DNA of 34,965 nucleotides from Bacillota bacterium (GCA_030705825.1 JAUZPR010000020.1:1-34965), one strand, 5' to 3'. Numbered from the stretch's first letter, positions 1 through 34,965 are shown. Program-made: numbers and translations. Notes: generated from the letters alone by a model not told the origin.

Positions 1-186
1 GAGTCCAGTACACCACAATAGATGATCCAGGTTTTTAAAGTAGTTATATATCGTGGCGTATGAATATCCGGTCACCTCACCCACCTTTCTGACAGATACA
101 TTTGAAACCCCTTCGTTTACCAGAATTTCCTTGGCGGCATCGATAAAATATTTTTTCATTCTGCTTTTTTGCAATTCTTTATTCAT
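1..186 (-). CDS. TetR-family transcriptional regulator, N-terminal part (cut by window edge)
   Basis: Only the first 62 residues are inside the window; the gene continues past base 1. The visible part begins MNKELQKSRMKKYFIDAAKE and carries the TetR helix-turn-helix (VRKVGEVTGYSYATIYNYF, about residues 30-48), the family's DNA-binding head. The ligand-binding domain is missing, so the inducer cannot be guessed. The ATG is preceded by TTTTAGGAGTTATTT, a clear ribosome site. The upstream region holds a good promoter and two tandem palindromes at the expected start point, so the protein probably represses itself. Its target may be the gene that lies off the left end. Confidence 0.8.
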   Translation of the reverse strand, partial: MNKELQKSRMKKYFIDAAKEILVNEGVSNVSVRKVGEVTGYSYATIYNYFKNLDHLLWCTGL

Positions 187-204
187 AAATAACTCCTAAA
201 ACAT

Positions 205-233
205 TAACGCTATTAATATTTCTAACACTGTTA
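205..233. promoter_or_regulatory. Tandem operator sites of the left-edge TetR regulator
   Basis: Two related 11-mers lie 18 bp apart centre to centre: TAACGCTATTA (205-215) and TAACACTGTTA (223-233). The second is a perfect palindrome and the first an imperfect copy. Each is followed by ATATT, giving a 16-bp direct repeat. They sit between the -10 box and the ATG of the regulator, where binding would block its own transcription. The assignment as operator is inference from position and symmetry. Confidence 0.5.
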
Positions 234-237
234 ATAT

Positions 238-265
238 TTTATATTTATTTACTACGTGTTGTCAA
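238..265 (-). promoter_or_regulatory. Sigma-A-type promoter of the left-edge TetR gene
   Basis: Read on the minus strand, TTGACA (260-265) and TATAAA (238-243) are separated by 16 bp. Transcription would start near 231, inside the second operator copy. Confidence 0.5.
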
Positions 266-435
266 TAAGCTTAAGTATATGACTTTATGTTTATGATTTT
301 TTTGGGGGATAAGTATTATATAAAATATCTTAAAAATTTCTCCGTAAATGTATAATAATCATTCTAAAATGCCATTATGACAAAGAGTAGTGATAATATT
401 GGCTGTGATAAAAAAAATTGAGTAGGTGTTTCCAT

Positions 436-1029
436 ATGATAATTGGCAGAATGAATCCCAAGGTTGATGATTTTTTAAGTAAAGCTGATAAATGGCGGGA
501 AGAATTTAATAAATTGAGAATGATAGTTCTTGACTCTGATTTGACCGAAGAAGTTAAGTGGGGTGTTCCCTGCTACACTTTTAAGAATAAAAACGTACTT
601 TTATTGCATGGGTTTAAAGAATACTGTGCTGTTTTATTCTTCAAAGGAGCCCTATTAAATGATGCAGATGGTATTTTGATAAGGCAGACCGAAAATGTAC
701 AAGCCAGCCGTCAGATCAGGTTTACTACCGTCAATGAAATAGCTTCAATTGAAACTACCTTGAAAGTTTATGTCAGTGAAGCTATAGAAATAGAAAAAGC
801 CGGTTTGGAGGTGGATTTTAAAAAGAATACCGAATTCGCCATTCCTTATGAATTAGAAAATAAATTCGATGAAATTCCTTCCCTGAAAGCAGCTTTTGAG
901 GCATTGACTCCGGGACGGCAAAGAGCATACATTTTATATTTTTCCTCCCCGAAACAATCCAAGACCCGTGAATCCAGGATAGAAAAAAGTATTGAGCAGA
1001 TTTTAAATGGAAAGGGATTAAATGATTAG
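436..1029 (+). CDS. YdeI-family protein (DUF1801 plus YdeI/OmpD-associated domain)
   Basis: The protein of about 197 residues matches the YdeI family in outline. An N-terminal DUF1801-like domain (from MNPKVDDFL to about residue 110, with KWGVPCYTFKNKNVLLL and ILFFKGALL-like strands) is followed by a basic C-terminal helix bundle containing ALTPGRQRAYILYF and a run of lysines and arginines. The family is widespread and its biochemical role is not settled; OmpD-association or bacteriocin protection has been suggested for C-terminal relatives. I chose ATG 436 because AGGTG lies 7 bases upstream. ATG 451 (MNPKV) matches the usual family start but lacks a ribosome site, and TTG 418 has none either. 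The gene stands alone, convergent with the ABC exporter operon. Confidence 0.7.
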   Translation: MIIGRMNPKVDDFLSKADKWREEFNKLRMIVLDSDLTEEVKWGVPCYTFKNKNVLLLHGFKEYCAVLFFKGALLNDADGILIRQTENVQASRQIRFTTVNEIASIETTLKVYVSEAIEIEKAGLEVDFKKNTEFAIPYELENKFDEIPSLKAAFEALTPGRQRAYILYFSSPKQSKTRESRIEKSIEQILNGKGLND

Positions 1030-1062
1030 TAATTCAGGTAGCAGCATTCCTGTTTTCCCTAT

Positions 1063-2232
1063 TCACGCAGCCCTCATGTGTTTTCTGTTGAACAGCCAGA
1101 TACCAGCCGTAAAATAAACCACAGTCAATATTATTATAGCTGTAAGTTCAGGAATTACGTCCACCAATTTCGAACCGTAATTGAGGATTTTATTGAAAGC
1201 AGAAACCGTATGTGCTACCGGAAGTAAATCTGTAGCGCTTATTGAATAACTTCCTATATGAAATAAATTATTACCCGGCATCGGAAACCAGGCACCCGAA
1301 AAGAAAAGAAGTATGAAATAAGGGAATGAACCTATAGTAATAAGTCCATTAACGGTACTAAGGAAGCTTGATAATATAAGGCTTATTGCCATTATAGAAA
1401 AGCTTGAAATAATACCTACCATTAGTATGAGCAACAGGGATCCTACAGGTTCATACCCAAAAAGCAAAGCAGTTACATACGTAAGCAATAAGACCGGTAT
1501 ACTTATTATAGCCTGCGTTATGCTATTTGCTGCAATAAACTCAAAAGGTTTGATTCTTGAAATTTTGATACGTCTGATAGTACCTTTATCCACTTCCTTT
1601 ATCAACGATGCTGCTCCTGTAAAAAACAGCGACATAAGTGAAACAGCTAGTAAACCGGGAACGTAACCTCCAAATTGTGTAGGTGATATTGAGTTATTCA
1701 ACGGTTTCCTGATAATGTTTAAAGGTATTTCTACTCCAGTTATTTTTGAAATATATTCATAGGCTGTAGAATCAAAAAAAGCTGCTGCCATTTGGCATTT
1801 GGGATTTGATTCATCTCCTGTCATTGACAATTGTGCTTTGGTTTTTCCTGAATCCTTCATACTGGACCTCAACAGCTGGGAAAAATCTTCAGGAAAAACA
1901 ACGAATAGATCTGCAGACTTGTCTTTGATATGTTTTTCAGCTTTTGTAAAATCATTTTCGAAGCTTATATCTACAATGGATTTCCCATCAGCTTGTTTTA
2001 GCTTTCCAAGCTCTTTTGCCATATTGGTTCCTGCTTCAAACCTGCTGCCGTCTTCCAGTATGACTGGCTTATCCTGATTGTATATAATTATTTTATAAGT
2101 CTGGTCTCCAACACCGAAAAACAAATATGTTATTATTACATATACTGGTGCCATTAATAGAGTCATAAGGAATATTTTCCAATCCCTGATATTTTCCAGA
2201 ACACTTTTTTTGAGATAACTGGCTGTTCTCAT
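1063..2232 (-). CDS. ABC-2 type exporter, membrane subunit
   Basis: This 389-residue protein is the permease half of an ABC-2 exporter. One membrane segment near residues 20-40 is followed by an extracytoplasmic domain of about 150 residues and then a group of five or six hydrophobic segments (about 190-385). That is the layout of the ABC2_membrane_3 / drug-exporter (YhgE/LinA-like) group. Its ATG overlaps the stop of the ATPase gene (ATGA), so the two are translationally coupled. It is the last gene of the TetR-ATPase-permease operon. Such modules usually export drugs, peptides or lipophilic compounds under control of the linked TetR protein; the actual substrate cannot be read from the sequence. 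Confidence 0.85.
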   Translation of the reverse strand: MRTASYLKKSVLENIRDWKIFLMTLLMAPVYVIITYLFFGVGDQTYKIIIYNQDKPVILEDGSRFEAGTNMAKELGKLKQADGKSIVDISFENDFTKAEKHIKDKSADLFVVFPEDFSQLLRSSMKDSGKTKAQLSMTGDESNPKCQMAAAFFDSTAYEYISKITGVEIPLNIIRKPLNNSISPTQFGGYVPGLLAVSLMSLFFTGAASLIKEVDKGTIRRIKISRIKPFEFIAANSITQAIISIPVLLLTYVTALLFGYEPVGSLLLILMVGIISSFSIMAISLILSSFLSTVNGLITIGSFPYFILLFFSGAWFPMPGNNLFHIGSYSISATDLLPVAHTVSAFNKILNYGSKLVDVIPELTAIIILTVVYFTAGIWLFNRKHMRAA

Positions 2233-3182
2233 TCCCTAAGTCCCCTTCCCGTCATGGAAATAAATACATCCTCAAGTGTCCTTTTTCTCATTTGAATGTC
2301 ATTTACTTTGATAGCTGAATCTTTTAAAGAACTAAGTATTTCCGGTATAATTCCAAGTATATCATTGGAGGCTATTGTAATAACACCATCCATGTAAAAT
2401 TTACTGCTTATCTTCTGAGGAAGTTTTAAAAGAGCCTGCTTTATATTAGTTTCATTGTTGTTGGATATTTGTAGTTCGATAATATCACCGTTATATATAC
2501 TGTTTTTCAAATTGTCAGGTGTATCTATTACAAGCATTTCCCCATGGTCTATTATGCCTACCCTGTCTGATAAACGTTCAGCTTCATCCATGTCATGGGT
2601 AGTCAAGACAACCGTTACCTGTTTTGCAATAGTTCTGATATAATCCCTTACCAAAACTCTACTCTGAGGATCCAGACCGGCTTGAGGTTCGTCGAGAATC
2701 AGAATTTCCGGCTCATGAATAAGCGCAAGTGCGATATTCAGTCTTCTTTGCATTCCGCCCGAAAGAGTTGCTGCAAGTTTATTTCTCTTTTCAGTCAGGC
2801 CAAATTCCTCCAACAGCTCCAAACCTCTTTTTTTTGCTTTCCTTCCATCCATATCATACATCTGACCCATGAATATCAATTGCTCAAGACAGGTAAGTGT
2901 TTCCCAAACATTTATATCCTGTGGACATAAACCTATCATTTGCCTTACTTTCCCATTGTTAATAGATTCTCCATTTATAAGTACATCACCATAGTCAGGT
3001 TTTATAAGACCGCATATCATATTTATTGAAGTGGTTTTTCCCGCGCCATTTGGTCCAAGAAAGCCAAATATTTCACCTTTATTGACTTCAAAGCTCAGCT
3101 TGTTGACAGCTGTAAAAGTTCCAAACTTTTTTACAAGCTCAGAGACCTTTAAAACAATTCTGCTGTTATTTTCTTTTTCCAA
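2229..3182 (-). CDS. ABC transporter ATP-binding protein of an ABC-2 exporter
   Basis: A 317-residue nucleotide-binding subunit with every core motif visible: Walker A GPNGAGKTT (43-51), Q-loop Gln88, signature LSGGMQRR (140-147), Walker B LILDEP (161-166) and H-loop His196. The last 100 residues resemble the DUF4162-type tail of drug-exporter ATPases (DrrA/CcmA-like). Translation appears to start at TTG (3180-3182), because GGGGGAG lies about 7 bases upstream and no better ATG follows. It sits 16 bp after the TetR gene and overlaps the permease by 4 bp, so the three genes form one operon. It would power export by the adjacent membrane protein. Confidence 0.92.
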   Translation of the reverse strand: MEKENNSRIVLKVSELVKKFGTFTAVNKLSFEVNKGEIFGFLGPNGAGKTTSINMICGLIKPDYGDVLINGESINNGKVRQMIGLCPQDINVWETLTCLEQLIFMGQMYDMDGRKAKKRGLELLEEFGLTEKRNKLAATLSGGMQRRLNIALALIHEPEILILDEPQAGLDPQSRVLVRDYIRTIAKQVTVVLTTHDMDEAERLSDRVGIIDHGEMLVIDTPDNLKNSIYNGDIIELQISNNNETNIKQALLKLPQKISSKFYMDGVITIASNDILGIIPEILSSLKDSAIKVNDIQMRKRTLEDVFISMTGRGLRE

Positions 3183-3198
3183 AACAACTCCCCCGAAA

Positions 3199-3789
3199 CT
3201 ATTTTTTTATAATAGGTTCAATTAATCTATCGATGAAATAATTTGATATGTCCTCCAGCTTCATTTTTTTATCCAGTGTCATATATATAGTTACTCCATC
3301 CAGTGCCGATATAAGGGATATTGCACTTCCTCTTGGATCATGCATAATAAACTCGTCTGAATCGATTCCCTTTTTGAATAGGGCTTCTACTGAAGAAATA
3401 TAATCCTCTACATATTTTTCATAAAGCTTGAAAATATCCATATGCGTCATTGCCTTTGCCATTGAGAGCGAAAAGAATATTAATTCCTTTTTGCGCTGGG
3501 TCCAATACCCGATATATTCAAAAATATATTTCTTCAGACCTTCGCAGGCGCTGGTGTTTTGTTTGGCTTTAAAAAGCATATCATTACATGGTTCCATAAG
3601 CTTTTGATTTGCATAAAGCATCACCATATCCTTGCTCAAAAAATGGTGATAAAGTCCCCCCTTACTAATACCGGCTTGTTCTGCTATTTCGCTCATTGTA
3701 GTATTTTCATAACCCTTGTCGACAAATACATTAACTGCCGCATCAATAATATCTTCAATACGCTTTTCTTTTGATTCCTTTTTAGTCAT
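3199..3789 (-). CDS. TetR-family regulator of the adjacent ABC exporter
   Basis: About 196 residues. The N-terminal TetR domain contains ENTTMSEIAEQAGISKGGLY (about 32-51), the canonical helix-turn-helix; the rest is the helical ligand-binding and dimerisation part. ATG 3789 is chosen because GGAGG sits 7 bases upstream; the ATG at 3795 would be only one base from it. Directly upstream are a consensus promoter and a perfect palindrome at the transcription start. The simplest reading is that this protein represses its own operon (regulator, ATPase, permease) until an inducing compound binds. The inducer is unknown. Confidence 0.9.
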   Translation of the reverse strand: MTKKESKEKRIEDIIDAAVNVFVDKGYENTTMSEIAEQAGISKGGLYHHFLSKDMVMLYANQKLMEPCNDMLFKAKQNTSACEGLKKYIFEYIGYWTQRKKELIFFSLSMAKAMTHMDIFKLYEKYVEDYISSVEALFKKGIDSDEFIMHDPRGSAISLISALDGVTIYMTLDKKMKLEDISNYFIDRLIEPIIKK

Positions 3790-3806
3790 TATCATGCCTC
3801 CTACAT

Positions 3807-3819
3807 ACCGACTGTCGGT
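3807..3819. promoter_or_regulatory. Perfect TetR-type operator ACCGACTGTCGGT
   Basis: The 13-mer is a perfect palindrome (6-bp arms around one central base). It lies 5 bp downstream of the -10 box of the TetR/ABC operon and 17 bp before the start codon. The ACCGAC...GTCGGT form is typical of TetR-type operators. It occurs at this position only once in the window as far as I could see. Confidence 0.75.
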
Positions 3820-3823
3820 TTTT

Positions 3824-3852
3824 ATTATATTCCAAAATATGCCTGACGTCAA
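3824..3852 (-). promoter_or_regulatory. Consensus sigma-A promoter of the TetR/ABC exporter operon
   Basis: On the minus strand TTGACG (3847-3852) and TATAAT (3824-3829) are separated by exactly 17 bp. The predicted start falls at the left edge of the operator palindrome. Confidence 0.8.
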
Positions 3853-4036
3853 TAAATTATACACTATCATTTACTGTTTTAGTAGTAATTTAATCCGAAT
3901 CCTTATATAGCTTTCATATGCATTTATTTCATTGAATTAATAACAATATTCATAAAATACTATCTATATAAATTTCCTGAAGCTATTTATGTGAAGTATG
4001 ATAACTATTTTTCCATAACAATAAGGGTGATATGAT

Positions 4037-4654
4037 ATGCTTAAATTTAAAAAAGTTTTGCTTTGCCTGTTGGTTTTAACTGTATCAACCTGTCTTTTGT
4101 CATGTGGCAATGAACAAAGGCAGGAAATTTTACAGAACGACAGTACCAAGACTCCTGCTCCCCAACATAACGCAACTACACAAATACCTAATACTGAAGC
4201 CAGGGAAAACAATATCCTTGGCAGCTATTCTACCACAATACTTGATACAGAGAAGAACCGTGTCAACAACATACAGATAGCGGCAAATGAAATAGATGGC
4301 TACACCCTTAACCCTGATGAGGTTTTTTCATTCAATGATGTACTTGGAAAAAGAGTGACGGCAAAGGGATATAAGAAGGCAAGAATAATCAAAAATGGAA
4401 AACCTGACTGGGGTACCGGCGGAGGTATATGCCAGGTTAGCAGCACGCTTTATAATGCAGTTAATGAATCAGGTCTTGAAGTTGTGGAACGGCATTCCCA
4501 TACCAAAGACGTGCATTATGTCCCTATGGGTCAGGATGCAACTGTAGTTTATGGCTCAAGCGACTTCAAATTCAAGAATACCAAAAACTATCCAGTAGTA
4601 ATAAAAATCAGTGTTGTAAGCAATAATGTCTATGCGTCCATATTAAAGAAATAA
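4037..4654 (+). CDS. VanW-domain lipoprotein, minimal form
   Basis: 205 residues. A hydrophobic N-terminus ends in the lipobox LLSC with Cys23 as the lipid-attachment residue, so the mature protein should be tethered outside the membrane. From about residue 70 to 190 lies a VanW domain: TTILDTEKNRVNNI, FSFNDVLGKR, GGGICQVSSTLYNAV and DATVVYGSSDFKFKN are the family's typical blocks. VanW was named from vancomycin-resistance clusters, but the domain is common in Gram-positive envelope proteins and its function is unknown. Many relatives (YoaR type) carry extra N-terminal repeats and are over twice this length; this is close to a bare domain. The ribosome site is AAGGGTGAT before ATG 4037. It is convergent with the next gene, only one base separating the stops. 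Confidence 0.85.
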   Translation: MLKFKKVLLCLLVLTVSTCLLSCGNEQRQEILQNDSTKTPAPQHNATTQIPNTEARENNILGSYSTTILDTEKNRVNNIQIAANEIDGYTLNPDEVFSFNDVLGKRVTAKGYKKARIIKNGKPDWGTGGGICQVSSTLYNAVNESGLEVVERHSHTKDVHYVPMGQDATVVYGSSDFKFKNTKNYPVVIKISVVSNNVYASILKK

Positions 4655-4655
4655 T

Positions 4656-5396
4656 CTATTTTTCCTGATTTTTTTGTACAAGATTCAAATAATAGTCTTT
4701 CAACTCAGGGAATTCGCCAATTCCCTTTTTTCCTTTTTCATTAAGGCTGTATAATCCTTTTTGGAGCCTGTCAAACCAGCCGTAATAATTCTGGTATAAT
4801 ATGGTGCCAGTTTTTTCCTTGTCGGCTCCCAGATTTATTAAATTTTTAGGTGAGAGTGGACCGTATATCTCCAAACAGCAGGCAATGTGTACAGCCATTT
4901 CCTTATATGCGGTGACAAGCTTTTTACGTGTACTCCCACCGGTGTTATAATCACCGTGTCTGTTTTCAAGTTCTTTGACCAGTTTCTTTTTTTCTTTGCT
5001 GCTGCTTTTTATACTTCTTTCCCTGTTAAAAGCAGCAGGCTCAAACAAAACATCTACCGTATCCATTTCATTTCTTAAAGTAACCAGAATAAGGCCGATT
5101 TCCAATCTTCTAAGTAAATAACAAATATTCTCCCATCTTTTTGAGAACAGTTCGCGTCCCGGCTTGGGAACAGCAATATATACCTTATCGGTCAGTCTTT
5201 GTCTGAGAGAAGCTTGAATTATCACTTCAAGGTTCAGGGACTTCTTCATTTCGACTATTATAAGTTCTTCACCCTGTACGGCTGTTATATCGCAGTTTTT
5301 TACCTCACTCTTGACGTCGTATCCAAGCTGGGTAAAATACTCCTGAACAGGCTTGTACATATCTTCTTCACGAAATTGCTTTTTCTTTTTATCCAT
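4656..5396 (-). CDS. DUF2161 protein with PD-(D/E)XK nuclease-like fold
   Basis: About 246 residues. The N-terminus (residues 14-52) reads YKPVQEYFTQLGYDVKSEV, then Asp36 and the pair Glu49-x-Lys51 within IIVEMKKS, the metal-binding and catalytic pattern of PD-(D/E)XK phosphodiesterases. The C-terminal half (AVHIACCLEIYGPLSPKNL, later YYGWFDRLQKGLYSL) resembles a winged-helix segment. This architecture fits DUF2161, whose members are predicted nucleases of unknown role. A TTG at 5411 directly abuts the stop of the HAD gene, but ATG 5396 is preceded by GGGAAAAAGAT and is preferred. Co-transcription with the upstream HAD gene is very likely; a functional link is unproven. Confidence 0.75.
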   Translation of the reverse strand: MDKKKKQFREEDMYKPVQEYFTQLGYDVKSEVKNCDITAVQGEELIIVEMKKSLNLEVIIQASLRQRLTDKVYIAVPKPGRELFSKRWENICYLLRRLEIGLILVTLRNEMDTVDVLFEPAAFNRERSIKSSSKEKKKLVKELENRHGDYNTGGSTRKKLVTAYKEMAVHIACCLEIYGPLSPKNLINLGADKEKTGTILYQNYYGWFDRLQKGLYSLNEKGKKGIGEFPELKDYYLNLVQKNQEK

Positions 5397-5411
5397 ATCT
5401 TTTTCCCACAA

Positions 5412-6053
5412 TCATAACATTATTCCGGTTAATTCAGTCAATGCATTTATTACAGGTACTCCTGCACATTCAAGTCTTTCCCTGTTTTGATGGCCGTTAG
5501 CAACCAGAATGCAGTCACATCCGATTGATTGGGCAACTTTATAATCATGTACGGTATCCCCGATGACAATCATTTTTTCTTTTTCCAGACCTGATTCCCT
5601 TGCCCATCTTGTACCAATTTCAACCTTACCCGAGGCATGGATGGTATCTAATCCAAGTAAATTACTGAAAAAATGGTTTATGCCAAAATGTCCGACCTGG
5701 TCTTCCAGATCATTATTGTGCGATGCTGATATAATTAATTGAGACAACCCGGATTTTTCGAACCTTTCAAGTATGTCAACCGTATCGTCAAAAAGAGGCG
5801 CTTTCCGGAATTCGGTCTTGTATAAAGCAATGAATTCCTCTGAAATTTTTTCAAATGGTTCGACAGAAAAGTCAAAGCCCAATTTCACATAATAATTCCT
5901 TACAGGAAAATCAAAAATACTCAGGTAATGGTCTTTTGTTATTTCCGGCATGTTTCTTTTTGCAAGAATGGTATTCATTGTTTTTATGCAAACAGGAACA
6001 TCATTAAACAATGTACCGTTCCAATCCCAGATTATATATTCATATTTCCTCAT
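5412..6053 (-). CDS. HAD-superfamily hydrolase, phosphoglycolate-phosphatase-like
   Basis: 213 residues with HAD landmarks: motif I WDWNGTL with nucleophile Asp10, motif II in LIISASHNND, a lysine in HASGKVEIG, and motif IV VIGDTVHDYKVA. A helical cap lies at about residues 20-90, as in the Gph/PGP subfamily. The position two after the nucleophile, normally Asp (general acid/base in phosphatases), is Asn12. I recall DWNGT variants in this subfamily, so this may be a family trait rather than damage, but it makes classical phosphatase activity uncertain. It is the first gene of a two-gene unit with the DUF2161 protein, whose reading begins within bases of its stop. Confidence 0.8.
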   Translation of the reverse strand: MRKYEYIIWDWNGTLFNDVPVCIKTMNTILAKRNMPEITKDHYLSIFDFPVRNYYVKLGFDFSVEPFEKISEEFIALYKTEFRKAPLFDDTVDILERFEKSGLSQLIISASHNNDLEDQVGHFGINHFFSNLLGLDTIHASGKVEIGTRWARESGLEKEKMIVIGDTVHDYKVAQSIGCDCILVANGHQNRERLECAGVPVINALTELTGIML

Positions 6054-6178
6054 TTACATAAACCCCTGATTTTTTCTGTATTTTATTATATCTTTAAGTT
6101 TCATATGATTATACCAATAATAATATTTTAATTCAAATACCCCATATAAACTAAACATATTAAAAATGTAAAATATAA

Positions 6179-6207
6179 TTGACTAATTAAGTAAAAAATA
6201 GTAATAT
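6179..6207 (+). promoter_or_regulatory. Promoter of the T-box/metS transcript
   Basis: TTGACT (6179-6184) and TAATAT (6202-6207) with a 17-bp spacer. Transcription would start near 6214, just before the first leader stems. Confidence 0.65.
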
Positions 6208-6213
6208 AACTTA

Positions 6214-6510
6214 AATAATAAAAGCAATGAAAAGAAGAGTAAGCATGTAACTTTCCTTACAGAGAACTCCGGCAGCTGCGAAGGAGCAGGAAATAGCAGG
6301 CTGAACATGGTCTTGGAGCATAATACCGAACAAGATTCTTTTGTTAGGCTGTTACGGGTGCACCCGTTATAGTGCCGGAGTATAACTGTTTTTTAAGCAG
6401 CGTACTTTTTGAGGCCGGTCTCGTAAGATATCGGTAAACTGGGGTGGTACCACGAAGTATATAACTCTCGTCCCCAAGACACAAGTCTTGGAGGTGAGAG
6501 TTTTTTATTT
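6214..6510 (+). promoter_or_regulatory. T-box leader, methionine specifier (ATG)
   Basis: This is the untranslated leader of the methionyl-tRNA synthetase gene. It shows CAGAGAACTCC early in stem I, an apical hairpin CTCC...GGAG, then GAAC-ATG-GTCTTGGAG, where ATG at 6307-6309 occupies the specifier position. The conserved T-box ACTGGGGTGGTACCACG (6438-6454) and a strong intrinsic terminator follow. By the known mechanism, uncharged tRNA-Met pairs with the specifier and the T-box bulge, favouring the antiterminator and allowing metS to be transcribed. Stem assignments were made by eye. The match between the specifier codon and the downstream gene supports them. Confidence 0.9.
6463..6510 (+). 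terminator. Regulated intrinsic terminator of the T-box leader
   Basis: AACTCTCGTCCCCAAGAC pairs with GTCTTGGAGGTGAGAGTT in an 18-bp stem with one mismatch and an ACAA loop, followed by TTTTATTT. The 5' arm lies immediately 3' of the T-box, as expected for a mutually exclusive antiterminator. Confidence 0.9.
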
Positions 6511-6685
6511 GTTAAAACGTGTTATAAACCTAGTATTACTGCGTAACAGGACTCATTAGGTACTCATTTCGTCCTGTCCCCTGTACTACTCGTTTCTGAT
6601 ACGTTTTGGGAGAAAAATCATATTAAGATACGGTACATAATTTCTGTTAGAAATCTATTGAGAGCAATTATAAGGAGGTTTTGTC

Positions 6686-8302
6686 ATGAAAATTTTTATT
6701 GGAGGAGCATGGCCATATGCCAACGGTTCACTGCATCTTGGGCAGATTGCAGCCGTACTCCCTGGCGATATACTTGCCAGATATTTCAGACTGAAAGGTG
6801 CTGATGTGTTGTATGTTTCGGGTAGTGACTGCCATGGGACACCCATTTCCATAAGAGCCGTAAAGGAGAACACTACCCCGAAAAGCATAACAGACAGGTA
6901 TCACAATGAGTTTAAGCAATGTTTTGAAAAGCTTGGTTTTTCTTATGATTTATATTACAGAACCGACCATGATTTTCATAAATCCGAGGTTCAAGATGTA
7001 TTTCTTGAGCTTTATGAAAAAGGTTATATTTATAAAAAAGTTATTGAACAAACCTTTTGTACTCAGTGTAATCAATTTCTACCGGACAGATATGTTAACG
7101 GGATATGCCCAAACTGCGGCAACACAGCCAGGGGTGATCAGTGTGACTTCTGTTCCTCTCTGCTTGAACCGCTTGAATTAAAGGATCGAACATGTGGAAT
7201 TTGCGGAAATACTCCTGTTACAAAAGAAACGGAACATTTATTTTTTGCACTTTCAAAGCTCCAGGGTTTTATAGAAGACTTTGTCAAGTCTTCAGAAGGC
7301 TGGAGGCTTAATGCTATAAAACAATCAAACAGATACCTTGATGAAGGACTTGTTGACAGATCTGTTACAAGAGATCTTCCCTGGGGAATTGAGGTTCCTG
7401 TAAGAGGTTTCGAGGATAAAAAAATATATGTCTGGATTGACGCCATATTGGGATATTTGACTGCAAGCAAGCTTCATTGCAATTTCAAAAACTCCCGTTG
7501 GGAGGATTTCTGGGACGGTGATGTCAGGTCTTATTATGTACACGGAAAAGATAATATACCATTCCATTCCATAATACTTCCCGCAATCTTATATGCAATC
7601 GGATTGAAGCCTCCGGACAGGATTATTTCCAGCGAATACCTGACTATAGAAGGTAAAAAGCTTTCTACAAGCAACAACTGGGCTGTATGGGTCCCTGATG
7701 TAATCGAAAGGTATAATCCTGATTCATTAAGATATTTCCTCATTGCCAATGGTCCGGAAAAACGTGACACAGATTTTTCCTGGAGGGAATTTGTCAACAG
7801 TCATAACGGAGAACTACTTGGTGCCTTCGGTAACCTGGTAAACAGGACGGTTGTCTTTGCAAATAAATATTTCGGTCAAAAAGTACCTGAAGGAGAATAT
7901 AGTCTTCAGGTTAAGGAAGATATATACAATTTGTATGAAACAACAGGTAAAAAAATAGAAAACGGAGAATTTAAGGCAGCAATCGAAGAAATCTTTAGTT
8001 TTATAAGAGGGGCAAACAAATACTATGATGAGGAAAAACCCTGGATAACGCTTAAAACTGAACCTTATAAATGTCAAAGCACAATTTATACCTGCATTCA
8101 GATTATTGCCAACTTGTCCAACCTGCTTTCTCCTTTTATTCCTTTTTCATGTGCCAAGTTAAGGAAAATGCTCAATGTTTCCGCTGCTGCTTGGAAATCT
8201 ATTATTGTAAGTCCCAATACAGAATTGAATGAGTCAGAGCTATTATTTGAAAGGATTGATAAGTCGGTTGTGGAGGAAGAAATGGCAAAACTTGGGAGAT
8301 AA
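6686..8302 (+). CDS. metG: Methionyl-tRNA synthetase, E. coli/archaeal-like zinc type
   Basis: 538 residues; charges tRNA-Met with methionine in the cytosol. The class I signatures are HLGQ (17-20, in YANGSLHLGQ) and KLSTS (325-329, in IEGKKLSTS). Four CxxC pairs (125/128, 141/144, 153/156, 170/173) form the double zinc knuckle of the E. coli and archaeal type, unlike the single-knuckle enzyme usual in Bacillus. The anticodon-binding helical domain follows (DWREFVNSHNGELLG-like segment onward), and the C-terminal Trbp111-like domain found in many MetRS is absent, which fits the short length. The ribosome site AAGGAGGT lies 6 bases before ATG 6686. Expression should be controlled by the methionine T-box upstream. 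It may be a second MetRS in this genome. Confidence 0.95.
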   Translation: MKIFIGGAWPYANGSLHLGQIAAVLPGDILARYFRLKGADVLYVSGSDCHGTPISIRAVKENTTPKSITDRYHNEFKQCFEKLGFSYDLYYRTDHDFHKSEVQDVFLELYEKGYIYKKVIEQTFCTQCNQFLPDRYVNGICPNCGNTARGDQCDFCSSLLEPLELKDRTCGICGNTPVTKETEHLFFALSKLQGFIEDFVKSSEGWRLNAIKQSNRYLDEGLVDRSVTRDLPWGIEVPVRGFEDKKIYVWIDAILGYLTASKLHCNFKNSRWEDFWDGDVRSYYVHGKDNIPFHSIILPAILYAIGLKPPDRIISSEYLTIEGKKLSTSNNWAVWVPDVIERYNPDSLRYFLIANGPEKRDTDFSWREFVNSHNGELLGAFGNLVNRTVVFANKYFGQKVPEGEYSLQVKEDIYNLYETTGKKIENGEFKAAIEEIFSFIRGANKYYDEEKPWITLKTEPYKCQSTIYTCIQIIANLSNLLSPFIPFSCAKLRKMLNVSAAAWKSIIVSPNTELNESELLFERIDKSVVEEEMAKLGR

Positions 8303-8330
8303 TAAAATCTTGAGCGCAGTCACCACTATA

Positions 8331-8356
8331 AAAACCGGCTGGTATCAGCCGGTTTT
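8331..8356. terminator. Bidirectional intrinsic terminator between metG and the coiled-coil gene
   Basis: AAAACCGGCT and AGCCGGTTTT form a perfect 10-bp stem around GGTATC. The hairpin is followed by T-rich sequence on both strands and lies between two convergent stop codons, overlapping the last bases of the minus-strand gene. Confidence 0.85.
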
Positions 8357-8732
8357 ATTTCACTCGTTTAAGTATGATATCATGTTCATTCAGTTTTTTA
8401 TCTACTCCAATCACATAATCTCGTATAACTCCGATATCTGTTCTTAAATCTCCAATATCCGATTTCAGTTCCATCCTGGTGTCATCTATCTTTTTATCCA
8501 GCATTGTATAACCTTCTGCTGCTGCCTTAATATCACTTCTCAGGCTTTCAATCAGAACACCTGTATGATTCTTTACATCCTGTATCTCTGATTTTAAACC
8601 ATGCATTTCTGATTTCAAACCATGCATTTCTGATTTTAAACCGTGTATATCTGATTTTAAATCATTTCTAACATCTTCTACCTTTTTATCAAGCATATCC
8701 TTTATCAAAACAAACATTTCATCGTTATTCAT
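8355..8732 (-). CDS. Small coiled-coil protein with heptad repeats
   Basis: 125 residues, highly charged, no membrane segment. A stretch at about residues 20-50 repeats the heptad LKSEMHG with small changes, and the rest (MLDKKIDDTRMELKSDIGDL) continues a coiled-coil pattern to the end. I do not recognise a named family with confidence. Similar short coiled-coil proteins are common in Clostridia and have no assigned function. The ATG at 8732 has a GTGGGG site upstream. A 17-bp-spaced promoter lies about 100 bp before it, leaving a leader with an inverted repeat. The gene ends in a terminator shared with metG. The exact repeats at the DNA level suggest the copy number may vary between strains. 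Confidence 0.6.
   Translation of the reverse strand: MNNDEMFVLIKDMLDKKVEDVRNDLKSDIHGLKSEMHGLKSEMHGLKSEIQDVKNHTGVLIESLRSDIKAAAEGYTMLDKKIDDTRMELKSDIGDLRTDIGVIRDYVIGVDKKLNEHDIILKRVK
8587..8670. repeat. 21-bp tandem repeat, four units, inside the coiled-coil gene
   Basis: Units start at 8587, 8608, 8629 and 8650. The first two differ at one base (TCTGATTTTAAACCATGCAT and TCTGATTTCAAACCATGCAT); the later two diverge more. Each unit encodes one heptad, so unit gain or loss would keep the frame and only change coiled-coil length. Confidence 0.9.
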
Positions 8733-8830
8733 AGTATTGACCCCACTTTCAATTGTAATTATATCATCTTTCTATTCTGATATAAATTCCAACTTTTAAT
8801 TTCGAAGTGTTGGAATTATATTCCATAACC

Positions 8831-8859
8831 ATTATATATCATTTGACTTATTTTTACAA
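8831..8859 (-). promoter_or_regulatory. Promoter of the coiled-coil gene
   Basis: On the minus strand TTGTAA (8854-8859) and TATAAT (8831-8836) are 17 bp apart. Start would be near 8824, giving a 5' leader of about 90 nt that contains the inverted repeat AATTCCAAC (8785-8793) / GTTGGAATT (8809-8817). Confidence 0.5.
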
Positions 8860-8966
8860 TATTTTACAAACTAATTATTTTTTTAATCCACATACTTTGT
8901 ACTAAAACAATCCTTCTCTGGACACCATAAATTCAAGTAATGAACCGGGAGGAAAATACAACTGAA

Positions 8967-10604
8967 ATGGATACAATTAACGTGCAAAGGAAGGAAATCG
9001 AAAAAATATACGGCAAAGTCAGCCCTTTTGAATTAAAAGACAAGCTTATAGAACTTGCCGAATGCGGCAGAAAAAAAAGCACACACACCTTGTTGAATGC
9101 CGGCAGGGGCAATCCAAACTGGACTGCGTCAACTCCCCGCGAGGCCTTTTTTACATTCGGGCTTTTTGCCGTTTCTGAAACAAAAAGAACATGGAATGTA
9201 AACGATCTTGCTGGAATGCCCGGAAAAACCGGCATTGCCGACAGGCTTAGGGTATTTATTAAAGAAAGCCGTACCTTGCCGGGAACCGAATTGGTTGAAA
9301 AAATTCTGGAATACGGTATATCGGAATTAGAACTTGAGCCTGATGTATGGGTCTATGAATTGGCTGACGGGATAATTGGAGATAACTACCCCATACCGGA
9401 CCGTATGCTCATGAATGTAGAGAGAGCCGTTAAAAATTATCTTTCTACTGAACTTTACAAGAATAATCAGGGTTCCGACAGCTTTGACCTTTTTGCAGTT
9501 GAAGGTGCTACTGCAGCTATGTGCTACATTTTTGACTCTCTTAAAGCTAATGAATTATTATCCCCCGGTGACAGGATTGCAGTAATGACTCCCATATTTA
9601 CTCCATACCTTGAAGTACCCCATTTACCCCGATACAATTTCAAGGTTCTGGACATCAATGCCAATGAAATTACAAGGGATGGAACACACACCTGGCAGTA
9701 TCCCGATTCGGAATTATTCAAATTAAAGGACCCTCAAGTAAAAGCATTGTTTGTGGTAAACCCAAGCAACCCTCCTTCTGTTGCAATGAGGCCTGAATCA
9801 CTGGAGCTGCTTTCAGATATAGTTGATAAATACAATAAAAATCTAATGATCATATCAGATGATGTATATGGAACTTTTACAGAAGGATTCCGATCCATAG
9901 CGTCAGTATTACCCCGGAATACAATTTCGGTATATTCCTTTTCAAAATATTTCGGTGTAACCGGATGGCGACTTGGTACAATAGCTCTGAATAAGGATAA
10001 TATCTTTGACAGACTTATTAGATCCATGCCTGATGGAAAAACAGCTTTGCTGAAGAAAAGGTATGCCGCTTTATCTCCAAATCCTGAGGAAATATCTTTT
10101 ATCGACCGTATTGTGGCCGACAGCAGGCAGGTTGCGCTTAAACACACTGCAGGGCTTTCAACACCTCAGCAGGTACAGATGGCCTTTTTTGCTGTTTTTG
10201 ATATGTTTGATAAGGATAAGGCATATAAAAAGCTAACGTTGGATATTTGTCACAAGCGCCAGAAAATCCTGTTTGAAAGCCTTGGGCTTGAATTAAGGAA
10301 GGATCCCTATGATGCTGCATACTATACGGAATTCGACCTGCTTGAATGGGCTCTTCACAATTACGGAACCGAATTTTCAAAATATTTGCAGACAAATTAC
10401 AAATTGGTTGATATTCTCTTGAAACTGGCTGGTGAATCCTCCATCGTTCTGTTGAATGGCGGGGGCTTTCGTGGTCCTGAATGGTCGGTTCGTATATCAC
10501 TTGCTAATTTAAATGATGAGGCCTATTCGGAAATCGGAAAGCACCTTCACAAAGTTCTGGAGGACTATGTATCCGAGTGGAATAATTTGCTTGTACATTC
10601 CTGA
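8967..10604 (+). CDS. aspD: L-aspartate 4-decarboxylase (aspartate beta-decarboxylase)
   Basis: About 545 residues, matching the unusually long fold-type I PLP enzyme AspD, which converts aspartate to alanine and CO2 and also has aminotransferase activity. Supporting blocks are NAGRGNPNW near the start, WVYELADGIIGDNYPIPDRM, VVNPSNPPS, SDDVYGTF and the PLP-lysine segment YSFSKYFGVTGWRLG (Lys at codon 9945-9947). The extra N-terminal 100 residues and the insert between the domains separate it from ordinary aspartate aminotransferases. The start is uncertain: ATG 8940 has no ribosome site, while GGGAGG at 8947-8952 points to ATG 8967 with a rather long 14-base gap. No aspartate:alanine antiporter (aspT) is adjacent, so proton-motive-force generation by that couple is not evident here. 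Confidence 0.9.
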   Translation: MDTINVQRKEIEKIYGKVSPFELKDKLIELAECGRKKSTHTLLNAGRGNPNWTASTPREAFFTFGLFAVSETKRTWNVNDLAGMPGKTGIADRLRVFIKESRTLPGTELVEKILEYGISELELEPDVWVYELADGIIGDNYPIPDRMLMNVERAVKNYLSTELYKNNQGSDSFDLFAVEGATAAMCYIFDSLKANELLSPGDRIAVMTPIFTPYLEVPHLPRYNFKVLDINANEITRDGTHTWQYPDSELFKLKDPQVKALFVVNPSNPPSVAMRPESLELLSDIVDKYNKNLMIISDDVYGTFTEGFRSIASVLPRNTISVYSFSKYFGVTGWRLGTIALNKDNIFDRLIRSMPDGKTALLKKRYAALSPNPEEISFIDRIVADSRQVALKHTAGLSTPQQVQMAFFAVFDMFDKDKAYKKLTLDICHKRQKILFESLGLELRKDPYDAAYYTEFDLLEWALHNYGTEFSKYLQTNYKLVDILLKLAGESSIVLLNGGGFRGPEWSVRISLANLNDEAYSEIGKHLHKVLEDYVSEWNNLLVHS

Positions 10605-10627
10605 TCGGACATTTTTTTATGACATTC

Positions 10628-10699
10628 TCCTGGGACATTATCCTGGGACATTCCTCATAGAGGTGTGTCCCACTTTCCCACCGTGTGTCCAACTTTCCA
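10628..10699. repeat. REP-like patch with direct and inverted repeats
   Basis: TCCTGGGACATT occurs twice (10628-10639, 10641-10652). GTGTGTCC(C/A)ACTTTCC(C/A) occurs twice, 20 bp apart (10663, 10683). TGGGACA (10644-10650) pairs with TGTCCCA (10666-10672), enclosing CCT/AGG, so a hairpin can form. The pattern resembles REP elements mobilised by Y1 transposases, but no transposase is in the window. It lies between the convergent ends of aspD and recO. Confidence 0.55.
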
Positions 10700-10718
10700 G
10701 TTGCGTATTCTGCTCACC

Positions 10719-11465
10719 TTATAACTTCAGTTCCTTTAAAAAATCCAGCTTGTTGTAATCCTTTTCCAGCCTGTCTTTCAAATATCTCCTGCTTAATTTT
10801 TCAAGTTCGTATAATACTTCCTGAGAAACCGAAAAATTGAAAAGCTCTTTCAAAGGTGCATAAATTATATGATTTAATGCCATATATGTACCTGGAGCAA
10901 GTTTCATTGCATACTCATCCTTGCTGCAGCACTTTGAACAAAGGCATCCGCATTTTCTGAAGCTGAAAGAATATATATCCAAATCGGAGCTGCCGCATTC
11001 CATACAGCCTTTAACATATGGAGCATATCCTATAAGAGAAAGGACTCTTAGTTCAAAGATACGGGCCAGCAGCCCTGGAGTTCTGTCGGTCTTTGAAAGC
11101 ATGTGAAGAGTATTTAAAAAAAGCTGCAGCACTTTTGCCGCAGGCTGATTTTCGAGTATTATATCATTGATTATGTCAACAAAATGCGCAGCATAGGTTA
11201 GCTTTTCAATGTCATTCCTTATTTCATAGAATGGCTCAATGACTTCGCTGCTTTGTATGTTATACATATCTTTTCCTTTGTACATGACAAAATCACTGTA
11301 GCACAGCAGCTGTGTTCCCGCAGCCAGTGCACCCTTCGGGCGCTTTGCGCCCTTTGCGAAGCCAGTCATTTTTCCCGAGTATCTGGAAAATATGGTTACT
11401 ATTTTATCGGCTTCACCAGTACTTACCTCTCTTATTACAATCCCCTTTGTATTTGTATAACTCAT
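10719..11465 (-). CDS. recO: DNA repair protein RecO
   Basis: 248 residues. RecO helps RecF and RecR load RecA on SSB-coated single strands and anneals complementary strands. The N-terminal OB-fold is visible in TKGIVIREVSTGEADKIVTI and MTGFAKGAKRPKGAL; a helical domain follows, with the zinc-type cysteines CMECG and CGCLCSKC at about residues 150-180. ATG 11465 is preferred over the in-frame start 18 codons earlier because GGGAAGAG lies just upstream and RecO proteins normally begin MSYTNTKGIV-like. Position as last gene of the era cluster, after yqzL, is the Bacillus order, though a 60-bp gap separates it from yqzL. Confidence 0.93.
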   Translation of the reverse strand: MSYTNTKGIVIREVSTGEADKIVTIFSRYSGKMTGFAKGAKRPKGALAAGTQLLCYSDFVMYKGKDMYNIQSSEVIEPFYEIRNDIEKLTYAAHFVDIINDIILENQPAAKVLQLFLNTLHMLSKTDRTPGLLARIFELRVLSLIGYAPYVKGCMECGSSDLDIYSFSFRKCGCLCSKCCSKDEYAMKLAPGTYMALNHIIYAPLKELFNFSVSQEVLYELEKLSRRYLKDRLEKDYNKLDFLKELKL

Positions 11466-11525
11466 TTTTCTCTTCCCGCTATTATATACTTGACAAGTTA
11501 TGTTTTTAATGGAGCTCAATAATCA

Positions 11526-11684
11526 TTACATGGTTCTATCTGCAGAATTACTGATTGCAACTTCTTCCTGAGTTATAATACTTTGATTAACAATTTTGGC
11601 GTTTTCCTCTATTTCTTTTAAAAAAACATAAGCATCAATATTTCCTGTATATTGGAATGCGTCCCAGGCAAATTCTTTTAACAT
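11526..11684 (-). CDS. yqzL: YqzL-like small protein
   Basis: A 52-residue protein beginning MLKEFAWDAFQYTGNIDAYV and continuing FLKEIEENAKI. The pattern of an aromatic N-terminus followed by TGNIDAY and a Lys-Glu-rich helix is that of the YqzL family, which in Bacillus subtilis lies between era and recO, exactly as here. Function is unknown. The ribosome site is AGGGGGATG, about 10 bases before the ATG at 11684. The last 15 or so residues (QEEVAISNSADRTM) extend past the usual YqzL length. The gene is short and easily missed. Confidence 0.85.
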   Translation of the reverse strand: MLKEFAWDAFQYTGNIDAYVFLKEIEENAKIVNQSIITQEEVAISNSADRTM

Positions 11685-11880
11685 TTGATGTCATCCCCCT
11701 TGTTTTTACAACCTGTATACACCTTGTTTTTCATAACGCTGGTTCAGAAGTGATTAGTTACACTCTTTATGTTACACTAAAAAACAGTTTGTATACTTGA
11801 GAAATTTTCTAAGCATCAGTTTTTTGTCTGACTATAAAAACAAAGGTCTAAGTTGACTTAAAAATCCGTAACTAATTATA

Positions 11881-12771
11881 TTATTTATAACCCAAATTTT
11901 TCAGCATTGAAGCATCATTCCGCCAATCGGGCTTGACTTTCACCCATATCTGCAAAAACACTTTGGAACCAAAAAGTTTTTCCATATCTGTACGTGCAAG
12001 GCTTCCTATTTTTTTTAACATATTTCCCTGTTTTCCTATAACGATTCCCTTGTGTGTTTCCCTTTCGCAATAAATATTTGCCTGGATATCAAGAATTTCC
12101 TTACCTTCCCTTTCCTTGAAGGAAAGTACTTCAACACCGATTCCATGAGGTACTTCGTCGCTTAAAAGCAGAAGAAGTTTTTCTCGTATCATTTCTGATG
12201 CTATGTTTTTTTCAGGCTGGTCTGTAAGCATGTCATCCGGGAAATATTTTGGCCCTTCAGGCATTATCTTTTTGATCTCATTAAGAAGGGTGTCAACTCC
12301 TTCTCCTTTATATGCCGAAACCGGTATTATGGCTTCAAAATCCTTTATTTCCTTGAAATTATTTATTACGGCCAAAAGCTGTTCTTTTTTTACAAGGTCT
12401 ATTTTGTTAATTACCAGAAATACCGGAGTTTTTAAATTCTTTAGTTGTTCGGCTATATAGGTATCTCCGGCGCCTGGTTTAATATTTGTTGCCTCAATTA
12501 TAAACAGGACTACATCTACTTCTGAAAGTGTACCCTGTGCCACATTAACCATATATTCTCCCAATTTTGTTGTTGGTTTATGGATTCCAGGCGTATCTAT
12601 AAATATCAGCTGACAGTCTTCTTTCGTTATGACAGTCTTGATTGAGTTTCTTGTAGTCTGAGGCTTGTCCGATACAATGGCTATCTTTTCACCTGCCAGT
12701 TTGTTAAGCAGTGTAGATTTTCCTACGTTAGGCCTTCCTATTATTGTAACAAATCCCGATTTGAATGACAT
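11881..12771 (-). CDS. era: GTPase Era (16S rRNA / 30S assembly)
   Basis: 296 residues. G1 GRPNVGKST (12-20), G3 DTPG (59-62) and G4 NKID (122-125) mark the GTPase domain. The C-terminal KH domain has GKQGNMLKKIG and binds the 3' end of 16S rRNA in known Era proteins. Era acts in 30S maturation and is coupled here with ybeY and phoH, which also act on rRNA. The ATG directly follows the TAA of cdd, and the ribosome site AGAGGAGG is formed by the last codons of cdd, so translation is coupled. The gap of about 190 bp to yqzL holds no clear terminator. Confidence 0.97.
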   Translation of the reverse strand: MSFKSGFVTIIGRPNVGKSTLLNKLAGEKIAIVSDKPQTTRNSIKTVITKEDCQLIFIDTPGIHKPTTKLGEYMVNVAQGTLSEVDVVLFIIEATNIKPGAGDTYIAEQLKNLKTPVFLVINKIDLVKKEQLLAVINNFKEIKDFEAIIPVSAYKGEGVDTLLNEIKKIMPEGPKYFPDDMLTDQPEKNIASEMIREKLLLLLSDEVPHGIGVEVLSFKEREGKEILDIQANIYCERETHKGIVIGKQGNMLKKIGSLARTDMEKLFGSKVFLQIWVKVKPDWRNDASMLKNLGYK

Positions 12772-13161
12772 TTATTTTCCTCCTCTGAAAGCATCAGGCA
12801 GCATATCCCCAAGCTTGATTGCCCTGTATTCCCCATTTTTTCTGGTGCAAATAACTTCTGCATCATCCCCTGCAAATTCAGCCAACACCTGCCGGCAAAT
12901 ACCGCATGGGTAAATGTATTCCTCTGTATCCCCTGCTATTGCAATTGCTTTTATTTTCTTCTCGCCTTCCATTACTGCCCTTATGACAGCAGACCTTTCA
13001 GCGCACACTGTGGCACCGTAAGACGCATTTTCTATATTTGCTCCGATATAAACACTGCCGCCTTCTGTAAGAACAGCCGCTCCTACTCTGAATTTAGAAT
13101 AGGGTGAATATGAGTTTTCTTTTGCTTTTACGGCAGCTTCTATCAGCTTTTTATAGTCCAT
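12772..13161 (-). CDS. cdd: Cytidine deaminase
   Basis: 129 residues, the size of homotetrameric bacterial cytidine deaminases. The zinc site is Cys53-Ala-Glu55 (VCAERSAV; Glu55 is the proton shuttle) with Cys86 and Cys89 in PCGICRQ. SPYSKFRVGAA and NIENASYG are the substrate-binding blocks. The enzyme turns cytidine and deoxycytidine into uridine compounds for pyrimidine salvage. AGGAGGG precedes ATG 13161. Its end encodes the ribosome site for era, a conserved arrangement in Firmicutes. Confidence 0.96.
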   Translation of the reverse strand: MDYKKLIEAAVKAKENSYSPYSKFRVGAAVLTEGGSVYIGANIENASYGATVCAERSAVIRAVMEGEKKIKAIAIAGDTEEYIYPCGICRQVLAEFAGDDAEVICTRKNGEYRAIKLGDMLPDAFRGGK

Positions 13162-13195
13162 GGAACCCTCCTGATAAACTATTTATCCCAATAAT

Positions 13196-13894
13196 TTAGT
13201 AAAATATTTCAAAAAGAATCAATGTTACTGAAAACCCAAGCGAAGCGCCCCCCAGCACCTCAATCAAGTTATGAGTCTTGTTTTCCAACCTGCTCTGAGC
13301 AACAAGCAGGGAGACCACAGTGCTAAGTATGGTTATATCTGCATTATTAGTCCACATCATTATTGCGGCTGTAATTGAAAATGCAATGGCCGTGTGACCA
13401 CTTGGCATACCGCCTCGCAGTGGCGTGCCTTTTTCCAGGAAAGCCTTCCCGGTAAGCACCAGTATGACTGTAATGATTAATGCAATTACGGCAATATGTA
13501 CCGGGTCATTTTTAATTATTGTTATACCTGTTGAAACCGCCTTGCTTACCCGGTTGAAAAAAACAAAATATGCTACCACCAATGAAAAGAATGCGGCAAC
13601 CAGTGTTGCACCGGCAGCTACATCCTTTATTATTTTAGCCTTTGGGTGGTATACATCAACGACTATATCTACCAGGACTTCTATTGCCGTATTGAACAGC
13701 TCGCAAATGATAACTGCCGCTATCGCAAGGAATACAAAAAGGTATTCCAGCTTTGACAGTCTGAAAAACAGACTTAATACAAGTATAATTACGGCAGCTG
13801 CAATATGCAGCTTCATATTTCTTTCTCTCTTTATCGCATAAATAACACCGTTTATGGCATTATTAAAGCTTCCGAAAAGGCTTTTATTCTTCAT
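13196..13894 (-). CDS. DgkA-type kinase fused to PAP2-family phosphatase
   Basis: 232 residues with two membrane domains in one chain. Residues 1-110 are a DgkA domain: SFNNAINGVIYAIKRERNMKLH, CELFNTAIEVLVD (64-76) and HPKAKIIKDVAAGATL (83-98). In Gram-positive bacteria this family phosphorylates undecaprenol (or diacylglycerol). Residues 130-232 are a PAP2 domain: GGMPSGHTAIAF (161-172) with His167 and SRLENKTHNLIEVLGG (201-216) with His208, the acid phosphatase core. In most Firmicutes dgkA at this place in the cluster is a stand-alone gene of about 125 residues. The fused phosphatase may act on polyprenyl or lipid phosphates, so the protein would join two opposite steps of lipid-carrier recycling. 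The substrate is inferred. Confidence 0.88.
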   Translation of the reverse strand: MKNKSLFGSFNNAINGVIYAIKRERNMKLHIAAAVIILVLSLFFRLSKLEYLFVFLAIAAVIICELFNTAIEVLVDIVVDVYHPKAKIIKDVAAGATLVAAFFSLVVAYFVFFNRVSKAVSTGITIIKNDPVHIAVIALIITVILVLTGKAFLEKGTPLRGGMPSGHTAIAFSITAAIMMWTNNADITILSTVVSLLVAQSRLENKTHNLIEVLGGASLGFSVTLILFEIFY

Positions 13895-13929
13895 GTCAAC
13901 TTATTTCCCCCGGATTCGAGCTGAAATAA

Positions 13930-14421
13930 TCAAATATTTCTTGTAAGTCCCATTCTTCTCAGTACCTTCTCCTGCTTACCGAACATCTCCTCTTCATCTT
14001 CCCTGTTCATATGATCATATCCAAGCAGGTGGAACATGCCATGACTTATTAGGAAAGCAAGTTCACGTTCAAATGAGTGACCATATTCCGTAGCCTGCTT
14101 TTCAGCCGTTTCAAGCGATACCACAATATCTCCCAGAAGCAGCAGATCACTGTCAGGGTCTGTATCACAGCTGTCAGGTTCCACTTTACCCTTTATTATA
14201 TCCAACATTGGAAAAGAAAGAACATCTGTAGCCTTGTCAATTTTTCTATAGGTATTGTTGATACTTCGGATATTCTTATCATCTGTAAGAACAATACTTA
14301 TTTCAGAGGGATTTTCAAAGCTTTCAAGCTCAAGCGAGTTATTTACCGTATCGTATATCAGCTTTTCTATCTGTTCATTGAATTCAATTATATTCTGCTC
14401 GTTTTCAACTATAACCTTCAA
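13930..14421 (-). CDS. ybeY: Endoribonuclease YbeY
   Basis: 163 residues. The zinc-binding motif HGMFHLLGYDH gives His127, His131 and His137, and DKATDVLSFP is the other family block. YbeY is needed for 16S rRNA 3'-end processing and 70S quality control, and it works with Era. The start is TTG 14421: AAGGAG lies 6 bases upstream and is encoded by the last codons of pgpH, only 2 bp away. The C-terminal helix (RRMGLTRNI) is normal. Confidence 0.95.
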   Translation of the reverse strand: MKVIVENEQNIIEFNEQIEKLIYDTVNNSLELESFENPSEISIVLTDDKNIRSINNTYRKIDKATDVLSFPMLDIIKGKVEPDSCDTDPDSDLLLLGDIVVSLETAEKQATEYGHSFERELAFLISHGMFHLLGYDHMNREDEEEMFGKQEKVLRRMGLTRNI

Positions 14422-14423
14422 TA

Positions 14424-16685
14424 CTATCTCCTTACTGATGTAATACTTTCGCTGTCTTCAGTATTTTCACCATTTCCGGGTTGTTTATATTCAGCTGTCT
14501 CTTCAAGAGGATCAACTATTTTTATTATTTCCATATCCTGCATTTTTATTTTTTCTTCCGGATACTCTTCTCTTTCATGGAACAAGCCGCTGAAAACCTT
14601 CATAAAGCTCTGTGCAATTACATTGAGATCCTTGAGTGTAAGTTCACAGCAGTCCAACTGACCGTCATCAAGCTTATCCTTGATTATCTTTCTTACAAGG
14701 CCTTCTATTTTACCTTCGGTTTTATCAGGAAGTGCGCGTACCGCAGCTTCAACAGAATCCGCCAGCATAACGACAGCCGCCTCATTCGACAATGGCTTGG
14801 GACCTTCATAGCGGAAATTTTCAGGTTTTACGGTTTCTCCCTTTTCACCTTTCCTGGCCTTGTGATAGAAATATGCGACCAGTGTTGTTCCATGGTGCTG
14901 TTGAATAATTTCACGTATGGCAAGCGGTATTTTATATTTTTCAGCCAATTCCACCCCGTCATGTGTATGTGATGTAATGACAAGGGTACTTAAATTGGCA
15001 GTCATTCTGTCATGAGGGTTTTCAGACAGCTGGTTTTCCTTGAAGAAATTCGGACGTTTCAGCTTTCCGATATCATGAAAATACGCACCTACCCTGGCAA
15101 GAAGAGAATTTCCGCCTATGGCTTCGGTAGCCACCTCCGCCATATTACCCACCATAAGGCTGTGGTGATAGGTTCCCGGAGCTTCAAGAAGCAGCCTTTT
15201 TACCAGTGGTTGATTCGGATTGGCCAGCTCGAGAAGCTTCATCGGCGTTATAATGTTAAACCCAGATTCCCAGAAAGGCAGGGTACCTATGGTTATTACC
15301 ATCGAAGCTATTCCATTGAGAAATACAATCAGGCAGTTTCCGGCAATGGTTGAAAATGAACTTTTATCCACTCCGCCGATACATAAAATAACAATCGCAT
15401 TAATTACAGCTATAAATAAACCCGCAGCAGAAAGCTTGCTTCTCTGATTTGCCCTTGAAACAAGGAACACCGAGAAGGTACCTCCAATTACCGCCATTGA
15501 AATAAAATTCAAATTTCCTTTAGTAATAAGAGAAATAGTTATTGTCAACGCAACATTTACTGCTGCAGCCAGTTTAACATCCAGAAGTATTGATATCAGC
15601 ATGGCGGCAATGAATATCGGTATTGCCAGCGGGGAATAACTGTTAAGTCCCCACGCTAGAAGCAGAGTTGTTATTATTATCAGTGAAAGAAGGATTAGAT
15701 CCTTGCGCCTTTTCAATATTGTTTTACAGAAATTGTCCATATATATTACAAGCACAATTGTCAAAAGAAGTATTATTACAAGTATTCCGGCGCCAAAGCC
15801 AACATCTATCCGGCTGCTTGTCTCAAGAAGATTGAGTTCCCTGATTACTGCAAGCTTGTCTGCGGTAACGGTTTCACCCACGCTTATTATCCTTGCATCC
15901 TTGGGTATCATTTCTATATTCATTTTATCATCATATGCCTTCTGCCTTTTAAGCTCGGTAGCTTCGGAATCGATAGTCCTGTTCGGCTTTAAAATGGCTT
16001 TTGAAAGCATACTTCCTATATTCTTCAGATCCTGATCAAGATTGGTACTCTGAAATTCACTTTGCACCTTATCAACCTTGCTTGCCAGATTTTCTTCCGT
16101 AATATCTTCCTTCATGACCTCTGAAACAAGCTCGTTGGTAACTTTTTTAAATTCAGTGATCTCATCATCGGTAGCTTTTGAAACAAGATATTTTATTTGA
16201 TCCGAAGAAAGCGGAACATTAATAGTTTTTACGTTTTCAGTAAGCTGGTTCGCTGCAATACCCTGTTCCAATGCAAGTACAGACTTGTAATTTCTACTGT
16301 TCCTTGTTATTCCCTGTTCCTGCATACTTTTGCTTATATCGTTTCTAGCAGTTTCAACAGCATTCATAAAATCATCTTCATTGTTAATGACATCTATGGA
16401 TGCAGTACCTATAATCTTCATTTCAGGCGTTACAGCATCACTGGCAGCATTTCGGTTTTGTTCGGTTATCATTTTATTTTCAATATCGCGAGGTGCTGTT
16501 ATATCATAAGGAGACTTGTCCCCCAGGACCAGCTTGTATTTTGTAGGGGAGGCAGCAGTGAAAACTATGGCAAAAGATACAAGGACAGTAATTATACCTA
16601 TAAGGCATCTTTGAAATTTTTCATTTCCAAATACCTTTTTAACACGTTTTCGAAAAGTTTTTTCTTTAACCTTAGGGAAAACCAT
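14424..16685 (-). CDS. pgpH: 7TM-HD phosphohydrolase PgpH (YqfF)
   Basis: About 753 residues. One N-terminal membrane segment (about 24-45) is followed by an extracellular domain to about residue 280, then seven membrane segments, then a cytosolic HD domain with TYHHS (His507-His508) and FHDIGKL (His537-Asp538) and SHTHDGVELAEKY. PgpH proteins degrade c-di-AMP, and the HD domain holds the metal centre. Start: ATG 16685 has GGAGGGG 5 bases upstream; the TTG seven codons earlier has no such site. The C-terminus past the HD domain has an acidic tail (EETAEYKQPGNGENTEDSE). It lies between phoH and ybeY, the conserved place. Confidence 0.93.
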   Translation of the reverse strand: MVFPKVKEKTFRKRVKKVFGNEKFQRCLIGIITVLVSFAIVFTAASPTKYKLVLGDKSPYDITAPRDIENKMITEQNRNAASDAVTPEMKIIGTASIDVINNEDDFMNAVETARNDISKSMQEQGITRNSRNYKSVLALEQGIAANQLTENVKTINVPLSSDQIKYLVSKATDDEITEFKKVTNELVSEVMKEDITEENLASKVDKVQSEFQSTNLDQDLKNIGSMLSKAILKPNRTIDSEATELKRQKAYDDKMNIEMIPKDARIISVGETVTADKLAVIRELNLLETSSRIDVGFGAGILVIILLLTIVLVIYMDNFCKTILKRRKDLILLSLIIITTLLLAWGLNSYSPLAIPIFIAAMLISILLDVKLAAAVNVALTITISLITKGNLNFISMAVIGGTFSVFLVSRANQRSKLSAAGLFIAVINAIVILCIGGVDKSSFSTIAGNCLIVFLNGIASMVITIGTLPFWESGFNIITPMKLLELANPNQPLVKRLLLEAPGTYHHSLMVGNMAEVATEAIGGNSLLARVGAYFHDIGKLKRPNFFKENQLSENPHDRMTANLSTLVITSHTHDGVELAEKYKIPLAIREIIQQHHGTTLVAYFYHKARKGEKGETVKPENFRYEGPKPLSNEAAVVMLADSVEAAVRALPDKTEGKIEGLVRKIIKDKLDDGQLDCCELTLKDLNVIAQSFMKVFSGLFHEREEYPEEKIKMQDMEIIKIVDPLEETAEYKQPGNGENTEDSESITSVRR

Positions 16686-16734
16686 CCGATCCCCTCCATT
16701 TAGCAAAAAATAAAATAAAATTAATTCAAAGCAT

Positions 16735-16755
16735 GGCGGTAAATATATTACCGCC
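16735..16755. other. Hairpin overlapping the phoH stop codon
   Basis: GGCGGTAA (16735-16742) and TTACCGCC (16748-16755) form a perfect 8-bp stem around five A/T bases. It lies at the end of phoH in the 62-bp phoH-pgpH gap and lacks a T-tract, so it is more likely an mRNA stability or processing element than a full terminator. Confidence 0.45.
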
Positions 16756-17731
16756 TGTTTCTATCCTGTTCCCTGAAGTTTTCATATTTTTCATAGGCCT
16801 TTATTATTTTCTGCACAAGTTCATGGCGCACAACATCCTTATCTGTCAAATGTATAAATTCAATACCCTTTATATCCTTCAATATTTTAATTACTTCCTT
16901 CAATCCTGATTTCTTATCTCCCGGCAGGTCGATCTGCGTAATATCTCCCGTAACTACGGCTCTTGATCCGAATCCTATGCGGGTAAGGAACATTTTCATC
17001 TGTTCGGGAGTAGTATTTTGGGCTTCATCGAGTATGATGAAGGATTCGTCCAGAGTACGGCCTCTCATATATGCAAGCGGCGCAACTTCGATCATATTCT
17101 TCTCAAGGTATTTCTGATATGTTTCAGCACCCATAATTTCATATAAGGCATCATACAATGGCCTTAAATAAGGATCTACCTTGTTTTGCAAATCACCTGG
17201 TAAAAATCCCAGCTTTTCGCCGGCCTCAACCGCAGGCCTGGTAATAACTATGCGGTTTACTTCCTTGTTTTTAAAGGCTGTAGCTGCCATGGCAACTGCA
17301 AGAAAGGTCTTACCGGTTCCTGCTGGTCCAATACCAAATACAATAGGATTGTTTCTTATTGCGTCTACATACATGCTCTGTCCCTGAGTCTTGGATTTTA
17401 TCTGTTTACCTCTTGCGGTTACACAAATATAATCGCCAAAGCCATTTATCTGTTCCAGTTGGTTTTCATTCGCCATATCAACAAAATACCTGACATTTTG
17501 CTTTGTTATTGTATCTCCCTGCTCTGCTATAGACACCAGTTTATTGATTACCTGCTGAGCTTTCTCTACATTTTCAGGACTTCCGGTTATTTTTATTTCA
17601 TTATGTCTTGAAATAAGCTTAACATCAAAAGCGTCTTCTATAATATAAATATTTTCATCATAATTTCCAAACAAGTTCATTGCCAGATCAAGCCTGTCTA
17701 ACTCTACTGTTTTTTCTATTATGTTTTCCAA
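16748..17731 (-). CDS. phoH: PhoH-family ATPase
   Basis: 327 residues. An N-terminal KH-like part (IEDAFDVKLISRHNEIKITG) is followed by the PhoH ATPase domain with Walker A GPAGTGKT (135-142), ITRPAVEAGEKLGFLPGDL and Walker B FIILDEAQN (231-239). The family is an RNA-linked P-loop ATPase related to helicase cores, often tied to YbeY and RNA turnover. Start is TTG 17731, abutting the TGA of yqfD, with GGAGG 7 bases upstream inside the end of yqfD. The short C-terminus NFREQDRNRR is basic. Confidence 0.95.
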   Translation of the reverse strand: MENIIEKTVELDRLDLAMNLFGNYDENIYIIEDAFDVKLISRHNEIKITGSPENVEKAQQVINKLVSIAEQGDTITKQNVRYFVDMANENQLEQINGFGDYICVTARGKQIKSKTQGQSMYVDAIRNNPIVFGIGPAGTGKTFLAVAMAATAFKNKEVNRIVITRPAVEAGEKLGFLPGDLQNKVDPYLRPLYDALYEIMGAETYQKYLEKNMIEVAPLAYMRGRTLDESFIILDEAQNTTPEQMKMFLTRIGFGSRAVVTGDITQIDLPGDKKSGLKEVIKILKDIKGIEFIHLTDKDVVRHELVQKIIKAYEKYENFREQDRNRR

Positions 17732-18931
17732 TCAGTTTCCTCCAATCTCCTGTGTGATTCCTATATTCTCATTGCATTCAGCAGTTACGCAAGCAGTTAG
17801 CTTGCCTTTTTCATCATCTATAAATCTAGTCTCGGCTTTTACTATTTTGCTTTCGTCCCCTACCTGTTTCATTATTTGCTTGTATGCAGTATCGGCTGCT
17901 GCTTTTTTTGCTATATCAAGATCAAGTTCTTTTACTGTTAATCTGTTTTCATAGTATTTTTCAATTATTATCCCAAAAGGAAGCACCATATCCTTCCCAA
18001 TAGATAATGATTTATTTATTTCTACCCTGTCGGAATTTTCAAATTTAATTTTGCCTGGAAAAAGTTTAATCTTTTTTCCAAACAACAACAATGCGTAATT
18101 GTTCTCAACCTGGCCTGTTCGTTCCTTTTCAACAGGATGAATATTTACCGGACATCTTTCTTCATACCAGGTTCTGGCAATGACCGTTCCGATCGCATGA
18201 ACAAATCTTGGCTGTTCATCTTTAACCTCAGTGTTCAACATCCTGCCTGAAACAAGTACCTGCCCTTTAACTACCGTATCTCCAGCTTTGACCATTTCCT
18301 GTCCCGACTTTGCCGTTACAGTCTTTATTACTCCATCCTTTGATGCAATAATATCACATGGTATATTCTTGGGAACAAGCTCCGGGGGAGTGACTCCTTC
18401 GGATATTGATACCTTGACTTTTGTTCCCTTTACGGTAATTCCAACCCATGCCAGCCCCTTTACATCAAGTATCATCCTGTTTGCTACCAGGTCGGGATCA
18501 ATACCAAATTTAAGGGTTCCCGGCTTTATACCCATATCCGCCAACTTATGCTGCAGGTAGTCTGTATTAAGATTTTTATTTCCATCAATTTCTACAGACC
18601 AAACAAAAGATGTTATTATATACAAGGCGGCAATAAAAACAACTGCACCTATCAAAAACGCTTTTCTATGCTTATATCTGTTCAACACAAAAGGTAATCC
18701 GGTTTTTTTCCGAATACTTACCCTGCTCTTGGTCTTTTTTGCAACCGCCCTCAGGTTTCTGAAGCTTTTAATGCTTAAGCTGCATATAATTTCATTATTC
18801 TTAAGCCTTTTTATATCCCAGAGAAAGATTTTCCTGTGCATACATATGTTGATAAATTTCTCTGGAAAATAACCTTTAACTACTATAATAACATATCCAC
18901 GTATATAATTCCATAATCTTAAAAGTAACAT
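17732..18931 (-). CDS. yqfD: Sporulation protein YqfD
   Basis: 399 residues. It begins MLLLRLWNYIRGYVIIVVKG, the family's usual start, then a cytosolic part with IKSFRNLRAVAKKTKSRVSI, a membrane segment at about 92-112 and a large extracytoplasmic domain with EIDGNKNLNTDYLQHKLADM, KGTKVKVSISEG and KAGDTVVKGQVLVSG. In Bacillus subtilis yqfD is expressed from sigma-E in the mother cell and is needed for efficient sporulation; its molecular role is unclear. The ribosome site is GGGGACAGG before ATG 18931. It follows yqfC by 16 bp. Confidence 0.93.
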   Translation of the reverse strand: MLLLRLWNYIRGYVIIVVKGYFPEKFINICMHRKIFLWDIKRLKNNEIICSLSIKSFRNLRAVAKKTKSRVSIRKKTGLPFVLNRYKHRKAFLIGAVVFIAALYIITSFVWSVEIDGNKNLNTDYLQHKLADMGIKPGTLKFGIDPDLVANRMILDVKGLAWVGITVKGTKVKVSISEGVTPPELVPKNIPCDIIASKDGVIKTVTAKSGQEMVKAGDTVVKGQVLVSGRMLNTEVKDEQPRFVHAIGTVIARTWYEERCPVNIHPVEKERTGQVENNYALLLFGKKIKLFPGKIKFENSDRVEINKSLSIGKDMVLPFGIIIEKYYENRLTVKELDLDIAKKAAADTAYKQIMKQVGDESKIVKAETRFIDDEKGKLTACVTAECNENIGITQEIGGN

Positions 18932-18947
18932 TTATCCTGTCCCCGCC

Positions 18948-19280
18948 TTATTTCAGGAATTCCAGCGAATCTATCTCACCCTCCAGAAGTACATCCTCCG
19001 AAGTAATTGCTTTTATTACCAGTGCATTACCGATGATCTTAATGATGCCTATGCTTGTGTTCAGCTTTATTCTTCCGTTTTCATATTCAACAAGAGCTTT
19101 GTAGTTTTCAACAATTATATTCCGGTACCCTATCATTGTTATTTTAGGCACATCAAGCATAACTTCCTTGGGCAATTCCAAAATCTCAGCCATCTTTTCC
19201 CGGAAATTCTTTTTAAGTGCCTTCTCTTCATTATTTTTCTTTGGTTTGGGATTTTTTTTAGTATTCTTATTTTTAGGCAT
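18948..19280 (-). CDS. yqfC: Sporulation protein YqfC (YabP family)
   Basis: About 110 residues. A lysine- and asparagine-rich head (MPKNKNTKKNPKPKKNNEEK) precedes the YabP-like beta domain: ELPKEVMLDVPKITMIGYRN, NYKALVEYENGRIKLNTSIG, IIKIIGNALVIKAI. Members of this family are mother-cell sporulation proteins, and YqfC is always coupled to YqfD. ATG 19280 is chosen because GGGTGGTG lies upstream; a TTG seven codons earlier is not supported. The promoter region upstream is short and holds repeat sequences from about 90 bp before the start. Confidence 0.9.
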   Translation of the reverse strand: MPKNKNTKKNPKPKKNNEEKALKKNFREKMAEILELPKEVMLDVPKITMIGYRNIIVENYKALVEYENGRIKLNTSIGIIKIIGNALVIKAITSEDVLLEGEIDSLEFLK

Positions 19281-19372
19281 ATACACCACCCATAAAATCA
19301 ATTGACAATTGCCCTTATCTTATATCATATAAAACCGATGAATCTCACCTATAAACCTATTTTAACCCTACG

Positions 19373-19438
19373 CGGATGGCTGAGGGCAGCCATCCCTACA
19401 TTCACTTATACGGATGGCTGTGGGCAGCCACCCCTACA
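19373..19438 (-). repeat. Two tandem copies of a 28-nt hairpin repeat (TGTAGGG...TCCG)
   Basis: Read on the minus strand, each copy is TGTAGGG, a 9-nt arm, the loop CCCT or CCCA, the complementary arm, and TCCG. Copy A is 19373-19400 with arms GGATGGCTG/CAGCCATCC. Copy B is 19411-19438 with one mismatch. The period is 38 bp. A third copy with a different but still mostly paired stem lies at 24262-24289. Confidence 0.75.
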
Positions 19439-19445
19439 TCTACGC

Positions 19446-19518
19446 AACTGTTCACTGTCAATTGTACACTGTCAACTGTTTTTCACTGTCCATTATCAAT
19501 TATCCATTGTCAATTGAT
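19446..19518. repeat. Heptanucleotide tandem repeats, about ten units, entering the deacetylase gene
   Basis: Units of seven run without break except for an extra TTT: AACTGTT, CACTGTC, AATTGTA, CACTGTC, AACTGTT, (TTT), CACTGTC, CATTATC, AATTATC, CATTGTC, AATTGAT. The common form is (A/C)A(C/T)T(G/A)TC. The array occupies the gap between yqfC and the deacetylase and covers that gene's last codons and stop. Confidence 0.75.
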
Positions 19519-20449
19519 TTAAGTCTCCAATCTCGTAGCCTTTTTCTCTTATTCCTTTTATGATGCTGTCCAGTGCATCGGCGTTGTCCTTTGATACCGC
19601 ATGCAGCAGCAGGATAGCTCCGTTATGCAGGTTTCGCATAACTATATTGTAGGTATAATCAACTCCCCTGATCATATTTCTATGCCAGTCATCATAGGCA
19701 AAGCTCCAGAATGTATTGATATACCCAAGTTTTTGGGTAATTGCAAGAGTTCGTTCGCTGTATTCGCCTTTTGGGGGTCTGAGAAATTTCATATGCTGAC
19801 CGAATTTTTCATTGAATGCCCGGTCCAACCCTAGCACCTCTTCCTCCACAACATCGTCGGACACGCTGGGCAGGCTTGGATGATGAATTGTGTGATTACC
19901 GACAGTATGGCCTTCTTCTACCATTCTTCTCACAAGATCCTGATGTTCTTTAAGATAAGGCCCTGTAATGAAGAATACCGCTTTGGCATTATCATCACGC
20001 AATACATCGAGAATCTTTGTGGTATACCCATTTTCGTAACCTTCGTCAAAGGTCAGGTATACAATCTTTTTGGATGCATCGCCCAAATATATTCCCGAAT
20101 ATTTCTTTAAAAGCTCCGGTGCTCCCGGATCTGCCTGAGGAGTTGCATTATCGGGTTTTCTGGCAATTCCCCAGCATAAAAGCTTGTTGCTGTACTGCCC
20201 ATCACTAATAGCTCCGGTAACATCAGAAGGCACAGCATTCACAGCTTTATCTGCAGGGTCTTCAGACAGCCTTCCGCTTACTTCAGTACTGAAATCAATA
20301 TCTTTGGAATTAACTTCATAAACTCCTCCGAGATCGCTTAGATTGGAATCAATTACCTTCCTTTTACTGCCGCATCCATTTAATGTAACCGATATCATTG
20401 CTATTGCAAGAAGAAAACAAAAAGATCCTAGTTTTTTCATAATGAACAT
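19496..20449 (-). CDS. PdaA-like polysaccharide deacetylase lipoprotein (spore cortex type)
   Basis: 317 residues. The N-terminal signal ends in LNGC, with Cys26 for lipidation. The NodB deacetylase domain starts near residue 128: YLTFDEGYENGYT (Asp135-Glu136), GNHTIHH with His186 and His190 for the metal, LRPPKGEYSERTL, and WSFAYDDWHR. The TFDEGYENGYT block is typical of PdaA, the enzyme that removes the acetyl group of N-acetylmuramic acid on the way to muramic delta-lactam in spore cortex, as opposed to TFDDG chitin- or GlcNAc-type enzymes. The spacer between residues 27 and 125 is longer than usual. GGGGG precedes ATG 20449 closely. The last residues (NQLTMDN and the stop) come from a heptamer repeat, so the native end may have been replaced. 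Confidence 0.87.
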   Translation of the reverse strand: MFIMKKLGSFCFLLAIAMISVTLNGCGSKRKVIDSNLSDLGGVYEVNSKDIDFSTEVSGRLSEDPADKAVNAVPSDVTGAISDGQYSNKLLCWGIARKPDNATPQADPGAPELLKKYSGIYLGDASKKIVYLTFDEGYENGYTTKILDVLRDDNAKAVFFITGPYLKEHQDLVRRMVEEGHTVGNHTIHHPSLPSVSDDVVEEEVLGLDRAFNEKFGQHMKFLRPPKGEYSERTLAITQKLGYINTFWSFAYDDWHRNMIRGVDYTYNIVMRNLHNGAILLLHAVSKDNADALDSIIKGIREKGYEIGDLNQLTMDN

Positions 20450-20629
20450 TTACCCCCATAAAACAAAAAATCCCAAATTAATGTAATATTCATTAGTACA
20501 TTAATCCAGGATTCTTATACAATTATATTTTTCCAATTATCAAAAAAGAACCTATATAAGTTGAACTAAGATTCTAATACTCATTATATCCCTAAGGCCG
20601 GACATAATAGAATGTTCAATGAACTTAGT

Positions 20630-21340
20630 TTATTTCTGTTCAACAGGGGTCAGCAAATCTGTCCTGATAACAGTTCCATCATCTCTGACTCTTGGAATGA
20701 CAATATTATCCGATTTCTTTACAGTAACCTTCAATTGATACTGCTCCAACTCCTCAACCTGACCGCCTATCATTTCCAATGCACGGTCCAATTTATCCGG
20801 GTCAGCTATGGCTTTTATTGTAAAAGGAGCAACCATTTGCTTTCCGTTTACCATTATATATCCTCTTACTATCCCGGCCGATCTGATCTCGCTCATGGCG
20901 GTTATACGCTCATCGTTTACCGATATGGCCTGTGCATCGGATGCCTTAAGTTCATTGACAAGCTTTAATATATCCGTATCAAGTATGGTAGAATTTTCAT
21001 TGTTTTCAAGTGTTACAACAACACCCTTGCCCTTAACGTCAATGAGTCCTGCTATCATTTGATCTCTCTGCAGCTCATTTTTCAAGTTTTCAATCATCTT
21101 GTTATCGTCGCCCTTGGAACTCTCATATTTGGACTTAAGCTGTTCAAGCTCTGAATTCCTCTGACGAAGATCATCATTGGTTTTCTTCTCAGCCAGTAGC
21201 TGCTGCATAAGGTCATCTGATCTCTTGTTTTCCGAGCTTGCTATTGTCTGGTTATGGTTAATGCTGGCTAACTGCCATGTAATTACCAATCCAAGTATTA
21301 TACAAACAAAAGTCAGAGCAATGTTTTTATTTATTTTCAT
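20630..21340 (-). CDS. DUF881 membrane-anchored protein (YlxW/YlxX-like), second copy
   Basis: 236 residues: one N-terminal membrane segment (about 8-25), a coiled coil (about 35-90, with LAEKKTNDDLRQRNSELEQL), then the DUF881 globular domain with VKGKGVVVTLENNE, NELKASDAQAISVNDERITA and PFTIKAIADPDKLDRAL. The family is found near cell-division genes in Firmicutes; its role is unknown. Its ATG overlaps the stop of the upstream DUF881 gene, so the pair is co-translated. The C-terminal EYQLKVTVKKSDNIVIP matches the same region of the partner, so the two are paralogues. Confidence 0.85.
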   Translation of the reverse strand: MKINKNIALTFVCIILGLVITWQLASINHNQTIASSENKRSDDLMQQLLAEKKTNDDLRQRNSELEQLKSKYESSKGDDNKMIENLKNELQRDQMIAGLIDVKGKGVVVTLENNENSTILDTDILKLVNELKASDAQAISVNDERITAMSEIRSAGIVRGYIMVNGKQMVAPFTIKAIADPDKLDRALEMIGGQVEELEQYQLKVTVKKSDNIVIPRVRDDGTVIRTDLLTPVEQK

Positions 21341-22062
21341 TTTCCCGCTACCTCCATAGAAGTTACCAAATCATCAAGATTTCCAATAAATTTAGGAATC
21401 ATAATATTCTGGGATTTAACCATGTCCATTTTTATGCCAAAATCGCGAAAATCCTGGGCAATAGAGCTTTTGTCCAGGGTATCATATAACAATTGAGGAT
21501 TACCGATAGCGGTAATTTCATAAGGCACCGGGTATCTTCTTTTGTTTATTCTGATAGTAGGTCCTGCACATATTTGTTCACTGGTGGAAACAATTCTCTC
21601 ACCGTTAATGGAGATTGCCTGGGCACCCCCGGCTTTAAGCTCATTAAGCACCTGGAGAATCTCCCCGTCATGAATAATAAGCTGGGTAACATCCGAATCG
21701 GGAGTTTCCTGCCCGTCATCCAATTTGATTATAAGTCCGGGTCCTTTTACATCAGTCAGACCCATCTTGAGCTTAACGGCGTCCAGCTCTGATTTTAACT
21801 TTTTTATCTGGGAATTGCTCATATTATCGACGCTATCCTTCAGATATTGGTCATTAAGCTTTTGTGCTTCACTTATCTGCTTTTTAAGAGACTCCCCTGT
21901 TTTCTTTTCATCTTCAAGCTGCGTCTCAAGCTTGTCTATGTTGATTGCAGTAAGAGTTTTCTGCTTATTGGCCGTAAGTATGCCTCTAAACTGTAATGAT
22001 ACCAGTATCCCAAGGAATAGAAATATTATAAAAAAGATAAATCTTTTTTCACCTTTTGGCAT
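21337..22062 (-). CDS. DUF881 membrane-anchored protein (YlxW/YlxX-like), first copy
   Basis: 241 residues with the same plan as the following gene: membrane segment at 8-26, coiled coil with LETQLEDEKKTGESLKKQIS, and a DUF881 domain with LTDVKGPGLIIKLDDG, NELKAGGAQAISINGERIVS and PYEITAIGNPQLLYDTL. AGAGGT precedes ATG 22062. In Bacillus subtilis two such genes (ylxW, ylxX) stand together next to sbp in the division region. Here the pair lies without division genes, between two deacetylase-family genes, so an envelope role is a reasonable but unproven guess. Confidence 0.85.
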   Translation of the reverse strand: MPKGEKRFIFFIIFLFLGILVSLQFRGILTANKQKTLTAINIDKLETQLEDEKKTGESLKKQISEAQKLNDQYLKDSVDNMSNSQIKKLKSELDAVKLKMGLTDVKGPGLIIKLDDGQETPDSDVTQLIIHDGEILQVLNELKAGGAQAISINGERIVSTSEQICAGPTIRINKRRYPVPYEITAIGNPQLLYDTLDKSSIAQDFRDFGIKMDMVKSQNIMIPKFIGNLDDLVTSMEVAGK

Positions 22063-22120
22063 AATAACCTCTTAATAATATCTTTTGTGCTAAAAATGGT
22101 CTTTTCCATTTCATAAAATT

Positions 22121-22149
22121 ATTCTACTTTTTATGAAGGATTATTTCAA
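22121..22149 (-). promoter_or_regulatory. Promoter of the DUF881 gene pair
   Basis: On the minus strand TTGAAA (22144-22149) and TAGAAT (22121-22126) are 17 bp apart. The 5' leader would be about 50 nt. Confidence 0.5.
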
Positions 22150-22304
22150 GCATATCTGGAAATCTTCCATCTCAATAAATTTATCGGAATGTTTATATAT
22201 GACTTTACAAACTATAAATTCATGCATTTATTTTTAAGTAAAGTATATATTTGGCAATTGCGGTAGTATATTATCTTAGACGATGTTTTACGAATGTGAT
22301 TGAA

Positions 22305-23168
22305 ATGAAAATAGTTATTTATTTTTCGAGTGCCGTTAAAAAGCTAATATATTTTGCAGTTGCAGTTATAATATCCTCCCTGATTCTTTTTATAAATATG
22401 GACTATTTCCATGAAAACAATACAATTCCGGGCAATTCTTCCGTAAATTCTGTTCCTGGGGATGCCAAACCTTCGGTAGCAGGAACTACCAGGGCAAAAC
22501 TTGCAATAATAATAGATGATTTCGGTCAGAACAGAAATGGAGTGGCTGAAATGTTATCCATAAAAAGGAACCTTACTATGGCGGTAATGCCTTTTCTCAC
22601 CTATACCAGGACAGATGCCCAGACGGCCCACAAGAACAAGCACGAAGTAATTGTACACCTTCCAATGGAATCCTATAAGGGGGAACCTGCCTGGGTTGGT
22701 CCCAGACCCATTATAACAACCATGAAGGATTTTGAAATCAAAAAACTTGTGACCGATGCATTCAATGACGTTCCATTTGCAGCCGGTGCTAATATTCATA
22801 TGGGTACCAAAGCCGGCGGTGACCAGAGAGTGATATCAGATGTACTTGATGTAATCAAAGGCAGGAATCTGTACTTTGTGGATAGCAGAACCGGAAATAC
22901 ACCGGTGGCAAGGAATATTGCAAAAAAGAAAAAAATTATCTGTTATGAAAATGATGTATTTATTGACGGTAAAGATCAATCATTAGATTATATGAAGAAT
23001 CAATTAAAAGCAGCTTGCGAAATCGCTCAGAAAACAGGAAAAGCCGTTGCTATCGGTCATGTAGGCGCAGAAGGCGGTAAGATTACAGCCCAGGCGATAA
23101 ATGAAATGCTGAGTTATTTCGATAGTAAAAATATCCAGCTGGTATTTGTATCGGAACTTGGAAAATAA
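22305..23168 (+). CDS. Divergent polysaccharide deacetylase (YibQ/DUF610 family)
   Basis: About 287 residues. A membrane anchor at 11-30 is followed by a linker and a NodB-like domain of the divergent deacetylase family (PF04748): LAIIIDDFGQN (Asp71-Asp72), MAVMPFLTYT, HEVIVHLPMES, GANIHMGTKAGGDQRV, LYFVDSRTG and GKAVAIGHVGAEG. The family is built like polysaccharide deacetylases and its substrate is not established; the anchor places the domain outside the cell. ATG 22305 (GTGAT upstream) is preferred over a TTG 18 codons earlier. It is divergent from the DUF881 genes and 37 bp ahead of an unrecognised gene. Confidence 0.85.
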   Translation: MKIVIYFSSAVKKLIYFAVAVIISSLILFINMDYFHENNTIPGNSSVNSVPGDAKPSVAGTTRAKLAIIIDDFGQNRNGVAEMLSIKRNLTMAVMPFLTYTRTDAQTAHKNKHEVIVHLPMESYKGEPAWVGPRPIITTMKDFEIKKLVTDAFNDVPFAAGANIHMGTKAGGDQRVISDVLDVIKGRNLYFVDSRTGNTPVARNIAKKKKIICYENDVFIDGKDQSLDYMKNQLKAACEIAQKTGKAVAIGHVGAEGGKITAQAINEMLSYFDSKNIQLVFVSELGK

Positions 23169-23205
23169 ACTTTTATTTTGGGCAAAATAATACAGGGTGA
23201 TAATA

Positions 23206-23823
23206 TTGAAAAACTTAACTTTTGGAGACATGCTGGAATTCAGAGAAAATACTATGACACTGGATTACATTGCAGAAAAATCCAAAGCTTCAAGCGGAGG
23301 ACAGCGGGATCTGAATTTTCTTAAATACCTTGTAGACAATAATATTCTAAAATTAACCGAAGCAGTAATGAAACGGAGCGACGTCAATTTAACCGACGAG
23401 TGCCTGCTTGAACACTATAAAAAGATGAAATACGAATCTGAAAGGCATTTTCTCTGCCGGACAGCAATTCAGGAGGAACTGAAGAAAATCGGCATAGCTT
23501 CATTTGAAGGGATGGGGCTTGGTAATATGGATATATTGCGGGCAAACTCTACCTATGATATAACAATTGAGGATTTCTCGGCGGCAATAGATATAGGACT
23601 TGCCCCGGCCCGTAACTATTTCAGGGGACTAACCGACTTAAGGTTAAGACATTACTATATCACTCCGTTTTTTGATGAATATATGGACGAAGTGATATTC
23701 AATGTTTTTACAAGAGTCGATGACAATACTTTTATAGGTGCTGTCAAGGATTATGTAACTAATTCCTATGAGGCACCAATAACCGGCACAAACACCGAGG
23801 AGTTTAATGATCTAACCAGATAG
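23206..23823 (+). CDS. Unrecognised protein, possible PD-(D/E)XK-like
   Basis: About 205 residues from TTG 23206, which has AGGGTGAT just upstream; GTG 23197 is inside that ribosome site. No signal or membrane segment; acidic and soluble. I do not recognise a family. The middle and end show an order seen in some small endonuclease-like proteins: SERHFLCRTAIQEELKKIGI (helix with Glu), then YDITIEDFSAAIDIG (strand-turn-strand), then LAPARNYFRGLTDLR and HYYITPFFDEYMDEV. AIDIG would replace the usual ExK strand, so catalysis is doubtful. This resemblance is by eye only. Codon use looks like its neighbours. It sits between the divergent deacetylase and another unrecognised gene, with a heptamer repeat array separating the two. 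Confidence 0.55.
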   Translation: MKNLTFGDMLEFRENTMTLDYIAEKSKASSGGQRDLNFLKYLVDNNILKLTEAVMKRSDVNLTDECLLEHYKKMKYESERHFLCRTAIQEELKKIGIASFEGMGLGNMDILRANSTYDITIEDFSAAIDIGLAPARNYFRGLTDLRLRHYYITPFFDEYMDEVIFNVFTRVDDNTFIGAVKDYVTNSYEAPITGTNTEEFNDLTR

Positions 23824-23836
23824 GTAGTATATTTAT

Positions 23837-23871
23837 CATTATCCATTCTCAATTGCCAATTCTCAATTAAA
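23837..23871. repeat. Heptanucleotide tandem repeats, five units
   Basis: CATTATC, CATTCTC, AATTGCC, AATTCTC, AATTAAA stand in exact 7-base register between the two unrecognised genes, ending just before the ribosome site of the second. Same unit type as at 19446-19518. Confidence 0.6.
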
Positions 23872-23884
23872 TAGAGGTGATAGT

Positions 23885-24217
23885 ATGTTCAACCAGACAA
23901 GATATCAAACCGGAGAAACAGACGATATTATTAAGGAAATGAACAACAGGAAAATCCCCTGTGTTGATGTTGATGACAATGATGAATTGAATTGGTTTAT
24001 CGGGAAACTTGCTGAAAATGGTATTTTCAAAGTAGAAGACATTCCCCATGATAAATATGCAAGGGACAGGGTAAAGGAGCCTGAGTTTGAATTCAGGATA
24101 GCTTTCTCAAATAATATTGGAAATATAGATGAGTCTGAAAACAAAAGCCTGATGTATATAGATTTTTACTTTCAGCCCTTTGATGACAGGACGTACGACA
24201 CAATAGGAGAGATGTAA
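23885..24217 (+). CDS. Unrecognised small acidic protein
   Basis: 110 residues, rich in Asp and Glu, no membrane segment. The middle reads PCVDVDDNDELNWFIGKLAE and the end MYIDFYFQPFDDRTYDTIGEM, with several aromatic residues in beta-like strands. I do not recognise the family. AGAGGTGATAGT before ATG 23885 is a strong ribosome site, and codon use is normal for the window, so the gene looks real. It follows another unrecognised gene by 61 bp on the same strand and could be co-transcribed with it. Short repeats lie on both sides. Confidence 0.6.
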   Translation: MFNQTRYQTGETDDIIKEMNNRKIPCVDVDDNDELNWFIGKLAENGIFKVEDIPHDKYARDRVKEPEFEFRIAFSNNIGNIDESENKSLMYIDFYFQPFDDRTYDTIGEM

Positions 24218-24222
24218 GTCAG

Positions 24223-24257
24223 GGTTCGGAGTTGGGAGTTGGAAGTTGGGAGTTCGT
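24223..24257. repeat. Heptanucleotide tandem repeats, G-rich strand, five units
   Basis: GGTTCGG, AGTTGGG, AGTTGGA, AGTTGGG, AGTTCGT in 7-base register. On the other strand the units read CCCAACT/TCCAACT, which fits the (A/C)A(C/T)T core of the arrays at 19446 and 23837. Confidence 0.65.
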
Positions 24258-24261
24258 GGTT

Positions 24262-24289
24262 TGTAGGGAACGGTGCCCTCACCTTTCCG
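24262..24289 (+). repeat. 28-nt hairpin repeat, third copy with changed stem
   Basis: TGTAGGG at 24262, arms GGAACGGTG and CACCTTTCC (one mismatch), loop CCCT, ending TCCG at 24289. Length, loop and ends equal the copies at 19373-19438 while the inner stem bases differ in a largely compensating way. Confidence 0.75.
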
Positions 24290-24301
24290 GTTTTAGGATC
24301 C

Positions 24302-24325
24302 CCCCTCTCTTTGGAAAGAGAGGGG
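24302..24325. repeat. Palindrome CCCCTCTCTTT/AAAGAGAGGGG
   Basis: An 11-bp perfect stem with GG loop, followed by CTGGGGGTGAGTT. I recall this string as a dispersed intergenic repeat in many bacterial genomes. No T-tract on either side, so it is not counted as a terminator. Confidence 0.6.
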
Positions 24326-24347
24326 CTGGGGGTGAGTTCCACAAACG

Positions 24348-24851
24348 TTAAAATAATCTTAACAAAAGAAAGCATATTCCTGAAGTAAAAATAGCACAAA
24401 TAAATGCAAGTACCGTACCTTTGCCTAAATCTCCTTTCAAATGAAACTTGAAGTCCTTATAAGCAGGATTATTCTCAGTACCAGGTATAATAAGAAATTT
24501 TGGGGTTAAAGTACAAAAAATTAACCAATCCATAATTAGTAAATCAAAAATATTCCATGTCATAAAAATTATTAAATAGTGCAAAAACAAAACAAAGTAG
24601 CTTACATCAAGAGCAATATATGAATGAATAACAGTTGCCATCAAAAAAATGAATAATATTAGTAACATTGGTACTGCCAAGAGCTTAAACCTTTTTTGTT
24701 CCTCTTTTGTTTTGGGTTTAACAGATTTTCTTATTTCTTGTGGGTAGTTGTGCAACTCATATCTTGGATTTAATATTTCTATTAAAGAAACCATTCCACC
24801 AAACATAACTGAAAAGATAAGTCCGTCTATTAACGCTCTGCTTAGTAACAT
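24348..24851 (-). CDS. Membrane protein of unknown function
   Basis: 167 residues with about four hydrophobic segments (near 8-26, 60-80, 84-108, 142-165) and a basic loop (EIRKSVKPKTKEEQKRFK) after the first. I do not recognise a family. AAAGGGG precedes ATG 24851. It is the last gene of the unit that starts with the isoprenylcysteine-methyltransferase-like gene and follows the CDF exporter by 27 bp, so co-expression with metal export is likely. No enzyme motif seen. Confidence 0.65.
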   Translation of the reverse strand: MLLSRALIDGLIFSVMFGGMVSLIEILNPRYELHNYPQEIRKSVKPKTKEEQKRFKLLAVPMLLILFIFLMATVIHSYIALDVSYFVLFLHYLIIFMTWNIFDLLIMDWLIFCTLTPKFLIIPGTENNPAYKDFKFHLKGDLGKGTVLAFICAIFTSGICFLLLRLF

Positions 24852-24878
24852 AAAATATTTTCCCCTTTATAAATACTC

Positions 24879-25802
24879 TTATATTTTACATGACTCAGCT
24901 TGACAAACAGCACTTTCAAACTGTATGACGGTATGGTTTATTTTAAAATGCTCCCCTAAAATGTGCTGAATTCTAGCACTTATAGCTAAAGTATCACTAA
25001 TCAGCATATCATCAACTTGAACGTGTCCTTCAAAAACTATATTGTTCTCGTCCAGTCTCCAAACATGCATATGATGTATTTCCTTAACCTCAGTTATACC
25101 TTTAAGAGTACTGTTTAGTTCATCAAGGTCAATATCTACAGGCGTACTCTGCATTAAAATATTGATGCTTTCCTTTAATACAGAATAACTTGATTTTAGA
25201 ATTACAGTATTTATTAAGATAGTTAAAATCGGGTCTATCCAATATATCCCTGTATATTTGATTATTATTCCGGAAATAATTACGGCGATTGATGTAAGAG
25301 CATCACTCAAAAGGTGTAAATATGTAGATTTAATATTGATGCTTTCTTTTGCACCTTTTTTTAAAAGTATTACACTAAATAAATTCCCCAACAAACCAAT
25401 AATTGCAACAATAATAACTATATTACCTACAATTTTTGTAGAGCCAGAAAATCTTCTGATTGCTTCAACTATTAAGAATAACGCAATTCCTATCAAGGAA
25501 GCAGAGTTAATGAATGCCGATAAAATATTAGCTCTCTTATACCCATATGTTTTAATTTTATTTTTTGGCTTCTCGGAAATTTTAATAGACACATAACTTA
25601 ATATAATCGAAGCTGTATCACTTAAATTATGAATTGCATCAGAAACTAATGACAAACTTCCTGATAATATCCCTCCTATTACCTCAGCAAATGCGATAAT
25701 AAAATTAAAAGCTATTACAAATAAAAGCCTACCTTTTTTTATCGAAGAAACATCGTGGCGATGATCATGACCGTGATGCTCATGGTGTATATGTTCTGAC
25801 AT
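24879..25802 (-). CDS. Cation diffusion facilitator, zinc-type (CzcD/ZitB-like)
   Basis: 307 residues; a proton-coupled exporter of divalent metal ions from the cytosol. A histidine-rich head (EHIHHEHHGHDHRHD) is followed by six membrane segments and a C-terminal cytosolic domain (HHMHVWRLDENNIVFEGHV). The transport-site pairs are His58-Asp62 in SDAIHNLSD (helix 2) and His163-Asp167 in LHLLSDALTS (helix 5), the 2-His/2-Asp set typical of zinc and cadmium carriers. AGGAGGG precedes ATG 25802. It is third in a four-gene unit led by two methyltransferase-family genes and controlled by an ArsR/SmtB-like operator, which supports a metal-resistance role. Confidence 0.93.
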   Translation of the reverse strand: MSEHIHHEHHGHDHRHDVSSIKKGRLLFVIAFNFIIAFAEVIGGILSGSLSLVSDAIHNLSDTASIILSYVSIKISEKPKNKIKTYGYKRANILSAFINSASLIGIALFLIVEAIRRFSGSTKIVGNIVIIVAIIGLLGNLFSVILLKKGAKESINIKSTYLHLLSDALTSIAVIISGIIIKYTGIYWIDPILTILINTVILKSSYSVLKESINILMQSTPVDIDLDELNSTLKGITEVKEIHHMHVWRLDENNIVFEGHVQVDDMLISDTLAISARIQHILGEHFKINHTVIQFESAVCQAESCKI

Positions 25803-25853
25803 ATAAAATTCCCTCCTGTAACCAATTTGTAATAAATAGCTAAATGTTATTTT

Positions 25854-26492
25854 CTATCCTTTACTTGCGATAATTAGTTTTGTAAACATATACTTTTCTA
25901 CAGACTCAAACTTCAAGCCATGCTTTTCAAGATAGCTTTTCCAATCCAGCTTGAGAAACTTTCCAAATCCTTTTGGCTCGATAAAGTAGGGAAATAACAT
26001 AAAGACAATGGAACTTAAGAATCTTGTTGGTTTATCCCACTCAATGATGTACATTTTTCCATTATTTTTCAGAACCCGTACCATCTCTGAAACGACTGCA
26101 TCCATTATGTCTTTTGGCATTTCATGTAATGAAAGCGAAGTTGTTACCACATCAAATATGGGATTAAGTCTAATGTTTGTTGCGTCCATATTTCTAAGGG
26201 TAATATTATTAAGCTGTTTTCTGCTTATTTTGTTTTGAGCAACCTTTAACATTTGCTTGGATAAATCAATACCAATAATTTTGTTTTTGGTATTCTTTGT
26301 AGCTATGGTAATTCCGCTATTTCCCGTTCCAAAGCAAACATCTAAGATAATGATATTTTCATTTGGAATATGCCTTGCCAAGCCAAGTCGGGGGCTATAC
26401 TTTTTGTTTCGAAATCCTACAATATCCATTAAGTCATATACATGGGCAAGAAACTTATACCTGAACTTTACTGTTTCACTATAGTTTTTCAT
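25854..26492 (-). CDS. Class I SAM-dependent methyltransferase (UbiE-like)
   Basis: 212 residues. Motif I is ILDVCFGTGNSG (49-60), followed by IIGIDLSKQML (SAM ribose-binding acid), RNMDATNI and VVTTSLSLHEMP. The C-terminal part (GFGKFLKLDWKSYLEKHG, VEKYMFTKLIIASKG) is like UbiE/small-molecule methyltransferases. The substrate cannot be deduced. It lies 10 bp after the isoprenylcysteine-methyltransferase-like gene and before the zinc exporter. GAGGTG precedes ATG 26492. Confidence 0.85.
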   Translation of the reverse strand: MKNYSETVKFRYKFLAHVYDLMDIVGFRNKKYSPRLGLARHIPNENIIILDVCFGTGNSGITIATKNTKNKIIGIDLSKQMLKVAQNKISRKQLNNITLRNMDATNIRLNPIFDVVTTSLSLHEMPKDIMDAVVSEMVRVLKNNGKMYIIEWDKPTRFLSSIVFMLFPYFIEPKGFGKFLKLDWKSYLEKHGLKFESVEKYMFTKLIIASKG

Positions 26493-26502
26493 CTATAACA
26501 CC

Positions 26503-27108
26503 TCACTTGAGAAAATATCTTGGAGTCTTAGCCTTATACTCTGCATACCCATCTCCGAATATTGAGTACAAATGTTGTTCTTCTTGAATTATTAGTCTGT
26601 GTATAGCAATTATATTTAGTACTGTCACTATTAAAGTTAATAAGGAAAGGTTGGTTAAAGAAAAACCAAGAAACATAGTATCAAAGCCTACAAAAGCAGG
26701 ATTCCTGCTATATTTATATATTCCATTGGTGACAAGTGAAGAATGCGTTTTCTTATCAATCCCAACACGCCAAGATGTCTTCATTGAAACCATTGCTATA
26801 ATAAATAAAAAACATCCTATTGCTAAAAATGCAACACCTATATATCTTAGCAAATATGTATTTGTAATCAATCCAATAATTCCATTAACCTTTGAACCCA
26901 TTATTGAGAGGATGAACCACAATGCTCCCCATGTGAAAGTAGTGATTTTCACAAATAGTTCTGCTTTGTTAATATCCTTACTTTTACCACCTTTACCAAG
27001 TACATTTGCCTTTATCCCATTTTTTCTGTTTAGTATAATTAATTTTAATAAGTATGATATAAAAAAAACTAAAAAAATCGATAAAGATAGAATGTTTATT
27101 ACATCCAT
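26503..27108 (-). CDS. Isoprenylcysteine carboxyl methyltransferase-family membrane protein
   Basis: 201 residues with about five membrane segments. The C-terminal signature of the ICMT/phospholipid-methyltransferase family is clear: LVTNGIYKYSRNPAFVGF (about 125-142), then IIQEEQHLYSIFGDGYAEYKAKTPRYF. These enzymes methylate lipids or prenyl-cysteine groups with SAM. Bacterial members near metal-resistance genes are known but their substrate is unclear. It is the first gene of the unit; GAGG precedes ATG 27108, and a promoter with an overlapping long inverted repeat lies directly upstream. Confidence 0.85.
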   Translation of the reverse strand: MDVINILSLSIFLVFFISYLLKLIILNRKNGIKANVLGKGGKSKDINKAELFVKITTFTWGALWFILSIMGSKVNGIIGLITNTYLLRYIGVAFLAIGCFLFIIAMVSMKTSWRVGIDKKTHSSLVTNGIYKYSRNPAFVGFDTMFLGFSLTNLSLLTLIVTVLNIIAIHRLIIQEEQHLYSIFGDGYAEYKAKTPRYFLK

Positions 27109-27126
27109 TTCATGACCTCTTTGTAT

Positions 27127-27168
27127 ATTATATTAACATATGAGCAAGTATTCATATGTTAATATAAT
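27127..27168. promoter_or_regulatory. Long perfect inverted repeat, ArsR/SmtB-like operator
   Basis: Two 17-bp perfect arms (27127-27143 and 27152-27168) flank an 8-bp centre. The core ATATGAGCAAGTATTCATAT resembles the 12-2-12 operator of zinc/cadmium sensors of the ArsR/SmtB (CzrA-like) group. It overlaps the -10 box and start point of the minus-strand promoter of the methyltransferase/CDF unit. Confidence 0.65.
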
Positions 27169-27195
27169 TATAATACCACAATTATACATAGTCAA
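27167..27195 (-). promoter_or_regulatory. Promoter of the methyltransferase/zinc exporter unit
   Basis: On the minus strand TTGACT (27190-27195) and TATAAT (27167-27172) are 17 bp apart, with the long inverted repeat starting at the -10 box. Confidence 0.7.
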
Positions 27196-27276
27196 TACTT
27201 CTCTGAATATCCTCAATATAATAAAATGGTGATTAATGAATATAATACCCATAAATATAATCTATCTACAAGTTCC

Positions 27277-27305
27277 TTGAAAAAGTGAATATTTTTATAT
27301 ATAAT
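27277..27305 (+). promoter_or_regulatory. Promoter of arsR
   Basis: TTGAAA (27277-27282) and TATAAT (27300-27305) with a 17-bp spacer. The start point would fall inside the operator at 27309-27324. Confidence 0.7.
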
Positions 27306-27308
27306 TAT

Positions 27309-27324
27309 TTCGATAGTTATCAAA
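27309..27324. promoter_or_regulatory. Operator TTCGATAGTTATCAAA, first copy
   Basis: A near-palindrome centred on GATAGTTATC (GATA/TATC). It lies just downstream of the arsR -10 box. A copy with one base changed lies before the efflux gene (27661). Confidence 0.65.
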
Positions 27325-27345
27325 ATGTAATGATATGGAGTCTAT

Positions 27346-27645
27346 ATGGATATAAAAAAATATACAAAAATTTTCAAGGCATTGTCCAACGAAAACAGGT
27401 TGGAGATTTATTTGAAGATAGTAGAAAAACAGGAAGCCAGTTTCGACACTGGCGATGAATGCTTTATTAACGAAATAGCAGGATGTTTTAAAATTGGTGC
27501 TCCAACTATTTCTCACCATATAAAAGAGCTTTCAAACGCAGGGCTTATTTTTACCGAAAAGAAAGGTAAATATCTAATTTGCAAAGTTAATGAAGGTGTA
27601 GTGGATCAGGTTAGCAAGTTATTGAAACTGCAAAAATCCAAATAA
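27346..27645 (+). CDS. ArsR-family winged-helix repressor
   Basis: 99 residues, the usual ArsR size. YTKIFKALSNENRLEIYLKI is the standard first helices, and FKIGAPTISHHIKELSNAGL is the recognition helix and flanking region. It has Cys39 and Cys47 but neither the ELCVCDL metal site of ArsR/CadC nor the C-terminal His/Asp zinc site of SmtB/CzrA, so its signal is unknown and need not be a metal. GGAG lies before ATG 27346. Operator copies at its own promoter and before the following SMR gene suggest it represses both. It is divergent from the zinc-exporter unit, whose operator is a different sequence. Confidence 0.88.
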   Translation: MDIKKYTKIFKALSNENRLEIYLKIVEKQEASFDTGDECFINEIAGCFKIGAPTISHHIKELSNAGLIFTEKKGKYLICKVNEGVVDQVSKLLKLQKSK

Positions 27646-27660
27646 AATTTTAATTGACAC

Positions 27661-27676
27661 TTCGATAGTTGTCAAA
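27661..27676. promoter_or_regulatory. Operator TTCGATAGTTGTCAAA, second copy
   Basis: Differs from 27309-27324 at one base. It overlaps a TTGACA (27654-27659) that could be a -35 box, and TTGACA with TGTCAA (27670-27675) forms a 6-bp inverted repeat. It stands in the 62-bp gap between arsR and the SMR gene. Confidence 0.6.
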
Positions 27677-27707
27677 GTAAGAAGATATTCTTAAGAGGAG
27701 GATAATC

Positions 27708-28031
27708 ATGCATTGGATTTACTTGGTTTTTGCAATTCTTTTCGAGGTTGCAGGAACAACATCCATGAAATTTTCCAATGGTTTTGACAAACTTCTGCCG
27801 TCAATTTTAATGGCTGTATTTTACATATTGAGTCTTGGTTCTTTGACTTTAGCTTTAAAAAAGCTTGATGTAAGCATTGCATATGCTATATGGTCCGGAC
27901 TCGGAACAACACTTATAGCAATATTGGGAATTGTTCTGTTCAAAGAAACCTTTAATACTTTTAAAGTCATTTCGGTAATCCTGATAATACTTGGTGTAGT
28001 TGGTCTTAACCTAAGCAACACAAAAATTTAA
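27708..28031 (+). CDS. Small multidrug resistance (SMR) efflux protein, EmrE/Qac-like
   Basis: 107 residues, four membrane helices. The essential acidic residue is Glu13 in AILFEVAGTTSMK, followed by FSNGFDKLLPS, and helix 3 has VSIAYAIWSGLGTT, the family's pattern. EVAGTTSMK is closer to the EmrE/Qac drug exporters than to guanidinium exporters, but substrate choice is uncertain. SMR proteins work as dimers, exchanging cations for protons. AGGAGG lies 7 bases before the ATG. It sits between arsR and a DUF5360 gene. A B. subtilis SMR gene (yvaE) stands next to a DUF5360 gene (yvaD), so the pairing seems conserved. Confidence 0.9.
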   Translation: MHWIYLVFAILFEVAGTTSMKFSNGFDKLLPSILMAVFYILSLGSLTLALKKLDVSIAYAIWSGLGTTLIAILGIVLFKETFNTFKVISVILIILGVVGLNLSNTKI

Positions 28032-28047
28032 AGACGGAGGTTGGCAA

Positions 28048-28467
28048 ATGACAGATAGGAATTTTAAAATATTAAGAGTATTTATGTTGCTTAATGACAT
28101 ATTTTTTATATTATACTGGTCGGTTACGGTAATGCATTTAATTCCTGAAGAATTTCTGTACAAGGATTATAATAACCCCATACTAGTAACCTGGAACTGG
28201 TCTTTTTTCGCACTTGACATGTTTATTTCACTTACCGGAATAACAAGTATTATATTAAACAAATTAAAAATTGAGATATGGAAGCAGCTAACTGTTATTT
28301 CACTTACACTGACTTTTTGTTCCGGTCTCCAGGCTATTTCCTTTTGGGCTATACAGCAGGATTTTGATTTAGTTTGGTGGATACCCAACTTATTTTTGCT
28401 TGTGTACCCTATTGTGTTTATGTTTAAGTATTTCTCCAATGAAAGAGTTAAAGCCGGGAAAGTATGA
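28048..28467 (+). CDS. DUF5360 membrane protein (YvaD-like)
   Basis: 139 residues with four membrane segments (about 8-28, 48-68, 78-102, 108-128) and a tryptophan-rich loop (VTWNWSFFALDMF, DFDLVWWIPNLFLLVYP). The composition and neighbour fit the DUF5360/YvaD family, which stands beside an SMR transporter gene in Bacillus. No function is established. GGAGG lies 8 bases before ATG 28048, 16 bp after the SMR gene, so the two are one transcript. Confidence 0.7.
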   Translation: MTDRNFKILRVFMLLNDIFFILYWSVTVMHLIPEEFLYKDYNNPILVTWNWSFFALDMFISLTGITSIILNKLKIEIWKQLTVISLTLTFCSGLQAISFWAIQQDFDLVWWIPNLFLLVYPIVFMFKYFSNERVKAGKV

Positions 28468-28487
28468 AATCACTCATCTTGAAAAAC

Positions 28488-28506
28488 GGGCGACCACTGG
28501 TCGCCC
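28488..28506 (-). terminator. Terminator of the sugar nucleotidyltransferase gene
   Basis: GGGCGACC-ACT-GGTCGCCC is a perfect 8-bp stem. On the minus strand it is followed by GTTTTTC, a short T-tract, 19 bp after the stop. On the plus strand no T-tract follows. Confidence 0.65.
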
Positions 28507-28524
28507 TTACACTCTCAACTGCCA

Positions 28525-30987
28525 TTATCCCCTACTTATTTCCCTTATCTTATTTACATATATGCTGCTCAATTCCTCTGCGAATTCCTCAGAATAGCTT
28601 TCACTTATCACCCTGCATACAGGTGCTTCCCCATCAGGCAGTACAAGCACCCAGCCTCTGTCTCCATATACTTTTACACCTTCTACAGTTTCAACACTTT
28701 CTCTGTCGGATTCCTGAATCAGCTGCCTGATAACTTTTCCTTTTGCATCCCAGGGACATTCGACTTCTGTCCTGTTAATATGGATATCGGGAATCATATC
28801 AACCAACTCTGACAGTTTGTAACTGTTCTGCTCCATAAAGTCTAGAATCTTCACCAGGCCGGCCATAGCATCAAAATGCATTGTGAATTGGTCCAGCATT
28901 TCCTCCTTTATTTCATTTCCCAAAATTCCTCCCATTATATCCCTCGGGGATGTCTTGGTCCTGACAACTTTTCCATTGTTTTGTGTTGCAATTTCCTCAA
29001 CAACCTGGCTGGCTGATATGGGAACAATAACGGTACCACCCTGCACCGTCCTGAACAGAATAAGCGAAATCAAAGCTATGAACATATCCTCGGTAACTAT
29101 TCTACCTTTGTTATCAACCAGCATCATTTTTTCTGAGGTGTCCTCGATTGAAACTCCCAAATCGAAATTTTCCATTTTAATATGACTTGTAAAAAACTTG
29201 ACATCTGCAGAAGTCATACTTTGCCTCATGGTTTTTGTATTCAACAACTTCAGGTCGGTTTTTTCAACTTCACAGCCAAGTTCTCCCAGCAGTTTGGTCA
29301 TTGTATCAGCTATCAGGGATGAACGTGTGTTTAAGGAAATTTTATAATTAAGCTTATTCGATTTTGTATTGTTTACTATATTTCTCAGATAAAAGCTGCT
29401 ATAATCAGGAATGCTCCGGATTCCCTTAATGCAATTTCCCTCGCATCTTCTGAAATCCTCCCTGACAAAAGCATTCTCAATCTTCCTCTCAAGTCCCCTG
29501 TTAATATTGCATCCGTTTTTATCCAGAAAATCTACAAACAGTCTTGCAGTATCATCTGTAGACGTGCTAATATGAATGCCTCCGTCAGTCTTGTAAAATC
29601 TTACGGCTGATCTTGTAATAGGAAGAAGCATTGTTCCCAGGTCGTATATTTCAATACCTGATGACAGTAAGCCTGCCACAAAGGATATTTTCAACATTTG
29701 TGCGGCTGATGAGTTATCGCAGCTGATTGCAATTTTAGCTTTGCCATTAAATGTTGAACCGTAGGCAGCGCCAAGCTTGGATGCAAATTCAGGCGTTATG
29801 TCTACATTGATCTCGCCTGCTACTCCTCTGTTTCCAAAAACAAGGCGGGTGTATTTTGCTCCCCATACCATGTTTGAATTAACTTCTGCACCCGGTTCTA
29901 CTATTTTGTCGGGCCAAATCTTAATATTTGGCTTAACTATGGCTTGTTCCCTAATTACGGTTTCATCCCCGATGACAGACTGTTCAAAAACCGAGACTCC
30001 TTCCTTTAAATGTACCTTGTTACAAATGATGCTGCCTCTTAGCTGAACCGACCTGTCTACAGTACAGTTAGCCCAAATAATGCACCTTTTAAGGCTGCTT
30101 CTTTCACCTAAAATATTATGATTTCCTATAACCGAATAGCTGCCGACAACAGCACCTTTTTTAATTTTTGTATTACCTCCGATTATACATGGGGCTTGCA
30201 GCTGAACATCCTCATCTATCTCGGTGTTATCGCCAACCCAGACATTTTCCTGTATCTGTTTACCCGAAATGTTGACCCGCAGTTTTTTATTGAGTATGTC
30301 CATATGAGCCTGATGGTAAGCTTTCAAATCTCCTATATCACACCAGTAATCATCAGTAACAAAGCCATACATAGGCTTTCCCTGCTTAAGAAGGATAGGA
30401 AACAAATCCTTGCTAAAATCAAACATTTCTCCCTTATTATAGAATCCCAGAATTTCAGGTGATAGTATATATATACCCGTATTTACGGTATCACTGAATA
30501 CCTCTCCCCAGCTGGGTTTTTCCAGAAAGCGCGTTACCTTTCCTTCATCATCTGTAACAACCACTCCGTATTCCAGAGGAATATCCACCTTTTTTAATAC
30601 CAGCGTAGCCATTGATTTCTTTTTGATATGAAATTCAACAGCCTCTCGCAGATCTATGTCTGTAATGGCATCACCGCTTATAACTACAAAAGTTTCATTC
30701 AGAAATTCTTCTGCGTTTTTGACACTACCTGCAGTACCCAGAGGAGAATTCTCGGTATAGTATCTCAAACTCACTCCAAATTCCCTACCATCTCCAAAGT
30801 AGTCCTTTATCAGGTCGGGCATATACTGCAGAGTTACGGCAATATCATCCAGATTATAGTTTTTAAGCAGTTCTATAATATGTTCCATCACAGGTTTGTT
30901 TGCTACCGGCACCATAGGTTTTGGCCGGTTACAGGTAAGAGGTCTTAAGCGGGTACCTTCTCCACCTGCCATTATAACAGCCTTCAT
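28525..30987 (-). CDS. Sugar-phosphate nucleotidyltransferase fused to degenerate phosphohexomutase
   Basis: 820 residues in three parts. Residues 1-235 are a nucleotidyltransferase (GGEGTRLRP at 8-16, VVISGDAITDIDL, YWCDIGDLKAY), like mannose-1-phosphate guanylyltransferase. Residues 245-375 are a left-handed beta-helix of hexapeptide repeats (VWVGDNTEIDEDVQL). Residues 385-820 resemble phosphomannomutase/phosphoglucomutase. In that domain the phosphoserine motif (normally TASHNP) reads HISTSTDD at 472-479, and the metal loop (normally DGDADR) reads EDTSEK at 615-620, so mutase catalysis is unlikely and the domain may be regulatory or structural. This fusion type is known in Clostridia and Actinobacteria. 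It would supply an activated hexose for glycan synthesis, but the sugar is not certain. It stands alone with its own terminator. Confidence 0.88.
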   Translation of the reverse strand: MKAVIMAGGEGTRLRPLTCNRPKPMVPVANKPVMEHIIELLKNYNLDDIAVTLQYMPDLIKDYFGDGREFGVSLRYYTENSPLGTAGSVKNAEEFLNETFVVISGDAITDIDLREAVEFHIKKKSMATLVLKKVDIPLEYGVVVTDDEGKVTRFLEKPSWGEVFSDTVNTGIYILSPEILGFYNKGEMFDFSKDLFPILLKQGKPMYGFVTDDYWCDIGDLKAYHQAHMDILNKKLRVNISGKQIQENVWVGDNTEIDEDVQLQAPCIIGGNTKIKKGAVVGSYSVIGNHNILGERSSLKRCIIWANCTVDRSVQLRGSIICNKVHLKEGVSVFEQSVIGDETVIREQAIVKPNIKIWPDKIVEPGAEVNSNMVWGAKYTRLVFGNRGVAGEINVDITPEFASKLGAAYGSTFNGKAKIAISCDNSSAAQMLKISFVAGLLSSGIEIYDLGTMLLPITRSAVRFYKTDGGIHISTSTDDTARLFVDFLDKNGCNINRGLERKIENAFVREDFRRCEGNCIKGIRSIPDYSSFYLRNIVNNTKSNKLNYKISLNTRSSLIADTMTKLLGELGCEVEKTDLKLLNTKTMRQSMTSADVKFFTSHIKMENFDLGVSIEDTSEKMMLVDNKGRIVTEDMFIALISLILFRTVQGGTVIVPISASQVVEEIATQNNGKVVRTKTSPRDIMGGILGNEIKEEMLDQFTMHFDAMAGLVKILDFMEQNSYKLSELVDMIPDIHINRTEVECPWDAKGKVIRQLIQESDRESVETVEGVKVYGDRGWVLVLPDGEAPVCRVISESYSEEFAEELSSIYVNKIREISRG

Positions 30988-31365
30988 CCTTTTTCATCCT
31001 TTCGTTTATTTTTTGTAAACCAAGAATGAACCTTCTGAATAAATTTCCATAATGTCTTCCATCTACTGATTTTGTTTCCAAAATTACCACGTTAAAGCTG
31101 TTTCCTAATTTTTTAACTTATAGAAATGCGCTCTTTTATTATGTTCAATCATTTCAAAAACTATTCCCACATAATTACATGCGTTTTTTTTAACAATTGA
31201 ATTTTTTTAAGCTTGTTTGAGAATAATAAATTTGCTGAACATATGGTTGATATTTTATGTCAAACGGTTAAAATGCCTAAAACCTCAAATATCAACCATT
31301 AGCACAGAAAAGTAGTACAAAAATTATCAGCATAAATTAATTTTGTAAACGGAGGGATATAAAAT
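30988..31365. other. Long intergenic region with 13-bp-arm inverted repeat
   Basis: This 378-bp AT-rich stretch between divergent genes has no convincing ORF or known riboswitch. Its clear structure is ATGGTTGATATTT (31243-31255) and its complement AAATATCAACCAT (31287-31299), separated by 31 bp. It could be a two-site operator or a leader hairpin for the downstream carbohydrate-binding gene. I saw no strong promoter pair. Confidence 0.5.
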
Positions 31366-31689
31366 ATGCCAAGAGCATCAAGCAGAAGCAGCGAATATTT
31401 GACAAACGGAATAACTCTTTCTCCGGCAGTTCCAAGTGCCGGTGACACTGTAAGAATAACCTATGACGGTATACTCTCTAAAAGTGGAGCAACAGACGTA
31501 TTTGCTCATATTGGTTATGGAAACAAATGGGATAAGGTGACTGATTACAGAATGCACAGGACAACTACAGGCTTTGAGACTGCAATAGCAGTCAATAATT
31601 CAGATACCATGAATTTGTGCTTCAAGGATTGCGCGAATAACTGGGACAACAACTCAGGCAAAAACTACAGTTTTGATGTATCCCAATAA
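31366..31689 (+). CDS. Stand-alone carbohydrate-binding module protein, CBM25/53-like
   Basis: 107 residues made of one beta-sandwich. ITLSPAVPSAGDTVRITYDG is followed by DVFAHIGYGNKWDKVTDYRM and, near the end, LCFKDCANNWDNNSGKNYSF. Tyr/Trp placement and the NNWDNNSGKNY block are those of the starch-binding CBM25 and CBM53 group. There is no signal peptide and no catalytic domain, so it appears to be a soluble cytoplasmic sugar-binding protein or one exported by an unseen route. GGAGGG lies before ATG 31366. It stands alone, with a hairpin after its stop and an inverted repeat upstream. Confidence 0.8.
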   Translation: MPRASSRSSEYLTNGITLSPAVPSAGDTVRITYDGILSKSGATDVFAHIGYGNKWDKVTDYRMHRTTTGFETAIAVNNSDTMNLCFKDCANNWDNNSGKNYSFDVSQ

Positions 31690-31717
31690 CCAGCTGAAAA
31701 AATGAAATAACTGCTTT

Positions 31718-31741
31718 AAGGGCTGCCATATGGCAGCCCTT
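31718..31741. terminator. Palindromic hairpin between convergent genes
   Basis: AAGGGCTGCCATATGGCAGCCCTT is one perfect palindrome, 28 bp after the CBM stop and 26 bp from the stop of the converging gene. The T-run after it is weak (CTAATTT), so termination is probable rather than sure. Confidence 0.6.
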
Positions 31742-31767
31742 CTAATTTCAAGTTAAAACCACTTATA

Positions 31768-32702
31768 TTACTGGAACCTGTGGAGATCATTCTTTGTAAA
31801 TGTCCATTGAGGTGTCTTTAACTGCTGGCCGAAATCCAGTTCATACCATGGGCTAATACCAGAATTGTCGGGATTTTTAAGAATTTGTGTGTCCTGAGCG
31901 GGCATATAGCTTTGAGCAACTATAAATAGCTTTTTTCCGGTTGCTTTGTTTTCTGCCATATCTACTACAATAATACTGTGACCGCTGTCAATAAACACGT
32001 CGCCGACAGACATCGAAGAGCATTCTACTGGCTTTAATTCCTTTATCAGAGACATGGTACCTGCATAGGCAAATACCATATCGAGATAATTCCTTAAATC
32101 CTTATATGTGTTTGACTTGGGCGCCCGGTTAACCCAATATGCCTTATTACCTTCAACAACTATTCTCTGCCCGTTCATCCATTTGCTATATTGGGCATAA
32201 AAACCGTTTGCAAAATGAAATGCTATTTCATTATATCTCTTATTAGCATAAAGGTATTCGGATCTGAGCCGCATGACGGCATCAGCACACTGCTGAAGGT
32301 CCCTGTTGCCTATATCCATATCAATAACCGCATCATATACATCTGCCGGTTTTACCCTGCCGTCAAAGTAATGTACCAGTGCACCGTCCTGTTTGAGTGG
32401 AAGGTTTTGTAAATATTCTGCGAAAGATCCCTTTTCGGTGTTGGTTCTTTCAAAGCCCTCCGGAGTAAGAAACCTGTCCTTCAAAAGCTTGCCTTGTGCA
32501 TTTATTATTTTGGGTACCTCGATATTTGTTTTTGTACTAATCTCTTGTGTTATACCAATATCAGAGCTGCCGGAACCTTTGCCAAATCCGCCTGATTACC
32601 TGAGCAAGCAGTTGATGATAAGCATAGCGAAAAACAGACTGACAAAATTGCAGTCTTTCTCAAATAGGCAATTTTTATAAAATTTCCGATTGGCATATAC
32701 AT
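31768..32702 (-). pseudogene. DUF4846 lipoprotein gene broken by a one-base frameshift
   Basis: The body (about 280 residues) matches the DUF4846 family: KPADVYDAVIDMDIGNRDLQ, NEIAFHFANGFYAQYSKW, GTMSLIKELKP, GDVFIDSGHSIIVVDMAENK and FIVAQSYMPAQD. No proper start exists in that frame. In the next frame upstream, from ATG 32702 (AAGGAAG before it), a lipoprotein signal runs to SSTACSGNQ and then hits a stop at 32550. The body frame is open from about 32595, where it reads GGFGKGSGSSDIG, so the two frames join if one base is restored in a G run near 32591. Joined length is about 311 residues, normal for the family. A sequencing error and a real frameshift cannot be told apart here. Confidence 0.8.
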
Positions 32703-32833
32703 TCTTCCTTCTTGTTATCATATGTCCGTTTACAGATATATTATCAAATTTAACATATTCTGTATATTAATTATTAGCATTTTCAATTAACTTGAATATT
32801 ATAAAACAGAATTTGTTTTAAAGGTGTTTTTAA

Positions 32834-33460
32834 ATGAGTAGTACAATTCCAAATCCGGTTCAGATTATAACAAGAAAAATGATGTCGGCAAATCAGGTGC
32901 TTTCGATAGACTATCCCTGGGTAATATTAATGCCCAACATAAATGTACAGAATAAGATTAATAATTCAATTCTTCATCTAGTGAATAAATTGATAGTTGA
33001 TCAGGGATATTACCAGAATCCTGTCACTACAATGATGGGATGGTATGAACTGAAAAACAATCAAAAAGCAGTTTTAAGCCTATCGTTAGGCAATTATACA
33101 TACTTTTACCATGCCGCACACGGAATGACAGTAATTAAATCTCTGACCTTCAGCACCGATGACGGCAAATCATACAGCCTTGGGGAAATGTTCAAGCCCG
33201 GCAGGGACTATGTTAAAATACTATCGGATATAGTTGCTAAACAGATTGAACTGAGAAAAATAGATCTTTTAGGTGAATTTAAGGGAATATCCCCTGATCA
33301 GGATTTTTATATTGCAGATAAATGTCTGGTAATCTATTTTCAATTATATGAAATTACTCCCTATGCAGAAGGATTTCAATTTTTTCCCATTTCAGTCTAT
33401 GAAATTCAGGACATTATTAAAGAAGGCAGTCCTCTTGATATAATGACAATCAATGAATAA
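32834..33460 (+). CDS. DUF3298/DUF4163-type protein without signal peptide
   Basis: 208 residues. The N-terminal part (INNSILHLVNKLIVDQGYYQ, GWYELKNNQKAVLSLSLGNY) and the C-terminal DUF3298 part (TFSTDDGKSYSLGEMFKPGR, YIADKCLVIYFQLYEITPYA) match the fold of RsiV-like extracytoplasmic domains. These are usually attached to a membrane segment or signal, but none is visible here, so this copy may be cytosolic. The ribosome site is AAAGGTG before ATG 32834. It is divergent from the broken DUF4846 gene. No ligand can be named. Confidence 0.78.
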   Translation: MSSTIPNPVQIITRKMMSANQVLSIDYPWVILMPNINVQNKINNSILHLVNKLIVDQGYYQNPVTTMMGWYELKNNQKAVLSLSLGNYTYFYHAAHGMTVIKSLTFSTDDGKSYSLGEMFKPGRDYVKILSDIVAKQIELRKIDLLGEFKGISPDQDFYIADKCLVIYFQLYEITPYAEGFQFFPISVYEIQDIIKEGSPLDIMTINE

Positions 33461-33468
33461 GATAGCGG

Positions 33469-33924
33469 TTAATGGGTTTGGATTATATATACTCCGGCTA
33501 TTAATACCAACACTCCAAGCGCTCTTGCCGGGTTAATCAGGTGGACTTGGTTTCCCATAATTCCAAAATGGTCGAAAATTACAGCAAGTATAATCTGACC
33601 TGCTACCACAAGGCTGAACATACTTGCAAAACCGATTTTGGAAACGGAAAAGATGGATGAAAAAATATAAAACGCACCTAATAGTCCGCCCATCCACATC
33701 CACCAGCTTGTCCGTCCCATAGTTCCGGTTCCCGGTACAGTCTGTGCTCCGCTTATTATATTGATTACGAAAGCAGCGGCAAGCCCCATGGTTCCCACAA
33801 TAAAACTCACAAGTGATGTCAGAATTGGATCACCCAAGCCTGATTTAAGCCTGTTATTTACTCCGGCCTGTAAAGTGACTCCTGCTCCGGATATAAAGGA
33901 CAAAAAATAATATATTAAGTTCAT
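33469..33924 (-). CDS. YdcZ-family (DMT superfamily) membrane protein
   Basis: 151 residues with five hydrophobic segments. SGAGVTLQAGVNNRLKSGLG at the start, FIVGTMGLAAAF, and WWMWMGGLLGAFYIFSSI then GFASMFSLVVAGQIILAVIFDHFG are the typical blocks of the YdcZ (DUF606) half-size DMT proteins. Their substrates are unknown. GGAGGC precedes ATG 33924. It follows the next gene on this strand by 32 bp, so they may be one transcript. Confidence 0.88.
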   Translation of the reverse strand: MNLIYYFLSFISGAGVTLQAGVNNRLKSGLGDPILTSLVSFIVGTMGLAAAFVINIISGAQTVPGTGTMGRTSWWMWMGGLLGAFYIFSSIFSVSKIGFASMFSLVVAGQIILAVIFDHFGIMGNQVHLINPARALGVLVLIAGVYIIQTH

Positions 33925-33956
33925 ATAATTAGCCTCCGGTACATTTCTGCATATTA

Positions 33957-34910
33957 TTATTTTATTATTTGAATCATTTTATCATTATCCTGGCATTCCA
34001 CCAATTCTGCCGATATTCTTCCAACATGGTATTTCCAGTAGCTCACCGGTACTGTATTTCCGATTTTTATACCCCATGTTTTTATAAAAGTTACAGTAAA
34101 TGTTTCATCATCAACCTTTTCAGCCTTTGTCTCCATAGTTACAGGACATGTGGCTCCTTTTGGTCCTCCTGTATCCACACTGACTACCTTTTGCCCAATA
34201 GTACCGGGGAAATCAGAATGATCACTTAAAACAGCCGCAATCGCATCTACCTCACCGAAGTCCTTTTGTTTATCCTCGGGTACACTGTATGAAACTGTTT
34301 CCAGTACTTCCCCTGTGTTTGCATCCAAGATCACATTAACATCAGCCAATACCTTACGCTGGATCGAAGAGAATAAATTTCCGGAAAGCTTTGCGCCTCC
34401 GCCGGTTTGTACCCAAACATTTCTCTCTGTAACAATCCAAACCGGGCATTTATTTAAGACCACTTTTGATCCCGGTATGTAAGGATGCTCTTTATTAGTG
34501 AGCAGAACTGGAACTGCTGTGATTTTTTCAGCTTGCCGGCTTGTATGGCTTCCTACATTCCGTTCAGAGGTTGCAATTTCTATAGCCTTACTCCTGTTTA
34601 TTTTAACCGGACTTTTCAATTCTGAAATTTCAAGCCCGTTTTCCATTAATTTTTTATCATCAAGCAGTATCTGGAATTCCGAAACCGGTTTTGCGTCTGA
34701 TGTTTCATTTTTAATATTCGAATCTGAAGCAGCAGTATTATCTTTATATGCGACATCCGAAACCGATATATTATTCGCTTGCACATCATCACTTTTGCCG
34801 GTAATTACCAACAGGATGCACACCGCAATTATCAGAGTACCGGCAACCGCCATAATACGAACATAATATTTACTTACAAAAGTAAATACTGTTTTTAAAC
34901 TATTTTTCAT
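33957..34910 (-). CDS. Membrane-anchored extracytoplasmic protein of unknown function
   Basis: 317 residues. One membrane anchor at about 17-37 and an acidic, serine/asparagine-rich linker lead to an outside domain. The domain contains SRSKAIEIATSERNVG-like helix and CPVWIVTERNV, then KVLADVNVILDANTGEVLET, a PepSY-like strand pattern, and a C-terminal part with GPKGATCPVTMETKAEKVDD and YWKYHVGRISAEL. I do not recognise a family with certainty; the NVILDANTGEVLE segment suggests a protease-inhibitor-like PepSY fold. AGGGGGG lies 9 bases before ATG 34910. The promoter is probably outside the window or in the last 50 bases. Confidence 0.6.
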   Translation of the reverse strand: MKNSLKTVFTFVSKYYVRIMAVAGTLIIAVCILLVITGKSDDVQANNISVSDVAYKDNTAASDSNIKNETSDAKPVSEFQILLDDKKLMENGLEISELKSPVKINRSKAIEIATSERNVGSHTSRQAEKITAVPVLLTNKEHPYIPGSKVVLNKCPVWIVTERNVWVQTGGGAKLSGNLFSSIQRKVLADVNVILDANTGEVLETVSYSVPEDKQKDFGEVDAIAAVLSDHSDFPGTIGQKVVSVDTGGPKGATCPVTMETKAEKVDDETFTVTFIKTWGIKIGNTVPVSYWKYHVGRISAELVECQDNDKMIQIIK

Positions 34911-34965
34911 AAATTCATGCCCCCCTAGAAAAAATCACTTTAAGACGAGCAATTTAAACTGCACA

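Follow-up and report, generated by a model that had tools for sequence, protein, structure and literature searches.

The GTAG-type repetitive extragenic palindromes (REPs), the REP-associated tyrosine transposases (RAYTs, also called TnpAREP) that belong with them, the coevolution of the two, and the presence of in-frame REPs in the genes of RAYT subclass 2.4 are all covered in the main texts of earlier papers (Di Nocera et al. 2013, PMC3733652; Nunvar et al. 2010, PMC2817692; Quentin et al. 2018, PMC6006769). In related systems, TnpAREP binds to a single DNA strand in its folded form, where it reads the GTAG together with bases of the loop; the enzyme both cuts single-stranded DNA and joins it (PMC8266576, PMC6006769). 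The biochemistry of related systems indicates that the GTAG and the loop bases matter, and that the stem matters chiefly as a fold (PMC8266576). Here, three small hairpins from a Bacillota genome (3.65 Mb in 242 contigs) are compared with these systems. They lie in a stretch of 34,965 nt, contig C113, referred to below as the window, and they are very probably GTAG-type REPs spread by a RAYT.

How closely do these elements resemble the described ones? Like the published GTAG REPs, they have a 5′ GTAG foot and a GC-rich palindrome of 20–40 bp, they occur in tens of copies, mostly in co-directional and convergent gaps near the 3′ ends of genes, and there are several families per genome (PMC3733652, PMC2817692). 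They differ from the published GTAG REPs in having their own stem and loop classes, a host with Clostridia relatives, a modest copy number, and mostly single or direct copies. The E. coli TnpAREP and its REP (PDB 4ER8) are similar in protein fold, as judged by profile search and structural model, and in the order of GTAG and then hairpin. The E. coli REP stem is bulged, however, whereas the perfect stems and conserved loop seen here are nearer to group 3 systems (PMC8266576). The IS200/IS605 transposases, such as those of IS608 and ISDra2, share the HUH-Y1 fold and, presumably, the recognition of a single-stranded hairpin; unlike in those elements, no IS ends and no tnpB were seen beside the RAYT.

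The initial annotation of the window reported three 28-nt elements, and a check against the sequence finds all of their coordinates and strands correct (Table 1). It also described like ends and loops combined with stems that differ yet mostly stay paired, which is what the three copies have. The stems that it quoted do differ and do pair, but the stem beginning GGAT is found in the first element only. In all three copies an unpaired GTAG stands directly 5′ of the hairpin, and the palindrome of 26–28 nt, with its 9-bp stem and 4-nt loop, is within the size range of GTAG REPs. When folded as single-stranded DNA, each forms the expected hairpin, with energies of −10.5, −8.4 and −6.0 kcal/mol (z of −4.8, −3.3 and −2.8) for the copies at 19373, 19411 and 24262, respectively. 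Hairpins with GTAGG, the 9+4 layout and at least eight pairs number three in the 35-kb window, whereas 200 random windows from a Markov-1 model average 0.11 and never exceed 2. The 19373 copy departs from the genomic consensus at two pairs, each altered on both sides; the 19411 copy, 10 bp away and in the same orientation, is an intermediate form. The 24262 copy is a decayed one, and its genomic consensus, GGAACGGTG CCCT CACCGTTCC, pairs perfectly. The first two copies lie 57 bp 3′ of the stop codon of the polysaccharide deacetylase gene, on the same strand, and neither of the ORFs around the third copy has a Pfam match. Intergenic simple repeats are plentiful in the window near both hairpin sites.

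Table 1. Hairpins and flanking genes in the window, and the RAYT gene found elsewhere in the genome
Feature	Position	Strand	Details
REP, GGGCGGCTG class	19373..19400	minus	TGTAG + GGATGGCTG(CCCT)CAGCCATCC + G; 9/9 pairs
REP, GGGCGGCTG class	19411..19438	minus	TGTAG + GGGTGGCTG(CCCA)CAGCCATCC + G; 9/9 pairs, one G-T
REP, GGAACGGTG class	24262..24289	plus	TGTAG + GGAACGGTG(CCCT)CACCTTTCC + G; 8/9 pairs, one C-T mismatch
Polysaccharide deacetylase gene, flanking	19496..20449	minus	Pfam PF01522, E 4e-37; ORF list
YabP-family protein gene, next co-directional gene after the REP pair	18948..19301	minus	Pfam PF07873, E 3e-17
ORF bordering a convergent gap, with its stop ~45 bp ahead of the 24262 REP	23885..24217	plus	ORF list
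Convergent ORF beyond the 24262 REP	24348..24851	minus	ORF list
C235 RAYT gene	L032 1441-1920		159 aa; motifs NHIH, LWQ, YIINNP

The family extends well beyond the window. The pattern GTAG-GG-N6-G-NCCN-C-N6-CC has 39 exact matches in the genome and none when reversed as a control, so the further copies that the initial annotation proposed to look for are far more than a handful. Allowing one mismatch adds 11 matches, at least nine of them plainly of the same family, compared with six for the reversed control when no more than one mismatch is tolerated. A variant of the family pattern gives 43 matches and none for its control. In this layout, an unpaired (T)GTAG precedes a stem of 9 bp with a YCYN loop, and a G comes last; the geometry is common to two stem classes of roughly equal size. 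One class has the stem and loop GGGCGGCTG(CCCA/CCCT)CAGCCGCCC and includes the window copies at 19373 and 19411. The other, the GGAACGGTG class, reads GGAACGG[TC]G(CCCT)C[AG][CT]CGTTCC and includes the copy at 24262. GTAG hairpins of other geometries are also present in the genome, for example with an 8-bp stem and a CCATGT loop. Across 0.8 Mb of the genome, no tetranucleotide is as over-represented in front of stem-loops as GTAG, at 24.9 per 1000 occurrences compared with 4.9 for the runner-up (leaving aside shifted registers of the same element); these stretches were picked around REPs, which makes the ranking of tags informative and the density not.

Pairing is maintained across the family: 38 of the 39 copies have at least eight of the nine pairs, so the stems do pair across copies, and 32 are paired at all nine positions. 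The observed 8.65 pairs per copy fall to 6.90 when 3′ arms are swapped between distinct copies, and none of 10000 swaps gives as many pairs. Adding the copies from relatives, 98.9% of cells are paired, and covariation is 0.609, compared with 0.181 for shuffled and at most 0.166 for slid alignments. The initial annotation took the compensating changes as a sign of conserved structure. The covariation is indeed genuine, but it lies mostly between stem lineages, separating two independently descended classes. Within the GGAACGG class alone, arm-swapping leaves a smaller pairing excess (2/10000), and within the GGGCGGCTG class alone there is no significant excess (1656/10000). Because of this last result, the dispersed copies are not demonstrably under selection for the fold. 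Four stepwise forms are present in the genome: GGGCGGCTG/CAGCCGCCC, GGGTGGCTG/CAGCCGCCC (on contigs C56 and C231), GGGTGGCTG/CAGCCATCC (the 19411 copy) and GGATGGCTG/CAGCCATCC (the 19373 copy). The window pair fits a stepwise change through wobble pairs from the first of these forms to the fourth, the order being our reconstruction. The GTAG and the loop are held constant, as are three G-C pairs, two of them at the stem's foot and one closing it, with a mid-stem that varies but pairs. Such a combination fits recognition by TnpAREP.

Of the 38 placed copies with the 9/4 geometry, 36 are intergenic, in sequence that is 83% coding when genes are called by one and the same simple method; the RAYT gene described below holds one of the other two. 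When all geometries are counted (n = 67), 45 copies are in co-directional gaps, 20 in convergent gaps and two in divergent gaps, and divergent gaps are thus avoided though they hold more than twice as much sequence as convergent ones. This co-directional and convergent placement matches the published pattern for GTAG REPs (PMC3733652). Within this one fragmented genome, and with genes called by a simple method, GTAG stands on the sense strand in 39 of the 45 co-directional gaps (p 5e-7). Lagging-strand targeting, as reported for IS200/IS605 elements, was considered as a cause of this bias and rejected. Co-directional copies agree with it in 26 of 30 cases by gene majority and in 35 of 42 by GC skew, but they cannot tell it apart from gene direction. 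Unlike the IS200/IS605 elements, convergent and divergent copies do not follow replication, with agreement in 5/15 by gene majority and 6/19 by GC skew. Strand in convergent gaps does not clearly track the nearer gene (12/20).

What could have spread these elements? The initial annotation suggested looking at genomic context and at possible transposases, and this proved productive: the copies are mostly intergenic, and a cognate RAYT is found on contig C235. Pfam identifies four Y1_Tnp genes in the genome, on C61, C10, C193 and C235 (E 1e-7 for the last), and no GTAG hairpin lies near the first three. At C235, a perfect REP with a CCCT loop ends ~10 bases before the start codon, beside the likely ribosome-binding site. 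A second perfect REP, with a CCCA loop, lies antisense within the reading frame just past the HUH motif, where it encodes GRLWAAAPT. These two loops are the loops of the window pair. Profile search with the protein ranks E. coli TnpAREP 4ER8 first (E 8e-12), and a single-protein search of PDB sequences with it returned noise only. The AlphaFold2 model has the HUH-Y1 fold (pLDDT 85), and 4ER8 reaches the highest TM-score to the query, 0.64. In this model the REP-coded residues are in an unstructured loop leading from the HUH strand to the next helix, with pLDDT <50 at 92–98.

The C235 protein has the NH[IFV]H, WQ and YIxNNP motifs and the in-frame REP between HUH and tyrosine that mark subclass 2.4 (Bertels group 4). 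As the main text of Quentin et al. describes that subclass, the likeness takes in the specific motifs listed in Table 1 and the position of the REP in a variable, unstructured loop (PMC6006769). The NCBIfam model NF047646 (REP-associated tyrosine transposase) gives the protein 65.1 bits (E 6e-18), which is under the curated 80-bit cut-off, and gives the genome's 266-aa REP-less Y1 protein a higher score, 85.2. Judged by its sequence, the C235 protein is an intact RAYT of subclass 2.4, cognate to the GGGCGGCTG class. A second RAYT, on C2 and C133, is broken; it has an internal REP of the CCGTGT-loop class and, at its 3′ end, a CCATGT-loop REP whose GTAG gives the frame's stop codon. Only the C235 gene and this broken gene are RAYTs with REPs in this genome, and the hairpin class differs between them. 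The fragmented assembly yielded no RAYT for the GGAACGGTG class, and a search with the RAYT protein of relative G161 returned the two known RAYTs only. PADLOC gave no match for anti-phage defence.

The association of REPs with RAYTs extends to relatives of this genome. A RAYT resembling the C235 protein is present in 24 of 148 relatives, and at least three REPs of the family geometry in 15; RAYT-positive genomes make up 12 of those 15 and 12 of the other 133 (Fisher p 7e-9). Relative G161 has 12 dispersed GGAACGGTG-class copies, and a RAYT there contains a near-identical hairpin, GGAGCGACG(CCCT)CGTCGCTCC, inside the reading frame. In relative G010, the RAYT-type hairpin is found only within RAYT genes and the dispersed copies belong to the other class; hence a RAYT is not always accompanied by dispersed copies of its own hairpin. 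On a RAYT tree built with the REP-coded residues masked, hairpin geometry changes 24 times, compared with 38.7 times for shuffled labels (0/500). Thus, hairpin geometry follows the RAYT tree, and genomes rich in REPs are rich in RAYTs.

Many of these RAYT genes contain REPs themselves, and many have a matched pair of them at fixed positions flanking HUH. The loci come from similarity searches, one seed of which included a REP-coded stretch, and are mutually related, so the following counts are not independent: an antisense GTAG hairpin lies past HUH in 46 of 80 intact RAYT frames, mostly 29–58 nt away, and a sense hairpin lies before HUH in 35 of the 80. Where a gene has both (n = 24), the first element is 114–147 nt before HUH in 18 cases; the remaining first elements are further upstream, and some of them probably precede the real start of the gene. 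Within a gene, the paired stems are 93% alike, compared with 64% when shuffled among genes (0/10000), and the geometry of the two hairpins is identical in 24/24 genes. The density of REP hairpins in RAYT frames is ~15 times that in the remaining frames of these loci. Because the in-gene element is translated in two different frames (24 vs 20 genes), the conserved in-gene unit is DNA rather than peptide. This arrangement differs from subclass 2.4 as presented in the main text of Quentin et al., where only the site between HUH and tyrosine is described (PMC6006769): many relatives add a sense REP before HUH with a matching stem. In the main texts cited here we found neither a matched second REP before HUH nor the sense-strand bias described; both may be new.

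Could the hairpins have arisen without a RAYT? The initial annotation offered a functional RNA as one possibility, and transcribed hairpins could act in 3′ untranslated regions (in end protection, attenuation or termination) and be kept by selection rather than mobility. The sense-strand bias and the rarity of copies in divergent gaps (2/67) are as expected from such a role, and all copies would fold as RNA too. However, no Rfam match exceeds the gathering score, no T-run follows the stems, and none of the three hairpins is among the sites listed as intrinsic terminators. The dispersed GGGCGGCTG copies do not exhibit the excess pairing on arm-swapping, and RNA function by itself does not account for the GTAG tag or the tie to RAYTs. 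This explanation is therefore improbable, and the functional RNA finds no support, though the strand bias leaves a role at the transcript level open.

The elements might instead be passive miniatures derived from IS200/IS605 and moved by another Y1 transposase, given that the genome has three more Y1_Tnp genes. The absence of GTAG hairpins near all three, and the presence of REPs only at the C235 and broken RAYTs, each with its own class, make this less probable still. Chance or low-complexity palindromes would be the simplest origin for hairpins in intergenic DNA with simple repeats nearby, but the excess over control in the genome has already refuted it, as do the excess over random expectation in the window and the specificity for GTAG; it can be set aside almost completely. 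The other possibility raised in the initial annotation, a miniature element mobilised through recognition of its fold, gains support from the dispersed copies, the cognate RAYT and the tracking of RAYT phylogeny by hairpin geometry.

Under mobilisation by a RAYT, the HUH/tyrosine transposase would recognise a single hairpin-folded strand via the 5′ GTAG and the loop, and the mid-stem would need only to pair. By cutting and joining single-stranded DNA, the enzyme would then copy or move the element elsewhere, for the most part between genes. Neither an empty site nor a polymorphic insertion was found; we infer recognition and cleavage from the literature, and mobility from the literature together with the dispersal of copies. 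The GGGCGGCTG class would be served by the intact C235 RAYT, bearing one REP upstream and one in frame. The GGAACGGTG class probably owes its spread to a related RAYT since lost from the genome, unless the C235 enzyme serves both classes.

What are the implications of these findings? They extend a well-described class of bacterial repeats by a further genome, and they provide a clear natural data set on the joint change of a hairpin-reading transposase and its target. If confirmed, the matched in-gene pairs and the transcription strand bias bear on how REPs spread. It is conceivable, albeit rather doubtful, that in this subclass the RAYT gene doubles as a store of the enzyme's substrate, with matched sense and antisense REPs around the HUH stretch fixed in the coding sequence, such that enzyme and substrate would be inherited as a unit. 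The strand bias would then suggest that the enzyme works on the non-template strand, laid bare during transcription, and not on the lagging-strand template. If RAYT genes do store their substrate in this way, the paired in-gene stems stay matched while turning over between lineages.

Among the 79 GTAG hairpins in the genome that holds the window, 45 lie in gaps between co-directional genes, and for 39 of these the sense strand is the one that carries GTAG; in convergent gaps, the GTAG strand shows no match to the direction of replication.

Many subclass 2.4 REP-associated tyrosine transposase (RAYT) genes, among the RAYT reading frames at loci L033–L142, contain two matched REPs: one in sense orientation 5′ of the HUH motif and one in antisense orientation 3′ of it, at fixed distances. 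At locus L049, on contig C33 of the relative genome G026, RAYT segments form a tandem array with a spacing of ~350 bp, each segment carrying an inverted REP pair, GGGCAGAC(CTATGT/CTGCGT). The second RAYT of the window's own genome is split or duplicated at its internal REP, over two contig ends (L143, end of C2; L144, end of C133), and has an in-frame TAA. This locus is either a broken gene or a break caused by a strain mixture.

The window's REPs adjoin other repeats (see table). When up to 2 mismatches are allowed, the core of the CCCCTCTCTTTGGAAAGAGAGGGGCTGGGGGTGAG repeat occurs 21 times in the genome, against 0 for the control. Simple intergenic repeats also adjoin many REP copies beyond those of the window. 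Elsewhere in the window, the T-box leader precedes a 538-aa ORF (6686–8302).

Repeats adjoining REPs and other features of the window
Feature	Position	Strand	Basis or context
T-box leader	6218–6478	+	Rfam RF00230, 109.8 bits
21-bp tandem repeats	8571–8676		within ORF 8355–8732 (−)
CAATTGTCAACTG-like simple intergenic repeats	19441–19515		adjoining REPs
AGTTGGGAGTTGG-like simple intergenic repeats	24220–24255		adjoining REP
Short repeat CCCCTCTCTTTGGAAAGAGAGGGGCTGGGGGTGAG	24299–24340 (core 24319–24336)	+	adjoining REP; genome pattern count
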